Shown piece by piece: positions 1 to 64,000 of a DNA stretch of 64,000 bases (the first letter of the stretch is position 1; every line of letters begins with the position of its first letter). A program made the position numbers and the translations under genes. The stretch is from assembly GCF_003479405.1 (NCBI RefSeq), contig NZ_QUHB01000005.1:127627-191626 (forward strand), in the 5' to 3' direction. Origin of the DNA: Eubacterium sp. AF16-48. Lineage in GTDB: Bacteria; Bacillota; Clostridia; Lachnospirales; Lachnospiraceae. The notes beneath the pieces were generated by a model that was not told the DNA's origin, ran no database searches, and was given only the letters and a program-made list of their open reading frames with translations.

Positions 1-165
1 TAAAAAGGCTATTCCTTCTAATGCGGGAATCACGTATATTAAATTTCCCACAGCTTTTACTATCTTCACAGCTATCAACAACAAAAATATAAGTGATATA
101 GCGACACACATTCCCGCTAATTTAATTTCAAATTTGCTTATTATTAAAAAATCAGAAAATCTCAT
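1..165 (-). CDS. Small membrane protein, C-terminus beyond the window (partial)
   Basis: The reading frame begins 13 bases after the stop of the upstream symporter gene and runs off the left edge, so only the first 55 residues are seen (starting MRFSDFLIIS). About residues 17-40 form one hydrophobic membrane segment. The position directly behind an SSS symporter suggests co-transcription and perhaps an accessory role. The single-span shape faintly recalls gamma subunits of oxaloacetate decarboxylase-type pumps, but I do not recognise the family. An AGG lies only two bases before the ATG, so the start is uncertain. Confidence 0.4.
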   Translation of the reverse strand, partial: MRFSDFLIISKFEIKLAGMCVAISLIFLLLIAVKIVKAVGNLIYVIPALEGIAFL

Positions 166-178
166 ATCCTATTATTTA

Positions 179-1765
179 CTACTGCTTTAAATGCTCTTTA
201 GCTGTTGTTTCTGTTTTTTCATTGTAACATTCAAAGATTTCGTCAAGTTCCTTATCACTTTGCTTCTTTGTAAACAGGCTGATTATAGGAACGATTATAA
301 GTCCACCTACCATGGCTATAACACCTGAATTAATTGATGACTTAAATACATAACCAAGAACTGTCCCCCAGCCTGTAATATCTATTCCTGCCAAAGTTAT
401 TATAAGCTGGATAACTGCAATGGAGCACCCCCAGATGTAACAAACTACTGTAGCTGTTTTCGTAATGCCCTTCCAGTATAAACCATAAAGGAATGGTGCC
501 AAAAATGCCCCTGCAAGAGCTCCCCATGAAACACCCATCATCTGTGCAATAAATGTAACTTCCGGATGTGCATCCTTAAATATAGCTATAACTGCTGAAA
601 CAAGGATAAAGAACACAATAAGTAATCTCATTAACGTAACCTGTTTCTTTTCTGTAATTTCCTTTTTGCATGCCGGCTTTATAACGTCTAAAGTAAATGT
701 TGAACTTGATGTAAGTACCAGTGAAGAAAGGGTTGACATTGATGCAGACAATACAAGTACAATAACCACTGCAATTACAATAGAAGGTAATGTAGAGAGC
801 ATGGTAGGAATAATAGTGTCAAATAAAGGCTTTCCTGTAGCTTCATTAATGGTTATTTTATCACTGTACAATCTTCCAAATCCACCTAAGAAGTAGCAGC
901 CTCCGGCTACAATAATGGCAAATACTGTAGAAATTACAGTTCCCTTATGTATATCTTTTTCACTTTTAATGGCATAAAATTTTCCTACCATTTGTGGAAG
1001 TCCCCATGTTCCAAGAGATGTAAGGACTACTACAAACAAAAGTGCCAATGGATCAGGTCCTAAAAATGATGAATAAGCTCCCTGCCATCCTGCATCTCCT
1101 GTGATAGCTGAAAGATTTTTTGTTGCATTAACCAAACCGCCATTATCTACAAGAACTGCACCTATAACAGCACATATACCAAACAGCATGATAATGCCCT
1201 GAATAAAATCATTAATGGCTGTTGCCATATATCCGCCAAATATTACATATACACCGGTAAGCACTGCCATTACTGCAATAACTACCCAGTATGGAATATC
1301 AAAAACCAGACCAAACAAGCTGGACAATCCGTTATACAATGATGATGTATATGGAATTAAGAATATAAATACTATAATTGATGCAGCCACCTTAAGTGGT
1401 GTTGAGTTAAATCTCTTACCAAAGAAATCAGGCATGGTTTTTGCATCAATATGCTGTGTCATAACTCTTGTTCTTCTTCCTAATACGTTCCATGCAAGAA
1501 GTGAACCAATAAAGGCATTTCCAAGACCTGCCCATGTGGAAGCCAGTCCAAAATTCCATCCAAACTGTCCTGCATATCCAACGAAAATAACCGCTGAAAA
1601 GTATGAAGTACCAAAGGCAAATGCTGTAAGCCATGGGCCTACCGAACGTCCTCCAAGAACAAATCCATTTACATCTGTTGTGTGTCTTCTGGTGTAAAAT
1701 CCCACAAATATCATTATGGCAAAAAACACTACCAGCATAATGGAACATAATGTAACTGTTGTCAT
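179..1765 (-). CDS. Sodium:solute symporter (SSS family), substrate unknown
   Basis: A 528-residue multi-spanning membrane protein of the proline/pantothenate symporter superfamily, which takes up small organic solutes with Na+. It shows the family's N-terminal block (VLGGRSVGPW, then FAFGTSYFSAV), about 13 hydrophobic segments, and a charged C-terminal tail (KKQSDKELDEIF). Length fits PutP/PanF relatives; the substrate cannot be read from sequence. A longer frame could begin at a TTG at 1780, but that codon lies inside the GGAGG ribosome site, so the ATG at 1765 (MTTVTLCS) is chosen. An inverted-repeat operator candidate lies upstream at 1807-1844, and a small membrane-protein gene follows 13 bases downstream. 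Confidence 0.85.
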   Translation of the reverse strand: MTTVTLCSIMLVVFFAIMIFVGFYTRRHTTDVNGFVLGGRSVGPWLTAFAFGTSYFSAVIFVGYAGQFGWNFGLASTWAGLGNAFIGSLLAWNVLGRRTRVMTQHIDAKTMPDFFGKRFNSTPLKVAASIIVFIFLIPYTSSLYNGLSSLFGLVFDIPYWVVIAVMAVLTGVYVIFGGYMATAINDFIQGIIMLFGICAVIGAVLVDNGGLVNATKNLSAITGDAGWQGAYSSFLGPDPLALLFVVVLTSLGTWGLPQMVGKFYAIKSEKDIHKGTVISTVFAIIVAGGCYFLGGFGRLYSDKITINEATGKPLFDTIIPTMLSTLPSIVIAVVIVLVLSASMSTLSSLVLTSSSTFTLDVIKPACKKEITEKKQVTLMRLLIVFFILVSAVIAIFKDAHPEVTFIAQMMGVSWGALAGAFLAPFLYGLYWKGITKTATVVCYIWGCSIAVIQLIITLAGIDITGWGTVLGYVFKSSINSGVIAMVGGLIIVPIISLFTKKQSDKELDEIFECYNEKTETTAKEHLKQ

Positions 1766-1806
1766 TTTAATTCCCTCCAAATTATTATGTGAATATATTT
1801 CCGTGG

Positions 1807-1844
1807 CTTTAAAGCGTTGAACTTTAAACCGTTACGCTTTAAAG
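1807..1844. promoter_or_regulatory. Inverted-repeat operator candidate upstream of the symporter
   Basis: Arms CTTTAAAGCGT (1807-1817) and ACGCTTTAAAG (1834-1844) are exact inverted repeats, and another TTTAAA core lies in the 16-base spacer. It sits 42-79 bases before the symporter start. The symmetry suggests a repressor or activator site; the regulator is not identifiable here. Confidence 0.4.
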
Positions 1845-1861
1845 TAGTAAAGCAATTATAT

Positions 1862-1910
1862 AAAAAAAGAAACTGCTTGTCAACAACTGGTTTTGTCAAC
1901 AGGCAGTTCC
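1862..1910 (-). terminator. Intrinsic terminator after rpiB
   Basis: On the minus strand a stem of about 16 pairs (GAACTGCCTG... with ...AAGCAGTTT, one mismatch and some G-U pairs) is followed by a run of seven T. It lies 5 bases beyond the rpiB stop. Confidence 0.75.
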
Positions 1911-1914
1911 TAAA

Positions 1915-2379
1915 CTACTTACTGTATTTCTTTTCAATATCTGTTATCATATCCACCCTTCTTGCATGTCTTCCGCCTTCAAATTCAGTTCCGAAAAACT
2001 CATCAAGAATCATCTTTGCCAGTTCAGTTCCAACTACACGGGCACCAAAAGCTATAATATTAGCATTATTATGCTGTTTTGTAAGCTTTGCTGAATAAGG
2101 CTCGCTGCAAACAGCTGCTCTTACTCCCGGAACCTTATTGGCACTCATGGATATTCCAATTCCCGTTCCACAAATAAGTACACCGTAATCAACTTCCTTA
2201 GAAACTACTGCTTCTCCTACTTCCTGACCCTTACTTGGATAATCGCATTTAATTATTTCACCGTTTTCATCGTAATTAGTTCCGTAATCAACACATTCAT
2301 ATCCTTTTTCTTCCATATATTTCAACAATTCATTTTTCAAATCAATTGCTGCATGGTCGCATCCAAATCCAATTTTCAT
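1915..2379 (-). CDS. rpiB: Ribose-5-phosphate isomerase B
   Basis: Interconverts ribose 5-phosphate and ribulose 5-phosphate in the cytoplasmic non-oxidative pentose phosphate pathway. The 154 residues match RpiB length. Family marks: start MKIGFGCDHAA, Cys70 in ICGTGIG (catalytic base and phosphate loop), His103 in HNNAN, and the GGRHARRV phosphate-binding stretch near 137. A GAGGAAA ribosome site precedes the ATG. It is a single-gene unit with its own terminator, divergent from the first sortase gene. RpiB relatives also include galactose-6-phosphate and allose-6-phosphate isomerases, but the active-site motifs here are standard RpiB. Confidence 0.92.
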   Translation of the reverse strand: MKIGFGCDHAAIDLKNELLKYMEEKGYECVDYGTNYDENGEIIKCDYPSKGQEVGEAVVSKEVDYGVLICGTGIGISMSANKVPGVRAAVCSEPYSAKLTKQHNNANIIAFGARVVGTELAKMILDEFFGTEFEGGRHARRVDMITDIEKKYSK

Positions 2380-2462
2380 TTTATTTTCCTCTTTTTTAAT
2401 AATATATTTGTATTTTCATTTTAACCAGTACGGTATTATATGTCAAATCCATAATGGAATGC

Positions 2463-2490
2463 TTGATTTTCTTTTCATAAGTTATATACT
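2463..2490 (+). promoter_or_regulatory. Sigma-A-type promoter of sortase cassette 1
   Basis: TTGATT (2463-2468), a 16-base spacer and TATACT (2485-2490), ending 42 bases before the sortase start. It is the only good -35/-10 pair in the rpiB/sortase divergent gap. Confidence 0.55.
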
Positions 2491-2532
2491 ATTAATACAA
2501 TACAATGTTAAATGAGGGAGCGCTGTTTAAAT

Positions 2533-3297
2533 ATGAAAATTAAAAAACTTCTTTGGGGGATTTTTTTTGTTTTTTTTCTAATCATATTGATTTTTTCCGG
2601 ATACAAAATAATCTCTATTTTTTTTGACAACGGTGGCAATGTTGATAAATATATTGAAGAAACATCCACTATAACAAAGGAAAGTGAAAGTGATTCCATG
2701 GCTGATAATCATGGTATTAAATGGTCATCCCTTAAGAAAGCCAACGATGATATATACGCATGGATTTACATTCCAAACACTAATGTGGATTATCCCATTG
2801 TTCAGTCTTCAGTTTATGAGTCTGACACTCTTTACCTAGACCATAACATAGACAAGAAGCCTGACATAGCCGGTGCCATTTTTTCAGAGCGTGCCAACAG
2901 AAAGGATTTTTCTGACCCTGTGACGGTTATTTATGGTCATAACATGAAAAATGGTTCTATGTTTAAAACTCTCCACAGTTTTGAAGATGCTAAATTTTTC
3001 AAAAAAAATAAATTTATTTACATATATACGGAAAAACGTAAACTTACCTATAAGATATATTCGGCGTATGTATACGATGACAGACATATATTAAATTCAT
3101 TTAATTTTGAAGATAAAAAGATATTTAAAAAATATTTAAAGTCTACCCAAAATCCACAATCCCTTACAAAAAATACCCGTAAGGTGGATTTAAACACCGA
3201 CAGTAAGGTACTGACTCTTAGCACCTGCACTAACGGTGCCGCAAACACACGATATTTAGTACAAGGAGTATTAATTAAAGATGAGCAGACAAAGTAA
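2533..3297 (+). CDS. srtB: Class B sortase, cassette 1
   Basis: Membrane-anchored transpeptidase of 254 residues that cuts a C-terminal sorting motif and links the protein to peptidoglycan. An N-terminal anchor (about 7-30) faces an extracellular class B sortase fold with catalytic His136 (YGHNM), Cys232 (TLSTCT) and Arg240 (NTRYLV). The ATG at 2512 overlaps the GGGAG ribosome site; the ATG at 2533 gives an N-terminus that aligns with the paralogue at 5734, so it is preferred. The last 17 bases overlap the LCP gene, so translation is coupled. Clostridial SrtB (C. difficile) is known to use (S/P)PXTG motifs, and the genes at 4640 and 7981 encode SPKTA and SPKTG, so they are the likely substrates. 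Confidence 0.9.
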   Translation: MKIKKLLWGIFFVFFLIILIFSGYKIISIFFDNGGNVDKYIEETSTITKESESDSMADNHGIKWSSLKKANDDIYAWIYIPNTNVDYPIVQSSVYESDTLYLDHNIDKKPDIAGAIFSERANRKDFSDPVTVIYGHNMKNGSMFKTLHSFEDAKFFKKNKFIYIYTEKRKLTYKIYSAYVYDDRHILNSFNFEDKKIFKKYLKSTQNPQSLTKNTRKVDLNTDSKVLTLSTCTNGAANTRYLVQGVLIKDEQTK

Positions 3298-4567
3298 CGA
3301 TTTATATAGCAATATAGAATTAGTGCCTGATGATTATTCAGATGATAAGCAGGCTGATTCAGGTAATAGTGCCACTAATTTAGAAGATGAACAGGTTACC
3401 TCCAAAGGCGAACATCACAGCAGTCACCACTCAGGTTGCGGACATCACTCCAGTGGCTCCCACCATCCAGGGAGTGGGCATCATTCCGGTCACCATCATC
3501 ATAGCCACTCCTCTAGTAGAAAAAGTGGCTCTAAGAAAAAGAAAAAATGGAGCAGGAAGAAAAAATTCTTCGTTATATTGCTCTTGGTGATTTTATTTTT
3601 AATTCTTGCACTTTTAACTACTTTTGGAGTAATGCATTATTTAGGCAAAAAATCCTTACTGGGAAATGAGGCAGTTGCCCTTACTCTTCCTGAGGATATT
3701 AACTATGACGATATTGAAGGCGACGGCAAAACCATAGAATACAAGGGACACACTTACGAGTTTAACAGTAACATTGCAAGTATTTTGTTTATGGGTGTTG
3801 ACCATGATGAGTTTAAAGATGATGCCGTTCCATCTACAGCAGGACAAGCTGATGCCCTGTATCTTATGACCTATAATATTTCCACCGGAAAAATTAAGGT
3901 TTTAGCCCTTAACCGTGATATTATGACTGATATCAGCAGATATGACAGTGAAGGTAATTATTATGATACGGCGACTAAACAGTTATGTCTTGCTTATGCA
4001 TATGGAGACGGAAAAGAATTAAGTGCCAAAAATCAGGCTATGGCAGTGGAACGTTTTATTTACAACATTCCAATTAATACATACTACGCCATTGATTTTT
4101 CATCCCTTAAAATATTAAATGATGATATCGGTGGTGTCACGTTAACACCTGAGTACACCTTTTCCTCCTTCACCAAAGGGCAAAAAATTACTCTGAAAGG
4201 TGAAACTGCCGAACAGTTTGTAAGATACAGAAATACAAATCTGTTAGATGACAACCTACGACGTATGAGTTGCCAGAAGCTGTACCTTAACAGTTTTGTC
4301 AGTCAGCTTTTGCCATCATTAAAAAAAGATATTAACGTTCCGCTAAAATTGTACAAAGATTCATCAAAGTACACAGTAACAAATTTAGATGCCAATATTA
4401 TGGTATATTTGGCATCGACTCTGGCAACTAACTATTCCGGGCTTAACATTACTTCCATTAAAGGCAAGTATGTAGAGAAGAAAGATGACCGGTTTGCTGA
4501 GTATAAAATCAATAAAACTGATTTATTCGAGAAAATATTAGATATTTATTATATAAAAACTCGTTAA
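3281..4567 (+). CDS. LytR-CpsA-Psr (LCP) protein with His-rich cytoplasmic tail, cassette 1
   Basis: LCP proteins transfer undecaprenyl-linked glycopolymers to peptidoglycan. This one has 428 residues: an acidic N-terminus, a His/Gly/Ser stretch (45-76, 15 histidines), a Lys/Arg block, one transmembrane segment (about 96-118), then an extracellular LCP domain from about 165. The domain shows NIASILFMGVD, QADALYL, LNRDIM (phosphate-binding Arg) and RYRNTNLLDDNLRRM near the end. The start overlaps the sortase stop by 17 bases. The His tail lies on the cytoplasmic side and is unusual for the family; metal binding is inference. It is closely similar to the LCP protein at 6479. Confidence 0.88.
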   Translation: MSRQSNDLYSNIELVPDDYSDDKQADSGNSATNLEDEQVTSKGEHHSSHHSGCGHHSSGSHHPGSGHHSGHHHHSHSSSRKSGSKKKKKWSRKKKFFVILLLVILFLILALLTTFGVMHYLGKKSLLGNEAVALTLPEDINYDDIEGDGKTIEYKGHTYEFNSNIASILFMGVDHDEFKDDAVPSTAGQADALYLMTYNISTGKIKVLALNRDIMTDISRYDSEGNYYDTATKQLCLAYAYGDGKELSAKNQAMAVERFIYNIPINTYYAIDFSSLKILNDDIGGVTLTPEYTFSSFTKGQKITLKGETAEQFVRYRNTNLLDDNLRRMSCQKLYLNSFVSQLLPSLKKDINVPLKLYKDSSKYTVTNLDANIMVYLASTLATNYSGLNITSIKGKYVEKKDDRFAEYKINKTDLFEKILDIYYIKTR

Positions 4568-4571
4568 TATG

Positions 4572-4599
4572 TTGCTTTTTTGTTGATTTATTGTATAAT
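4572..4599 (+). promoter_or_regulatory. Promoter of surface-protein gene 1
   Basis: TTGCTT (4572-4577), 16-base spacer, TATAAT (4594-4599), between the LCP stop and the substrate gene. The substrate can therefore be transcribed apart from the sortase. The same layout recurs at 7910-7937. Confidence 0.55.
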
Positions 4600-4639
4600 T
4601 ACTTAATAGTATCAAATTTTGTATATGGGAGGTCTACTT

Positions 4640-5167
4640 ATGAAAAGAAAGTTTATTGCTTTGTTTATTACTTTAGTTTTAACATTTGCTTTTTCTGCTA
4701 ACTGTTTTGCTCTTCCGAGTCCAACAGAGAAACCTATCAAGCCGACAACATCACAGACTGTTACAGTTAAACCGGCTAGCGATAAGGATGGCAATTGGTC
4801 AAAGGGTGATAAGAAAGGTCTTACTTTTGTAACAAACGTTAAGCTTGATAAGAATACAACTATTTATGTTGATGGTAAGGTACTTGATGCATCAGATTAT
4901 GTTGTAAAGAATAATAAAATTATTTTATCAGCTGACTTTTTAGCAAGTCTTTCATGTGGTAAACACACACTTACAGTTAAAACAAGTATAGGTACAGCAA
5001 GCTGCGATTTCTATATTTCTGAAAACGGCGAAACTGTAGCACCTAACAATAAAAGTGTTTCACCAAAGACAGCTGACAATGGCAATTATGTTCTTATTCC
5101 TGTAGCATTAATTTCAGCTTTATTCCTTGGAATTATGCTTTTAGGAAGAAAAAGAATTACAGAATAA
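4640..5167 (+). CDS. Sortase-anchored surface protein with X2/Ig-like domain (SPKTA motif)
   Basis: A 175-residue exported protein. A signal peptide (1-24, ending TFAFSANCFA) is followed by a Pro/Thr linker, then one beta-rich domain (about 40-127) whose pattern (LDKNTTIYVDGKVL, then ILSADFLASLSCGKHTL) resembles CBM_X2/Ig-like modules of clostridial surface proteins. It ends with SPKTA (141-145), a hydrophobic segment (150-169) and an RKR tail, the standard cell-wall sorting layout. Ala replaces the usual Gly in the motif. The start at 4640 has GGGAGG 8 bases ahead; an upstream in-frame ATG at 4619 is too early. It has its own promoter and terminator. Function is unknown; display on peptidoglycan by the adjacent SrtB is inferred. 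Confidence 0.8.
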   Translation: MKRKFIALFITLVLTFAFSANCFALPSPTEKPIKPTTSQTVTVKPASDKDGNWSKGDKKGLTFVTNVKLDKNTTIYVDGKVLDASDYVVKNNKIILSADFLASLSCGKHTLTVKTSIGTASCDFYISENGETVAPNNKSVSPKTADNGNYVLIPVALISALFLGIMLLGRKRITE

Positions 5168-5186
5168 TTGATTCATACTTAAATCA

Positions 5187-5227
5187 AAAACAGTGAAGTG
5201 TTCATGGCTTCACTGTTTTTTTGTTTT
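5187..5227 (+). terminator. Intrinsic terminator ending cassette 1
   Basis: AAACAGTGAAG...CTTCACTGTTT hairpin followed by a T-rich run, 20 bases after the substrate stop. Confidence 0.85.
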
Positions 5228-5310
5228 TGTAAATGCCCCGGTAAATAATTTTATATGATACTTCATTTTTTCAACAACTTAGTTTAATAACAGAATTCTG
5301 CCTTACACGT

Positions 5311-5353
5311 AAAAAAACCTTTCGTCATGATTATCATAACGAAAGGTTTTCTT
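5311..5353 (-). terminator. Terminator of the tRNA-Tyr/tRNA-Leu unit
   Basis: On the minus strand AAACCTTTCGT and ACGAAAGGTTT pair around a 13-base loop, followed by seven T. It begins 2 bases past the 3' end of tRNA-Leu. Confidence 0.8.
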
Positions 5354-5354
5354 A

Positions 5355-5438
5355 TGCCGGCGACCGGAATCGAACCGGTACTGTGTTGCCACAACAGGAT
5401 TTTAAGTCCTGCGCGTCTGCCAGTTCCGCCACGCCGGC
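5355..5438 (-). tRNA. tRNA-Leu (anticodon UAA)
   Basis: 84 bases with a complete cloverleaf: acceptor GCCGGCG/CGCCGGC with discriminator A, an anticodon arm reading CAGGACTTAAAATCCTG (anticodon TAA), a class II long variable arm and a GGTTCGATTCC T-arm. The CCA end is not encoded. It is transcribed after tRNA-Tyr, 29 bases downstream. Confidence 0.95.
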
Positions 5439-5467
5439 GTTTATTAATGAAATAATCATTAATATAA

Positions 5468-5549
5468 TGGGCAGAGGTGGATTCGAACCACCGAAGCAAG
5501 TTGCAGCAGATTTACAGTCTGTCCCCTTTGGCCACTCGGGAATCTGCCC
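5468..5549 (-). tRNA. tRNA-Tyr (anticodon GUA)
   Basis: Acceptor GGGCAGA/TCTGCCC with discriminator A, anticodon loop in GACTGTAAATC (GTA), a long variable arm as expected for bacterial tRNA-Tyr, and a GGTTCGAATCC T-arm. CCA is not encoded. It is first in a two-tRNA unit. Confidence 0.95.
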
Positions 5550-5662
5550 ATTCACAATATATATTTATATCACATTACTTAAAAAAGTGCAACAACATTT
5601 ATTACATATTCCAAATTATTTCCATTATATTCACCAAATCTTTTTCTTTTTCATTTTAATCT

Positions 5663-5691
5663 TTGACACAAAGCTATATTGATACTATACT
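5663..5691 (+). promoter_or_regulatory. Near-consensus promoter of sortase cassette 2
   Basis: TTGACA (5663-5668), 17-base spacer, TATACT (5686-5691), 42 bases before the second sortase start: the same distance as in cassette 1, but a stronger -35. Confidence 0.75.
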
Positions 5692-5733
5692 GTTTATAAT
5701 CCAGAGGCAAATATAGGAGAACAATACTACAAA

Positions 5734-6495
5734 ATGAATAAGAAAAAATTATTTTGGGGTGTAACCTTTATTGTAGCAGTTATTGTTTGTGTAATTTGCG
5801 GTTATAAAATCATTTCCTACTTTCTAAGTGACGGTGGAAATTCCGCAGAATACATTAATCCTGAAACAGAAACGAATACTGCCACTTTGGTTAATACCGT
5901 AGAAAATCACAATATAAACTGGGTTAAGTTGCAGGAAAAAAATTCCGACGTTTATTCATGGATATATATTCCTAACACTAACGTTGATTATCCTGTAGTA
6001 CAGCCGGGTAAAAATTTATCTGATGACTTTTATCTTAACCATAATGTAAACAGGGAAAACGAATTTGCCGGTGCTATTTATACGGAAAAGCAAAATGCAA
6101 AGGATTATTCCGACCCTGTAACCGTATTATACGGGCATAATATGCTTAACGGTTCTATGTTTAAGTCACTTCATAAATTTGAAGATGCTAAGTTTTTTAA
6201 GAAAAACAAATATATCTATATTTATATGCCAAATCACCGTTTAACCTATAAAATTTATGCAGCTTATGTATACGATGACAGACATATTCTTAATGCCTTT
6301 AAGCTTAGCGACAAAAAAGTTCTAAAAAAATATTTTGAATATACCACAAATCCGAATTCTCTTTCAAAAAATATCAGGAAAGTGTCTCTTGATATAAACA
6401 GTAAAATAATAACACTTAGCACTTGCACCAATGGTGCTGAAAATACACGATATTTAGTACAGGGGGTTTTAATTAAGGATGAGCAAACCAATTAA
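5734..6495 (+). CDS. srtB: Class B sortase, cassette 2
   Basis: A 253-residue paralogue of the sortase at 2533, clearly similar over its full length. An N-terminal membrane anchor (about 7-30) precedes the extracellular catalytic domain with His135 (YGHNM), Cys231 (TLSTCT) and Arg239 (NTRYLV). Transpeptidation of an SPKTG-type sorting signal to peptidoglycan is expected, and the only such signal close downstream is the 85-residue protein at 7981. Its stop overlaps the LCP start by 17 bases, exactly as in cassette 1, so the whole unit looks duplicated rather than the single gene. An AGGAG lies about 13 bases before the ATG. Confidence 0.9.
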   Translation: MNKKKLFWGVTFIVAVIVCVICGYKIISYFLSDGGNSAEYINPETETNTATLVNTVENHNINWVKLQEKNSDVYSWIYIPNTNVDYPVVQPGKNLSDDFYLNHNVNRENEFAGAIYTEKQNAKDYSDPVTVLYGHNMLNGSMFKSLHKFEDAKFFKKNKYIYIYMPNHRLTYKIYAAYVYDDRHILNAFKLSDKKVLKKYFEYTTNPNSLSKNIRKVSLDINSKIITLSTCTNGAENTRYLVQGVLIKDEQTN

Positions 6496-7882
6496 TTCTT
6501 TAACTGAGGACAAAGATTTAGAAAATTTAAGCAATGCCGGGGATAATACAGATAACACTGTTTCCCACAATTTAGACAAAGAAGAAAGTAGTACTGAAAA
6601 AGAGGTTAGTGATGCTCACTCCTCACACCATCATCACCAACATTATCATCACAATACCGATGTAATTCATGATAATGGCGATGGTGAAACTTTTGAGGTT
6701 GATTGGGATACAATTGAAAGAAATTACAAGCACAGACATCACCATCGTTCTCATTCATCCGGGGAATCAGATGATAAAGCTTCTGATATATCTCATTCAA
6801 GTGATAATCACAAATTTAATAAGGGGCATCTTTCAAGAGGAAACAGCAAAACAAATAATAAGAAAAAACGCATGAGCAAAAAGAAGAAGATTTTTCTTGG
6901 CATATTAATCTTTTTACTGTGTGTTATTCTGGGAATTGTAGTAACATTTTTCGTAATGAGATATTTAGGTCAGAAAAAACTTCTTAACTATGACAATGTT
7001 AATATGAGTTTCCCTAAGGATATTGATTACGAAAATAATGGACGTATTGTTTATTACAATGGTCATACATATGAATTTAATGATAATATTGCAAGTATAC
7101 TGTTTATGGGTATCGACAAACGTAAATTAGTAGACGATGCAGTAGCAGCAACAGCCGGTCAGGCGGATGCACTTTATTTATTAACATATGATACCTCTAA
7201 CGGACATATTAAAGTTCTGTGTTTAAACAGAGATACCATGTCAGAGGTTATCAGATACAATGCTGCCGGCAAATATTACGATACAGAAACAAAACAAATT
7301 TGTCTTGCTTATGCTTATGGCGACGGTAAAACCACCAGTGCGGAAAATCAGGTTACTGCCGTGGAAAGATTAATATACAACATTCCAATTAATGCTTACT
7401 ATGCTATCGACCTTTCTGCTATTAAAGTAATAAATGACGATATTGGTGGGGTTACGGTAACACCTGAGTATACTTTTGGAAGCTTTACAAAGGGACAATC
7501 CATTACCTTAAAAGGTGATTTAACAGAGGAGTTTGTACGACACAGGGATACAACCCTGCTTGATGACAACCTAAGACGTATGTCATGTCAGAGGCTATAT
7601 CTTAATTCCTTTACTTCTCAGATTGTGCCCGCGATAAAGGATGACTTTACTTTGCCACTTAAGCTTTATCAGGATAGTTCTGAATACACGGTTACCAACA
7701 TAAATCCTAATATTATGACTTATTTGGCATCATCCCTTGCCACTAACTATTCAGGACTTAACATGATAACCACCAAAGGTGAATATAAAATGGTAACAGG
7801 GGATGCTTCTGCTGAGTTTAAGTTAGACAAAAACGACTTTTTTGAAAAGATACTTGATATATATTATAATAAAATCAAATAA
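6479..7882 (+). CDS. LytR-CpsA-Psr (LCP) protein with His-rich cytoplasmic tail, cassette 2
   Basis: A 467-residue paralogue of the LCP protein at 3281. The cytoplasmic tail is longer (about 1-137) and has two His clusters (47-58 and 85-92) plus scattered histidines, then a Lys-rich stop-transfer block and one membrane segment (about 138-160). The extracellular LCP domain keeps NIASILFMGID, QADALYLL, LNRDTM and RHRDTTLLDDNLRRM. The tails of the two paralogues differ in sequence but not in composition, which suggests selection for histidine itself. Likely role: attaching a lipid-linked glycan to the cell wall near the sortase. The target glycan is not evident from neighbours. Confidence 0.88.
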   Translation: MSKPINSLTEDKDLENLSNAGDNTDNTVSHNLDKEESSTEKEVSDAHSSHHHHQHYHHNTDVIHDNGDGETFEVDWDTIERNYKHRHHHRSHSSGESDDKASDISHSSDNHKFNKGHLSRGNSKTNNKKKRMSKKKKIFLGILIFLLCVILGIVVTFFVMRYLGQKKLLNYDNVNMSFPKDIDYENNGRIVYYNGHTYEFNDNIASILFMGIDKRKLVDDAVAATAGQADALYLLTYDTSNGHIKVLCLNRDTMSEVIRYNAAGKYYDTETKQICLAYAYGDGKTTSAENQVTAVERLIYNIPINAYYAIDLSAIKVINDDIGGVTVTPEYTFGSFTKGQSITLKGDLTEEFVRHRDTTLLDDNLRRMSCQRLYLNSFTSQIVPAIKDDFTLPLKLYQDSSEYTVTNINPNIMTYLASSLATNYSGLNMITTKGEYKMVTGDASAEFKLDKNDFFEKILDIYYNKIK

Positions 7883-7909
7883 TAGATTTAGTTTTGTTAT
7901 AAAAAATAT

Positions 7910-7937
7910 TTGATTTTTAATTTCATTAATGTATAAT
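7910..7937 (+). promoter_or_regulatory. Promoter of surface-protein gene 2
   Basis: TTGATT (7910-7915), 16-base spacer, TATAAT (7932-7937), 43 bases before the start of the small SPKTG protein. Spacing and position copy those of cassette 1. Confidence 0.6.
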
Positions 7938-7980
7938 GGTATAAGATATTAGAAAGATTTTAGTTATGGAGGTTAAACTT

Positions 7981-8238
7981 ATGAAAAAGAATTTACTTGC
8001 TTTATTAGCTACATTGATATTGACTTTTGCATTTTCAGTAAACTGTTTCGCAGCTGTAAGCCCATCAGCAACTGTTATCCCAACTGATGAGGAAGTTACA
8101 ACAGGTAACGGTGGTGGTGGAAACACTTCACAGACATCACCAAAAACAGGTGCTAACATTGCTTTAGGTTTTGTTGCTGTTGTTTCAGCAGCCGGCGTTG
8201 CATTAGTATCAAAGAAGAAATTTTCAGAGGCTGAATAA
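7981..8238 (+). CDS. Tiny sortase-anchored peptide (SPKTG motif)
   Basis: An 85-residue precursor. The signal peptide (1-24, ending TFAFSVNCFA) is nearly the same as in the protein at 4640. The mature part between cleavage and the sorting site is only about 30 residues, rich in Thr, Gly and Pro. SPKTG lies at 53-57, followed by a membrane segment and a KKK tail. It matches the (S/P)PXTG preference known for C. difficile SrtB. The start is set at 7981 because the ATG at 7966 overlaps the GGAGG ribosome site. With almost no mature domain it may act as an anchor point or sortase acceptor rather than an enzyme; that is inference. Confidence 0.75.
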   Translation: MKKNLLALLATLILTFAFSVNCFAAVSPSATVIPTDEEVTTGNGGGGNTSQTSPKTGANIALGFVAVVSAAGVALVSKKKFSEAE

Positions 8239-8252
8239 TTTAATTTTAATAT

Positions 8253-8290
8253 AAAAAATAGTTCCAACATTTTGTTGGAACTATTTTTTA
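8253..8290. terminator. Bidirectional terminator between cassette 2 and the GH13 gene
   Basis: ATAGTTCCAACA and TGTTGGAACTAT form a 12-pair stem flanked by A-runs on the left and T-runs on the right, so it can serve both convergent transcripts. Confidence 0.85.
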
Positions 8291-8292
8291 TA

Positions 8293-10320
8293 TTATATAC
8301 TTCTGTACACAACTGCACTTTGACCGGGAACACGTATATGAATATGTCCGTCTTCCTGAGCTGTTTTTATCCTTCCACAGTTATAGAACTCTCTTGACGT
8401 CTCTATAAGTCTCTCCCATACTGTATCATCTTCCTTTCCAAGAATTAGAACCGGAATATTTATCTCCATATCACCATTAGAAGTATTTATGGCAGTGACC
8501 ACAGCATCCTTATCATCAAAACGTCCATAACATACTAGATCTTGGTTACTTGCAAGTGGTTTGTAGGAACCTGTTTTTAGCACTTTATTATGTCTGTGAA
8601 GGGCAATTGCTTCTCTGTAAAATTCCATTATTTCCAGATTTTCTTTCCCCCATGGGTAGGTTCTTCTGTTATCCGGATCAGTCCATCCACAGACTCCCGC
8701 CTCGTCACCGTAATACAAGGTTGGTGCTCCCGGAAGAGTCATCTGCATTATTACACCCTGCTTAAAAATGGCTTCGTTGATATTCTCCTGTGCCGCTTTT
8801 GTTCCGGATGTTGCCACACGACCTACCATTTTGTTAGTTCTTGTTAAAAACCTTGAATGGTCATGATTAGACAATTCGTTCATGGCAACTAACGACGATT
8901 CCGTCTGAAGTCTTGATAAAAAATACTTTATGGCATGATTAAAAGCCTCAGCATTTCCCAGCATCGAAGGATTTGAATTATCAGAATGCTTATCCACACC
9001 TGTAAGAAACCATGATACAGGATCCATAAATCCGTCATAGTTCATTACCGTATCCCACTGGTCTCCCCTCAGCCATGCATTTGCATCACCATAATGCTCC
9101 GCCAAAATAATTGCATTAGGATTTGCCTCTTTTACGGCTTTTCTAAACTTTCTCCAAAACTGATGGTTAAACTCCTCGCTATGTCCTAAATCTGCTGCCA
9201 CATCCAATCTCCAGCCGTCTACATTATAAGGAGGTGATACCCATTTTCTACCTATGTTAAGAATATATTCACATAGTTTTTCGCTTTCCTCATAGTTAAG
9301 CTTTGGCAATGTGTCAAATCCCCACCAGCCCTCATAACTTCCGTTATCCGGCCAGCTTTCATTTCCAAATTTGAAAAAGGAACTGTAAGGGCTATCCTTA
9401 GATTCATAGGCTCCCGGGTGGTAATTTTTATTTCCCCGATATATTCCCTCTCTGTCCATCCATTTATTAAATGAACCGCAGTGGTTGAAAACACCGTCTA
9501 TAATTACTTTTATTCCCTTTTCATGGGCTTTTTTTACCAGTTTAATAAATAATTTATTACTTTCCGCAAGATTTTCTAAATCAGTTGTTCTGATTTTGTA
9601 CTTATCTGCAGAAAAATTATTTGATGCATAATGGGCTACTGTACCCCCACCGTCATTTACTATTTTTCCAAAATGAGGGTCAACAAAGTCATAATCCTGA
9701 ATATCATACTTGTGATTAGAAGGCGAAACAAAAATAGGATTAAAATATATTACCTCAATTCCTAATTTGCTTAAATAATCAAGTTTGTCTATTACCCCTT
9801 GAAAATCTCCTCCATAAAACTGCCGTGTCCCATCTACTGCCGAAGGCTCGCTCCAGTTATCCACATGGGACACACCCCGTCCAATATATATATACTCATC
9901 ATTTACCACATCGTTGGACTTATCCCCATTGCAAAAACGGTCAACCATAATCTGGTACATTACTGCACCCTTTGCCCAATCCGGTGTGGTAAATCCGGGA
10001 GTAAACTCAAACTCCCACTCATTTGAACAATACTCACTTGCACCTGATGCATCATAAAATAAAATCTTACGACTATCCGCTACCTTAAAATGGTATCTCA
10101 CCAGTTTTTCCGGCAACGCAAGACTTACGCTGAAATAGTCGAAACTTCCTTCATGCTTTTCACAACACATCCTCATTTCTGTATTTCTAATACATAAAAA
10201 AGCCTCATTTACTTCCCCTGCTGCCGTTCTAAGAACAAATGTATATATGCCTTTTTCTTCGTCATATCTTAAAAACCTTTGTGTTCCATCGTGAAATAAA
10301 GCTTCTTTCCGTCTGTTCAT
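8293..10320 (-). CDS. GH13 alpha-amylase/neopullulanase-type glycosidase
   Basis: A 675-residue cytoplasmic enzyme (no signal peptide) that hydrolyses alpha-glucosidic bonds in malto-oligosaccharides or related glucans. The N-terminal 110 residues look like a beta-sandwich of the CBM34 kind. The (beta/alpha)8 barrel carries VIIDGVFNH (273-280), nucleophile Asp373 in GWRLDVAAD, acid Glu408 in ILAEH, and Asp487 in SNHDHS. An insertion around 219-250 replaces the usual short B-domain loop. A C-terminal beta domain ends the protein. The start has AAGAAGG 9 bases ahead. It follows ftsH by 18 bases on the same strand. Exact specificity (amylase, neopullulanase, cyclomaltodextrinase) cannot be fixed from sequence. 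Confidence 0.85.
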   Translation of the reverse strand: MNRRKEALFHDGTQRFLRYDEEKGIYTFVLRTAAGEVNEAFLCIRNTEMRMCCEKHEGSFDYFSVSLALPEKLVRYHFKVADSRKILFYDASGASEYCSNEWEFEFTPGFTTPDWAKGAVMYQIMVDRFCNGDKSNDVVNDEYIYIGRGVSHVDNWSEPSAVDGTRQFYGGDFQGVIDKLDYLSKLGIEVIYFNPIFVSPSNHKYDIQDYDFVDPHFGKIVNDGGGTVAHYASNNFSADKYKIRTTDLENLAESNKLFIKLVKKAHEKGIKVIIDGVFNHCGSFNKWMDREGIYRGNKNYHPGAYESKDSPYSSFFKFGNESWPDNGSYEGWWGFDTLPKLNYEESEKLCEYILNIGRKWVSPPYNVDGWRLDVAADLGHSEEFNHQFWRKFRKAVKEANPNAIILAEHYGDANAWLRGDQWDTVMNYDGFMDPVSWFLTGVDKHSDNSNPSMLGNAEAFNHAIKYFLSRLQTESSLVAMNELSNHDHSRFLTRTNKMVGRVATSGTKAAQENINEAIFKQGVIMQMTLPGAPTLYYGDEAGVCGWTDPDNRRTYPWGKENLEIMEFYREAIALHRHNKVLKTGSYKPLASNQDLVCYGRFDDKDAVVTAINTSNGDMEINIPVLILGKEDDTVWERLIETSREFYNCGRIKTAQEDGHIHIRVPGQSAVVYRSI

Positions 10321-10338
10321 CTTATAAAACCTTCTTTT

Positions 10339-12162
10339 CTAGAATAATGCCTCAAATTCTTCCTGACCGATTTTTTCCTTCTCCATTAAGAGATTTGCAG
10401 AAGCATGAAGCTGTTCCATATAATCTTTTATTATTGCTTTAGCCTTTTCGTAGCAATCTTCTACAATGTCACGGACTTCCTGATCAATAGCTGATGCAGT
10501 ATTTTCCCCATATCCCTTTGAATGTGCCAAATCTCTTCCGATAAATACATCATCTGAATCGTCATCGTAATTAATAAGTCCAAGCTTCTCTGAAAATCCG
10601 TATTTAGTAACCATGGCTTTTGCCGTAGCCGTAGCCTGCTTAATATCCTGAGATGCACCTGTTGTAACATCATCTAAAATAAGTTCTTCAGCAATACGTC
10701 CGCCTAAACTTACCATAATATCCTGAATCATTTTTCCTCTTGTTAAGAACATTTCGTCTTTTCCCGGAAGAGGCATAGTGTAACCTGCTGCCCCTGCACC
10801 TGTAGGAATAATGGAAACTGTATGAACAGGTCCCACATCCGGAAGTACATGGAAAAGAATTGCATGACCTGATTCATGGTATGCAGTAATTCTCTTTTCT
10901 TTTTCAGATATAATTTTGCTTCTCTTTTCCTTACCAATTCCAACTTTAATCATTGCCTTATTAATTTCTTCCTGGGTAAGAAATGCCTTTCCTTCCTTGG
11001 CAGCAAGAATTGAAGCTTCATTTAAAAGATTTTCCAGATCAGCTCCCGTAAATCCTGATGTGATCTGTGCTATCTGCTGTAAATCAACATCGTCACCAAT
11101 AGGCTTATTCTTGGCATGAACTTCCAAAATCTCTTTTCTTCCTTTAACGTCAGGTCTTCCAACCATAACTTTTCTGTCAAAACGTCCCGGTCTTAAAATA
11201 GCCGGATCTAATATGTCCACACGGTTTGTTGCAGCCATAACGATAATTCCCTCGTTAACACCAAAACCATCCATTTCAACTAACATCTGGTTAAGTGTCT
11301 GCTCACGTTCATCGTGTCCACCACCCATACCTGTTCCACGTCGTCTTGCAACGGCATCAATTTCGTCAATAAATACAATACATGGTGCATTTTTCTTTGC
11401 TTCCGCAAATAAATCTCTTACTCGTGATGCACCTACACCTACAAACATTTCCACAAAATCAGAACCTGAAATAGTGAAAAACGGAACCTTTGCCTCTCCT
11501 GCAGTTGCTTTAGCCAAAAGAGTTTTACCTGTTCCCGGAGGTCCCTCTAAAAGTACACCCTTAGGGATTCTTGCCCCAAGATCAATGTATTTTTTAGGAT
11601 TCTTAAGGAAGTCAACTATTTCTTCCAATTCCTCTTTTTCTTCTTCTAAACCGGCAACCTTTGAGAAATCCATGTTTTTGATATCAATAACCATCTTTGC
11701 ACGGCTTTTTCCAAAGTTAGCCATTTTACCACCGCCACCATTAGCGTTGGCGTTCATCATCATAAAAACAATTAATACCACAACTCCTAAAAGAATCATT
11801 GGCAAAACAGTTGTAAGAAAAATGCTGTCCCTGCTTACATCCTCTAAATAAGGTCGGATGTCTGTTCCAACATTATTGTTGATTTCCTCAATATCATCAG
11901 ATACTTTATTTACATCTGAAACATAAATACTTTTTGTCTCGTCATTTTTTAATTTAACAATAATCTTTCCTGTAGGAATTTCCTTATTCTGTTTTATGGT
12001 GATTTCACTGACATTTTTATTTTTCATGTCATTTAAGAAATCTTTGTATTTATAGTCGCTGGTTATAAGACTTCCACCGATATTATAAAGTACGTATCCA
12101 ATAACTAATATCAGAACCACAATATATATCTTTGAAAGACTACCCCTTTTTAATGTGTTCAA
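10339..12162 (-). CDS. ftsH: ATP-dependent zinc metalloprotease FtsH
   Basis: Membrane-bound AAA+ protease of 607 residues that degrades misfolded membrane and regulatory proteins. Two membrane segments (about 11-29 and 116-135) flank an extracytoplasmic loop. The AAA domain has Walker A GPPGTGKT (207-214), Walker B FIDEIDA, the pore FVGVG loop and the second region of homology; the peptidase domain has the zinc motif HESGH. The start codon is TTG at 12162, supported by AAGGAGG 5 bases upstream and by the absence of another start before the first membrane segment. It is the last gene of the conserved tilS-hpt-ftsH order. Confidence 0.95.
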
Positions 12163-12181
12163 ATCTGCCTCCTTAAATGTA

Positions 12182-12706
12182 TTATAATTCTACTATTCCA
12201 ATATATGGTAAATCCCTGTAGCTCTGATCGTAATCAAGACCATAGCCTACTACGAATTTGTCTTCAATTTCAAATCCTACGTAATCAACGTTTACGTCAT
12301 CTACTTCTCTTCTATCCGGCTTATCTAACAATGTAGTAACCTTAAGACTTGCAGGCTTTCTCTCTTTTAACATAGGAATAAGTCTGCTTAATGTATTTCC
12401 TGAGTCAATTATGTCTTCCACAACAATAACATCAAGACCTTCAATGCTTTCATCTAAATCCTTTTTAATTGTAATGGTTCCTGAGCTTTCAGTTCCTGAG
12501 CCGTAGCTTGAAACACTCATAAAATCCAGTGTTACCGGAACTGTTATTCTCTTTGCCAGTTCACATGTATAAAAAACACTTCCCTTTAAAATGCAAATTA
12601 ATCTTATTTCCTTTTTGGCATAATCCTTACTTATCTGAGCTGCCAGTTCCCTGATTCTTTTGTCTAACTTTTCCTCACTAATGTACTCTGCTATTTTGTG
12701 TCTCAT
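12182..12706 (-). CDS. hpt: Hypoxanthine phosphoribosyltransferase
   Basis: Purine salvage enzyme converting hypoxanthine or guanine with PRPP to IMP or GMP in the cytosol. The 174 residues carry the PRPP-binding motif [12 protein letters not shown], the YGSGTESSG flexible-loop region and a C-terminal [11 protein letters not shown] base-binding loop. GGAG precedes the ATG. It sits 4 bases after tilS and 19 bases before ftsH, matching the B. subtilis tilS-hprT-ftsH operon. Confidence 0.95.
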
Positions 12707-12710
12707 AGTA

Positions 12711-14069
12711 TTACTCCTTATTTTTATAATTTATTCTTATAATGTTCTTTGTTTCCGGTGTAACCTTATAATATGCACTGATTCTATATCCCGGAATCCA
12801 CACAATATGGTTTCCGTCAGCTAACAGCGGCATGGTATCTCTATCCTCTTTTTTTATTTTTTCATTAATAAAATATTCCTTGAGTTTTTTCTTCCTGCCG
12901 TTATCATCAATTACAATGTAATCACCCTTAGCTCTTGTTCTCAGAATTAACTTATCTATTTTATCATAATCAAGCCATTTCGTATATACTAATTCCTTTA
13001 TATTTTCCCTGTTAAATCCATTATTTTCACTAACAATTTCTACTGTGTCGTCTTTAAAAATCCTGCCCTTATCAATTAGGACTTTTTCCTTGAAATCCTG
13101 CTGTTTATTTTCAGCTTTTTTTATTATAACTCCGTCATATTCCTTTACTGCAATAAGATTATATGGAAGATTTATTTTTTTTGAAACCTGACTTTTAAAT
13201 AATGTGGCAACGTCCCTTACATGAACATCCATTATGTCCTTAAGGCAGCCTGCCTGATTTTCAATAACCCGCCTTATAACCTGATTTTTAACAGCGGGAT
13301 GGAGAAATTCTCCCTCATTTAAAATTAAATTACCCTTTACATATTTTTTATATTCTGCATCAACCTGCTGCTCCATATAATCATTAATTTCACTTAATTT
13401 TTCAGCCGCATTTACAATATTATATTCAGCTTTTTTATTTATATTTTCTTTTATATAGGGCAAAAGCTCCAATCGGATTTTATTTCTTGTATATTCTGTA
13501 GATTTATTTGTTATATCCATACAATAACTAATGTTTAAACTGTCTAAATATGCTTCAATTTCTGCCCTTGTTACACAAAGAAGCGGTCTCACAATCTTGT
13601 CTCTTTGTACCGGAATGCCTGTCATTCCCTTAATTCCCGTGCCTCTGAACATATTAAACAGTATTGTTTCACTATTGTCATTTAAATTGTGTGCCACTGC
13701 GATTTTATCAGACTTTAGTTCATTTGCCAGCTCATAAAAAATTCTGTATCTTTCCCTTCTGCCGGCTTCCTCCTCCGACATACCGGTTTTCTTTACTATT
13801 TCAGGCACATTAATATGGTATGGAAAAAAAGAGAGATTTTCCTTTTCACAAAATTCTTTCACAAAGTTTTCGTCTTCCAGGGCATCCCCTCCCCTTATTC
13901 CGTGATTAACATGTACCACATAAAGTTTAAGATTTAATCTATGTTTTAGTTTACATAAAACTGTAAGCATACAAATGGAGTCAGCGCCTCCTGAAACTCC
14001 CAGTATGACGCTGTCTCCACTGTCAAATATTCTATTTTCTTTTATAAATTTAAAAACCTTTTCAACCAT
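12711..14069 (-). CDS. tilS: tRNA(Ile)-lysidine synthase
   Basis: Modifies the CAU anticodon of tRNA-Ile2 to lysidine with ATP and lysine, changing it from Met to Ile decoding. The 452 residues start with the PP-loop ILGVSGGADS (SGGADS at 26-31), followed by HVNHGIRG and the NLNDNSET motif, then substrate-recognition domains in the C-terminal half (KKKLKEYF region). The ATG at 14069 has no clear ribosome site; a consensus promoter ends only 6 bases upstream, so the message may be leaderless. The dispersed repeat at 14114-14215 separates it from spoIIE. Confidence 0.93.
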   Translation of the reverse strand: MVEKVFKFIKENRIFDSGDSVILGVSGGADSICMLTVLCKLKHRLNLKLYVVHVNHGIRGGDALEDENFVKEFCEKENLSFFPYHINVPEIVKKTGMSEEEAGRRERYRIFYELANELKSDKIAVAHNLNDNSETILFNMFRGTGIKGMTGIPVQRDKIVRPLLCVTRAEIEAYLDSLNISYCMDITNKSTEYTRNKIRLELLPYIKENINKKAEYNIVNAAEKLSEINDYMEQQVDAEYKKYVKGNLILNEGEFLHPAVKNQVIRRVIENQAGCLKDIMDVHVRDVATLFKSQVSKKINLPYNLIAVKEYDGVIIKKAENKQQDFKEKVLIDKGRIFKDDTVEIVSENNGFNRENIKELVYTKWLDYDKIDKLILRTRAKGDYIVIDDNGRKKKLKEYFINEKIKKEDRDTMPLLADGNHIVWIPGYRISAYYKVTPETKNIIRINYKNKE

Positions 14070-14075
14070 ATTTCT

Positions 14076-14104
14076 AATATACTTTATGGTGGTTTTTCTG
14101 TCAA
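14076..14104 (-). promoter_or_regulatory. Consensus sigma-A promoter of tilS-hpt-ftsH
   Basis: On the minus strand TTGACA (14104-14099), exactly 17 bases, TATATT (14081-14076). The tilS ATG follows 6 bases after the -10, so the expected transcription start falls on or next to the start codon. Confidence 0.7.
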
Positions 14105-14113
14105 ATATATATA

Positions 14114-14215
14114 GTTCATTTAGTTTCCTCCATAATGTAACGCCCCCTCCCTTCGGTCAGCGGCAATTCGTCGGAAACATTCCCATAAATGAACTTCGTT
14201 CATTTAGTTTCCTCC
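14114..14215 (-). repeat. Dispersed RBS-carrying repeat, copy A
   Basis: The 18-mer GTTCATTTAGTTTCCTCC occurs at 14114-14131 and 14198-14215, bounding an 84-base unit with the palindrome AAATGAACttcGTTCATTT-like core and the GC-rich string CCTTCGGTCAGCGGCAATTCG. Read on the minus strand each end gives GGAGG, stop TAA, start ATGAAC. The stop of spoIIE lies inside it, and the unit holds a 27-codon frame (MNEVHLWECF..., ending YGGN). Related copies lie at 38819 and 39673. Confidence 0.75.
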
Positions 14216-15925
14216 TCCTCCAATTTTTTCCCATATTCCGGTACAAAGCACCGTCATGTCATCCTTCGGGATTCCATCTGTCATTGCCAGTGTCCTGCTT
14301 AAAATATGTAATGCCATTTCTCTTGGACTTGAAGTATTTATTTCCATAATCAAACGTCCCATTGCCTCCTCCTTATCTTCACATTTCAGGGCATCCACAA
14401 TGCCATCCGAAATCATTATTACAAAATCTCCATCATATAATTTTTTTGTTATTGCCTCTACATCCACCTCCTGAAACACTCCCATGGGAAGGGATGTGGA
14501 TTTGATACATTCCACCCAGCTTCCTCTTTTAATATATGTGCACGCCGCACCCAGTTTTAGAAACTGACAAATACCGGAATACTGGTCTATTAATGCCATA
14601 TCCACCGCAGTAGGCTCCTGCCACTGATTTCCTGCAAGAAGTATTGAATTAATCAGTTTAAGTGACGTACTTTCAGAAAAACCGCTTTCAGACAAATGTT
14701 CAAGCATATCAATTATCATCTCACTGTATTGTTTGGCTTTCTTTCCTGAGCCCATCCCATCACATATACTCATAAATGTCTGTCCCGTATTCATTTCCAT
14801 CACTGTAAAGTTATCCCCGGAACATTCTTCATCTTCCCTTGTTCTTCTTGCTGTTCCGCTAATTGTCATAAAATTAACTTCCTCAAAGAAACAATACTGA
14901 CTAAAATCCTCTCTTAAATCCATTATGTTCTCCTTAGATGCCCGCATTTTCTTTCCTAAGGCTTCAGACACAACATTTTCCATTAATTCTACTTTTATGT
15001 CTCCTTTAGCCCTTTTCTTTGCCATCATGCGAACCTCCAGCCGTCCTTTTCCATTTTCATTAATGGATATTTTTCTGGTAAGTATTTTTCTTTCTCTTAG
15101 CTTATGCTTTAAATAGTCATTCATTCCAAACAAAACCTTTGTTTCATCATACATGGGTTTGGTATAATACTCCAAAAGTTTTGCCATTTCATTTAGCTGT
15201 ATCGCCATTGCCTCCCTGGTTTCCAACATTTTGTTGTACCAAAGATAATTCAATCTGGCCCTTTCCAAATACTGTATCTGCCCATTTTCACACCCTCTGC
15301 ATATATTTCCTTCAATTTCTCTCTCAATTACCCCCTCCATAGGAATTTCCTGATTCCGCTCAAAGGCTGACATTTTCTTTATTTCCGTTGCCAGACTTTT
15401 AAAAGCCTCAGATGTTCTTATCATTCCCTCATTCTTTTCATTTTCCAGATTCTTGTAATCTCCGGGATAATTTTTGTCTCTTGGGTAATAATACATAACC
15501 TTTTTTACAAAGTATGTAAATATTATGGTGGTTGACCATGTAAGCATTACTATAGGAACTAATCCATATAACTCCCGCTTAACCATTCCATTCATAGCCC
15601 AGTCCATTGCTTCCACAGCCGTTGCTACTATAGATACTATTACCGCCGCAATATATGGATTGTATTCGGCCACTCCTTTTTTATATCCGCTTACACACAA
15701 GCCTGTTGTTGCCATCATTGTTCCATATTTTATTGCTGCTAATAATCCCCCCCACTTAAATATAGTAACTACCATTATGGGCCATGCCACAAAAGGTAAA
15801 AATTTTACTATGCATAGCGCACTGTAGTAGCTTTCTGCTATAGGAAAAAATCCAAGCATTGGGACTATGCAGGTTCCCACTCCTATCATTAGTAGAAAAA
15901 ATAATTTGAGTATTTTTCGGCTCAT
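14204..15925 (-). CDS. spoIIE: Stage II sporulation protein E (SpoIIE), short form
   Basis: PP2C-type phosphatase that dephosphorylates SpoIIAA, releasing sigma-F in the forespore, and interacts with FtsZ. The 573 residues hold about five N-terminal membrane segments (to about 150), a charged helical middle region with a C-x-x-C pair (NICRGCENG), and a C-terminal PP2C domain from about 365 with ICDGMGSGKKA and FVIMISDGIVDAL metal-binding motifs. B. subtilis SpoIIE has about 827 residues and ten spans, so roughly half of the membrane domain is missing, with no sign of frameshift. GGAGGGAG precedes the ATG. The spoIIE-tilS-hpt-ftsH order is conserved in Firmicutes. Confidence 0.88.
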   Translation of the reverse strand: MSRKILKLFFLLMIGVGTCIVPMLGFFPIAESYYSALCIVKFLPFVAWPIMVVTIFKWGGLLAAIKYGTMMATTGLCVSGYKKGVAEYNPYIAAVIVSIVATAVEAMDWAMNGMVKRELYGLVPIVMLTWSTTIIFTYFVKKVMYYYPRDKNYPGDYKNLENEKNEGMIRTSEAFKSLATEIKKMSAFERNQEIPMEGVIEREIEGNICRGCENGQIQYLERARLNYLWYNKMLETREAMAIQLNEMAKLLEYYTKPMYDETKVLFGMNDYLKHKLRERKILTRKISINENGKGRLEVRMMAKKRAKGDIKVELMENVVSEALGKKMRASKENIMDLREDFSQYCFFEEVNFMTISGTARRTREDEECSGDNFTVMEMNTGQTFMSICDGMGSGKKAKQYSEMIIDMLEHLSESGFSESTSLKLINSILLAGNQWQEPTAVDMALIDQYSGICQFLKLGAACTYIKRGSWVECIKSTSLPMGVFQEVDVEAITKKLYDGDFVIMISDGIVDALKCEDKEEAMGRLIMEINTSSPREMALHILSRTLAMTDGIPKDDMTVLCTGIWEKIGGGGN

Positions 15926-15957
15926 TACTCCCTCCTTGCTTATTTTTTACACAAGAA

Positions 15958-15992
15958 AGTATACCCCCTGTCAAAGTTTTTTTTTGTCAAAA
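15958..15992 (-). promoter_or_regulatory. Candidate Spo0A-dependent spoIIE promoter with 21-base spacer
   Basis: On the minus strand TTGACA (15990-15985), a 21-base spacer, TATACT (15963-15958), with the transcription start expected near 15951 and a 26-base leader. B. subtilis spoIIE and spoIIG promoters are known for 21-22-base spacers and Spo0A-P activation. Two TGTCAAA sequences (15969, 15985), one mismatch from the 0A box TGTCGAA, overlap the spacer and -35. Confidence 0.55.
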
Positions 15993-16030
15993 TAAAGGCT
16001 GATAATCCTTATAATTTTCGACATCAACTT

Positions 16031-16078
16031 AAAAAGGTTCCAAGGACTGCTAATTAGTAACATCCTCGAAACCTTTTA
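16031..16078 (-). terminator. Terminator after divIC
   Basis: AAAAGGTT/AACCTTTT and AGGA/TCCT pair in an interrupted stem on the minus strand, with five T at the end, just beyond the divIC stop and before the spoIIE promoter. Confidence 0.6.
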
Positions 16079-16080
16079 AT

Positions 16081-16413
16081 TTATTCTTCCGGCTTAATAA
16101 TAACCTCATTAGGATAAAGCAATCCTAACTTCCTTGCCATCTCTTCTATATAACTGTCAGTCTTTACATATTCTTCTCTTTCCTTTAGTTCCTCTGACAG
16201 CTGTAATTCCTTTTCATACTTCTTCTGTAGCTTGCTTTCCTGTGCTTTTAGTTCATTTAAGGTTTTGTACTGGTTGTACATTTGTATGCCCATTACTATA
16301 CAAAAAGCAACTACCACAAAAGATATGGAAAGTATCATTCTTTTACTCTTTATTCTTTTTTGCCTTATGGTGTTTAGCCTTGACGTGGCTCTTCTTCCGC
16401 TTTCTTCCGGCAT
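16081..16413 (-). CDS. divIC: Septum formation initiator, DivIC/FtsB family
   Basis: A 110-residue bitopic division protein. A basic cytoplasmic head (1-31) precedes one membrane segment (about 27-45), a coiled coil (about 48-85, KAQESKLQKKYEKELQLSEEL) and the conserved end YIEEMARKLGLLYPNEVII. It joins FtsL and DivIB at the division septum. The start overlaps the 3' end of yabQ by 71 bases; GAAGGAA ahead of the ATG at 16413 supports this start over an internal ATG at 16338. Position after yabP-yabQ is conserved in Firmicutes. Confidence 0.88.
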   Translation of the reverse strand: MPEESGRRATSRLNTIRQKRIKSKRMILSISFVVVAFCIVMGIQMYNQYKTLNELKAQESKLQKKYEKELQLSEELKEREEYVKTDSYIEEMARKLGLLYPNEVIIKPEE

Positions 16414-16825
16414 TCTTTTTTTCCTTCTTTGCTCTTATATTTTTAATTACCTTATAAAATATAAGTTTAACCACTTTACATAACTTTTTCAATGGCTTTG
16501 CTAAAATTCTGCCAAGTTTTTTTATTCTTAATGCTAAAGCATCTATAATTTTCCTGCCAATAATCCATTCAAAAACCGCCATGGTGCCAAGAGCCATAAT
16601 CACAGAGAAAAAACGTGGTTTTCCATAATTGTATCTTAAAAATATGTTAAACATAAATATTGATGCAAAAGTCCAGTAAATGGCATCTTCAACTATTACC
16701 CTAAACAACTTTGCAGGAAATATCCGCCTTAATATCCGCACTACATCGTAGCATATTATTAAAACAATTCCCCCATAAATGCTCATAAGTATAAGCATTG
16801 CCTCTTCACTTATCTGCCCGCTCAT
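16343..16825 (-). CDS. yabQ: Spore cortex biosynthesis protein YabQ
   Basis: A membrane protein of 160 residues needed for spore cortex formation in B. subtilis. Four hydrophobic segments occupy about 8-105, with the family block YDVVRILRR, followed by a very basic tail (about 125-160, mostly Lys and Arg) encoded over the divIC start. The gene overlaps yabP by one base (TAATG) and divIC by 71 bases. The identity rests on family pattern and the yabP-yabQ-divIC order. Confidence 0.85.
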   Translation of the reverse strand: MSGQISEEAMLILMSIYGGIVLIICYDVVRILRRIFPAKLFRVIVEDAIYWTFASIFMFNIFLRYNYGKPRFFSVIMALGTMAVFEWIIGRKIIDALALRIKKLGRILAKPLKKLCKVVKLIFYKVIKNIRAKKEKKNAGRKRKKSHVKAKHHKAKKNKE

Positions 16826-17109
16826 TATTTAAACATCCTTTTAAGAATGGATTTTCCTTTTTCTCCATAATCCTTAACATCTGAATAAACAATGCTGTCT
16901 ACCGTTCCCTCAATATCTACTTCTCCCTTTTCAAGGCTAAGTCTTGTAACCTTAATGTCACTACCCTTAATATGAATCATTCCCAAGGTTGATTCTAACA
17001 GAATCTGGGTTAAATCAAAGGATACAACATCTTTTATGCCTGTAAGGGTAAGGCGTTTTCTATTGTCCATTGAAAGTTTGTGAGATTTTGATATATTACT
17101 TTGTTCCAT
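16825..17109 (-). CDS. yabP: Sporulation protein YabP
   Basis: A 94-residue soluble protein of the YabP/YqfC family, required for a spore coat/cortex step. It shows HKLSMDNRKRLTLTGIKDVVSFD followed by alternating beta strands (ILLESTLGMIHIKG, KVTRLSLEKGEVDIEG, SIVYSD). Stop and yabQ start share one base, so the two are translationally coupled. It lies 73 bases downstream of rqcP. Confidence 0.88.
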   Translation of the reverse strand: MEQSNISKSHKLSMDNRKRLTLTGIKDVVSFDLTQILLESTLGMIHIKGSDIKVTRLSLEKGEVDIEGTVDSIVYSDVKDYGEKGKSILKRMFK

Positions 17110-17182
17110 AGGATAACCACCCCAAATTTCTTATAGGACAATATATTCACAATAACATAATTTATGCTTTTAAGTTGCCTTA

Positions 17183-17425
17183 TCAGCTTAAATCCTTATA
17201 CATTTCTGAAGCGGCTTCCTTCTTTACCGTCTCGTTTAAATTTAACACCTCTACCTTTACGGTTCTTTGTCCAAACTGTATCTGTATAATGTCACCTACC
17301 TTAACATCATAGGATGCCTTAACCACCTTGTCGTTTACTAAAACTCTTCCGGCATCGCATGCATCATTGGCAACTGTACGTCTTTTTATTATTCTTGATA
17401 CCTTTAAAAATTTATCTATTCTCAT
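17183..17425 (-). CDS. rqcP: S4-domain RNA-binding protein RqcP (YabO/HSP15 family)
   Basis: An 80-residue S4 RNA-binding protein that in B. subtilis works with RqcH on stalled 50S subunits to add alanine tails. The S4 motif covers 1-60: MRIDKFLKVSRIIKRRTVAN, then AGRVLVND and the VGDIIQI strand. AAGGAGG lies before the ATG. Gene order rqcP-yabP-yabQ-divIC follows the Bacillus yabO region. Confidence 0.88.
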   Translation of the reverse strand: MRIDKFLKVSRIIKRRTVANDACDAGRVLVNDKVVKASYDVKVGDIIQIQFGQRTVKVEVLNLNETVKKEAASEMYKDLS

Positions 17426-17454
17426 TTCTGTGCCTCCTTTTTTTTAATGTAAAT

Positions 17455-17500
17455 ATAATAAAAAAAATAAATGCGTACTCACAAAAGTTGTAAGTACGCA
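17455..17500 (-). terminator. Terminator between hup and rqcP
   Basis: On the minus strand GCGTACT-ACAA and TTGT-AGTACGC pair with a short bulge, followed by a T-rich tract. It ends the hup transcript 30 bases before rqcP. Confidence 0.7.
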
Positions 17501-17524
17501 ATGCTTTCAATAACTATAACTTAC

Positions 17525-17619
17525 GAAACGGTGTAGGATTACCGTTTCATAAATTTGCTTCGCAAATCACGCCATTTCATGGCTGGTCAACTACGATTTC
17601 GAAACACCTGATGTGTTTC
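17525..17619 (-). repeat. Four consecutive hairpins in the hup 3' region
   Basis: Four exact inverted repeats in a row: GAAACGGT/ACCGTTTC (17525-17548), ATTTGC-ttc-GCAAAT (17553-17567), GCCAT-ttc-ATGGC (17571-17583) and GAAACAC/GTGTTTC (17601-17619). The stop of hup is 20 bases away. The array contains no reading frame with a ribosome site; it is either a structured 3' untranslated RNA or a repeat cluster. Confidence 0.6.
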
Positions 17620-17638
17620 AAAATCTATATATTACAAA

Positions 17639-17911
17639 TTAGTTAAGAGCGTTCTTTAAAGCTGCACCAGCTTTGAATTTAGGAACCTTAGCTGCAGGAA
17701 TTGTGATTTTTTCCTTTGTTGCAGGATTGATTCCCTGACGTTCAGGTCTTTCAGCTGCTTCAAATGTACCAAATCCAACTAACTGAATCTTTTCACCTTT
17801 CTTCATTTCTTCTACTACAACGTCTGTGAAAGCCTTAACTGCTTTAGCTGCGTCTGTCTTTGAAATTCCAGCTTCTTCTGCGATAGCTGCTACGAATTCT
17901 GTCTTGTTCAT
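17639..17911 (-). CDS. hup: HU-family DNA-binding protein
   Basis: A 90-residue histone-like protein that bends and compacts DNA as a dimer. It has the HU signature (GFGTFEAAERPERQGINPATKE, the DNA-clasping arm around 46-70) and the N-terminal dimerisation helices (MNKTEFVAAIAEEAG). A strong GGAGG lies before the ATG, and codon choice looks biased, as expected for an abundant protein. A row of four hairpins follows the stop. Confidence 0.95.
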   Translation of the reverse strand: MNKTEFVAAIAEEAGISKTDAAKAVKAFTDVVVEEMKKGEKIQLVGFGTFEAAERPERQGINPATKEKITIPAAKVPKFKAGAALKNALN

Positions 17912-18033
17912 CGTTATTCCTCCTTGATAATTATCTTGATTATTAATGAGATTCTTCTCTCATCATCTATAAAGTTTATACTCTATTTAATATCCTTTGT
18001 CAAGGAAAACTGCCTATTTTATGGGGTTTTCCC

Positions 18034-19086
18034 TTATTTCTGCCTTGTGTAAAATTTCATCTGTATATTCAAATGATACTCATCATCAGGCAACAATATT
18101 CCCGATTTGAAATTCCTTTCATTTATGTGATTTGGAAAATATTGAGGTTCTAAGCAAAAAGCTTCTCTTTTCTGATATATTGCCCCATTTTTCCCTGATT
18201 CATTCTCCACAAAGTTTGCAGTATATAACTGTATTCCCGGAGTGTCTGCATATAATTCCATTACAATTCCCGACTTATCGCCATAAACTGTGGCTGCCTT
18301 TACTAACTCATTGCCTTCTTTATCTATAACAAAATTATGGTCATATCCACTTCCAAATGCCAGCTGTTCATCCTGACAGTGAATATCCTTTCCTATGTTT
18401 TTTCCCTTTGTAAAATCAAATGGTGTACCCTGTACGTTTCTAATTTCACCGGTAGGTATGGATTCTTTTGATTTCACCGGGGTAAAATATTTTCCATTTA
18501 GTTTTAGTACATGATTATATATACTGCCACTGCTATGACCATTTAAGTTGTAGTAGGAATGATTTGTAAAATTTGCCACTGTTGTTTTATCTGTTTTTGC
18601 CTTGTATGACAGCTTAAGGGTGTTATCCTCTAACAGTGTATATGTAAGGATAATCTCCATATTTCCGGGAAATCCCTGTTCCATATCCCTGCTTAATATC
18701 TTGAAAGATATGCTGTTTTCATTTTCTTCCCCGCATTTTTTCCACATTTTATGGGCAGTGCAGTTTTTTCCGCTATGAAGATTATTTTTTCCATCATTAG
18801 CTTCAAGTTTGTACTCTACACCCTCTATCTCGCATTTGGCATCTGATATTCTGTTGGCATTTCTACATACGTTTGCTCCAAAAAATGTATTAGAATTTTC
18901 ATATTCCGCCCCGCTGTCGTAACCTAAAACCACGTCCGTTAAAACATTATTTTTATCCTTAACTTCTATGGAAACCAAAGTTGCCCCAAAATCCGTGACT
19001 TTCACTTTCATTCCATTTTTGTTTTCCAACGTATATAACGTTGCAACTGTATTGTCTGATACCCTTCCAAACTCTTCTTTTTTCAT
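18034..19086 (-). CDS. galM: Aldose 1-epimerase (galactose mutarotase)
   Basis: Converts beta- to alpha-D-galactose so that galactokinase can use it. The 350 residues hold the mutarotase marks: FGAN(V)CRNANR near 72, NFTNHSYYNLNG with the catalytic His near 177, and the C-terminal LEPQYFPNHIN with the catalytic Glu near 312. The start follows the galR stop by 4 bases, so galR-galM form an operon divergent from galK-galT. Confidence 0.93.
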   Translation of the reverse strand: MKKEEFGRVSDNTVATLYTLENKNGMKVKVTDFGATLVSIEVKDKNNVLTDVVLGYDSGAEYENSNTFFGANVCRNANRISDAKCEIEGVEYKLEANDGKNNLHSGKNCTAHKMWKKCGEENENSISFKILSRDMEQGFPGNMEIILTYTLLEDNTLKLSYKAKTDKTTVANFTNHSYYNLNGHSSGSIYNHVLKLNGKYFTPVKSKESIPTGEIRNVQGTPFDFTKGKNIGKDIHCQDEQLAFGSGYDHNFVIDKEGNELVKAATVYGDKSGIVMELYADTPGIQLYTANFVENESGKNGAIYQKREAFCLEPQYFPNHINERNFKSGILLPDDEYHLNIQMKFYTRQK

Positions 19087-19090
19087 TTTA

Positions 19091-20086
19091 CTATTTTACC
19101 TTTCCACAGCTTTTTCTATTAACAAGTTTACATGCCATTTTTATTCTAATGGGTGCATTACGGCTTAAATTGGAATTTGCGAACAAAATATTTACACCAT
19201 ATTGTCCCATTTCATATGCAGGAGCATGTACCGTGGCAAGCTCCGGTGTGGAATAACGACATATGTCTGAATCATCAAATCCCATAACTGACACCCTTTC
19301 CGGTACATTAATTTTATAATCTCCCAGTGCCTTTATGGCTCCTATGGCAATCTGGTCGCTGGCTGCAAATACCCCGGTAGGCAAGTCTCCGGATTTTATT
19401 ATTTCCTCCATCATTTCATAGCCTGAATCTACGGAATACATACCTGTTTTTAACCATTTTTCGTATTCATATCCACGACTTTCACAAAATTCACAGTAAT
19501 ATCTTTTTCTGTCATCTTCAAATTCCGTATTTTCATCCAGATATTCCATTCCTCCTAAAAATGCCACCTGTTTATGTCCCAATTCTTCAAAATATTCCAT
19601 AACATCATAAACAGCCTTTTTAAAGTCCATTGTAATGGAAGATGCCAGATAATTTTTAACAGGCATATCCAAAAATACTATATTATCTGTTATTTCTATT
19701 AATTCCTTTATTTCAATATCACTGAATTTTCCAATGCATATTAGTCCGTCGACACTTTCTAACTGTTCCAGGTAATTAACATCAGTTTTAAAGGTTCTTA
19801 CTATTTCCACGCTGTTTTTCAGGCAAAAATCTTCTACACCTCTTCTAATATCTAAGTAATAACTGTCCTCCATTTCCTGCTTTGGTGAAAACCATTGTAA
19901 AATTCCCAGTTTAAACAGGGCTTTGCTGGCTTTGGGTATTTTTTTATACCCCAGCTTCTTTGCCACTTTCATTACTTTCCGTTTAGTTTCTAATGAAGCT
20001 GATAATGTAGGATCATTGTTAAGTATTCTTGACACTGCCGATACACTTACTCCTGATTTTTCAGCTATATCCTTAATCCTTGCCAT
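19091..20086 (-). CDS. galR: LacI-family regulator, probable galactose repressor
   Basis: A 331-residue transcription factor: LacI helix-turn-helix (MARIKDIAEKSGVSVSAVSRIL, 1-22, then hinge), followed by a periplasmic-binding-protein-like effector domain (about 60-325) with a GVFAASDQIAIGAIKAL stretch and a VMGFDDS loop. It lies divergent from galK, with four TTTACTAAA-like sites between them, so it probably represses both gal units until galactose or a derivative binds. The effector is inferred from context only. Confidence 0.85.
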   Translation of the reverse strand: MARIKDIAEKSGVSVSAVSRILNNDPTLSASLETKRKVMKVAKKLGYKKIPKASKALFKLGILQWFSPKQEMEDSYYLDIRRGVEDFCLKNSVEIVRTFKTDVNYLEQLESVDGLICIGKFSDIEIKELIEITDNIVFLDMPVKNYLASSITMDFKKAVYDVMEYFEELGHKQVAFLGGMEYLDENTEFEDDRKRYYCEFCESRGYEYEKWLKTGMYSVDSGYEMMEEIIKSGDLPTGVFAASDQIAIGAIKALGDYKINVPERVSVMGFDDSDICRYSTPELATVHAPAYEMGQYGVNILFANSNLSRNAPIRIKMACKLVNRKSCGKVK

Positions 20087-20143
20087 ATATAACCTCCACG
20101 TTATGTATTACATCTTTTACAAGTATATATTATTTTTATAAAT

Positions 20144-20224
20144 TTTACTAGTTTTTTTAAAAATTTAGTAAATATTTTCATGAAAGTGTTGATTTTTTAC
20201 TAAACTTATTATATATTTACTAAA
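20144..20224. promoter_or_regulatory. galK promoter with repeated TTTACTAAA operator candidates
   Basis: TTGATT (20189-20194), 17-base spacer, TATATT (20212-20217) drives galK. TTTACTAAA occurs at 20196-20204 (between -35 and -10) and 20216-20224 (at the -10/+1 side), its complement TTTAGTAAA at 20164-20172, and TTTACTAGT at 20144-20152. The placement would block RNA polymerase when bound; GalR from the divergent gene is the natural candidate. Confidence 0.6.
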
Positions 20225-20247
20225 AAGGATAGATTCGGAGGTACAAA

Positions 20248-21531
20248 ATGATTAACTCAGGAGAAATATTAAGAAAATTTGAAAATAAAGAATTTGACGA
20301 TGTATTGATAAAGCTTTACCCGGACAATAGGGAAGCCATTAATTATCAGAGAAAACGTTATACTGATATGATTAATAAAAGTATTTCTTTGTTTGGTGAC
20401 ACAGACGTTGAAATATACAGTGCTCCAGGAAGAACGGAAGTAGGCGGTAATCATACAGACCACCAGCATGGCGAGGTTCTTGCTGCTTCCATCAATCTTG
20501 ATGCCATAGCTATAGTTTCTAACAATTCCCATAATAAGATTAATATATATTCCATAGGATATGCACCTATAGAAATTGATTTAAATAATATTTCCTACAA
20601 CAAAGAGGAAGAAGGCACTACAACTTCCATTATTAAAGGGGTATTAAATGGTTTTACTAATCACGGCTTTAAAATCGGAGGATTTAACGCCTGCATAACC
20701 AGTGATGTGTTAAACGGTGCAGGTCTTTCATCTTCTGCTGCATTTGAAACCCTTATAGGCACTATTCTTTCAGGGCTTTTTAACAACATGACTATTTCTC
20801 CTGTGGATATTGCCATTATCGGTCAGTATGCTGAAAATCAGTTTTTTGGAAAACCTTGCGGATTAATGGATCAGATGGCATGTTCAGTAGGTAATTTTGT
20901 TCACATTAATTTCAAGAATCCGGAAAAACCTGTTATAGAACAGGTTAATTTTGACCTGAATAAAGAGGGATATTCTCTTTGTATCGTGGACACAAAGGGT
21001 TCCCATGCTGATTTAACAGATGATTATGCCAGCATTCCTTATGAAATGAAGGAAGTTGCCGCTGCCATGGGTAAAAATTTGTTAGGTGAAATAAATAGTG
21101 AGGAATTTTTTAATGAAATTCCCGTGCTTTCTAAAAAAGTCAGTTCAAGAGCAATTCTTAGGGCAATTCATTTCTTTAACGAAAACAGACGTGTTCAGGT
21201 TGAAAGTAAGGCATTAAAGAATTACGAGTTTGAGGAATTTTTGCACACTGTAAAGGAATCCGGAGATTCTTCTTATAAACTTCTTCAAAATATTTATTCT
21301 CCAAAGGACGCCACAAATCAGCCTATTTCCCTGGCACTTACCCTTACGGAAAACTTTTTGGGTGATGACGGTGTGTGCCGTGTTCACGGCGGTGGATTTG
21401 CCGGAACCATTCAGGTTTTCGTAAAAAACAGTATTGTTGATGAATATAAAAAATATATAGAAAAAGTTTTTGGAACTGATTCCTGTCATATTTTATCCAT
21501 TAGAAACGTGGGAGGTACCAAAGTATGTTAG
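20248..21531 (+). CDS. galK: Galactokinase
   Basis: GHMP kinase of 427 residues making galactose 1-phosphate from galactose and ATP, the first committed Leloir step. It shows the galactokinase signature GRTEVGGNHTDHQHG (about 60-74), the ATP loop LNGAGLSSSAAFE (about 156-168), and the C-terminal motif VHGGGFAGT. GGAGG lies 6 bases ahead of the ATG. It is slightly longer than E. coli GalK (382) owing to an N-terminal extension of about 40 residues that is common in clostridial forms. Its stop overlaps galT by 7 bases. Confidence 0.95.
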   Translation: MINSGEILRKFENKEFDDVLIKLYPDNREAINYQRKRYTDMINKSISLFGDTDVEIYSAPGRTEVGGNHTDHQHGEVLAASINLDAIAIVSNNSHNKINIYSIGYAPIEIDLNNISYNKEEEGTTTSIIKGVLNGFTNHGFKIGGFNACITSDVLNGAGLSSSAAFETLIGTILSGLFNNMTISPVDIAIIGQYAENQFFGKPCGLMDQMACSVGNFVHINFKNPEKPVIEQVNFDLNKEGYSLCIVDTKGSHADLTDDYASIPYEMKEVAAAMGKNLLGEINSEEFFNEIPVLSKKVSSRAILRAIHFFNENRRVQVESKALKNYEFEEFLHTVKESGDSSYKLLQNIYSPKDATNQPISLALTLTENFLGDDGVCRVHGGGFAGTIQVFVKNSIVDEYKKYIEKVFGTDSCHILSIRNVGGTKVC

Positions 21532-23015
21532 ATACATATATTAAACAATTAGTTACTTACGGAATAAGGAAAGATTTAATTAAAGAGGCGGATAAATATT
21601 ACTGCATAAATACTATTATTTCATTATATAACAGGGATTATTTTTCAAATCCTGATATAGATAATGACCTTCCCTCTCTTAATGAAATACTTAAGTCTTT
21701 AACTGATATTGCAGTAGAAAAAAATCTCATACCTGACAGCATAACCTACAGGGATTTATTTGATACTAAATTAATGGGTTGTATCACTCCTATGCCTTCA
21801 CAGGTTCAGGAGAATTTTAAAAAGCATTATGAAATATCCCCTAAAGCTGCAACAGATTTTTACTATAATTTCAGTTGCAATACTAATTATATTCGTTTAG
21901 ACAGAATTGCAAAAGACTTAAAGTGGAAAGTTAATTCTGATTACGGAGAATTAGACATTACCATTAATTTATCCAAACCTGAAAAAGATCCTAAGGCAAT
22001 TGCTGCTGCAAAGAATGTTAAGTCCTCTGACTATCCTAAGTGTTTTCTTTGTAAGGAAAATGAGGGCTATGCAGGTCATGTAAACCACCCTGCCCGGGAA
22101 AATCACAGGATTATTCCCTTAACTCTTAATGGTACCCCGTGGTATCTTCAATACTCCCCTTATGTGTACTACAATGAACACTGTATTGTGTTTAATGGTG
22201 AGCATGTTCCTATGAAGATAGACAAATCCACCTTTGTAAAGCTTTTTGACTTTGTTAAAATGTTTCCTCACTATTTTATTGGTTCTAATGCAGACCTTCC
22301 AATTGTTGGAGGCTCCATACTAAGCCATGACCATTTTCAGGGAGGAAATTATACTTTTGCCATGGCAAAGGCTTCATCATTATATTCATTTAATGTAGAG
22401 GGATACCCTAATGTTTCCTGTGACATATTAAAATGGCCTTTATCAGTGATACGACTTACTTCAGATTCCACTGAAGATATTATAGACTTAGCTGAACACA
22501 TTCTTAATAAATGGCGTAGTTACACTGATAGTGATGCTTATATTTTTGCCAAAACAGACAACGAGCTTCACAATACCATTACCCCAATTGCCCGTTTTAG
22601 AAATGGTAAATATGAGCTGGATTTAACTCTCAGAAATAATATTACTACTAAAGAGCATCCTCTTGGGTTATACCACCCTCATGAGGAGCTACACCATATT
22701 AAAAAAGAAAATATCGGGCTTATAGAAGTAATGGGACTGGCAGTTCTTCCATCAAGGCTTAAAGAGGAAATGAATCTGCTGGCAAATTATATAATAAATG
22801 AAAAGGACATTTCCTCAAACAGTCACATAGCAAAGCATGAAAAATGGGTCAAAGACATTCTGACCCATAGAAATGACATAACATGTGATAATATCTTTTC
22901 CGTTTTACAGGATGAAATAGGAAAAGTTTTCATAAAAGTTTTAGAAGATGCCGGTGTTTATAAGTGTACCCCTGACGGACTTACATCCTTTAAAAAATTT
23001 ATAAACACCTTATAA
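21525..23015 (+). CDS. galT: UDP-glucose:hexose-1-phosphate uridylyltransferase (GalT, Firmicutes type)
   Basis: Transfers UMP from UDP-glucose to galactose 1-phosphate, giving UDP-galactose and glucose 1-phosphate. The 496 residues belong to the longer Firmicutes GalT family (GalT_2), with the conserved FLCKENEGYAGHVNHPAREN and the catalytic-type histidine stretch GGSILSHDHFQGG (near 265). Translation is coupled to galK by a 7-base overlap, with GGGAGG inside galK. No galE lies nearby, so UDP-galactose epimerase must be encoded elsewhere. Confidence 0.93.
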   Translation: MLDTYIKQLVTYGIRKDLIKEADKYYCINTIISLYNRDYFSNPDIDNDLPSLNEILKSLTDIAVEKNLIPDSITYRDLFDTKLMGCITPMPSQVQENFKKHYEISPKAATDFYYNFSCNTNYIRLDRIAKDLKWKVNSDYGELDITINLSKPEKDPKAIAAAKNVKSSDYPKCFLCKENEGYAGHVNHPARENHRIIPLTLNGTPWYLQYSPYVYYNEHCIVFNGEHVPMKIDKSTFVKLFDFVKMFPHYFIGSNADLPIVGGSILSHDHFQGGNYTFAMAKASSLYSFNVEGYPNVSCDILKWPLSVIRLTSDSTEDIIDLAEHILNKWRSYTDSDAYIFAKTDNELHNTITPIARFRNGKYELDLTLRNNITTKEHPLGLYHPHEELHHIKKENIGLIEVMGLAVLPSRLKEEMNLLANYIINEKDISSNSHIAKHEKWVKDILTHRNDITCDNIFSVLQDEIGKVFIKVLEDAGVYKCTPDGLTSFKKFINTL

Positions 23016-23024
23016 TATCCTCCC

Positions 23025-23072
23025 GGAACTATCCTTTTAAATGCTTTTTATATTAATTTAAGGGATAGTTCC
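23025..23072. terminator. Long inverted repeat between convergent galT and the gene at 23089
   Basis: GGAACTATCC (23025-23034) and GGATAGTTCC (23063-23072) are exact inverted arms, extended by CTTTTAAAT/ATTTAAG partial pairing. No clean T-run follows, so it may be a weak bidirectional terminator. Confidence 0.5.
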
Positions 23073-23088
23073 TTCTCATAAACAAATT

Positions 23089-23652
23089 TTATTTTGTAAG
23101 AAAATGTTCCCTGTTAGGGTACTTTTCTCTGTATGCAGATAAGGCTGCATTCTGAAAAATCTCAAATTCCCTGTCTAAGTGAAACATATGAGGGGTATAA
23201 AAGGCAATTGCACTTATTTGTTCAGCAATCTTTTTTGCCACTCCTTCATCAGATAATTGCCCCAGACCAAACACAGCAGATGTAAATCCCCTTCCGTTTT
23301 TACTGGTTTCTATAAACTTTAAAAATACATTTTTCATTTCAAGAAACAAAATTTTCTTCTCCTTAGTGCTTCTTTCACAGGCATTAAACAGGTATAATCC
23401 ATTGATAATTTCATATAGCTCTTTCTTTTTGCTTCCCCCTATATCCATTGCATTTCTTTCAGACAGACTTTTCATCTGCATAAGATAACCCATAAACAAA
23501 TCTTTCTTAGGCTTTCTTTTTCCGTACCTGGCAATCCATAATTTTTCCATAAAAAGCCCTATTTCATCTTCTAATTTATGGTCATTTAAAATTTCCAGTC
23601 TTGCTTCCGGGTCTGTTTCATTATAAAACTCCCTAATCCATGTATCCTCCAT
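23089..23652 (-). CDS. Uncharacterised 187-residue cytoplasmic protein, last gene of the sugar-sensing operon
   Basis: I do not recognise a named function. The protein is mostly alpha-helical by composition, has no signal or membrane segment, and contains basic clusters (ARYGKRKPKKD, ERSTKEKK) and a VFGLGQLSDEGVAKKIAEQ stretch. It lies 18 bases after the lipoprotein gene on the same strand, so it is probably co-transcribed with the two binding proteins, kinase and regulator. The ribosome site is AGGAG. A link to sugar sensing is inferred from position only. Confidence 0.6.
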   Translation of the reverse strand: MEDTWIREFYNETDPEARLEILNDHKLEDEIGLFMEKLWIARYGKRKPKKDLFMGYLMQMKSLSERNAMDIGGSKKKELYEIINGLYLFNACERSTKEKKILFLEMKNVFLKFIETSKNGRGFTSAVFGLGQLSDEGVAKKIAEQISAIAFYTPHMFHLDREFEIFQNAALSAYREKYPNREHFLTK

Positions 23653-23670
23653 ATAAATCTCCTGTGCTCC

Positions 23671-24711
23671 TTATCTTCCTATAAAACTATCTACACTATC
23701 AATATCTACCTTTTTATACTGGGAAACATAATATTTGCCCTGATTTAAGTTGTGACCTTGCAAACTGTTTCCTTTAAAAACATCAACCACTAATTTTGCT
23801 ATTTCCATAGCCTGGTCTTCTTTATCGTTGTACACTGTTCCCTGCATTTTCCCGTTTTTTATTGCCTCTAAAGCATCCTCTAATCCGTCAATTCCAAATA
23901 TTATAGGCATCTCTTTCTTTCCGTACCCCGATTTTTTGTATGCGGCAACGGCTCCTAATGCCATCTCATCATTATTGGAAATAATCAGTTCTATTCTGTT
24001 TTTATACTGACTTATTAACTGGGTAACTCTGTTTTCCGCCTGACCTCTGTTCCAATCTGCAAACTGATAGCTTAATTTCTCCAAGTCAATTCCATTTTGT
24101 ATAATTGTCTTTACTGAGCAATCTGTTCTGCTTATGGCATCCTGATGTCCTGCTTCACCCTCTAATAAAACATATTGTATTTTGCCGTCTTTATTTTTAT
24201 CCACATCCGGATGTTTCGCCAAATAATCTGCAACGATTTCTCCCTGCATAACTCCTGACTGCTCTGCAGCACAACCAACATAATATAGCTTGTCCCACTG
24301 CATAAGATCTTCCCTTACAGGCTCACGGTTAAAGAAAATTATAGGTATGTTATTTTGTCTTGCAAGCTTAATAATCTTCCCCGGTGCAGTTCTGTCCACC
24401 AAATTGACACACATTATATCGCATCCTGCATCTATCATTTCTTCAACTAATTCATTTTGATTTCTCTGGTCATCATCGCCATTTCTTCCTGACACAATTA
24501 TCTTCATGTCATCACTTTCCATGGCCTTTAAATCTTCCTTAACCTTTTCTACCATTGCATTTATAAAAGGATCATCCTGAGTATATGTAACTATACCCAC
24601 CCTTAAAATGTCATCTCTGCTTTTTTTCTTCTGACTACATCCTGTAGCGGTACATATAAGTACAATTCCCATTACAAATGCAATAACTGCCTTCTTATTT
24701 ATTTTACTCAT
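23671..24711 (-). CDS. Galactose/glucose-binding lipoprotein, canonical order (sensor-associated MglB paralogue)
   Basis: A 346-residue periplasmic-binding-protein family lipoprotein (lipobox ending TATGC). It keeps all E. coli MglB landmarks in normal order: YTQDDPF (sugar Asp/Phe), NLVD, the EF-hand-like calcium loop DKNKDGKIQ, GHQDAISR, the Trp in ADWNRGQAENR, SNNDEM and GIDGL. So galactose or glucose binding is likely. The start at 24711 gives a clean lipoprotein signal and overlaps the upstream stop by 8 bases; the ATG at 24738 is less likely. Location in an operon with a histidine kinase and response regulator, apart from mglAC, suggests a sensory rather than a transport role. Confidence 0.82.
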   Translation of the reverse strand: MSKINKKAVIAFVMGIVLICTATGCSQKKKSRDDILRVGIVTYTQDDPFINAMVEKVKEDLKAMESDDMKIIVSGRNGDDDQRNQNELVEEMIDAGCDIMCVNLVDRTAPGKIIKLARQNNIPIIFFNREPVREDLMQWDKLYYVGCAAEQSGVMQGEIVADYLAKHPDVDKNKDGKIQYVLLEGEAGHQDAISRTDCSVKTIIQNGIDLEKLSYQFADWNRGQAENRVTQLISQYKNRIELIISNNDEMALGAVAAYKKSGYGKKEMPIIFGIDGLEDALEAIKNGKMQGTVYNDKEDQAMEIAKLVVDVFKGNSLQGHNLNQGKYYVSQYKKVDIDSVDSFIGR

Positions 24712-25672
24712 AAGAATATAAAAACCTTTCCATTTCATCAGTAAATAAATCTTTCTGATAAATTACTTTTGCCTTAACATTGTAACTTTTCATTTCATAA
24801 AATAATTTGTTAAGCTTTTTAGAAATTTCCATAACACTTCTATAACCTATATCATAACTATCAATAGCAACAATACAATTTACATTTCCGTTATCTAACA
24901 AACTTATGGATTTTTCGCTGCTGCCTATACCGTATATCTGTGCCCCATTGTACACCCCGTTTTCACTGTTTGCTCCCAATTCATCTAAGGAATAATTGTC
25001 CATTGCCACCAGATAATCTACCTTTGATTTGGTTTTCACAATGCTGCAAATATCCTGGTCCCGTATTCCACTGTAAGTCCATGCCACCTTAATATCTGAA
25101 TCTTCTATGGCATCCATAAAACCTTTGTATGTGTTGACAGTTTTTTCTTTTTCGTGCTGGTCTAAAATAACTCCTATTTCCTTTGTTTTTCCTCTGGCTG
25201 AATCATTAACAATGCTTTCTCCTAACTTGTAACCAATTTTATAATTGTCAGGCTTAATTACAGGATAACCCGATTTTTCCCCGTCATCTCCCATAAAAGC
25301 ATCTTCCACTATAAATATAAATGGAATATCGCCACAGATTTTCTTTATTTCATTTTTTGTGTTTGATCCGGGAGCCGGACAGATAATAAATCCCTCTGCC
25401 CCATTGTCAATCTGTTCTTTCATCAGTTCCTTTTCGTCCTGAAAGCTATAAATATCATCTGTGTTACATATAATTAAATGTAAGTTATTAACTTTTGCCG
25501 CACTTTTTAAACCATTTATTAACGCATCCCAGTTTTTATCACCGGAATTTTCCACAATAACTGCAATCTTTTTTTCCGGTGTTTCATGGTCAAATATTCT
25601 ATATGTGAATAATACTGCCAACATACACAATATTATTTCCGTAATGAGAAAGGCCATCTTATTTTTTTTCAT
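24704..25672 (-). CDS. Membrane-anchored sugar-binding-type protein of the sensory operon
   Basis: A 322-residue protein with one N-terminal membrane segment (about 7-24) not followed by a lipobox, then a type I periplasmic-binding fold (IAVIVENSGDKNWDALINGLK, GAEGFIICPAPGS, EIGVILDQHEKEKTVNTYKGF, YGIGSS). The start at 25672 has GGAAGG 6 bases ahead; an ATG at 25678 would sit on the ribosome site. Its start lies within the kinase gene's end and its stop overlaps the next binding protein. Such anchored proteins are known to present sugars to LytS/YesM-type kinases (e.g. XylFII-LytS in clostridia); this role is inferred. The ligand is unknown. Confidence 0.72.
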   Translation of the reverse strand: MKKNKMAFLITEIILCMLAVLFTYRIFDHETPEKKIAVIVENSGDKNWDALINGLKSAAKVNNLHLIICNTDDIYSFQDEKELMKEQIDNGAEGFIICPAPGSNTKNEIKKICGDIPFIFIVEDAFMGDDGEKSGYPVIKPDNYKIGYKLGESIVNDSARGKTKEIGVILDQHEKEKTVNTYKGFMDAIEDSDIKVAWTYSGIRDQDICSIVKTKSKVDYLVAMDNYSLDELGANSENGVYNGAQIYGIGSSEKSISLLDNGNVNCIVAIDSYDIGYRSVMEISKKLNKLFYEMKSYNVKAKVIYQKDLFTDEMERFLYSYE

Positions 25673-27536
25673 TTTCATCCTTCCTTCCTATGTTTTGATT
25701 TTCCAGATTTTTTCTGTTTTCTTCATTAAAAGGAATTGCAGGTATGTGAATGGTAACTTTTGTTCCTTCGTCTGCTTCACTTTCTACACTTAAGCCATAT
25801 TGGTCTCCAAACATTAATTTAATCCTTGAATGAACGTTTATAACCCCTACTCCTGAACCATGCTTAGGGGTTTTACTATTATCCTTAAGTATATTCTCAA
25901 CTACTTCCTCTCTCATTCCCATTCCGTTATCTTCCACGGTTATAAATATATCGTCATTTATTTTTTTACCTGTAACAACTATTTCGCCGTCATCTATATC
26001 AATGTCTCCCACACCATAATATATGGCGTTTTCCAGTATCGGCTGTATAACAAGTTTGACAATACAATAGTCGTTAATTTCATCATCCACGTCAAATCTG
26101 ATTTTGAATCTTTCCTTATACCTTACCATCTGTATATTCATATAGCTTTTGCTATGCTGTAATTCATCAGATATTTTAATTATGGTTCTTCCCTTTGACA
26201 AACTTATTCTAAGTAACTTGGCAAGCTCAGAAATCATAAATACCGCTTCTTTGTTTTTACCGGCTTCAACCATCCATGTGATGGACTCCAATGTATTATA
26301 TAAGAAATGAGGATTAATCTGGCTTTGTAGGGCATCCATTTCACTTTTTCTTCGTTCATTTTGCTGTCTTATGATTTCCTTCATTAAGTCCTCAATTTGC
26401 TCATAGGATTTTTGTACTGAATATCCTAAATCCCTGATTTCCGAGGAACCTCCAATGTATATTCTGTTTTTACCCCCTGCCTCGTAGGATTTTACTGAAT
26501 CATTAAGATTTAATATAGGTCTGGATATTTTTCCCGATACTATTTTGTTTACCACAAGAAGCATCATAATTAAGAAAATAATGGTTATGATAACGTAATA
26601 CCTGAATTTATTTATGCTTATTGTCTGAATTTTATCAGGAACCACACCCACAACTTTCCATCCTGTATAGGCAATACTACTTATAATATAATTTGCCCTG
26701 CCTCCATTGAGATTTAATTCATAGGTTCCATCTTCATAGCCTGCAATCCGGGTACTTTCTTCCGAAATAATTCCCCTGTCTATTTCCACCTTTCTTGGAT
26801 GATAAATTAATTCTCCATCGCTGTTGCACAAATAATAATATATTCCATTTGTATCTTCATTAATTCTATCTAAAGCTTCTTCTATAATGGAATACTTCAT
26901 ATCTATAAGTAAGACACCACTAACCGGCGTTTCCCCATCATTAATATCTACGGAACGGCTTAGGGATACCACCCGGTAATATTTAAAAGCTCCGTCGGTA
27001 AATAAATTCTGTATGTGGGGTGTGGAAAAATGGATGTTTTCAATTTCATCTGTGGCATTGGAAAACCAATCCTGTTGTTTTACATAGGCATTTTCTTTCT
27101 CTGATGCTACAGGTTCAGCTGCAATAAGCTTTCCGGAAGTATCATATAATGCCATACTTTGTATTTTGTCCGAATTAATTTCATATAATAAACTAAACTC
27201 TTTATTAAGCATTTGGTCTGATACATCATATTGCTGAACAATATTATAATTTGCCACATTTGAGATCTGCCTAATTTCAAGAAGGTCTCCGTCTATTTTA
27301 TCTACTACACTATCTATAATGTCTTCTGCACCGGACACAGAGGTTTCTTCCGCTGAAATCTTAAATCTGTTATAAATAAGCAGTCCCATAATTATAGTAG
27401 TAATAATCGTTAATGTGGTTAAAACTGCCATAATAATAGACTGAATATCAAATCTCACCGTTCCTTCACGAAAAGACCTTATGCCGCCTTTTTTATTTTT
27501 CCCGTCTGCTTTTTTTATTTTATCCACTATTGCCAT
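25659..27536 (-). CDS. YesM-type sensor histidine kinase
   Basis: A 625-residue membrane kinase: cytoplasmic lead (1-32), first span (about 33-55), extracytoplasmic Cache-like sensor (about 60-310), second span (about 311-332), HAMP (about 333-385), then a His_kinase domain with phosphoacceptor His410 in QSQINPHFLYNTLES and an HATPase_c end (NAIYYGVG, DNGMGM, GSGVGVINVHSR). It autophosphorylates and passes phosphate to the adjacent response regulator, 11 bases upstream in the same operon. Its last codons overlap the anchored binding-protein gene, so kinase and binding protein are made together. The signal is probably a sugar, from context. The ribosome site is weak. Confidence 0.88.
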   Translation of the reverse strand: MAIVDKIKKADGKNKKGGIRSFREGTVRFDIQSIIMAVLTTLTIITTIIMGLLIYNRFKISAEETSVSGAEDIIDSVVDKIDGDLLEIRQISNVANYNIVQQYDVSDQMLNKEFSLLYEINSDKIQSMALYDTSGKLIAAEPVASEKENAYVKQQDWFSNATDEIENIHFSTPHIQNLFTDGAFKYYRVVSLSRSVDINDGETPVSGVLLIDMKYSIIEEALDRINEDTNGIYYYLCNSDGELIYHPRKVEIDRGIISEESTRIAGYEDGTYELNLNGGRANYIISSIAYTGWKVVGVVPDKIQTISINKFRYYVIITIIFLIMMLLVVNKIVSGKISRPILNLNDSVKSYEAGGKNRIYIGGSSEIRDLGYSVQKSYEQIEDLMKEIIRQQNERRKSEMDALQSQINPHFLYNTLESITWMVEAGKNKEAVFMISELAKLLRISLSKGRTIIKISDELQHSKSYMNIQMVRYKERFKIRFDVDDEINDYCIVKLVIQPILENAIYYGVGDIDIDDGEIVVTGKKINDDIFITVEDNGMGMREEVVENILKDNSKTPKHGSGVGVINVHSRIKLMFGDQYGLSVESEADEGTKVTIHIPAIPFNEENRKNLENQNIGRKDENEKK

Positions 27537-27547
27537 ATTTCCCGTAA

Positions 27548-29152
27548 TTATTTACCTAATTTCTCATTTCTATATTTAGATGGAGATACTCCATATTTTT
27601 TCTTAAATACATAACTGAAGTAATTGGCGTCGGTATATCCCACCATTTCAGCTATTTTGTAGCTTTTTTCATTTGTATCCATTATTAATCCTGCAGCAAT
27701 TTCCATTCGGTAATCTGTAAGATATGTAACAAAGGACTTACCTACTTCCTTTTTAAACACAGATGAAAAATATGAATTTGATACTCCCATTAAAGAACAT
27801 ACTTTATCTAAGGATAAATCCGGTTCCATATATCTGTCCCTTACTATGTTCTTTCCGTCATTTACTAAACTCATTGACTTGCTGTTTCGGACACTTTTTA
27901 ATTTCCCGCTTACACCTAATGAACAGTCAATTAACCATGATTCCAAGGTGTTTTCGTCCATTTGAGGAACATTTTCATAAGGATTATCTATTCCATTTAA
28001 AAAGTCGTTAAAGTCCATAAAGTTGTTGGCACAAAATCTGTAAAATGCCCCTACCATTTCCATTATTACTAAATTATACTGGCTGACTGTATTAGCATTT
28101 TTGTGTAATTTTTCTATTTCCCTGCTAACTGCATCTTCTATGGATTTACTGTTTCCTAAATATATTGCCTTAAATAAATCATGCATTTTTGAATCTTCTG
28201 ACTGTATAGTCATGTTTTGCTCATTAGGTGCAATTTCTTCTATATTAATTGCCCTGTTGGTTCCATATAAAACCCTGTATGATACTGCCTCTCTTGCTCC
28301 TTCATAAGAACTGTTTATGTTTAATATATTATCACACATTCTGCCTATACCCGCTGTAACCACGGCACCGATAACCCTGTTTACCCATTTGCAGAATTTG
28401 TCACAAATATCCGTAAATTCCACCATTTTTTCTTTAGAACTTAATTCTACAATTAATAACGTATTTCCTAAATAAATAAATTCCCTGCAATTTAGTCTTT
28501 CGGCAATTCTTTCCTTTATTTCCCTTTCAACAGACATAGACAGTAACAATGGTTCCATATTTTCAGGAACATTATGGGTAGATGTATGGAAAATCGCACA
28601 ACAATAATATGGCCCCCTAAAATCAATTTTATAGGAATCCACAAATTTTGAATATTCCCCTTCATCAACTCTTCCTTCAATTAATGAAACAAATAAATTG
28701 GTCTGAAGTATTGGGAGTACATCATTAAAATAATTCTCAAGTTTCTGAACATTTAATTTTTCTTCTCTTTCTACATCTAATGAATTTTTTACCCTTTTTA
28801 AACATTCAGTTAATTCCTGGGAATTGATGGGTTTTAACATATATTCTTCAACCTCAAGATGAACTGCTTCCTTTGCATATTCAAATTCATCAAATCCCGT
28901 AAATATAATAATGTGAATATTTCTGTAATCATCATTAAGCCTTTTAGATAACTCAAGGCCATCCATATAAGGCATCTTAATGTCAGTAATAACCACATCC
29001 GGCTGTGTCTTTTCAACAAGCTCTAATGCCTTTACTCCATTAGTTGCACTGCCAACTACCTGAAATCCCAGCTGGTCCCAGGCTATTTTTTGTTTAATTA
29101 CATCAATAACTTCTTCTTCATCATCTACTAGAATGACCTTATATTTATCCAT
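27548..29152 (-). CDS. YesN-type response regulator with AraC DNA-binding domain
   Basis: A 534-residue transcription factor. The receiver domain (1-120) has Asp10/Asp11, phosphoacceptor Asp57 (VITDIKMPYMDG), Thr85 and Lys107 (YMLKPI). A long central region (about 130-410) precedes a C-terminal AraC-type double helix-turn-helix (LDKVCSLMGVSNSYFSSVFKKEVGKSF, then KIAEMVGYTDANYFSYVFKKKYG). It pairs with the YesM-type kinase. The mglB promoter nearby has a -10 without a clear -35, as expected for an activated promoter, so mgl is a likely target. Confidence 0.88.
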   Translation of the reverse strand: MDKYKVILVDDEEEVIDVIKQKIAWDQLGFQVVGSATNGVKALELVEKTQPDVVITDIKMPYMDGLELSKRLNDDYRNIHIIIFTGFDEFEYAKEAVHLEVEEYMLKPINSQELTECLKRVKNSLDVEREEKLNVQKLENYFNDVLPILQTNLFVSLIEGRVDEGEYSKFVDSYKIDFRGPYYCCAIFHTSTHNVPENMEPLLLSMSVEREIKERIAERLNCREFIYLGNTLLIVELSSKEKMVEFTDICDKFCKWVNRVIGAVVTAGIGRMCDNILNINSSYEGAREAVSYRVLYGTNRAINIEEIAPNEQNMTIQSEDSKMHDLFKAIYLGNSKSIEDAVSREIEKLHKNANTVSQYNLVIMEMVGAFYRFCANNFMDFNDFLNGIDNPYENVPQMDENTLESWLIDCSLGVSGKLKSVRNSKSMSLVNDGKNIVRDRYMEPDLSLDKVCSLMGVSNSYFSSVFKKEVGKSFVTYLTDYRMEIAAGLIMDTNEKSYKIAEMVGYTDANYFSYVFKKKYGVSPSKYRNEKLGK

Positions 29153-29237
29153 AATACTTTCCTTATTTAATAGTTATTTTATCCTGTATTTCTATTTAAT
29201 TATTATAACAAACAATTAAATCAAATAAAATAATTAA

Positions 29238-29291
29238 TGCTAAAATCGTCCTAACTGCCCTTAGACAATTAGAACGACTTTTAGCATTTAT
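29238..29291 (-). terminator. Terminator of the mgl transport operon
   Basis: TGCTAAAA...TTTTAGCA outer arms with further pairing inside (TCGT/ACGA, CTAA/TTAG) form a long hairpin on the minus strand, with an AT-rich tail, 28 bases after the mglC stop. Confidence 0.65.
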
Positions 29292-29318
29292 CATTTAAAA
29301 AATTTTATTACTTTTCCA

Positions 29319-30971
29319 TTATTTCTTCTGTACATATTTAAGGCAGTCAAGTGTTACTGCTGCAAGAATAATGATTCCTTCAAAAATAAACTGAAGGTTT
29401 GTATCAATTCCAAGAATTGTAAGTGAATATGTAAGAGATGTAAATATAAGAACACCTGTTACAACACCTGAGATTTTACCAATACCACCTGTAAATGAAA
29501 CACCACCTACTACGCAGGCTGCAATGGCATCCATATCCCATCCTTGTCCATAAGCTGCACTACCGGAACCAACCATTCTGTTACATTCAAGCCATGAACC
29601 GAATCCATAAAGGATACCTGCAAGAATGAAAGCTCCCATTGTAACTTTAAATACTGATATACCGGAAACTGATGCTGCTTCAGGGTTTCCACCTACTGCA
29701 AATAAGTTCTTTCCAAAGGTTGTCTTATTCCAGATAAACCATACAACTGCTATTGCAACTACTGCCCACAAAATAATTGTTGGGAATCCTCCCAGCTGTG
29801 GAATAAATATATTTGGAATTGCCGGATCAATGGCACCAAATGAAACACCCTTTGTTGCATAAGTTACAAGACCAAATATAATAAGCATGTTAGCCATAGT
29901 TGATATAAACGGATGCATCTTAAACTTCGCCATAAAGAAACCTGCAATCATTGCAAAGCATGTTGTAAGAATAATACAAACAACTAAAGCAAATACTGCT
30001 CTTCCAGCAGGTGCCATATTGGAGAAATCAAATATATGTCCGAATACACCACCTGTGTTAATGCCATTATGCATTATAATTGTTGAAGCAACCATGCCCA
30101 TACCAACCATACGTCCAACAGAAAGGTCTGTTCCTGTTAAAAGAATCAATCCTGCAACTCCAAGGGCTAAGAACATTCTTGGTGATGCCTGCTGTAAAAT
30201 ATTAAGTATGTTTGTGTATGTAAGAAGCTGTGTATTTTTAACTACCGGTGTAATTGCACATAATGCAATAAAAATCAAAATAATTACAATATACAAACCG
30301 TTTTTGTATAAAAACTGTGATAAATTAAATGTATATTTATAATTCTCCATTCTCTGCTGCATCTTCTGGGCAAATGTATACTTTGATGTACGCAGCAAAT
30401 CAATTAAATGATACTTATGCATATATGCATCATGTTTTCTGTCTTTAATTTCCTGACATTTTGATTCATGAGTCATCTTAGCATCATATAATTTATTTTT
30501 ATAAACATATTTTTCGTCTTTAATTTCTTCTGAATCTGATAATTTGCTTAAAGCAGCTTCATGTTCCTTTTTTAATTCAGCACAAACTTTTTCATAATTT
30601 GTTTTTTCAACTGCTTTTTCACTTTCACAACTAGCTGAAACTTTACTGTAATACTGGCTGTCATAATTTTTTGAAAGATATTCTTCTGCCTGGGCAATAA
30701 GCTTTGAAACTTCATTCTTGTTTGAGCTTTCAACTGCCTTTGCCTTTTCTAAAGCCTTTTTGTCACTTTCAATAATTTTTGCCTTTTCTTCTTTAGTTAA
30801 ATTCTTGTTTTCCTTTACAATTGCCATGTGGTTCTTTAAACTTCTGACTTTATCTGAACCATCTGCACGTAAGGAATCTATTTGTTTCTGTATTTTTCCA
30901 ACATATTCATCTATCGGCTTAAGAAGCTTTTGTTCTTCATCAACCGAAAGAATAACACCTTTCTCTGCCAT
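29319..30971 (-). CDS. mglC: Galactose ABC permease MglC with long coiled-coil N-terminal extension
   Basis: Membrane subunit of the galactose/methyl-galactoside importer. The canonical permease (E. coli 336 residues) corresponds to about 215-550 here, with eight to ten spans and the family block LALGVAGLILLTGTDLSVGRMVG. Ahead lies an extra cytoplasmic segment of about 210 residues, rich in Lys, Glu, Ser and Ala with heptad-like spacing (KIIESDKKALEKAKAVE) and no membrane span. No internal start with a good ribosome site separates the two, so it is a true fusion or extension. It lies 18 bases downstream of mglA. Confidence 0.87.
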   Translation of the reverse strand: MAEKGVILSVDEEQKLLKPIDEYVGKIQKQIDSLRADGSDKVRSLKNHMAIVKENKNLTKEEKAKIIESDKKALEKAKAVESSNKNEVSKLIAQAEEYLSKNYDSQYYSKVSASCESEKAVEKTNYEKVCAELKKEHEAALSKLSDSEEIKDEKYVYKNKLYDAKMTHESKCQEIKDRKHDAYMHKYHLIDLLRTSKYTFAQKMQQRMENYKYTFNLSQFLYKNGLYIVIILIFIALCAITPVVKNTQLLTYTNILNILQQASPRMFLALGVAGLILLTGTDLSVGRMVGMGMVASTIIMHNGINTGGVFGHIFDFSNMAPAGRAVFALVVCIILTTCFAMIAGFFMAKFKMHPFISTMANMLIIFGLVTYATKGVSFGAIDPAIPNIFIPQLGGFPTIILWAVVAIAVVWFIWNKTTFGKNLFAVGGNPEAASVSGISVFKVTMGAFILAGILYGFGSWLECNRMVGSGSAAYGQGWDMDAIAACVVGGVSFTGGIGKISGVVTGVLIFTSLTYSLTILGIDTNLQFIFEGIIILAAVTLDCLKYVQKK

Positions 30972-30989
30972 ATTAAATACTCCTCTCTC

Positions 30990-32498
30990 CTACAAATATT
31001 TAGCACTAAGCCTTAATAATTCTTCCTGATTTGTTTCATTTGTATTAACTATTCCTGCAAGATGTCCATTAGACATTACGCCAATACGATTTGTGATTCC
31101 TAATATCTCCGGCATTTCAGATGAAACAACTATTATTGTTTTTCCCTGTTTAGCCATATTAATAATCAACTCATATATTTCATATTTTGCGCCAACGTCA
31201 ATACCTCTGGTAGGATCATCCATCATAAATACATTTGGTGAACGTTCAAGCCATTTACCAAATATTGCTTTTTGCTGATTTCCTCCTGAAAGATTTGAAA
31301 TCATATCATCAGGTCCCATACACTTGGTGTGCATTACCTTTATTTCCTCTGCTGTTGCACGAACCATGTCATCCTTTGATAAAGCAATGCCTCTCTTATA
31401 ATGATTCATGTTTGCAATGGTAGTATTAAATGTAATATCTCCTTTTAAGAAAAGACCGTTTGCTTTTCTTTCTTCCGTTATTAAAGCAAATCCATGATCC
31501 ATGGCATCTTTAGGTGATGAAAAATTCATTACTTTTCCATCATACATTATATTACCTGCTGCTCGTGTTCTGACACCAAATATAGTTTCAAGGAGTTCTG
31601 TACGACCGGCTCCAACTAAACCGTATAATCCAAATATTTCACCTTTTCTTATATCAAAAGAAATATTTTGAAGTTTTGGTGCATATTTTGTAGAAAGATT
31701 TTCCACTGAGAAAATCACTTCTCCCGGTTTGTTGTCTACAGGTGGGAATCTGTTATCTAGGGAACGACCAACCATAGCCGATATCAGCTCATTCATATTT
31801 GTATCTTTGCTGTCCTTAGTCATTACCAGACTTCCATCTCGTAAAACAGAAATTTCATCACATATCTCAAAAATTTCGTCCATCTTATGGGATATATATA
31901 TTAATGAAATTCCCTGACTTTTTAGTTGTCTCATCATTTTAAACAGCTTTTCTACTTCCGGTGCTGTTAATGATGATGTAGGCTCGTCAAGTACGATTAC
32001 CTTTGAATTATATGAAATAGCCTTTGCAATTTCACACATCTGTCTCTGGGACACAGACATTTTCTTCATTGGCTGTGTCATATTAACAGTTATTCCTAAT
32101 TTTCTAAATAAATCGGAAGCTTCTTTTTTCATTCTTCCTTCGTCAACCATGCCTAATGAGTTTTTAGGATATCTGCCTAAAAACAGGTTGTCAACAACGC
32201 TTCTTTCGAGACACTGATTAAGTTCCTGATGAACCATGGCAACCCCGTTTTCAAGAGCATCTTTTGGACCGGAAAAATTAACTTCCCTTCCGTCTAATAT
32301 TATTGTTCCTTCGTCCTTTTGATAGGTTCCGAAGAGACATTTCATCATTGTCGATTTACCTGCTCCATTTTCACCCATAAGGCCCATTATTGATCCCGGT
32401 TTAACATTCAAATTAATATGTTTCAGAACCTTATTTCGGCCGAATGATTTACTCATGCCGTTAATCGACAGGATGTATTCATTCTTATCTTCCACCAT
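30990..32498 (-). CDS. mglA: Galactose ABC transporter ATP-binding protein MglA (double ATPase)
   Basis: A 502-residue cytosolic ATPase with two ABC domains typical of sugar CUT2 importers. Domain 1 has Walker A GENGAGKST and Walker B VIVLDEPTSSL, with a degenerate signature MSVSQRQM. Domain 2 has a degenerate Walker A (GLVGAGRTE), signature LSGGNQQK and FMMDDPTRGID. This asymmetry is usual for MglA/RbsA. It is second in the operon, 84 bases after mglB with a hairpin between them, then mglC. Confidence 0.93.
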   Translation of the reverse strand: MVEDKNEYILSINGMSKSFGRNKVLKHINLNVKPGSIMGLMGENGAGKSTMMKCLFGTYQKDEGTIILDGREVNFSGPKDALENGVAMVHQELNQCLERSVVDNLFLGRYPKNSLGMVDEGRMKKEASDLFRKLGITVNMTQPMKKMSVSQRQMCEIAKAISYNSKVIVLDEPTSSLTAPEVEKLFKMMRQLKSQGISLIYISHKMDEIFEICDEISVLRDGSLVMTKDSKDTNMNELISAMVGRSLDNRFPPVDNKPGEVIFSVENLSTKYAPKLQNISFDIRKGEIFGLYGLVGAGRTELLETIFGVRTRAAGNIMYDGKVMNFSSPKDAMDHGFALITEERKANGLFLKGDITFNTTIANMNHYKRGIALSKDDMVRATAEEIKVMHTKCMGPDDMISNLSGGNQQKAIFGKWLERSPNVFMMDDPTRGIDVGAKYEIYELIINMAKQGKTIIVVSSEMPEILGITNRIGVMSNGHLAGIVNTNETNQEELLRLSAKYL

Positions 32499-32525
32499 AT
32501 CTACACTTCCTCTTTCTTTTTCAAA

Positions 32526-32553
32526 GAAGGGAGGCTTTATTTCGCCACCCTTC
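32526..32553 (-). promoter_or_regulatory. Hairpin in the mglB-mglA gap
   Basis: GAAGGG-A-GGC and GCC-A-CCCTTC form a 9-pair stem around an 8-base loop, without a T-run. Hairpins at this place in binding-protein operons often stabilise the upstream mRNA or partly stop transcription, giving excess binding protein. Confidence 0.5.
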
Positions 32554-32582
32554 CTGTTAATTATTTCAATTTACCTTTAACT

Positions 32583-33854
32583 CTATTTTGAGAGAATTGA
32601 TGTATATGAAGCTGCATTATCTGTTTTAACCATGTTAATTGCGAATGCATCATATTCACCCGGATTTCCTAAACGGTTAGTAATATTTGATTCTGTCTGT
32701 CCGTCACCACCAATATAATCTACCTTAAGGTTAAGAAGGTCATCATACTTTTCAAGTAATGGCTGGTATGTTGAGCTAAGGAAGTTGTCTGATGCATTGT
32801 AAATGTTAAGCCATACTTTCTTTTCTGCGCTCTTGCTTGAATCAAGCTTTTTTGAAACCTTGTCGTAAATCTTTGTTGAATCTGTAAAATCTTTGTAGTT
32901 GTCAGCTGTTACAGCAACGTTTAATGCGTAATATGATCTTTCTTCTTCGCTGTATCTGTAATCTTCATCCTTTGTAAGGCTGTTTCCTGCATCGTCAGGT
33001 GTTCCAATTCCTGTATCAATATCTACACCATCAAGTGCATTACGGAGAACTCTAAGTGTAAGGTATGCCTGAACATCAGCATGCTGTGAAATTGTTCCGC
33101 CGTATCCTTCTGCTATAGCTGCTACTGCATCGCTGTTAGCATCATATCCAAATGTTGGAACCTTGTTGTCCTTAGCCCATGCATTAAACATTGACATTCC
33201 CATACCATCATTATTTGATACAACTACATCAATCTGTTTGCCAAATGAAGCTGTCCATGTTCCAATGGCATTTCCTGCTGTTGCTGCATCCCATGTTGCA
33301 CCGGCTGAATTCTTCATTTCCTGTGATGCTAACTCTCTGACTGTATATGTCTTTCCATTAACTTCCAAAGTTGCATCCTGTACAGCTTTTGATTTGCCGT
33401 CTACGTTGGTTCCTGCCGGTGATGAATCAACACTTCCGTCTTTCTTTACAGCTGTTCCGAGAGCTGTACGAACACCACATGTACGTGCGATTGAATCATT
33501 GTGTCCGATATCTCCGATGGCAAGAACATAACCGATTATTCCGTCTCCATTTCTATCGATTTTGTCGATGTTTGCCTTAATGTAATCTAATACCATCTGT
33601 CCCTGAAGTTCTGCACCCTGGTTAGCATCAAATCCTACATAATATGTATCTTTGTTGAAATTAAGTGCTGTTGTGTCAAGAGCGCCTGTGGAGCTGTTTG
33701 ACGGCTGACGGTTAAACCAGCATAATGGCTTATCCTTATTTGCCACTGAACCGGTTGAAGTTCCTCCTGAACTTCCTCCTGATGATCCGCAGCCTACCAT
33801 TGACATTCCAAGGGCTGCTGCAACTAAAACTGTTAAAAACTTTGATCTTCTCAT
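32583..33854 (-). CDS. mglB: Galactose-binding lipoprotein MglB, apparently circularly permuted
   Basis: Main solute-binding protein of the mgl importer, 423 residues, lipobox ending at Cys22 (MVGC). The canonical ligand and calcium motifs are all present but in rotated order: CWFNRQPS (45-52), YYVGFD, calcium loop DRNGDGIIG (100-108), GHND...R (118-124), Trp188 in ATWDAATAGNAIGTW, SNNDGM (213-218), GYD (236-238), then only at the C-terminus YNASDNF (352-358) and NMVKTDN (407-413), which open normal MglB. The canonical paralogue at 23671 makes the rotation plain. About 45 extra residues lie at 140-185. AGGAGG precedes the ATG, and mglA follows. Confidence 0.85.
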   Translation of the reverse strand: MRRSKFLTVLVAAALGMSMVGCGSSGGSSGGTSTGSVANKDKPLCWFNRQPSNSSTGALDTTALNFNKDTYYVGFDANQGAELQGQMVLDYIKANIDKIDRNGDGIIGYVLAIGDIGHNDSIARTCGVRTALGTAVKKDGSVDSSPAGTNVDGKSKAVQDATLEVNGKTYTVRELASQEMKNSAGATWDAATAGNAIGTWTASFGKQIDVVVSNNDGMGMSMFNAWAKDNKVPTFGYDANSDAVAAIAEGYGGTISQHADVQAYLTLRVLRNALDGVDIDTGIGTPDDAGNSLTKDEDYRYSEEERSYYALNVAVTADNYKDFTDSTKIYDKVSKKLDSSKSAEKKVWLNIYNASDNFLSSTYQPLLEKYDDLLNLKVDYIGGDGQTESNITNRLGNPGEYDAFAINMVKTDNAASYTSILSK

Positions 33855-33915
33855 CTTAATATTCCTCCTATTTGTTAATATTGTTGTTTTTTCCCTGTCT
33901 TTATTGACTAACTTT

Positions 33916-34014
33916 ATTATAATTTCATTTCTTTTTAGAAAAAATAGAATATTTTTAGGTAAATTATCAAAATTTTACTGTTTTTTAATAATTTTTATAG
34001 ATATTTTTACTAAA
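33916..34014 (-). promoter_or_regulatory. mglB promoter region
   Basis: On the minus strand TATAAT (33921-33916) lies 62 bases before the mglB ATG with no good -35 at 17 bases, which suggests activator dependence. TTTACTAAA (34006-34014), the sequence repeated upstream of galK, and TTTACTGTT (33974-33982) lie upstream, 32 bases apart (about three turns). Confidence 0.45.
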
Positions 34015-34036
34015 ATCGTTTTTATGTTAAAGGTAA

Positions 34037-34097
34037 AAAAATAGTATTCATGAAACTAAAGTTTAAAAAGTCTTTAATTTCCGAATACTATTTTTTA
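34037..34097 (-). terminator. Terminator after the aldo/keto reductase gene
   Basis: AAAAAATAGTATTC and GAATACTATTTTTT arms flank a loop of about 30 bases, followed on the minus strand by T residues; 18 bases past the stop. Confidence 0.6.
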
Positions 34098-34114
34098 GTT
34101 ATTTATTATGCTAA

Positions 34115-35107
34115 TTACATTAAACTTATATTATCAATAGCTTTTCTTTCTTCCTTGGAAAATTCTGTATTATTTATACATCCAATGTTATCAAGAATCT
34201 GTGACGGTCTTGAAGCTCCTACTAGCACGCTGGTAATATCACCATCTCTCAAAATCCATGATAATGCCATTTGCGCTAAAGTCTGTCCTCTTTTTGCTGC
34301 AATTCCTCTTAATGCCTTAACCCTGTTTATTTTTTCTTCAGTTATGGCATTTTCTTTAAGGAAACGTCCATCTGTACGGACACGGCTGTCCTCAGGGATA
34401 CCGTTAATATATCTGTCTGTTAATACTCCCTGCTCTAACGGACAGAATGTTATTACTCCTATTCCATTAGAAGCAGCATAATCTTTTAATCCGTCATTTT
34501 CTATTGTTCTGTCAAAAATGGAATATCTTCTCTGATTTATTATAAAAGGTGTTCCATATTCGTTAAACAGCTTAACAGCTTCCATGGTCTGTTCTCTATT
34601 GTAATTTGAAATACCTATGTACAAAGCTTTACCGCTTTTTACAATTCCGTCTAAGGCTCTCACTGTTTCCTCTAAAGGCGTATTAGGATCAGGTCTGTGA
34701 TGATAAAAAATATCAACATAATCCAGTCCCATTCTTTTAAGACTTTGATTAAGACTTGCCACAAGATATTTTTTACTTCCCCCATCACCGTAAGGTCCCT
34801 GCCACATACCGTATCCTGCCTTGGTAGAAATAATTATTTCATCTCTGTATGCATCAAGCCCTCTCTTTAATATTCTTCCAAAATTCTCTTCTGCCGCTCC
34901 TGCTACAGGTCCGTAGTTATTAGCCAAATCAAAGTAAGTTATTCCATTGTCAAAGGCGGTATAGCACATTTCTGTCATGTTATCAAAATTTCCGTTAGAA
35001 CCAAAGTTATGCCATAGTCCCAGAGAAACCTGTGGCAACATTAATCCACTGTTTCCGCACCTTGAATACTTCATTTTTTCATATCTTTTTTCATCTGCAA
35101 TATACAT
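34115..35107 (-). CDS. Aldo/keto reductase, glyceraldehyde-3-phosphate reductase type (YghZ-like)
   Basis: NADPH-dependent reductase of 330 residues. The GLWHNFG stretch near 30 and the long GYGMWQGPYGDGGSKKYL loop mark the YghZ/MgrA subgroup, which reduces L-glyceraldehyde 3-phosphate and methylglyoxal. Catalytic residues of the family are visible: Asp and Tyr in FDLANNYG, Lys in STKAGYG, His in FYHHRPD. The C-terminal cofactor-binding block is SVLVGASRPSQI. GGAAAGG precedes the ATG. A single-gene unit between spoVT and mgl; the physiological substrate is uncertain. Confidence 0.85.
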   Translation of the reverse strand: MYIADEKRYEKMKYSRCGNSGLMLPQVSLGLWHNFGSNGNFDNMTEMCYTAFDNGITYFDLANNYGPVAGAAEENFGRILKRGLDAYRDEIIISTKAGYGMWQGPYGDGGSKKYLVASLNQSLKRMGLDYVDIFYHHRPDPNTPLEETVRALDGIVKSGKALYIGISNYNREQTMEAVKLFNEYGTPFIINQRRYSIFDRTIENDGLKDYAASNGIGVITFCPLEQGVLTDRYINGIPEDSRVRTDGRFLKENAITEEKINRVKALRGIAAKRGQTLAQMALSWILRDGDITSVLVGASRPSQILDNIGCINNTEFSKEERKAIDNISLM

Positions 35108-35251
35108 ATTTTCATCCTTTCCGTGTAAATATACACTCCTGTCACGTTTATTATTAATGGTATTTTGTCACTTATAAATATTTTTGTCAATTTAATATTT
35201 TTTGCTGTTATCACTTATTTTTTTCAATTACTCCTTATTATTTATATTGCA

Positions 35252-35329
35252 AATAAAAGCCCGGAAACTGTTATTTACAATAGTATTTTCTAGTCTTTAC
35301 TAGGTTTATAACAATTTCGGGCTTTTATA
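35252..35329 (-). terminator. Terminator after spoVT
   Basis: AAAAGCCCG and CGGGCTTTT arms, with inner TGTTAT/ATAACA pairing, lie just past the spoVT stop; T residues follow on the minus strand. Confidence 0.6.
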
Positions 35330-35334
35330 ATATT

Positions 35335-35883
35335 TTATGCTTCCATCTGGCGTCCGAGAAATTCAGCCGCCACTCCTGCTAACTTCTGCTCCGTGACACT
35401 TACCTTCTGCTTTTCATCCTTTGAAAGAATGATTACGCTTCCTATTATGTCACCTTCACATATTATTGGATAAATAATCTGATCCATCTCAGGTGCTTCC
35501 ATACCTTCAACTATTGGTATAGCCTTTTCAACTCCATTTTCTGTGGTAAGATTTTCCCTTGCTTCTAATAGATTTTCTAATTCCTTACTAATTCCTCTGC
35601 CTATTAATTCCTTTTTGGCTCCTCCTGCTACGGCAATTACCTGATCTCTGTCAGTTATCACTATACGATATCCTGACACCTGTGCAAGACTTTCCGCATA
35701 TTGCTTGGCAAAACTGTCAATTTCACCTATTGGAGAATATTTTTTTAGAATTATTTCTCCTTCTCTATTAGTAAAAATCTCCATGGGATCACCTTCTCTA
35801 ATTCTAAGAGTCCGTCGGATTTCCTTAGGAACTACAACTCTTCCCAAATCGTCTATTCTTCTGACTATACCTGTTGCTTTCAT
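35335..35883 (-). CDS. spoVT: Stage V sporulation regulator SpoVT (AbrB family)
   Basis: A 182-residue transcription factor acting in the forespore downstream of sigma-G. The N-terminal AbrB swapped-hairpin DNA-binding domain (1-50) reads MKATGIVRRIDDLGRVVVPK, then IRRTLRIREGDPMEIF. The C-terminal GAF-like domain (about 55-180) has YRIVITDRDQVIAVAGG and a GDIIGSVIILSKD strand pair. AGGAAAA precedes the ATG. With spoIIE, yabP and yabQ it indicates a lineage with sporulation genes. Confidence 0.92.
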   Translation of the reverse strand: MKATGIVRRIDDLGRVVVPKEIRRTLRIREGDPMEIFTNREGEIILKKYSPIGEIDSFAKQYAESLAQVSGYRIVITDRDQVIAVAGGAKKELIGRGISKELENLLEARENLTTENGVEKAIPIVEGMEAPEMDQIIYPIICEGDIIGSVIILSKDEKQKVSVTEQKLAGVAAEFLGRQMEA

Positions 35884-36121
35884 ATACCCACTTTTCCTCC
35901 ATTATCAAATTTATAGTGATTTTGCTTTTTCTTATGTCTGGCAAAATCCCGTTTTGCTAAATAAAAGCTTTGGAGTTATTATGTGGAAAAATTAAGAAAA
36001 TATTCTTTTATTCTACATATACTACTGTTGAATTTATGTTATTCTGTATCCTTAATATGTATAAATTCTTTTAGCATTTCCATATTAATGCAGGTTACAA
36101 TATGCATAATCTCCTTCCACC

Positions 36122-36664
36122 TTAATAGTTTTCTTCATGTACTTCAAAGTAACTCTTCGGATGATTACATACCGGACATACCTCCGGTGCCTTCGTTCCT
36201 ACCACAATATGTCCACAGTTACGGCATTCCCATACCTTAACTTCACTCTTTTCAAACACCTGTGCAGTTTCAATATTCTTAAGGAGGGCACGATATCTCT
36301 CTTCATGGTGCTTCTCAATCTCTCCTACAGCCCTGAATTTTGCTGCAAGCTCAGGGAATCCTTCTTCCTCAGCTGTTTTCGCAAATCCCTCATACATATC
36401 TGTCCATTCATAATTTTCGCCTTCTGCAGCTGCCGCCAGATTTTCCTTTGTATCACCGATTCCTGCTAATTCCTTGAACCACATCTTTGCATGTTCTTTC
36501 TCGTTATCTGCTGTTTTTAAAAATAAAGCTGACATCTGCTCGTAGCCTTCCTTTTTCGCTACAGAAGCAAAATAGGTATACTTATTTCTTGCCTGTGATT
36601 CCCCTGCAAATGCCTCCTGTAAATTTTTCTCTGTCTGTGTTCCCGCATATTTGTTTGCTGCCAT
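36122..36664 (-). CDS. Possible separate rubrerythrin from an internal start
   Basis: Same frame as the fusion gene. ATG at 36664 ([14 protein letters not shown], the usual beginning of stand-alone rubrerythrin) is preceded by GGAGGTAAAAGAA, a strong ribosome site inside coding sequence. The 180-residue product would hold the diiron domain and C-terminal rubredoxin. Whether it is made is untested. Confidence 0.5.
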
Positions 36665-37303
36665 TTCTTTTACCTCCGTTTTCTTTACTACTTTTTCAAA
36701 ATCTGATGCCGGGTGCTTGCACAAAGGACATATAAAGTCATCCGGTAATTCTTCGCCTACATATTCGTATCCGCAAATTCTGCAACGCCATATTGTCTGA
36801 CCATCCTCCGTCTTTCCAACTTTCTCTGGCTTAGGCTTAATATTATTCTGGTAATAATCATATGTTACTGAAGGAACATTACTTAAAACTTCCATATCAG
36901 TTATCTCACCCATAAACATTGTATGGGAACCTAAATCCTCTGTTTTATTAACTGTTACAGAAATGTATGCATTTGTACCTTCTGTAACATAGTAAATACC
37001 GTTTGAACCTCTGGCACACTTTTCAAATGCTTCAAATTTATTAACATTCCTTCCTGATTGAAAGCCAAAATGTTTGAACAATTCAAACTGTGCATTCTGA
37101 CTCAGGACCGATACTGTGAATTTTCCGGTTCTTTGAATCATATCATGAGTGTAATTTGCTTTGTTAACGCAGATACTTAACTGGTTTGGTTCTGAAGCTG
37201 CCTGAATAGCAGTATTAATGATACAACCATTATCTTTTTCGTCTTCCTTAGCAGTCAGTACAAACAATCCATAACTCAACTTATACATTGCTTTCCTATC
37301 CAT
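36122..37303 (-). CDS. Flavin reductase-rubredoxin-rubrerythrin fusion (with internal start)
   Basis: A 393-residue multidomain redox protein. Residues 1-155: NAD(P)H:flavin reductase fold ([29 protein letters not shown]), as in high-molecular-weight rubredoxin. About 168-205: rubredoxin (CRICG...CPLC). 214-345: rubrerythrin diiron four-helix domain ([31 protein letters not shown]). About 350-393: C-terminal rubredoxin (CRNCG...CPVC). Electrons could pass from NAD(P)H via flavin and rubredoxin to reduce peroxide in one chain. At residue 214 an ATG (36664) has GGAGG 8 bases ahead, so free 180-residue rubrerythrin may also be made. Its start overlaps the PerR-like gene by 8 bases. Confidence 0.9.
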
Positions 37304-37703
37304 ATTTTTCCTCCTTTACCTTCTCCCTGCATTTTGAGCAAATACCTTTAAATGAAATATCATAATCCAAAAATTTAGTTCCATGAGTGTTATGAATTCT
37401 CTCCATCAAGTCCAATATTTCATCCATATCCACATCTGAAACCTCACCGCACTTTACGCATCTGACATGATAGTGATTTTTCAACGTAAAATCGAACCGG
37501 TTCGGTCCATCCGGGACTTCAACCTTTCTTAAAGCACCTTCTTCTACCAATATATCAAGATTTCTATATACAGTTCCTTTTCCAATTGTAGGATATGCTT
37601 CTTTAATAAAATCATACACTTCATTTGCTGTAACATGTCTTTTCATCTCGTATACAGCATTTCGTACCAGATCCTTCTGTATGGTGTTCCTTCTGTTTGT
37701 CAT
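37296..37703 (-). CDS. perR: Fur-family peroxide-type repressor (PerR-like)
   Basis: A 135-residue metalloregulator. A winged-helix DNA-binding half (1-70, [12 protein letters not shown] recognition helix) precedes a metal/dimer half with two structural zinc pairs, Cys82/Cys85 and Cys122/Cys125. Regulatory ligands match PerR: His23, Asp71 (RFDF), His77, His79, and Asp at the DVDMDE position, where Fur has Glu. Peroxide would oxidise a ligand His and release DNA. The gene overlaps the rubrerythrin fusion by 8 bases, so repressor and detoxifier are coupled. A strong promoter and a palindrome lie upstream. Assignment as PerR rather than Fur or Zur is inference from ligands and context. Confidence 0.85.
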
Positions 37704-37709
37704 TCGTCC

Positions 37710-37778
37710 TCCTTATTAGGATTTATTCTTAATAAGGATTATATATCAGCATTTTAAAATTGTCAACAAGTTGTTGAC
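37710..37778 (-). promoter_or_regulatory. perR operon promoter with operator palindromes
   Basis: Minus strand: TTGACA (37766-37761), 17 bases, TATAAT (37743-37738), a full-consensus promoter. TCCTTATTA (37710-37718) and TAATAAGGA (37730-37738) are exact inverted arms at the start of the transcript and include the ribosome site; the core TTATTCTTAATAA resembles a PerR box. GTCAACAAGTTGTTGAC (37762-37778), an exact palindrome, overlaps the -35. Confidence 0.7.
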
Positions 37779-37881
37779 GATTGCGTTTTTATGATTATGC
37801 AGGGACATGATATTCAGATAATTAATAAACGTAATAGTAATTTGTATATAGCTTTGTTATTTTAAAAAGACATATGTAAAC

Positions 37882-37931
37882 AACCAAGGCGGATTGTCAC
37901 GAATATTTGTCCGCAACAATCCGCCTTGATT
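37882..37931 (-). terminator. Hairpin after the second aldo/keto reductase gene
   Basis: AAGGCGGATTGT (37886-37897) and ACAATCCGCCTT (37916-37927) form a 12-pair GC-containing stem 22 bases past the stop. The T-run is poor. Confidence 0.6.
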
Positions 37932-37952
37932 AAATTCATTCCACCTATAAAA

Positions 37953-38816
37953 CTATAACTTTCCACCATACACAGGGAAACCGCTGCTTGCTCCATAGCT
38001 TTCAATTTTTTTAAAATTCTTTAGAAGCTCCATATCCTCCCTACTAATTTCAAAATCTACATCTCCATTAGTTTTCATATGCTCCGGATTTCCGGTTTTA
38101 GGAAGTGATATGGTTCCCAGCTGTAATGTATATCTGATACACAACTGTGCAACAGAAACGCCATACTTATCTGCCATGTGTTTGATTTCCGGCTGATTTA
38201 ATATCTCGCCATGGGCAATTGGTGAATATGCCTCCACGGCAATATCCTTCTTCTTGCAGAACTCTATAAGTTCCTCCGGTGTATTGCTGATATGGCAAAG
38301 AATCTGGTTTACCATAGGTTTAATTTCTGCCACTTCCAAAAGACTTTCAATATCTTCAATCTGAAAATTTGATACGCCAATAGCCTTTAATTTTCCTGCC
38401 TTGTATGCATCTTCAAGAGCTCTCCAGGCTTCTCTGTTACCCTCTACATATCTGTTTTCAGACTGATTTACCTCTACCCACGGCTGTGGACTATGAATAA
38501 TCATCATGTCAAGATAATCAAGTCCCATCTTCTCCAAAGTCTCATCAATACTTTTAGCAGCTGACTCGTAAGTTTTGTGTTCTGCAGCAACCTTTGATAC
38601 AACAAATAATTCTTCCCTTGGAATTTTGCAGTTTCTGACACCTTCACCAACTCCACGTTCATTTCCGTAAGCCTGTGCAGTATCGATATGTCTGTATCCC
38701 AAATCTACTGCTGCCTTTACTGCCTCTGCCACTTTGTCATCATCTATAAACCACGTTCCCAGTCCTAACTGTGGTATTTTTATGCCATTATTCAATGTAA
38801 TTGTTTTGGTATACAT
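37953..38816 (-). CDS. Aldo/keto reductase (AKR5, 2,5-diketogluconate reductase type)
   Basis: A 287-residue NADPH-dependent carbonyl reductase with the classic tetrad: Asp and Tyr in HIDTAQAYGNE (about 42-52), Lys in VVSKV, His in MIIHSPQPW. Signature GVSNFQ and the C-terminal ISLPKTGN cofactor motif are present. It ends a cluster LysR-flavodoxin-CMD/cupin-AKR on one strand, which suggests shared control in redox or aldehyde stress. Repeat copy B lies just upstream of its ribosome site. The true substrate is unknown. Confidence 0.88.
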   Translation of the reverse strand: MYTKTITLNNGIKIPQLGLGTWFIDDDKVAEAVKAAVDLGYRHIDTAQAYGNERGVGEGVRNCKIPREELFVVSKVAAEHKTYESAAKSIDETLEKMGLDYLDMMIIHSPQPWVEVNQSENRYVEGNREAWRALEDAYKAGKLKAIGVSNFQIEDIESLLEVAEIKPMVNQILCHISNTPEELIEFCKKKDIAVEAYSPIAHGEILNQPEIKHMADKYGVSVAQLCIRYTLQLGTISLPKTGNPEHMKTNGDVDFEISREDMELLKNFKKIESYGASSGFPVYGGKL

Positions 38817-38818
38817 TT

Positions 38819-38875
38819 ATTTCCTCCTAACATAATATGTTGCGCCCACTCCCTCCGGTCAGCGGCAACTCGTCA
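38819..38875 (-). repeat. Dispersed RBS-carrying repeat, copy B (shortened)
   Basis: TTGCGCCCACTCCCTCCGGT and CAGCGGCAACTCGTC match the GC-rich core of copies A and C; the hairpin AAATGAAC-GAA-GTTCATTT part is missing. It fills the junction between the CMD-cupin and aldo/keto reductase genes and carries TTTCCTCC (GGAGGAAA on the minus strand) ahead of the latter. Confidence 0.65.
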
Positions 38876-38885
38876 TATATTATTC

Positions 38886-39653
38886 CTATTTCAATTTTCC
38901 GTATTCTTCGTCTGACACGGCCTCGCACCATTCATTTGATGTTTCTTCTCCCGGAACTTCAACTGCTAAATGGCTAAACCAGCTGTCAGGTGCGGCTCCA
39001 TGCCAATGCTTTACCTCCGGAGGAATATTTATACAATCTCCCGGTTTCATTTCAATGGCTTCTTTTCCTTCCTCCTGGTAGTATCCACGTCCGGCTACAC
39101 ACACAAGAATCTGTCCTCCACCATTCTTTCCATGATGAATATGCCAGTTGTTACGGCAACCCGGCTCAAATGTTACATTGAAAATTCCCACCTGATTGGT
39201 TGATACCGGTGCAAGATAACTCTTTCCTACAAAATACTTAGCAAAGGCATCATTTGGTGCACCAATTGGAAATACCATTTCTTTTGCGTGAGCTCTCATC
39301 GCCTCATCTTCGTAAGGCAAATCCCCTTCATTTACATTCCACACCTCTTTTGCAAGGTTAAAAACTGCCCATCCCTTTGGCCAGCCTGCATAAAAAGCCA
39401 CCTGGGTAATAATTGCAGCAATTTCCTTTTGGGTAACTCCATGGGCCTTGGCATTTTCCAAATGGAATTTAAGAGATGAATCTGTAATTCCTGATGCCAT
39501 AAGTGCCACAACTGTTATAATACTTCTTGTTTTTACGTCTATATCCTGATTGTTCCAATTTTCTCCAAAAAGAACATCATCATTAAAATGTGCAAATTCA
39601 GGAGCAAATTCTCCTAATGCATTTCTTCCTGCTGTCTGTGTTATTTTTGCCAT
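38886..39653 (-). CDS. Carboxymuconolactone decarboxylase-like/cupin fusion protein
   Basis: A 255-residue cytoplasmic protein. Residues 1-125 form an AhpD/CMD-like helical domain (RSIITVVALMASG, FHLENAKAHGVTQKEIAAIITQVAFYAGWP) but lack the CxxC pair of true AhpD. Residues about 150-250 form a cupin barrel (WHIHHGKNGGGQILVCVAGRGYYQEEGK, PPEVKHWHGA) with His ligands for a metal. Both domains often occur in uncharacterised redox or lactone enzymes. The start at 39653 has GAGGAGG; the longer frame to 39731 arises from repeat copy C. It lies in the flavodoxin-AKR operon. Confidence 0.82.
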   Translation of the reverse strand: MAKITQTAGRNALGEFAPEFAHFNDDVLFGENWNNQDIDVKTRSIITVVALMASGITDSSLKFHLENAKAHGVTQKEIAAIITQVAFYAGWPKGWAVFNLAKEVWNVNEGDLPYEDEAMRAHAKEMVFPIGAPNDAFAKYFVGKSYLAPVSTNQVGIFNVTFEPGCRNNWHIHHGKNGGGQILVCVAGRGYYQEEGKEAIEMKPGDCINIPPEVKHWHGAAPDSWFSHLAVEVPGEETSNEWCEAVSDEEYGKLK

Positions 39654-39672
39654 AACAATTTCCTCCTCTAAA

Positions 39673-39766
39673 TGTTTCCTCCATATTGTTGCGCCCCCTC
39701 CCCTTGGTCGGCGGCAGTTCGTCGGAAACATTTATAAAAAATGAACTTCGTTCATTTTGTTTCCTC
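39673..39766 (-). repeat. Dispersed RBS-carrying repeat, copy C
   Basis: TGTTTCCTCC, TTGCGCCCCCTCC, CTTGGTCGGCGGCAGTTCG and AAATGAAC-ttc-GTTCATTT follow copy A closely. It fills the flavodoxin to CMD-cupin junction. On the minus strand it offers GGAGG-ATGAAC, a 7-codon frame, then a second ATG frame that reads into the cupin gene. Confidence 0.7.
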
Positions 39767-39768
39767 CT

Positions 39769-40239
39769 CTATATACTCTTTGCCCAATTTATTATTTCCT
39801 GTTTGGACATGCCATTTAAAACTTTGCCTTCTGTGATTATCGCATCAGGTGCTGATGGCTGTAATTCTTTTACGGTGTTTCCAAATCCGCTTCCTCCTGA
39901 TGTGGCAAACAAGATTATCTTTTTGCCTGAAAAATCATATTTTTCTAAAAATGTATTAATAATTGTTGGTGCAACATACCACCAAACCGGAAATCCTATA
40001 AGAATTTCGTCATAATCCTGAGGATTTATTTCATCTCCTGCTATTTCAGGTCTGATTTTTTTGTCACTCATTTCTACGCTGCTTCTTGATTTTTTATCCA
40101 TCCAGTTAAGGTCTGCCTTTGTATATGGTACCTTTGGTGTGATTTCATATAAATCACTGTTATCTGCTTCTGAAACTATTTCAGCTACTTTTTTTGTTAC
40201 TCCACTTGCACTAAAATATGCTACTAACTTCTTTGCCAT
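39769..40239 (-). CDS. Flavodoxin
   Basis: A 156-residue FMN electron carrier. The phosphate loop SASGVTKKVAE (about 9-19) and flavin-stacking stretches PVWWYVAPTI and ATSGGSGFG are typical of the YwqN/flavodoxin-like group common beside CMD-cupin and aldo/keto reductase genes. GAGGAGG lies before the ATG at 40239; the longer frame to 40287 has no ribosome site. Likely partner proteins are encoded downstream. Confidence 0.85.
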   Translation of the reverse strand: MAKKLVAYFSASGVTKKVAEIVSEADNSDLYEITPKVPYTKADLNWMDKKSRSSVEMSDKKIRPEIAGDEINPQDYDEILIGFPVWWYVAPTIINTFLEKYDFSGKKIILFATSGGSGFGNTVKELQPSAPDAIITEGKVLNGMSKQEIINWAKSI

Positions 40240-40359
40240 AACTAATACCTCCTCATGTTTTTGTATTACACAAAATGGATAAGACAAATTAATTCATCCT
40301 ACCCATTTATTATATACTTTATTTTGTCGTTATGTCTAATACCTATATTGTATGTCTTT

Positions 40360-41238
40360 TTATGCCTTGTAGGCATTAATTTCTTCTATAAATTTACTTA
40401 CTGCCGGTGAATAAGGTATATTCCTTCTCCATGCTATTACAGTGCTTGCCATAATCTCCGGCGACAATGTTTTTTGTACCACCAAATCTTTCCTCCAATA
40501 TCGCATGGCACCTTCAATGGAAATAGGATATCCTAATCCGTTTATAGCCATAACTCCCGCATTTGTCCCTAAATTACTGGTAAAAGCAATATTAAGTCTG
40601 CTAAAGTCCTTTCCGAACCAATTTGCCAATTCACTTTGTATATTGGTTCTTTCCGGCAGTATCAGTGGAAGCTTTAACAAATCTTTTTTTGTAATAACTT
40701 CTTTTTTTGCCAATGGATCATCCACTCTCATGCTTACTACCCAGTGGTCACATCCCTGCATTCTGATGTAATCCATTCCTTCAGTGCTAACGGGCTCAAG
40801 AAACAATCCTATATCCACCAGCCCTTTATTCATCATTTCTGAAATGTTGTCAGCGGTTCCTGTATGTATGGCAAACTGAACTAAAGGGTATTTTTCCTTA
40901 TATTTTTTGCATATTTTTGCCAAGGTTTCCACAGCTATAAATTCGCCACAGCCTATGGTAATTTTCCCTTCTACAGACTCCCTGTTGCCCTTAAATTCAC
41001 TGACAATTTTGTCTTCCAAATCTACCAGTTCCAATGCCCTGCGCTTTAGCAGCAAACCTTCATTAGTCAGGGTAATGCTGTGACCACCTCTGTTAAACAG
41101 CTTTACCCCAAGTTCCTCTTCTAAAGCCGCCAGCTGTCTTGAAAGGGTAGGTTGTGTTATATTAAGCTGCTTAGCCGCTTTGGTAAAACTTTGCTCTTTT
41201 GCCACCATTAAAAAATATCTTAATACTCTCACATCCAT
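40360..41238 (-). CDS. LysR-family transcriptional regulator
   Basis: A 292-residue regulator: winged helix-turn-helix (1-60, MDVRVLRYFLMVAKEQSFTKAAKQL, then QPTLSRQLAALEEELG) and a LysR substrate-binding domain (about 90-290). It lies 120 bases upstream of the flavodoxin gene in the same direction, so it may control the flavodoxin-cupin-AKR genes. LysR proteins often regulate divergent genes, but here both neighbours share its strand. Confidence 0.85.
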   Translation of the reverse strand: MDVRVLRYFLMVAKEQSFTKAAKQLNITQPTLSRQLAALEEELGVKLFNRGGHSITLTNEGLLLKRRALELVDLEDKIVSEFKGNRESVEGKITIGCGEFIAVETLAKICKKYKEKYPLVQFAIHTGTADNISEMMNKGLVDIGLFLEPVSTEGMDYIRMQGCDHWVVSMRVDDPLAKKEVITKKDLLKLPLILPERTNIQSELANWFGKDFSRLNIAFTSNLGTNAGVMAINGLGYPISIEGAMRYWRKDLVVQKTLSPEIMASTVIAWRRNIPYSPAVSKFIEEINAYKA

Positions 41239-41266
41239 AATGTAATTGCCTCCCGGTAATTTAACT

Positions 41267-41911
41267 TTATTTTACCCCATTAGTCCAGTTATTTACTTCC
41301 TCATCTGTGACATTTCCATCAAAACGCTTTCCTGCGGCAATGTTTACATCGGGATATAATTTTTGCAAATCACTTACACTGTGTTCAATTCCACTGCCAC
41401 TGGAAGTACAGAATAAATACACTGTCTTTCCCTTTAAATCGTAGCTTTCAAAAAACGTCTGTATTATTCTCGGTGCCGTTCCCCACCATATAGGGTATCC
41501 TATATAAATAGTATCACTATTTTCTACTTTGCTTAAGTCATTTTTAATTTCCGGTCTGGAGGACTCATCCTTCATTTCCTTATTTGCACGACAATCATCA
41601 TTGCTGTAATCTATATCATCAGAAGTATATTCCTCCTTTGGAATGATTCCCATGGTATCTGTTCCCAATGTTCCGGCAATTTTTTGTGCAACATTTCGGG
41701 TAGTTCCTGTTACTGAAAAAAACAATACTGAGATATTTTTTCCATTTTCGACGGTTGTATTACCTTCAGTTTCACTTTTCTCAGTTGTAGAATTTTCTGT
41801 TGTAACCTCCGTACTGTCTGAGATTTCCTCTGTTGGTTTCTTTGTTTCTCCACAGGCTGCTAAAGGAATCATAAGCACAACTGCCATAATAATTGTAACT
41901 AATTTTTTCAT
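41267..41911 (-). CDS. Surface lipoprotein with flavodoxin domain
   Basis: A 214-residue lipoprotein: signal (1-19), lipobox ending LAAC at Cys20, a Ser/Thr/Glu-rich linker (about 22-58), then a flavodoxin fold with FMN phosphate loop FSVTGTTRNVAQK (about 66-78), IGYPIWWGTAPR and TSSGSGIE. The domain is a close relative of the cytosolic flavodoxin at 39769, yet it faces outward. Extracellular FMN use (extracytosolic electron transfer or flavin storage) is inference. The ribosome site AAAGGAG precedes the ATG, and LysR follows 28 bases downstream. Confidence 0.82.
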   Translation of the reverse strand: MKKLVTIIMAVVLMIPLAACGETKKPTEEISDSTEVTTENSTTEKSETEGNTTVENGKNISVLFFSVTGTTRNVAQKIAGTLGTDTMGIIPKEEYTSDDIDYSNDDCRANKEMKDESSRPEIKNDLSKVENSDTIYIGYPIWWGTAPRIIQTFFESYDLKGKTVYLFCTSSGSGIEHSVSDLQKLYPDVNIAAGKRFDGNVTDEEVNNWTNGVK

Positions 41912-42120
41912 TTAATTGCTCCTTTCAAAAAATTTAAATTACTTTATCTTCTAATGCGTAAAAATTCATTATAACAGGGGTAATGGCAAAAATAAACCAA
42001 TACAGTTTCCCGCTACATTTACTATATTTGCTACAATTGATATATACATAGTGGTGCTGGTTTTCCCAAAGCTTCTGTAAAGTGCTGCACCTGCATTCTT
42101 TTACGCTCAGTTTCTCCTTA

Positions 42121-42275
42121 TCCCCTTCCATTAATAACAGTTCTTCTGCACTGATTTCCTTTAACATGTCATGTTTTATAATCTGCCTTCCCCCATATAT
42201 GGCATAATTAAACACATCTGCAAATCTCACGTTATCTGACATGTACTTTTTGGTTGCTATATCCTTATTTCCCAT
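42121..42275 (-). pseudogene. 5' fragment of an Rpn-family nuclease gene
   Basis: About 51 codons (KDIATKKYMSDNVRFADVFN to AEELLLMEGD) nearly match the start of the intact gene at 46862, then similarity stops abruptly and MATE sequence follows. GAGGGG precedes the ATG at 42275. The fragment lacks all catalytic residues. Its upstream inverted repeat (42509-42552) is shared with the intact copy, but an extra stretch of roughly 190 bases lies between. Confidence 0.8.
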
Positions 42276-42508
42276 ATAACACCCCTCGTATAATAATTTT
42301 ATAGACCTCATTCAAAGAGGCTATAGACTTATTTTTTTATGATGCAGGTGTTGGATGAATTGTTGGGCATCCATTTTTACCCACATAGTTAATAAGTTAC
42401 TTTATAGTCATGGTCCCAGATGTTACAATAAGTTCTATAAGAACTGTAGCTATGGTCACTGCTTTATCACCCCAGCAAAGCTTATGCTTTCCTTTGATAT
42501 TATTTCGA

Positions 42509-42552
42509 GGTGTATACTATTAGTTTTTCTTAATCTCTTTATAGTATACACA
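42509..42552. repeat. Inverted repeat upstream of Rpn fragment
   Basis: GGTGTATACTAT (42509-42520) and ATAGTATACAC (42541-42551) enclose a 20-base T-rich loop. The same repeat, with about 60 bases of near identity, recurs at 47843-47886 ahead of the intact Rpn gene. It marks the element's outer part or a shared regulatory hairpin. Confidence 0.7.
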
Positions 42553-43147
42553 GGATATAAAAAAATACAATAGTGAGGATAAAAATTCCGTAACGAAGAG
42601 TAACTGTTGCCCTATTATGCTTTCCGGCACCTATGTTTTGAGCTGATAATGCCGAAACTGTAAACAACATGGTAGATGGTACTAAGAATACCATACCTAT
42701 GAATTTTTCAACGATACCTACCGCTGCTGCAGCCCCTAAATTCATTCCACCAATAAAAATATAATCTAAAACAATATTTGCCATGCATGCCACTGCAATA
42801 AAATACATTGGACTCTTTGAGTCACCTAACCCGCGAAATATTGAACTTATTATATTATAATCAGTAATAAAAGGAATCCCAATAAAACATATGGTTAAAT
42901 AAGCTACAGTTTCAGAAACTGCCTTCTCAGGAGTGGACGTTAAACCCACAATGGGCTTAACAGTAGCTAATAAAACAAATCTGCCATTCCGTACAATGTC
43001 TGTTAAAAATATGACAATAAATATGGCAATGAAAAATATACAATATTTTTTAATACACTTCCTGTTGTTAAATCTCTTTCCATTTTGTTCTCCTATTTTC
43101 TTCACATTATATGTTATTTCATTATTAAACGCAAAACCCACCCTGAT

Positions 43148-44350
43148 TTATATATTTTCTTTTTCCAAAAATCTTTTATAGGTGCTGTCTATTCCCAAGG
43201 CTCCAAGAGGTGCTGTTATAATAATTCCAAGAACTGCAACCGATAAAACAATTTTGCCACATGCCAGCCCTGATGCAAGAGGCACTGAGCCAATGGCTGC
43301 CTGAACTGTCGCTTTTGGAAGATAGGCAATAACGCAAAACAATCTTTCTTTCAGACACAGATTTGTTTTGGCAGTGCAAATTAAAACTCCCACTGACCTG
43401 AATAATAATGCCAGTAAAATCATAAACACTGCTGCTATTCCCGCACTAAGAGTGTATCTTATATCTATTGCCGCACCAACTAAAACAAAAAGAATCACTT
43501 CCGCCGCTATCCACAACTTTCCAAATTTTTCCGAAAGCCTTTTTGAAACAAAGGCTGTGCTTTTCATCTTTATTACGCATGCCATAATGACTACCGCAAG
43601 TAATCCCGATACTGCCACTGTTCCCTTAAGCCAGTCTTCCACTGCAACTAAAAGAAATGAAAATCCCAAAACAATTATTACTTTTGTACTATTTCTTACA
43701 CAGTGCTTATGGGCATATGATGTTTCAAAAAACATATACAGACCATATCCCACAACTGCCCCCAGTAATATGCCTAAAACAATGGAAACAGGTATTGATA
43801 TAAAGTCCATAACATTTGCTTTCCCGCCCTGGGCAACACTTAAGAATGTAGTAAATAAAACAATGACAAAGATATCATCGCAGGAGGCTCCTGCCATAAT
43901 CATCTGCGGTATTGCCTTTTTAGTTCCATATTTTTTTCCCATAAGATTTACCATTCGTGGCACTACAACTGCTGGTGAAACTGCCGCCAGAACAGCACCC
44001 ATGACCGCTGCCTCTATATGGCTGATTTTTAATATTACGGGAGCTAAAAGTACATATCCTATTATTTCACAGGACGCCGGAACAAAAGACAGCAGGATTG
44101 CCGGTCGCCCTGCTTTTTTTAAATCGTTAAGGTCAAGGGATAATCCTGCCTTTAACAAAATAATTATTAACGCCATTTTTCTCAAGTCCGCTGAAATCCC
44201 CAATATAGAGGAATCGAGAAGATTTAAAACGTATGGCCCTAATACGATTCCTGTAATAAGCATTCCTATTATTCTCGGTAATTTCAGCTGCCTGCAAATT
44301 GCCCCCATGGCAAGCCCCACAATAAAAATAAGAGCTAATGATGTTAACAT
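43148..44350 (-). CDS. Cation:proton antiporter (CPA family), fluoride-riboswitch controlled
   Basis: A 400-residue membrane protein with about 12 spans. Motifs include GMLITGIVLGPYVLN, RKMALIIILLKAGLSLD and AGASCDDIFVIVLF, with the paired Asp of the ion-binding helix, as in CPA exchangers. The leader carries a fluoride riboswitch with an overlapping terminator (44427-44525), so the gene should be switched on by fluoride. Known fluoride regulons include Na+/H+ antiporters beside crcB and eriC-F. Probable role: pH or ion homeostasis during fluoride stress. Direct fluoride export is not indicated by sequence. Confidence 0.85.
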   Translation of the reverse strand: MLTSLALIFIVGLAMGAICRQLKLPRIIGMLITGIVLGPYVLNLLDSSILGISADLRKMALIIILLKAGLSLDLNDLKKAGRPAILLSFVPASCEIIGYVLLAPVILKISHIEAAVMGAVLAAVSPAVVVPRMVNLMGKKYGTKKAIPQMIMAGASCDDIFVIVLFTTFLSVAQGGKANVMDFISIPVSIVLGILLGAVVGYGLYMFFETSYAHKHCVRNSTKVIIVLGFSFLLVAVEDWLKGTVAVSGLLAVVIMACVIKMKSTAFVSKRLSEKFGKLWIAAEVILFVLVGAAIDIRYTLSAGIAAVFMILLALLFRSVGVLICTAKTNLCLKERLFCVIAYLPKATVQAAIGSVPLASGLACGKIVLSVAVLGIIITAPLGALGIDSTYKRFLEKENI

Positions 44351-44426
44351 ATAAATATCCTCCTTTTAGTGTGTGATTTTTGTCGCCGATGCATTTACTC
44401 TCCCTGTAATACCCTAAATCTTTTAC

Positions 44427-44525
44427 ATAAAAAAAGCTGACACTTCTGCGACTGTAATAATCGTAGAAGTCATCAGCATAATAAGCAGTTTTGGTTTCCC
44501 AAGGGAGAACTTCATTCCCTGTGCC
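44427..44525 (-). ncRNA. Fluoride riboswitch (crcB motif) with transcription terminator
   Basis: Minus strand: aptamer AGGGAATGAAGTTCTCCC, AACTGC linker and the hallmark GCTGATGACTTCTACG (44478 to 44461). The same strand GCTGATGACTTCT then pairs with AGAAGTGTCAGC (44447-44436), followed by seven T, a terminator that shares the aptamer's 3' side. Fluoride binding is known to block such terminators. A promoter just upstream puts the transcription start at the first aptamer base. Confidence 0.9.
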
Positions 44526-44527
44526 AT

Positions 44528-44556
44528 AGAATACTATAAATAAGATTAATTGTCAA
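44528..44556 (-). promoter_or_regulatory. Promoter of the fluoride-riboswitch transcript
   Basis: Minus strand TTGACA (44556-44551), 17 bases, TATTCT (44533-44528). The expected start near 44521 coincides with the first base of the aptamer stem. Confidence 0.7.
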
Positions 44557-44619
44557 TTTTCTATGTGTTTTACTGACACAGTTTTACTGCTTATTTTTTA
44601 TCCTAATTTATATATTAAT

Positions 44620-45738
44620 TTATTCTCCCCAAACTTCCCGGGCAATTTCTTTTACTAACTTCAACTTTGCCCACTGCTGTTCTTCAGTAATTTTATTACC
44701 TATTTCACAGGACGCAAATCCACACTGCGGGCTTAAGCATAATCTGTCGAGAGGAATATATTTTGCTGCTTCATATATTCTGGCTATAACTTCTTCTTTA
44801 TCCTCTAATGCCGGAGATTTTGTGGTAATAAGTCCCAGAACAACTTTTTTGTCCTGTGAAACTTTTGCCAAAGGCTCAAATCCACCTGATCTTTCATCAT
44901 CATATTCTAAAAGCAATGCATCCACATTTTCTTTTGCGAACACATAGTCTGCGACTGAATCATATGGTCCGCTTGTAAAGAATGTTGAATGATAATTTCC
45001 TCTGCATATATGTGAGGTAATAACCATATCATCCGGTTTTCCTTCTAATGCCAGATTGTTTACTGCAAGAAGTTCCTTCTTTACATCCTCTAAATCAATA
45101 TTTAGTTCCTTATATCTCTGCTCTGCCGCATCACCTACAATTGCTCCCCATGTACAATCATCCAACTGAAGATTGCGGCAGCCTGCATCATAAAATTGTT
45201 TTATAACATCCTGATAAGCAACTCCAATATCGTGAATTAATTCTTCATTAGTGCTGTAATATTTTCTTGTAGTTTCGTAATTTGCCGGTACAATCATCTG
45301 CTGGAAAGTCTGTGCCGGTGCCGGAATTGTATATTTGGCTACCGTATTTTCATCCTCAAACTGCTTTAAAAATTTGAAGTATTCCACAAACGGATGTGGC
45401 TTTGCCTTGATTTTACCTACAAGATAAGTATCATCAAGAACTGCTAACTCATCATTGAACTTAACACCATTTCCTGTGTTTTTGTGTTCAACACCTTCAA
45501 ATCCCCACATAAAATCTAAATGCCAAAAAGTTCTTCTGAACTCTCCGTCTGTAATGGCATGAAATCCCAATTCCTTCTGCTTTGCCACGATCTTTGTAAT
45601 TTCTTCGTTTGCAATTTTATCTAATTCTTCCTTTGTGATTTTTCCATTCTGATATGCCACTTTTGCATCTTTGAGTGCCTGTGGTCTTAAAAAACTTCCC
45701 ACAAAATCATATCTAAATGGTGTCTGTAAATTGCTCAT
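44620..45738 (-). CDS. MetE C-terminal-like methyltransferase (YxjG/YxjH family)
   Basis: A 372-residue cytoplasmic protein of the cobalamin-independent methionine synthase fold, only the catalytic C-terminal half. Seen: RYDFVGSFLRP, ITDGEFRRTFWHLDFM, LQLDDCTWGAI, HICRGNYHSTFF and SPQCGFAS (Cys/His expected for zinc and thiol). YxjG/YxjH proteins are thought to make or recycle methionine from a sulfur compound or methyl donor. A LysR regulator lies directly upstream on the same strand, and no S-box or T-box is visible in its 140-base leader. Confidence 0.85.
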   Translation of the reverse strand: MSNLQTPFRYDFVGSFLRPQALKDAKVAYQNGKITKEELDKIANEEITKIVAKQKELGFHAITDGEFRRTFWHLDFMWGFEGVEHKNTGNGVKFNDELAVLDDTYLVGKIKAKPHPFVEYFKFLKQFEDENTVAKYTIPAPAQTFQQMIVPANYETTRKYYSTNEELIHDIGVAYQDVIKQFYDAGCRNLQLDDCTWGAIVGDAAEQRYKELNIDLEDVKKELLAVNNLALEGKPDDMVITSHICRGNYHSTFFTSGPYDSVADYVFAKENVDALLLEYDDERSGGFEPLAKVSQDKKVVLGLITTKSPALEDKEEVIARIYEAAKYIPLDRLCLSPQCGFASCEIGNKITEEQQWAKLKLVKEIAREVWGE

Positions 45739-45840
45739 TATTTTAATCCTCCATTTCTAAAAGTAACTTTTTCTTTTTTATAAACAACCTTAATAGCTGA
45801 CTTTATTATATTTAATGAGCTTTTCACTGTAAAATACACA

Positions 45841-45883
45841 AAAAATAAGTTGTCCATAGTTTTAAACTATAGACAACCTATTT
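45841..45883 (-). terminator. Terminator after the LysR gene at 45882
   Basis: GGTTGTC-ATAGTTT and AAACTAT-GACAACTT arms form a stem of about 16 pairs with one or two mismatches; TTTTTT follows on the minus strand. It overlaps the last two bases of the LysR stop codon. Confidence 0.75.
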
Positions 45884-46781
45884 AGCCTAAATATTTTTTT
45901 AATGCCTCTAAATATGTATTTCCTAACCTTGTAACCGTGCCCTTTTTATGGGTAATATATCCTATTCGCATATCTTTTTCATCAGCTAATGGAACGGCAA
46001 TAATATCTTTTCCATTTAATTTTTTATCAATAACACCACTACATACCGTATAACCGTTTAGTCCAATTAACAGATTAAATAAAGTTGCTCTGTCCCTTAC
46101 ACGAATATTCTTCTTTCTCTCATAATCCGAAAAAATTTCTTCTGAGAAATAAAATGAATTATGTTCCCCCTGCTCAAAGGACATGTACGGATACTCTTCT
46201 AATTCTTCATTGGTTATAACCGTGTTTTTTGCAAGTGGGTGTTTTCTACTTATAAACACATGTGGTTTTGCAACAAAGAGCTGGTGAAATTCCAAATCAT
46301 GACTTTTAAGAATCTTATTTATTACTACTTCATTAAAATCATTAAGAAATATTATTCCTATCTCACTTCTCATATGTGCAACGTCTTCAATAATCTCATA
46401 TGTCTGTGTTTCCCTAATGCTAAAATCATACTCATCCTGACCATATTTCTTAATCAAATCAACAAATGCATTTACGGCAAAGGAATAATGTTGTGTAGAA
46501 ATGCAAAACTGTTTTTTTCCTCCATTGCTACCTTTATATTTATCCTCTAGAATTGCCGCCTGCTCTAATACCTGTCTAGCATATCCTAAAAAATCTTCTC
46601 CCTCCTTAGAAAGAGTTATTCCTTTATTTGTCCTGTTAAATATAACAATATTCATTTCCTTTTCCAACTCATGTATTGCGTTAGTCAGGCTTGGTTGGGA
46701 AATATATAAGTTATTTGCTGCCTCTGTAATGGTCCCCGTTTCCGCTACCATTAATACATATTTCAACTGTTGTAATGTCAT
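45882..46781 (-). CDS. LysR-family transcriptional regulator (CysB/MetR-like context)
   Basis: A 299-residue regulator with an N-terminal helix-turn-helix (MTLQQLKYVLMVAETGTITEAANNLYISQPSLTNAIHELE, 1-40) and a ligand domain (about 90-295). It precedes the MetE-like gene, so a sulfur or methionine signal is plausible but unproven. No good ribosome site is evident directly before the ATG, so the start is tentative. Confidence 0.82.
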   Translation of the reverse strand: MTLQQLKYVLMVAETGTITEAANNLYISQPSLTNAIHELEKEMNIVIFNRTNKGITLSKEGEDFLGYARQVLEQAAILEDKYKGSNGGKKQFCISTQHYSFAVNAFVDLIKKYGQDEYDFSIRETQTYEIIEDVAHMRSEIGIIFLNDFNEVVINKILKSHDLEFHQLFVAKPHVFISRKHPLAKNTVITNEELEEYPYMSFEQGEHNSFYFSEEIFSDYERKKNIRVRDRATLFNLLIGLNGYTVCSGVIDKKLNGKDIIAVPLADEKDMRIGYITHKKGTVTRLGNTYLEALKKYLG

Positions 46782-46861
46782 GCTTTCAATCCTTTTATAT
46801 ATTTTAATATAGTAATTATAACATGATTTTATTAACTATCCTACTATGTGAAATACTCTTT

Positions 46862-47812
46862 TTAAGCCGTTTGCCTCTCGGCAAGCTGCTTCTTTAATTC
46901 CTCTATTTCTTTTTCATATTTGTCTAATCGGTTCTGCTTTTCGTCCAGCTCTTTCTGCATTATTTTCCGTTCAGCTTCTCCTCTTGCTTCTCCTCTTGCT
47001 TCTCCACTCATTCTTGCATCCTTCACCATGTCATCAATTGCCTTACACATATCCTGCTTTTCCTCCTTCTCTTCAATCTTTATGTTAATGTTTGCACATT
47101 CCCTAATTACCACCATGGCATCCCTTTCCATGTTTGAGTATACACTATGCTTCTCTTTTAATAAGTAATTCATCTTCTCCTTATCCCCTGATGCCTTCAT
47201 AAATTCTATTATGTACCTGAAATCCGACATAAACTTTTCGGAATTGTTAATCTCATGGGGATCTATGAGATTAATCCTGTAATCCGGAATCAGTTTTAAT
47301 ATTTCCTTATCATCAATACTTAACATTTCGTGGAGACTTCTTGGACCGTCCCATGGTCTGTCTCCAAAATATACCGTCAGGGTTATTATTCCGGCCATCT
47401 TATCTTCTTTCTTAAGCCCTGACAAAAATTCACTTCCACTGCTTAAATTACCTTTTCTTCTGTTTTCCCTTGATTTTCTCTCCACCTGGTCGGCGTACCC
47501 CATAAAATCATATAAGCCATTTCTTACCGGCTGGGCATAATGTACATTGGATGCGTTTTCAATTCCCAAAAGCATGTAAACAATGTTTCCGCTTTTCTTT
47601 ATGACACACATCTTCTCTAAATCCCTTACTCTGTCCCTTGTAATTAGCTTTCCACTCTCCCCTTCCATTAATAACAGTTCTTCTGCACTGATTTCCTTTA
47701 ACATGTCATGCTTTATAATCTGCCTTCCCCCATATATGGCATAATTGAAAACATCTGCAAATCTCACGTTATCTGACATGTACTTCTTGGTTGCTATATC
47801 CTTTTTTCTCAT
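46862..47812 (-). CDS. Rpn-family recombination-promoting nuclease
   Basis: A 316-residue protein of the Rpn/PD-(D/E)xK transposase-like family, known in E. coli for recA-independent DNA exchange. Residues 10-50 (SDNVRFADVFNYAIYGGRQ) give the N-terminal motif; GNIVYMLLGIENAS carries the nuclease core Glu; YRINLIDPHEIN follows. The C-terminal part is a coiled coil (about 260-315) with a short repeat GEARGEARGEA. AGAGG precedes the ATG. The truncated copy at 42121 matches its first 50 residues, and both share an upstream inverted repeat, so the locus looks mobile or recently duplicated. Confidence 0.82.
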   Translation of the reverse strand: MRKKDIATKKYMSDNVRFADVFNYAIYGGRQIIKHDMLKEISAEELLLMEGESGKLITRDRVRDLEKMCVIKKSGNIVYMLLGIENASNVHYAQPVRNGLYDFMGYADQVERKSRENRRKGNLSSGSEFLSGLKKEDKMAGIITLTVYFGDRPWDGPRSLHEMLSIDDKEILKLIPDYRINLIDPHEINNSEKFMSDFRYIIEFMKASGDKEKMNYLLKEKHSVYSNMERDAMVVIRECANINIKIEEKEEKQDMCKAIDDMVKDARMSGEARGEARGEAERKIMQKELDEKQNRLDKYEKEIEELKKQLAERQTA

Positions 47813-47842
47813 ATAACACCTCTCTTCCTTTTAATATTTCGA

Positions 47843-47886
47843 GGTGTATACTATTAGTTTTTCTTAATCTTCTTATAGTATACACC
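47843..47886. repeat. Inverted repeat upstream of the intact Rpn gene
   Basis: GGTGTATACTAT (47843-47854) and ATAGTATACACC (47875-47886) are exact 12-base inverted arms. The flanking sequence (ATTTCGA before, a run of A then TACAATAG after) is also shared with 42502-42573, so similarity exceeds the palindrome. Confidence 0.75.
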
Positions 47887-48072
47887 GGATGTAAAAAAAA
47901 TACAATAGCACAATATAAGCCTTATAAAGTACAAACCACCATTGTGCCTGCCCCAATATTCAATTTGCATTTATCCGTTCTTACATTGCAGTATTGTAAT
48001 TACATCTTGTATCAATTATAATATATATTATTCGTTACTTTGTCAAGTGTTTTTTGTGATATTATAAAATAA

Positions 48073-48303
48073 TTAAAATTCTAATCTCATCTGATTCCAC
48101 ACTACGTTTCCGTGTGTTGAATGCTCTGAAATACCTTCATTTATAAATCCGAATTTAGAGTAACACGGTACTAAAGCATCCTTGCATGTTAGTACTAAGC
48201 CTTTTCTTCCCTGTATTTGCACATCATTAATTGCCTGTGTAATTAATCTTCCTGCAAGCCCACGTTTACGATAATCAGGAATAGTATTTACTCCAAAAAG
48301 CAT
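48073..48303 (-). pseudogene. C-terminal half of a GNAT acetyltransferase
   Basis: 76 residues covering acetyl-CoA binding motif A (TIPDYRKRGLAGRLI) and the C-terminal strands (RKGLVLTCKDALVPCYSKFGFIN, VVWNQMRLEF). A complete enzyme has about 150 residues or more; the N-terminal acceptor half is absent and the upstream frame is unrelated or shifted. Probably a remnant. The 15-base overlap with the next frame suggests a frameshift or deletion junction near 48290-48303. Confidence 0.65.
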
Positions 48304-48473
48304 TTGCCATTTTCCTTTTCCATAACAAAAACTTCATTTCCATGCTCTTTTATTATTTCCACTAAATCATTAGTTTTAATCCAGATTGTAGCTGTATTAT
48401 CCTTTGGATGAACCCCTACGATTCCGGGATATTCAAAAAAACATTCCTCTATAAACACCTTAACTTTTATCAT
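48288..48473 (-). CDS. Small uncharacterised protein (61 residues)
   Basis: No family recognised. Begins MIKVKVFIEECFFEYPGIVG and has a KDNTATIWIKTNDLVEIIKE middle, looking like a compact alpha/beta fold. No clear ribosome site. Its end overlaps the acetyltransferase remnant, so it may be an intact small protein fused in space to the remnant, or itself a broken piece. Confidence 0.35.
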   Translation of the reverse strand: MIKVKVFIEECFFEYPGIVGVHPKDNTATIWIKTNDLVEIIKEHGNEVFVMEKENGKCFLE

Positions 48474-48544
48474 CGTACACTAATTTTACTCATATTTATT
48501 AAACTTTTCCAATACTTTTTGCTTCCTGCTACACATTTATATGA

Positions 48545-48587
48545 TTTACTTTTAATTTTTTCTATGTTATAATACTTCAAATTTGAA
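48545..48587 (+). promoter_or_regulatory. Promoter and palindrome before the MarR gene
   Basis: TTTACT (48545-48550), 17 bases, TATAAT (48568-48573), then TTCAAATTTGAA (48576-48587), an exact 12-base palindrome placed at the expected transcription start. It is a natural site for MarR autorepression. Confidence 0.5.
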
Positions 48588-48624
48588 CTATTCATTTTTG
48601 TACTTTTATATTGGAGGATGTATT

Positions 48625-49059
48625 ATGCGAACAGGCATTGAATTTGCTCATAAAATTTCTTTAGCTTACTCTGCAATGTGTAAGCCTTTATGCCATCAGA
48701 TAAATTTACCTCAGACAGCATTTGATATTCTGATGTTTTTATCCAATAATCCGGAATTTACCACTGCCCGAGATATTGTTGAAATCAGAAAAATCAAGGC
48801 AAATCTTGTATCCGTCAATGTGGACCGGTTAGTAAATGACGGATATCTTATCAGAAAAGAAGTGGAAGGTGACCGGCGCAAGCACCAACTTGTATGCACT
48901 CCTAAGGCAGATGAAATAATTAACATGGGACTTATTCTTCAAAAAAACTTTGTAGACAGGATTTTCGAAGATATAGATGAAGAAACTAAAGATGCCATTT
49001 ACAGTGGCATTAGCAAGATGAATTCAAATCTCAATGAAATTTTAGAGGAGGTTCAATAA
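48625..49059 (+). CDS. MarR-family transcriptional regulator
   Basis: A 144-residue winged-helix regulator (TARDIVEIRKIKANLVSVNVDRLVNDGYLIRKEVEGDRRKHQL, about 45-90, helix plus beta wing). The start at 48625 has GGAGG 7 bases ahead. Its stop is directly followed by the exporter ATG, so the two form an operon; it probably represses the exporter until a toxic anion or related ligand appears. Confidence 0.87.
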   Translation: MRTGIEFAHKISLAYSAMCKPLCHQINLPQTAFDILMFLSNNPEFTTARDIVEIRKIKANLVSVNVDRLVNDGYLIRKEVEGDRRKHQLVCTPKADEIINMGLILQKNFVDRIFEDIDEETKDAIYSGISKMNSNLNEILEEVQ

Positions 49060-49836
49060 ATGGACATTTTAATAACATTTGTAGTAACATTTTTTGCAGG
49101 AATGGGTGCAGGACTTGGAACCGGTTTTGCAGGAATGAGTGCAGCTGCAGTTATCAGCCCAATGTTAATTACATTTCTTGGCATGGACCCATATATGGCT
49201 GTGGGAATTGCCCTGTCATCAGATGTTTTAGCCAGTGCTGTTTCTGCCTATACATACGGAAAAAATAAAAATCTTGATATAAGAAACGGACTTATTATGA
49301 TGGTTAGCGTTTTAGCATTCACTATTGTAGGAAGCTATATTTCAAGCCTTGTTCCATCTACAACCATGGGAAACTTTTCTGTTTTTATGACCTTTCTTTT
49401 GGGAATTAAATTTATTGTAAAGCCTGTTATGACAACCAAAGAAGCAATGGCCGATGTTCCTGCCAAAAAGCGTGCCATTCAGTCAGTTATTTGTGGAGTT
49501 TTAATTGGATTTATATGTGGTTTCGTTGGTGCCGGAGGAGGTATGATGATGCTCCTTATTTTAACTTCAGTTTTGGGATATGAACTTAAAACTGCCGTGG
49601 GAACCAGCGTATTCATTATGACATTTACAGCATTTACCGGTGCAGCCTCACACTTTGCCATTGGAGGTGCCCCTGATGTAACGGTCTGGATTTTATGTAT
49701 TATATTTACACTATTGTGGGCAAGAATTGCTGCCGTGTTTGCCAACAAAGCTACGCCAAAAGCCTTAAACCGTGCCACAGGTGTTATACTTGTTATACTT
49801 GGAATTGTAGTTATGGCATTTTCAATGTTTGCATAA
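49060..49836 (+). CDS. TSUP family (TauE/SafE) anion exporter
   Basis: A 258-residue membrane protein with about eight spans and two similar halves, each with the family's Gly-rich pair (GMGAGLGTGFAGMSAA near 16-31; GFICGFVGAGGGMM near 150-165). Members move sulfite, sulfoacetate or related organosulfur anions. The ATG touches the marR stop, with GAGGAGG upstream. Substrate unknown. Confidence 0.85.
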   Translation: MDILITFVVTFFAGMGAGLGTGFAGMSAAAVISPMLITFLGMDPYMAVGIALSSDVLASAVSAYTYGKNKNLDIRNGLIMMVSVLAFTIVGSYISSLVPSTTMGNFSVFMTFLLGIKFIVKPVMTTKEAMADVPAKKRAIQSVICGVLIGFICGFVGAGGGMMMLLILTSVLGYELKTAVGTSVFIMTFTAFTGAASHFAIGGAPDVTVWILCIIFTLLWARIAAVFANKATPKALNRATGVILVILGIVVMAFSMFA

Positions 49837-49842
49837 TTGTTG

Positions 49843-49883
49843 TAAAAGTGTCCCTCAATTAAATTTGTAGGGACACTTTTTAC
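49843..49883 (+). terminator. Terminator after the MarR-TSUP operon
   Basis: AAAAGTGTCCCT and AGGGACACTTTT form an exact 12-pair stem with a 13-base AT-rich loop, followed by T residues. Confidence 0.85.
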
Positions 49884-50102
49884 TATATTTATAAATTACA
49901 TATGGCATATAGTGGTATATTTTCCATCCACTCCTGATTAATGTACTTCATTGTTGAAAATCTGACTGCAGTATCCGGGCTATACTTATCACAAAATGCT
50001 TTTAAACTCTTTGATTTAATGTTACAAAATTAGTATATCACTTTTTTTTTTATTCTACTGTATATGTTGTGATGATTGTATCCTCATCTTTATTTAAATA
50101 TT

Positions 50103-51434
50103 CTATCCTAATATGAATTCCCCATTATCTCCAACTGTTACCTTTGTTTTATAAAATGCCTTAACTCCTTCTAACATATATAGTGCATCTTTTGTACCGG
50201 CTGTCTCATATGGCGAATGCATTGCCAACTGGGCAAGCCCAATATCTACTGTATTAATAGATATGTGACTGTTTGCTATGTTTCCCAGAGTTGAACCGCC
50301 GGGAATATCTGAACGGTTTACATAAGTTTGAGTCGGTACTGCTGCCTCCTTACAAATTTCTTTAAACACTGCTGCCGACATTCCATCTGTAGTATATTTT
50401 TGGTTTGCATTGTACTTTATAACTATTCCATTATTCATATAAGGTCTGTTAGTAGGGTCAGCTTTTTCCATATAATTAGGGTGAACACCATGGGCATTAT
50501 CCGCCGATAACATAAATGACCGGGAATATGCCCGAATCAAATCTTCTCCATTTATTCCCATACACAAACCGATTCTATTAAGAACATCTGACAAAAACGT
50601 AGAATCCGCCCCTTGCTTTGTTGTACTACCGACCTCTTCATTATCAAAAATGGCACAAACCGTAACGCTATCTGAATCAGACCCACCTGCAGCAATATGC
50701 GCCTTCATACAACTATAGGCACACATAATATCATCAAGCCTTGGTGCTGACATAAATTCACCATTACATCCTAAAACAGTTCCCTTTTGTCTGTTATATA
50801 AAAACAAATCTGAACTAACTATGGAATCCTCATTTACTCCGGCAACATCTGCCATTACTTTATAAAAAATTCCCTTAGATGTCAGTTCTCCAAACAGTGG
50901 AATCATATCTTTTTGAGGATTATATTTGACCCCCGTGTTGGCTTCTCTATTCATATGGATTGCCAGATTCGGAATAATACACAAATCTCTTTCAACATTT
51001 ACCAGCACCGGTTTTATTTTCATTCCATCCTTAACAATAATACGTCCTGCCACTGACAACGGTCTGTCAAACCACGGTGCCATAAGCATTCCACCATATT
51101 TTTCCACATTTAATGAAAGGTACCTGTTGTCTTCTACCATTTCCGGATTTTCCTTTATTTTAAATGCCGGTGAGTCACTATGGGCTGCTGCTATTTGAAA
51201 ATTTGAAATCTTATTATTCTTTGGTATACAAAATGCAATTATTGAAGAGCCGTTTCTTGTAACATAATATTTTTCTCCCGGTAACAAATTCCATTTATCC
51301 TGCTCATTTAATTGTGAATATCCGTTTTTTTTAAGCATCTCTGCAAAATTTGCCGTCACATGAAATGCACTGGGACTTTTATCTATAAACTCCATAAGTT
51401 CCTTTGAAAAATCAATAAATCTGCTTTCTTCCAT
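50103..51434 (-). CDS. M18 family aminopeptidase
   Basis: A 443-residue dinuclear zinc aminopeptidase that frees N-terminal residues from cytosolic peptides. Metal and catalytic marks of M18: AAAHSDSPAFK (first His ligand), RLDDIMCAY (bridging Asp), FDNEEVGSTTKQGA (catalytic Glu pair), LSADNAHGVHPNY, and SHISINTVDIGLAQLAMHS near the end. The start at 51434 has GGAGG 5 bases ahead; the upstream ATG at 51446 sits on that site. Near 49837-50102, downstream, I see no gene. Confidence 0.9.
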   Translation of the reverse strand: MEESRFIDFSKELMEFIDKSPSAFHVTANFAEMLKKNGYSQLNEQDKWNLLPGEKYYVTRNGSSIIAFCIPKNNKISNFQIAAAHSDSPAFKIKENPEMVEDNRYLSLNVEKYGGMLMAPWFDRPLSVAGRIIVKDGMKIKPVLVNVERDLCIIPNLAIHMNREANTGVKYNPQKDMIPLFGELTSKGIFYKVMADVAGVNEDSIVSSDLFLYNRQKGTVLGCNGEFMSAPRLDDIMCAYSCMKAHIAAGGSDSDSVTVCAIFDNEEVGSTTKQGADSTFLSDVLNRIGLCMGINGEDLIRAYSRSFMLSADNAHGVHPNYMEKADPTNRPYMNNGIVIKYNANQKYTTDGMSAAVFKEICKEAAVPTQTYVNRSDIPGGSTLGNIANSHISINTVDIGLAQLAMHSPYETAGTKDALYMLEGVKAFYKTKVTVGDNGEFILG

Positions 51435-51462
51435 AAATGCCTCCATATAACTTATCTAAAAG

Positions 51463-52119
51463 TTAATTTATTATCTCTAGGGTATCCCTTCCCACTTTGC
51501 ATGTCAAATACAAAATTTTCACTCCGGCTTCTTTTGCCTCCTGTAATGCCACACCAAATTCAGGATGAGTATCTATATTAGGACGTACTTCATTAATTCC
51601 TTCCATCTGAATCACAAATGCTATTGCACATTCATAACCCGCCCTTTTTGCCTTAATTAATTCTCTTAAATGCTTAATTCCCCTTGTGGTAGGTGCATCA
51701 GGGAAATATCCTATTCCATCTATTTCCAAGGTGCATCCCTTTACTTCCATAAGATATTCCTGATTTCCTTTTCTCATATAAAAGTCAATTCTGGAATCTC
51801 CGTATTTATACTCTGGCTTAATGTAATCATAATCCTTTGTTTCTAACCACTCTTTCACTACCTTGTTTGGTGCCTGACTATCCATATTAATCCAACCAAA
51901 ATTTTTCTTATATACAGCCACTAAGTCATATAAAGTCTTCCTATTTGGATTGTCAGAAACCTCCAGCCTTACAGGAGTTTTAGGAATCAACAATTCCTTA
52001 CAACGCCCTGTATTTTTTACATGCACGGTATTTACAACTCCTTCTATATCAACATGGGCAATAAACCTGTTAGGACGGTCAATAAATATTCCCTCAACAA
52101 TTTCTCTATACCTCACCAA
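51463..52119 (-). CDS. sfsA: SfsA family nuclease/sugar fermentation stimulation protein
   Basis: A 218-residue protein with RPNRFIAHVDIEG, HVKNTGRCKELL (family HxxNxGR), DSRIDFYM, LMEVKGCTLEIDGIGYFPDAPTTRG (PD-(D/E)xK core) and GYECAIAFVIQM. SfsA acts on DNA in vitro; its cellular role is unclear. The start is TTG at 52119 or GTG at 52116, with GGGAG ahead; no ATG is available. It lies 28 bases upstream of the aminopeptidase gene, so the two may be co-transcribed. Confidence 0.9.
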   Translation of the reverse strand: MVRYREIVEGIFIDRPNRFIAHVDIEGVVNTVHVKNTGRCKELLIPKTPVRLEVSDNPNRKTLYDLVAVYKKNFGWINMDSQAPNKVVKEWLETKDYDYIKPEYKYGDSRIDFYMRKGNQEYLMEVKGCTLEIDGIGYFPDAPTTRGIKHLRELIKAKRAGYECAIAFVIQMEGINEVRPNIDTHPEFGVALQEAKEAGVKILYLTCKVGRDTLEIIN

Positions 52120-52136
52120 TTGTTCTCCCTGCCATT

Positions 52137-52374
52137 TTTATAACAACATTGCCTGAATGTTCCACATCGGCATCCTACTGTAAACGGCTCAATCAAACTT
52201 GCCACCTACTGTAACCTTATGTCCTGTATTAGGTCCATGCATAAATACCGCAACATCAGTTCCGCATACACTTGAATAAATGTTTCTAACAAGTACATCA
52301 TTATCCCTTACTTCCGGCAATGGAATTTCTCTAATCTCTACTTTCTCTTTTCCTAAATAAATACCTGCTTTCAT
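52137..52374 (-). pseudogene. Zinc-type alcohol dehydrogenase (MDR) remnant
   Basis: Begins MKAGIYLGKEKVEIREIPLPEV at 52374 with AGGAG, then NIYSSVCGTDVAVFMHG (catalytic-zinc Cys region) and GHKVTVGGKF, then a stop at 52189. In another frame just beyond, LIEPFTVG, a block from the middle of such enzymes, follows immediately. So an internal deletion plus frameshift has removed most of the roughly 340-residue enzyme. Confidence 0.75.
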
Positions 52375-52495
52375 AAATAACTCCTGTTTTGATAACATTA
52401 TCTTAAAGAAAATTAACGTATATGTCTAATATAGACATACTTATTTTGTTAAGAATAATATCCCAAAAATAATTTTAATGCAACTATTCAGCCTT

Positions 52496-55270
52496 TTATT
52501 GTATAATAGCTACGCTTCCCTGAGCCTTATCTTTTTTAACAATTATCTTACGGTCAATGCGCTCTTTTAATTCACCAACATGGGATATTATGCCCACCAA
52601 CCGGTTTCCTTCCGTCAGGGAATTAAGTGCATTTATTGCCTGATTGAGAGACTCTTCATCTAATGAACCAAAACCTTCGTCCACAAAAAGAGTATCGAGT
52701 CTAATTCCCCCGGCGGAAGCATGGATTTCATCAGAGAGCCCTAACGCCAGTGAAAGTGATGCCTTAAAAGCTTCCCCTCCCGAAAGAGTTCTCACGCTTC
52801 TATTGGTTCCATTATAATGGTCAATTACCCACAAATCCAATCCACTTTGACTTCTCTGATTATCTGCCTCTTCTGCTCTTTTTAATTCATACTGTCCTGA
52901 TGACATCGTAAGAAATCTAATATTAGCTCTATTTATAATCCTGTCAAAATAATGCATTTGAATGTACGTTTCTAGCAAAATTTTATCCTTACCGTTAATC
53001 CCTCCGTTAGCAGTGTCTGAAAGAGATTTAATCATAGTCCATTTTTCCTGTGCCTCTTTCATTGCCCTGTACTTAACTTTTATGGCATCTTTGATGTTCT
53101 CATTAACTTTAATCCTTGTGCTGATTACGTTTATTGCATCTAACAGATTCTTCCTCTCTTTTACTAAATCATTCCTTTTTTCTGACAATTCATCTGTAGG
53201 AGAAATTTCCGCACCCCTTAGCTGCTCATCAATCATCTTTATGGTATTTTCTGCCTTTTCAATTTCTGTTTTACAGTTCTGAAAATCCCTGTCAGCTTTT
53301 TTGTAATTCTCCTCCATTTTTATAAGCAAATCCCTTAATTCACTTAAGTGTTGTACAGCTTCTTCCCTTGTGCTGAAGCTGAGGCTCTCTTTTATCTGGG
53401 TAAGCTTGGCATTTATACCCTCAAAAGCAATTTTGCATTCAGACTTTTTATTGCCTGCATCTTTTAACTTATGCTTTATATTCTCAAGCTTCTTCTCATT
53501 TTCAGGTATATTTTCTTCTAACTTATTTTTTTCCTTTACCTTTTCATTTATTAACTTAAGTTCTGCTGCAAAGCTAAGTGACTCCTTACTTAAATCCTCA
53601 TATTTTTCATGTATTAATTCTCTTATAATCTTAATATTTTCTTCCTTATATTCAAGGATTTTTCCCCCATCTTTAAGGATATTTTCCTTTAAAAGTTTAA
53701 CTTCACTGCCTTTATTTCCTGCTGCAAGACTGGCATTCGCCGTATTTTCTTCCTTTAGCTTAAGACCTGCCTTTTCTTCATCAAGTTCCCTTCTTGAAGG
53801 TGCATTTTTAACAGGTTCAGCTTTATGAGGATGAGTAGTTGAACCGCATACCGGACAAGCCTTACCCTCTTCAAGTTCACTTGCCATAATTCCTGCCTGC
53901 TGGTTAAAAAACAACAGCTCCCTTTCTTCGTAATGTTTCCTTGCCTCTTCCAAAATTTCCGCAGCTTCCTTATATTTCTCCTGAAAATCTTTAAGCTGTA
54001 CCAAATTTCTATCATATCTGTTAAGCAATTCAACAAAATTATCAATATCATCTATTTTTTTTGTCGTTTTATTTATTTCCCCCTGTAAAGCAATTTTTTC
54101 TTCTCCTGCGTTTTTTATTGTATTTAAACGCTCCCTGTCCGTTGAAATAACTTCTTCTAAATTTTGTAGGTAATCATTTAATAATATCTCCTGATTCTCC
54201 CAGTGGAAAATTTTTTCCTTTTCCTCACTCCACTGTGTCTGTAAGCTTCCCATTGCCTCATACTCCGGCAATTTTTCCTCATCTTTTCTTATATCAAATT
54301 CCAGTTTTTTCCGCTTTGGTTTCTTAGACTCTTCCTCCTGAAGAATTTCTTCTAATTTTCCAAAGGCATCCCTGTTTTTCTTAAGAAGAAGTAACGCCCT
54401 GTTTTTCTGCCCGATAGCCTCATTAATTCTTTTTATTTCTCCTATTTTTTCATCTATTCCCGCTGTTTCCTTTTCATTCTTTTCCATTAATTTCTGCTGT
54501 TTTGATAATAACTCACTGTCAGTTTCCACTAATTTGTTAATAACATCTGTTATTTCATCAATATTATTAGCTCCGGATTCTATTAAATTACCGGCACGGG
54601 TTCCTAATTCACTGTTATTATCATACATAAGACCTGATAAGGATTGATTTATTGCTGACTCTTCCCTGTCATATTCTTCCTTTACGGATTTTTCCTGTAC
54701 CTTTAGCTTGTCCTGAATGGTCTTGTAAATCCCGGTATTAAAAATCTGCCTGAAAATTTTAATTCTGTCATCTGTTTTTGCCAGCAAAAGTTTTAAAAAA
54801 TCTCCCTGGGCAATCATTGCCACCTGAGAAAACTGCTCTCTGTTAAGGCCGATAAGCTCCTGAACAGCCCTGGTAACCTCCTTAGTTTTTGTTACCACAT
54901 TTCTTGAGTCCGGGTACTCCAAAAAGGCATCAGCCACCTGCTTTGTCATTCCCTCTCCACGCTTTGATTTTCTCATATATTCAGGATTTCTTCTTACCTT
55001 ATATATCAGGTTTCTGTACTCAAATTCCATTTCCACAAAAGTTTCCGTATCTTCTTTTGCGTACTTACTTCTAAACATTGTGGTTTCCCTGTTTTCTCCG
55101 CTTGCCTCCCCATAAAGGGCAAAAACAATGGCATCAAAAATGGTGGTTTTTCCGGCTCCTGTATCTCCTGTTATGAGATAAATTCCCTTCTTACCTAATT
55201 TTTCAAAATCTATTACCTGACAGCCTGCATAAGGGCCAAAGGCTGAAATTGTTAATTTAATTGGTCTCAT
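52496..55270 (-). CDS. sbcC: Exonuclease subunit SbcC (Rad50-like)
   Basis: A 924-residue SMC-like ATPase that with SbcD cleaves DNA hairpins and protein-bound ends. Walker A GDTGAGKTTIFDA (about 35-47), two long coiled-coil arms, a zinc hook CPVCGS near the middle (with His in THPHK), and C-terminal signature TLSGGEAFKASLSLALGLS and Walker B LDTLFVDEGFGSLDE. Its start base is shared with the sbcD stop (TAATG), so translation is coupled. Confidence 0.95.
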   Translation of the reverse strand: MRPIKLTISAFGPYAGCQVIDFEKLGKKGIYLITGDTGAGKTTIFDAIVFALYGEASGENRETTMFRSKYAKEDTETFVEMEFEYRNLIYKVRRNPEYMRKSKRGEGMTKQVADAFLEYPDSRNVVTKTKEVTRAVQELIGLNREQFSQVAMIAQGDFLKLLLAKTDDRIKIFRQIFNTGIYKTIQDKLKVQEKSVKEEYDREESAINQSLSGLMYDNNSELGTRAGNLIESGANNIDEITDVINKLVETDSELLSKQQKLMEKNEKETAGIDEKIGEIKRINEAIGQKNRALLLLKKNRDAFGKLEEILQEEESKKPKRKKLEFDIRKDEEKLPEYEAMGSLQTQWSEEKEKIFHWENQEILLNDYLQNLEEVISTDRERLNTIKNAGEEKIALQGEINKTTKKIDDIDNFVELLNRYDRNLVQLKDFQEKYKEAAEILEEARKHYEERELLFFNQQAGIMASELEEGKACPVCGSTTHPHKAEPVKNAPSRRELDEEKAGLKLKEENTANASLAAGNKGSEVKLLKENILKDGGKILEYKEENIKIIRELIHEKYEDLSKESLSFAAELKLINEKVKEKNKLEENIPENEKKLENIKHKLKDAGNKKSECKIAFEGINAKLTQIKESLSFSTREEAVQHLSELRDLLIKMEENYKKADRDFQNCKTEIEKAENTIKMIDEQLRGAEISPTDELSEKRNDLVKERKNLLDAINVISTRIKVNENIKDAIKVKYRAMKEAQEKWTMIKSLSDTANGGINGKDKILLETYIQMHYFDRIINRANIRFLTMSSGQYELKRAEEADNQRSQSGLDLWVIDHYNGTNRSVRTLSGGEAFKASLSLALGLSDEIHASAGGIRLDTLFVDEGFGSLDEESLNQAINALNSLTEGNRLVGIISHVGELKERIDRKIIVKKDKAQGSVAIIQ

Positions 55271-56406
55271 TACTCATTTACCTCCCACACATCTTTAATT
55301 AATTTGTCCATAAAATCAGCCTGCTCACGGCTCATAGGCTGGTTGTTTTGAAGTTCATAAAATTCCTTAAATAAATCAAGGGGCTGTTTTTTCTCCACAT
55401 TTTCCACACCTTTTATTTCATTATTACTTCTTGTTCTTGTGTTGTCATAATCTAATTTCATAATATTAGGATAAACCGTTCTAAGAAGCTCCATGGCATG
55501 TAAAACGTCCTGTTCATCCGTTAATGTCACATGGGCATAATCCATTCTGTCAATATCCTTATAAAAATCCTTAGACATAATTTCCTGATATTTGCCTTTT
55601 ATTTCAATCATGTCATGTTTTGGAATCAGAGGCACTTTCTCTAGGGTAATATTCCCCTTTTCCTTCATATCCACAATAAGGGCTGTTTTTTGATGCCTTG
55701 CCTCAGAAAAAGAATATTTAAGAGGAGTTCCTGAATATCTTACAAATTCACTTTTTATATGCTGGGGGCTATGTAAATGACCTAATGCCACATAATCAAA
55801 TCTCTTAAAATTTTCTACACTTACTTCATCAATGCCTCCCACAGACACTTCTTCTGAATCACACCTGTCTGCTCCCCTTACAAACTGATGGGCAATCAAA
55901 AGATTTCTCTCACTTTCGTCCACCTTAGTTTGCTCCATAACATATGCCATTGCACTGTCATAACTGTCAATGTCAGCCTCCTCATAAACGTGTTTTACCA
56001 TTGCCGGCTTAATAAAAGGCAGCATATATATGTTAATTTCACCATATTCATCTTTTATTTTATGGGTTTCCACATTTCCACTAAAAGGCTTTGACATATA
56101 AACTCCGCTTTGGCTTATAAGTTCAGCCCCAAAGCCTATTCTTTCCTGACTGTCATGATTTCCACTTATAACGAAAACCTTCAGATTTCTTTTTGCCAGA
56201 CTATTTAGAAAACTGTTTAACACCGTCACTGCCTCCGCTGATGGCACCGGCTTGTCATACACATCCCCTGCAATAAGAACTGCCTCAATTTTTTTCTCAT
56301 CTATTATATTTAGTATTTTATCAAATATGAATTTCTGATCCTCAATCAATGAAAATTCATTTAATCTTTTTCCTATATGCAAATCTGCCAAATGAAGAAA
56401 TCTCAT
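55270..56406 (-). CDS. sbcD: Exonuclease subunit SbcD (Mre11-like)
   Basis: A 378-residue Mn2+-dependent calcineurin-like nuclease partner of SbcC. Metal motifs: LADLHIGK (7-14), LIAGDVYDKP, VISGNHDSQER and a C-terminal LGHLHSPQ. GGAGG precedes the ATG. It precedes sbcC with a one-base overlap. Confidence 0.95.
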   Translation of the reverse strand: MRFLHLADLHIGKRLNEFSLIEDQKFIFDKILNIIDEKKIEAVLIAGDVYDKPVPSAEAVTVLNSFLNSLAKRNLKVFVISGNHDSQERIGFGAELISQSGVYMSKPFSGNVETHKIKDEYGEINIYMLPFIKPAMVKHVYEEADIDSYDSAMAYVMEQTKVDESERNLLIAHQFVRGADRCDSEEVSVGGIDEVSVENFKRFDYVALGHLHSPQHIKSEFVRYSGTPLKYSFSEARHQKTALIVDMKEKGNITLEKVPLIPKHDMIEIKGKYQEIMSKDFYKDIDRMDYAHVTLTDEQDVLHAMELLRTVYPNIMKLDYDNTRTRSNNEIKGVENVEKKQPLDLFKEFYELQNNQPMSREQADFMDKLIKDVWEVNE

Positions 56407-56604
56407 AAGCCCTCCTTAATATTTTGTGGATTTCACTACTTTTACGGCTATACTAACATCGCCACTATGATGTGTCAATAATGGCGCAAAACGTAATGAG
56501 CATACTATGTTGACAGACCTAATTTTTAGTGCTATCATTCATCACAGGAAAGTTTAAAGTGTTTCAAAAAACTTAATTTAATTTAGAGATTGGAGGATTT
56601 AAAC

Positions 56605-56853
56605 ATGAAAAAATTTATGATTGGTGATTTGATTTTAGCTATAATATGTACAATTTCTTATTTGATGCGCATTCCACATCATATGAGTACCCTGACTTCT
56701 TCTTCGAGTGTACATTCAACCATTACCCAGACCATTCCACTAAGTACTACTGAAATGATATTTGGTGCTTTTGCGGTTTTTGTTTTAGTCAACATTCCAA
56801 ATATTTTCTTAATATTGAAGAAATCAATACTTAAAGTAACTAAAAGTAATTAA
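56605..56853 (+). CDS. Small two-span membrane protein (82 residues)
   Basis: Two hydrophobic segments (about 5-22 and 48-70) flank a Ser/Thr-rich loop with HHMST and SSSSVHSTITQT; a basic tail ends it. GGAGG lies 9 bases before the ATG at 56605. I recognise no family and the neighbours give no clue. It has its own terminator. Confidence 0.6.
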   Translation: MKKFMIGDLILAIICTISYLMRIPHHMSTLTSSSSVHSTITQTIPLSTTEMIFGAFAVFVLVNIPNIFLILKKSILKVTKSN

Positions 56854-56863
56854 TTTTTAAGTA

Positions 56864-56915
56864 AAGGCGATGTCTGTTGTGTTTTTACAGCTTTCATCGT
56901 CTTTTTTATATGTGT
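56864..56915 (+). terminator. Terminator after the small membrane protein gene
   Basis: GGCGATG and CATCGTC with inner CTGT/ACAG pairing, then TTTTTT. One mismatch in the outer stem. Confidence 0.55.
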
Positions 56916-56991
56916 ATTTTTATAATTGATTTTTCCCCTCTTAATGATAAGATTAAATTATAAGTTTGTGATGTAAAGGAAAGGATTTTTT

Positions 56992-58233
56992 ATGAATATA
57001 CGCTTTTATAATGGAACTATTTTAACTTTAGAAGATACCACTGCTGACGAAAATGGCTGTCTTCCTCTTTTGTCCGGGGAAGTGTGGGTCTTTGATGACA
57101 CCATTGGTTTTGTGGGAAACCCTGCAACGGACAAAACAGTTTCTAAACTCCATCCCCAGATAAAATGGGACAAGGAAATTAATCTCAATGGAAATCTTAT
57201 TATGCCGGGGTTTAAGGATGCCCATACCCATTCTGCCATGACATTTTTGCGCTCTTATGCAGATGATTTGCCTTTAGACAAATGGCTTAACGAGAAGGTA
57301 TTTCCTATGGAAGCCAAGCTTACTGATGACAAAATATATGAGTATAGCAAAATTGCCATTAAAGAATATCTCACATCAGGAATCACTGCCAATTTTGATA
57401 TGTACATCAGCCCTGACCCTGTTATTCAGGCATCTGTTGACATGGGATTTAGAACTGTTATGACCGGAGGATTAAACGACTTTACCCAGTCTGTCCCGGA
57501 AATTGAGGAATGTTACAAAAAATACAACGGCTACAACGACCTTATATCTTATGAATTGGGATTCCACGCAGAGTATACCTGTAGCGAAGGGCTTTTAAAG
57601 GATTTGTCGGCTCTTGCCAATAAGCTTCAGGCTCCTGTTTTCTGCCACAATTCCGAGACTCAGAAAGAAGTAGCAGAATGTGTTAAAAGATATGGCATGA
57701 CACCTACTGTTTATTTAGACAACATTGGTATGTTTAACTACGGTGGAGGTGGCTATCACTGCGTTCATATGACCGACTCCGACATAAATGTTTTTGAAAA
57801 AAGAGGTATGTCCATTGTTTTGAATCCTGCTTCTAATTTAAAGCTTGCCAGCGGAATTGCTCCTGTCAGTCTTTTTATGAAAAAAGGAATAAACCTTGCC
57901 CTTGGCACTGACGGGCCTGCCAGCAACAATGCATTAGATATGTTCAGGGAAATGTTTTTAACTACTGCTCTTGCCAAGTACCGGGAAAATGACGCTTCGG
58001 CAGTAGATGCCAATGAGGTACTTAAAATGGCTACTTTAGGTGGTGCCAAAGCTATGGGTCTTCGTAACTGTGACACATTAAGTCGTGGAAAAAAAGCTGA
58101 CTTAATCGTAATCGATTTAAGCCAGCCTAATATGCAACCAATAAACAACATTACCAAGAATCTTGTATATAGCGGTTCAAAAATAAATGTTATTTTAACA
58201 ATGATTAACGGAAATATTTTGTACCAAGTGTAG
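56992..58233 (+). CDS. Amidohydrolase, adenosine/S-adenosylhomocysteine deaminase type
   Basis: A 413-residue metal-dependent hydrolase of the chlorohydrolase/SAH-deaminase (MtaD, SsnA) group. Ligands: HTH in KDAHTHSAM (near 73-75), His in GFHAEYT (near 193), CHNSETQ and GYHCVHM loops, and Asp in GTDGPASNN. The last 29 bases overlap, tail to tail, the end of argF on the other strand. The likely reaction is deamination of a methylthio- or homocysteinyl-adenosine or a guanine-type base, from family only. Confidence 0.82.
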
Positions 58234-59212
58234 CTGCCATTACAGCTTTTATAGTATGCATCCTGTTTTCTGCCTCGTCAAAAACAACAGAATTTTCAGA
58301 TTCAAATACTTCATCTGTAACTTCCATTTCAGTAAGTCCGAATTTTTTGTTGATTTCCTTACCGATTTTGGTATCCAGATCGTGGAAAGCAGGAAGACAA
58401 TGCATAAATACAACATCATCACCGGCATTCTTAATTAAATCCATTGTAACACGGTATGGAAGAAGATCATTTATTCTCTCTTCCCAAACTTCATCAGGCT
58501 CACCCATTGAAACCCACACATCAGTGTAAATGGCATTAGCTTCCTTAGTTGCCACCATAGGATCTTCCTCAAATTCAATAACTGCTCCTGTTTCTTTTGC
58601 TATAGCCTGGCACTGTTCTACCAGTTCTTTATTTGGCCAGTATTTCTTTGGTGCACATGCCACAAAATGCATTCCCATTTTGGCACATCCTACCATAAGT
58701 GAATTTCCCATATTGTAACGGGCATCTCCCATATATACAAACTTAAGTCCCTGCAATTTTCCAAACTTTTCACGCAGTGTTAAAAAGTCAGCTAAAATCT
58801 GTGTAGGATGAAATTCATTGGTAAGACCGTTCCATACAGGAACTCCTGCATATTTTGCCAATTCTTCTACTATATCCTGACCGAATCCACGATATTCAAT
58901 ACCGTCAAACATTCTGCCTAAAACTCTTGCTGTATCAGCAATACTTTCTTTCTTACCTATTTGTGAACCTGTCGGGTCTAAGTATGTAACTCCCATTCCC
59001 AAATCATGGGCTGCCACTTCAAAAGAACATCTTGTACGTGTACTTGTTTTTTCAAAAATAACTGCAATATTTTTTCCCTTAAACACGTCAACTAATTCTC
59101 CGGCTTTCTTTTTCTTCTTAAGGTCAGCTGCCAAATCAATAAGCTCTTCTATCTCTTCAGGTGTAAAATCCAGTAACTTTAAAAAATGTCTTCCTGTAAA
59201 ATCTGTCTTCAT
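58205..59212 (-). CDS. argF: Ornithine carbamoyltransferase
   Basis: Makes citrulline from ornithine and carbamoyl phosphate in arginine synthesis (or runs in reverse in the deiminase pathway). The 335 residues include carbamoyl-phosphate motifs STRTR (57-61) and HPTQ ([12 protein letters not shown]), SMG in the ornithine loop ([13 protein letters not shown]) and HCLP ([10 protein letters not shown]). The start at 59212 follows AGAAGG; the GTG at 59230 is upstream of that site. No other arginine genes are adjacent, so biosynthetic versus catabolic use cannot be told. The 3' end overlaps the amidohydrolase gene by 29 bases. Confidence 0.93.
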
Positions 59213-59233
59213 TATTAACCTTCTTTCCACAAA

Positions 59234-60175
59234 CTAATCATTTGTTTTTGTATTTTTATTTTTATAATCTTTAATATACTCTACTATATTAATACTCTTT
59301 CCTGATTTATTCAATGTTGGCGGAGTATTTAATCTATGTTTAACATTCTTCTGAAGGCTTTCCATAATGGCATCACGCTTCTCTTCTAACTCCTTCAACT
59401 GCTTTGCTATTCTCTCAGCTGATTCTTCCCTGACACCGGCAATCCTCTCACGGCTGTTCTCTGTTGCTGCCGCTATTTTTTCACGACTGCTTTCTGTAGC
59501 TGCTGCTATTTTCTCACGGCTGTCAGCGGTTTTTTCATCAAGAATTTCCATGCCTTCTTCTGCCTTTTCAGCAACAGTTATGGCTGAATTTCCCACAACA
59601 TCTTTTAACTGATCTCCAACTGCATGCAGACTTTCTGCCAATTTGTCCAATTGTCCCAGACTTTTATTAATTCCAATGAGGTTTTTAAGGGTTACAATCA
59701 TGTCCACCACAAACACCACGCCACATACCACTACAATAATAACCTGTATTTGAAATGGTATCTTCTTAACTACAGCCATAATGGGGTGATGTACAAATTT
59801 TACTGCAAATACAACTGCCATGCCCCACATAAAACTAAAGGCAAGGCACACATATCCACCTATGTTAAATTTTTCGTCGGAATAATCCCACCATCTCATA
59901 TGAAATATTTTGTCAAGAATCCATCCTCCAAACAATTCCACTGCCGAGCAAATCACCATTCCTCCCAAAAACAGCAACCAGATGTTTTTCTCCACAGGCA
60001 AAAGTGCCAGCAAAACTCCTATCATGCCACATCCGTATATGGGACAAACCGGTCCGTTTAAAAATCCTCTGTTGGTGACCTTTCCTGCGGTAACAGCCAC
60101 AAAAGCCACTTCCACGCACCAGCCTAAAAAGCTGTAAATAAAAAACAATAATGCAATCTCACTAAAAGAAAACAT
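59234..60175 (-). CDS. CmpB-like (putative ABC-transporter type IV) membrane protein with repeat coiled coil
   Basis: A 313-residue protein. Residues 1-185: about five spans with the family block FIYSFLGWCVEV and NRGFLNGPVCPIYGCG, then GGWILDKIFHMRWWDYS. After a cytoplasmic linker, a coiled-coil segment (about 205-275) has three tandem copies of SREKIAAATE-like 11-residue units. The C-terminus (about 290-313) is charged. The function of the family is not established. argF follows 21 bases downstream. Confidence 0.75.
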   Translation of the reverse strand: MFSFSEIALLFFIYSFLGWCVEVAFVAVTAGKVTNRGFLNGPVCPIYGCGMIGVLLALLPVEKNIWLLFLGGMVICSAVELFGGWILDKIFHMRWWDYSDEKFNIGGYVCLAFSFMWGMAVVFAVKFVHHPIMAVVKKIPFQIQVIIVVVCGVVFVVDMIVTLKNLIGINKSLGQLDKLAESLHAVGDQLKDVVGNSAITVAEKAEEGMEILDEKTADSREKIAAATESSREKIAAATENSRERIAGVREESAERIAKQLKELEEKRDAIMESLQKNVKHRLNTPPTLNKSGKSINIVEYIKDYKNKNTKTND

Positions 60176-60244
60176 GCTTTACCCTCCTTGATACTCATAT
60201 ATCGTATGATACCATAAAAAGGGGGATATTGCACTAACTTCTAC

Positions 60245-61384
60245 CTACAGTTTATCGACCTTTAAATTATAATCCACCAATAGCCAATTTGCCCGAAACA
60301 GTCGCATTATCTGCCAAAATGAAGCACCTCTTAAATTGTATTCATAAAGTAATTCAATTTTTGCCTTAATGCTCCTTGCGTCCTCAAACCACACTTCGTG
60401 GTCTACGCCATCCTTCGTATACCTGAAATATGGTGTCTGCCCAACTTCGTCAAATAAAATTTCAGCATTATTTTCCACTGCAATTTGCACTGCCTGAGCA
60501 TTTCCAATAGTTTCAGCTTTCGTAACGTCCTTTTCATAGGGAAGAGCCCAGTCATAACCGTAATTAGGTATTCCCATATTGATTTTTTCAGAGGGAATTG
60601 CCGTCACCGCATAATCTAAAACCCGCCTGATTTTATCAACCGGTGCCACCGCCATAGGCTCGCTATATGTATATCCCCACTCATATGTCATAACCAACAC
60701 GCTATTTGCCACTCTTCCCAAAGCCTCATAATCCTTTCCCTCATATAAAAGTCCCGGCTGGTCAGCACTGGTTTTTGGTGCCAAATCCACCGAAACCGTA
60801 AATCCCTGTTCATTCATTTTCTCCGTTGCCCTCTCAACAAACCTTACAAAAGCCTCCCTATCCTCTGCCTTTATGTATTCAAAATCAATATCCAGTCCCA
60901 GAAAACCCTTTTCGTTCATTATTTCCAACAGGTTGTCTAGCAACACTTCCACTATATCTTCATTTTGAATAACATCAGAAATCAGATTATTGTTAAACAT
61001 GCCTGTTTCATCAAAGGGTGTCAAAGTCAGTATAGGTGCTGCATTGTAGTTATATGAGGCTTCAATCATGAATCCATCATCTATTGGGGGATATATAACC
61101 TCCCCTTCTCTTGTAAATCCATAGGAAAAAACCGCCATTCCCGACAATGACGGGAGACTTTGCTCTAAAACATAATTGCTTATAAATGGATATGCGAACC
61201 CTCTTATAACCGCCTCTCTTCTGTTTTCACGTATTCCTCCTGTATCAATTAATAATGCCTGACCCACTGCCAAAGGGTACGGATACACCAATTGATTGTC
61301 ATAAATAATCGATTCCACACTTACCCCATATGCACCGGCAATGCTATCTACATTATCTCCTGATTTTACAACATATATTTCCAT
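60245..61384 (-). CDS. LysM-GH18 glycosidase, YaaH spore germination type
   Basis: A 379-residue enzyme: LysM peptidoglycan-binding module (1-48, MEIYVVKSGDNVDSIAGAYGVSVESIIYDN), then a GH18 barrel (about 55-375) with the motif FLGLDIDFEYI (DxxDxDxE) holding the catalytic Glu. B. subtilis YaaH is a spore-coat N-acetylglucosaminidase acting in germination. No signal peptide, as for YaaH deposited from the mother cell. The start at 61384 (MEIYVV) is chosen because it begins the LysM domain; the longer frame adds an unlikely leader. Confidence 0.88.
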   Translation of the reverse strand: MEIYVVKSGDNVDSIAGAYGVSVESIIYDNQLVYPYPLAVGQALLIDTGGIRENRREAVIRGFAYPFISNYVLEQSLPSLSGMAVFSYGFTREGEVIYPPIDDGFMIEASYNYNAAPILTLTPFDETGMFNNNLISDVIQNEDIVEVLLDNLLEIMNEKGFLGLDIDFEYIKAEDREAFVRFVERATEKMNEQGFTVSVDLAPKTSADQPGLLYEGKDYEALGRVANSVLVMTYEWGYTYSEPMAVAPVDKIRRVLDYAVTAIPSEKINMGIPNYGYDWALPYEKDVTKAETIGNAQAVQIAVENNAEILFDEVGQTPYFRYTKDGVDHEVWFEDARSIKAKIELLYEYNLRGASFWQIMRLFRANWLLVDYNLKVDKL

Positions 61385-61607
61385 AGTAATTACAGCCTTT
61401 TTTAATAAATATATGTTGGAAAAATTTGAATAATGCAGATAATGGTGGGAACATTTCACGGTTATGGCAATATGCGGGCGGTTGCTTTCCTCCTTCCACG
61501 CAAAAAGCTGCCACTTTACAAATCCTAAATTTGTAAAGCAACAGCTTTTTCTTCATTTAATTATATTTAATTCCTCAAACCACCAGTCTATATCCACATC
61601 TTTTGCA

Positions 61608-63656
61608 TTACTTAAAAATCATGTGATATAACTGTGTAAGATACCCCTGTACCGGGAATGTCATTGCAAATACCAGTGACACAATTGTCATAAGTTTTAT
61701 AAGGATGTTAATTGAAGGACCTGATGTATCCTTAAAAGGATCACCTACAGTGTCACCAACAACTGCTGCCTTGTGAGCCTCGCTACCCTTTCCTCCGGCA
61801 AAACCACCTTCAATAAATTTCTTTGCATTATCCCATGCACCACCTGAGTTAGCCATAAATATAGCCATCATAACACCACAAACTAATGCTCCGCAAAGCA
61901 TTCCACCAAGCGCTGCTGCTCCAAGAAGATATCCTACAACTAACGGTGTAACAACTGCCATAACTCCCGGAAGAATCATTTCATGAAGTGCTGCCTGAGT
62001 AGAAATACCTACGCACTTTTTATAATCAGGCTTTGAAGTTCCTGCAAGGATTCCCTTGTCAGCCTTAAACTGTCTTCTAACTTCCTCAATCATTTTGTTT
62101 GCGGCTTTGCCTACAGAACTCATGGTAAGAGCAGAGAACATAAATGGAAGCATTCCACCTATTAATAAGCCGGCAACAACTGATGCTGAAAGAATATTGA
62201 TACTGCCAAGTCCTGCAACTTCAGCATATGAAACAAACAATGACAAAGCTGTAAGTGCTGCTGAACCAATGGCAAAACCTTTTCCAATAGCCGCTGTTGT
62301 ATTTCCTACTGAGTCAAGTTTATCAGTAATATCTCTTACGCTTTCGTCAAGTCCTGACATTTCAGCAATACCACCTGCATTATCGGCAATAGGACCATAG
62401 GCATCAACTGCAATTGTCATACCTGTAGTTGATAACATACCAACTGCTGCTAAGGCTATACCGTACATTCCAAAGAATGCATAAGCTGATAAAACACCTA
62501 AAACAATAAATAAAATAGGAATAGCTGTTGACTTCATTCCCACTGACAAACCACTAATAATATTTGTAGCAGAACCTGTTTTTGAGCTTTCTGCAATTTC
62601 CTTAACGCTCTTGTATTTATCTGATGTGTACATTTCTGTAACTTTACCAATAGCTGTACCAACTATCAAACCTGCTAAAATGGCAAAGAAAGCTTTGAAA
62701 TCTCCAAAGAAATAATAGCTGAAAATAGCTGATGCAATTATCTCTATCACTGTTGCACCATATTCACCTAAGTTCAATGCTTTCTGTGGGTCTGAACCTT
62801 CTTTTCCTCTAACGAAAAATGTAGCAATTACAGATGCAAGAACACCAACTGCTGCAATTACCAATGGGAAAATAATGTGAGCTGTCCCAAAATTGTTCTT
62901 TCCTGCCACAACTGATGCAACTGCCAATGTAACTACTGAAACAATTGCTCCAACGTAACTTTCAAAAAGGTCAGCTCCCATACCTGCAACGTCACCTACG
63001 TTATCACCAACATTGTCTGCAATAACTGCCGGGTTTCTTGGGTCATCCTCAGGAATACCTGCCTCAACCTTACCTACAAGGTCAGCTCCTACGTCAGCAG
63101 CCTTTGTATAAATACCACCACCAACTCTGGCAAAAAGTGCAATTGATGAAGCACCAAGGCTGAATCCTGTTAATATACTAACTGCTTCATTTGTAAAACC
63201 TGTAGTGTTCATAACAATAATTAAAATAACACTAAGCCCTAAAATACCAAATCCTACAACGCAAAGTCCCATAACGGCACCACCTGCAAAAGCTATTGAT
63301 AATGCCTTGTTCATTCCACTTTCCTTTGCTGCATTTGCTGTACGTACATTAGCCTTTGTAGCTACATTCATTCCAACATATCCGGCAAGTGTGGAAAGAA
63401 CTGCACCAATGATGAAACATACTGCTGTAAGCCAGTCGATTCCAACTCCCAAAACAACGAATAAAATTGCCACGAATATAATCAATATTTTATACTCTGC
63501 AAAAAGAAAAGCCCTTGCACCTTCAGCAATGGCATCTGAAATTTCTTTCATTTTGTCATTTCCTGCATTACTGTGTCCTATCTGTGTTGCCTTTATAAAT
63601 GCAAATATTACTGCAATTATTCCTGCGACAGGTGCCAAATAAATAAGATTATTCAC
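61608..63656 (-). CDS. hppA: Membrane pyrophosphatase (ion-pumping, K+-dependent type)
   Basis: A 682-residue integral membrane enzyme with about 16 spans that pumps H+ or Na+ using pyrophosphate. The substrate site shows [56 protein letters not shown] and a second acidic cluster [28 protein letters not shown] has Ala where K+-independent forms have Lys, so it is the K+-dependent class; Na+ versus H+ transport stays open. The promoter lies in 63657-64000, where I see nothing else besides a TTTCACC/GGTGAAA hairpin (63819-63838). Confidence 0.92.
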
Positions 63657-64000
63657 TAAAATTTCCTCCTTTTCAAAATCGTTCTCTCAAACAATAATAA
63701 AAATATATTAAAGCTTATTTTTTGTTCGTTAAAAAAATAACAAACTTTACACTATTTTTTTACCTTACCATTTATGTTCACATAAATCAATACACAATTT
63801 TATAAAAAAAGTAAATTTTTTCACCACAACAGGTGAAACACACCTTTTTCCTTATACTTTTAATACTCATATTATATTATGTTATTAATTGCAATAATTT
63901 ATAAATTATTCTTTTTTTATGTATCCGTTTATATGACCGGTGCAAATATGCTGACTTGTAAAAGTAAATTCCGTGTGAAAGACTAAATTCCACACCCTGT

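Follow-up and report, generated by a model that had tools for sequence, protein, structure and literature searches.

A circularly permuted, putatively lipid-anchored MglB encoded together with an N-terminally extended MglC permease in Eubacterium sp. AF16-48

The mglB gene at positions 32583-33854 of the analyzed DNA encodes a circularly permuted galactose-binding protein. Residues 344-423 correspond to strands 1-3 of the canonical N-lobe and the mature chain begins at strand 4, an arrangement that had been proposed in the initial annotation and that sequence and structural model both demonstrate. Very probably, the protein is the lipid-anchored receptor of a galactose/glucose ABC importer (MglB-MglA-MglC), of the permuted class typified by TpMglB-2, and was inherited together with an extended MglC. 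The analyzed DNA, hereafter the window, comprises 64,000 nt of Eubacterium sp. AF16-48 (GCF_003479405.1, NZ_QUHB01000005.1, positions 127,627-191,626, forward strand); positions given below are those of the window.

The gene is located on the minus strand and encodes 423 amino acids, carrying Pfam domains PF13407 and PF18610 and falling in the class Type Ic/Cluster Bc discussed below. By reading of the sequence, the product starts with a signal peptide ending at Cys22 (MVGC; 33789-33854, minus strand), which by its pattern we take to be a lipobox, followed by a Gly/Ser-rich linker. Residues 40-343 (32826-33737, minus strand) run from canonical strand 4 onward and include the C-lobe, the calcium loop (D100-N102-D104) and a connecting stretch, while residues 344-423 (32586-32825, minus strand) form the displaced strands with D356 and F358. 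In Pfam, PF13407 (Peripla_BP_4) matched residues 67-276 with profile positions 93-256, the first 92 positions being missing, and PF18610 (Peripla_BP_7) matched residues 344-414. A second MglB-like protein of the same locus, BP2 (23671-24738, minus strand), matched PF13407 positions 1-257 in one unbroken run; its use as a non-permuted internal control, put forward earlier, was thereby upheld, and judging by its sequence it is a fair one. Against the canonical MglB family NF011924 (NCBIfam), the permuted protein scored 89.7 bits in two stretches and BP2 234.5 bits in one stretch. Both remained below the curated cut-off of 420 bits, and since this includes the non-permuted BP2, the cut-off alone is no marker of permutation.

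For alignment in rotated order, residues 345-423 were joined before residues 40-284 and the resulting query was compared with ten listed MglBs from E. coli, Salmonella, Yersinia, and Thermoanaerobacter. In six of these, the best stretch aligned query residue 3 to chain residues 4-10 and crossed the joint as far as chain residue 162-168; in the other four, the best of two stretches was located further along the chain. With the native order, the best of two stretches began at chain residue 72 (one protein) or 160-170 (nine proteins). Four out of five AlphaFold2 models of the permuted protein were poor (mean pLDDT 55-60). In the best model, pLDDT dropped below 50 at residues 1-34, 354-359, and 410-415. 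Comparison of the model with 5jx2 and 6bgd gave an rmsd of 4.7-4.9 Å.

The permutation itself is established knowledge, and a novel topology was discarded as an explanation: the same permutation occurs in TpMglB-2 (Tp0684) of T. pallidum (PDB 5JX2) and was described in 2016 (PMC4990184, drawn on here in part). The portion of that paper used here proposes the names Type Ic and Cluster Bc for this topology, reports it from treponemes and from numerous Gram-positives, among them gut commensals, finds a similar distribution for homologues of the permease tp0686, and assigns proteins to the class when their N-termini agree with that of TpMglB-2 and the sequence match covers >90% of the length. Residues 39-420 of the permuted MglB (382/423, 90.3%) aligned with residues 19-384 of the 5jx2 chain (phmmer, E 2.6e-88), the uncovered rest being mostly signal peptide and linker. 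Together with the C-terminal position of the first three N-lobe strands, this places the protein in the known class. The likeness to TpMglB-2 (PDB 5JX2, 6BGC, 6BGD) consists of full-length colinear homology, the same permutation, a lipoprotein nature (predicted here), and an ABC transporter partner. Judged from the window alone, the operon may differ from the TpMglB-2 system in that additional binding proteins and a two-component sensor are encoded in it. With canonical MglB (E. coli 2FVY/1GLG, Salmonella 1GCA), the protein has the fold, the calcium loop, and 9/10 ligand residues in common, but the order of the N-lobe strands differs. By hand mapping, both this calcium loop (G108) and that of TpMglB-2 have Gly where E. 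coli has Q142. Also unlike canonical MglB, up to about 60 residues (285-343) link the C-lobe to the displaced segment. The class is further characterized by a fourth crossing between the lobes and an extended connection ahead of the displaced strands; the stretch that would form this connection is present here and aligns to TpMglB-2 (phmmer).

Two other origins of the rotated order were weighed. An error of sequencing or assembly that rearranged mglB is so improbable that it was ruled out. The genome collection contained 436 confirmed relatives, and in all of the best 80, which were fetched, the rotated order was kept, with a single blastp stretch extending from residue 39 or earlier to at least residue 421 at 73-89% identity. 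In addition, the MglB of Treponema saccharophilum matches as far as residue 421 with its order unchanged, and structures from T. pallidum have already been solved. Less easily dismissed, but still unlikely, is that the C-terminal segment was acquired from another gene and came to resemble the missing strands by convergence, an alternative that the consulted portion of PMC4990184 left open because the alignment identity was only 13%. In keeping with it, the moved segment is less similar (17%, 70 columns) than the body of the protein (30%, 195 columns), and its hhalign probability was only 71.5 against the N-lobe segment and 53.3 against the whole canonical profile. Against it speaks the profile-profile comparison (hhalign), in which residues 344-423 matched the N-lobe segment of non-permuted MglB-like proteins colinearly over 70 of 80 columns with a single-comparison E of 3.6e-5, a score reached by none of 300 column shuffles nor by the reversed profile; the remainder of canonical MglB gave E 0.12 over 4 columns. 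The match includes the sugar-binding Asp and Phe of E. coli MglB. At the level of profiles, this is evidence that the moved segment is homologous to canonical, MglB-type N-lobes, while being silent on which gene gave the segment: the same gene and another binding protein of the same superfamily both fit as donor.

The ligand site was mapped by hand through the phmmer alignment to TpMglB-2, using Table 2 of PMC4990184 (among the parts drawn on), which lists the glucose residues of E. coli MglB and their TpMglB-2 equivalents. The predicted ligand residues are N48, H118, D120, R124, W188, N215, D238, Q257, D356, and F358, each identical in 39/39 aligned rows, and in this set, too, the protein agrees with Type Ic/Cluster Bc. 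The earlier statement that all ligand-binding residues survive holds for nine of the ten, which are identical to E. coli; E. coli N256 is replaced by Q257, a replacement shared with TpMglB-2, as are the other ligand residues except that at position 356. D356 is equivalent to E. coli D14, where T. saccharophilum also has Asp and TpMglB-2 has N311. Because this Asp is as in E. coli, the permuted MglB would be expected, in contrast to TpMglB-2, to bind galactose as well as glucose.

Downstream of mglB, and on the same strand, are the genes for the MglA ATPase (502 aa; 30990-32498), the MglC permease with an N-terminal extension (550 aa; 29319-30971), a response regulator with AraC-type output (27548-29152), a histidine kinase with dCache and His_kinase domains (25659-27536), BP3, a periplasmic-binding-protein-like accessory with an N-terminal hydrophobic stretch noted by eye (24704-25678), and BP2. 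Their domains make a role in sugar sensing and in regulation of the operon probable for the kinase, regulator, BP3, and BP2. XylFII-LytS (PDB 5XSS, 5XSJ) is a binding protein paired with a sensor kinase, and by analogy it illustrates how BP2/BP3 may work with the kinase; both entries were among the fold matches of the permuted MglB model. The operon adjoins galactose genes at 18034-23015, comprising galT (Pfam) and, by eye, galK, a LacI-type regulator, and aldose 1-epimerase, and a 187-aa protein is encoded between galT and the operon (23089-23652). On the other side of mglB, 36122-37303 reads by eye as a flavin reductase - rubredoxin - rubrerythrin fusion.

MglC matched Pfam PF02653, and NCBIfam NF007014 over residues 216-550 only (281.1 bits, below the curated cut-off of 386 bits). 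Residues 1-216 (30324-30971, minus strand) are hydrophilic and predicted to be helical. For windows starting before residue 192, the top 19-residue Kyte-Doolittle mean was 0.03. The extension was modeled as helices 10-36, 39-54, 60-143, and 147-194, confidently at residues 11-190 (block means 81-90) within an MglC model that was poor overall (mean pLDDT 61.6, pTM 0.38), and Foldseek with the whole MglC model returned no match at E ≤0.001. Since the extension of about 215 aa precedes TM1 and lacks a hydrophobic stretch, it probably sits on the cytosolic side. There it might, speculatively, act on MglA or on MglC assembly. A literature search, judged from titles and abstract starts, yielded no description of such an extension; going by titles, matches for MglC concerned other things of that name or unrelated matters.

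The permuted MglB and the extended MglC occur together. The best 80 of the 436 relatives were labeled mostly as Lachnospiraceae, with Holdemanella and Enterococcus among them. MglC was found at 71 of these 80 loci, each time with 174-229 aa ahead of the membrane part, lengths that are upper bounds because the scripts placed each start at the first ATG, GTG, or TTG following a stop; at the remaining nine, to judge from the lengths, the fetched DNA does not reach the mglC end. Among the homologues of the permuted MglB, two (P0007 and P0018) are longer through a repeated internal segment and could be assembly artefacts. PF18610 was detected in 2/299 genomes drawn from the phylum and in 21/200 drawn from the family to which G001 belongs; this genome, which carries the Roseburia faecis locus L021, was itself a positive in both draws. 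In the family draw, precisely these 21 genomes also had the MglC extension (residues 1-215), which, with up to 15 candidates scored per genome, turned up in none of the 179 genomes without PF18610. Both features share a contig in 20 of the 21, within about 2.5 kb of each other, and are split between two contigs in G303. Ordinary MglCs at 30 loci fetched from the 200-genome draw have N-terminal parts of 1-78 aa. Three non-permuted loci (L174, L175, L181) have 73-92 aa ahead of the membrane part of MglC, and their genomes (G387, G340, G481) are outside the 21.

In another phylum, plasmid pTS2 of the rumen species T. saccharophilum encodes a permuted MglB, MglA, and a 562-aa MglC, with no adjoining sensor genes. 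Identity to the window proteins is 44% over 417 columns for MglB and 44% over 567 columns for MglC. Taken alone, the first 220 residues of this MglC aligned with the window extension (33% over residues 10-95, E 1e-9), and the Lachnospiraceae-type extension profile picked them up at E 1.2e-12, compared with E 1.7 for the highest-scoring of 200 shuffles; similarity is clearest within the first 95 residues. Thirteen plasmid records matched query P0001, two of them over most of its length. A plasmid of Agathobacter rectalis (NZ_CP143948.1, L187) carries all seven operon genes; upstream of these are recombinase/integrase and IS91-type genes.

The operon also exists in ordinary form. At 11 loci of the same family (L166-L176), genes for a binding protein, MglA, MglC, response regulator, kinase, BP3, and BP2 follow each other in the window's order, but the binding protein is non-permuted (truncated where the contig ends in L176, present twice in L171) and MglC measures 327-410 aa instead of about 550 aa. 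The 16 non-permuted loci were hand-picked for an MglB-like match beside MglC, several having two such matches, and are not a random sample. Permuted operons fell on one side of a single branch, with a support of 100 in each case, in trees of MglA (35 permuted and 16 ordinary rows), the MglC membrane part (33 and 16; built without the extension columns), the response regulator (32 and 11), and the kinase (32 and 11). These were quick trees with permuted rows hand-chosen from >70, and several of the ordinary rows in the MglA and MglC trees sat on long branches. Two permuted operons, L182 and L183, are without downstream sensor genes. In both, genes for an ordinary MglB-like protein and for a kinase are located upstream instead. 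Since the sensor genes are absent there and in T. saccharophilum, the sensor half need not accompany the importer.

It had also been suggested that the permutation lets MglB dock differently on the unusual MglC. That the permuted MglB and the extended MglC occur jointly in 21 of the 200 genomes and in T. saccharophilum would agree with such an adaptation matched to the extension. Placed before TM1 and predicted to be cytosolic, though, the extension should be out of MglB's reach, and common descent accounts for the linkage, since the genes form one operon and permuted operons lie on one side of the branch. By itself, the linkage is no proof of, nor independent evidence for, a functional tie. 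We consider altered docking quite improbable, so that of the initial overall reading the permutation stands and the docking change finds no support.

Most likely, the system is a galactose/glucose importer of the ordinary Venus-flytrap kind whose receptor is permuted and lipid-anchored. The receptor chain supplies N-lobe strand 4 first, passes through the C-lobe, and returns at the C-terminus to give N-lobe strands 1-3. The receptor would close on the sugar via the usual residues and hand it to an extended MglC, within an operon also encoding a two-component sensor and two ordinary binding proteins. As a tentative proposal, which may well prove wrong, permuted MglB and extended MglC could represent a distinct CUT2 galactose/glucose importer sub-type of Lachnospiraceae and of one rumen Treponema, in which a cytosolic helical permease domain of about 215 aa controls the transporter from inside and which displaced ordinary MglB/MglC within a shared sensor-transporter operon. 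Going beyond the portion of PMC4990184 drawn on, the less familiar part is that the permuted MglB travels with an extended permease. This pairing with a permease domain offers a testable handle on the persistence of a circularly permuted binding protein, for which the operon, existing in permuted and ordinary versions, provides a natural control.
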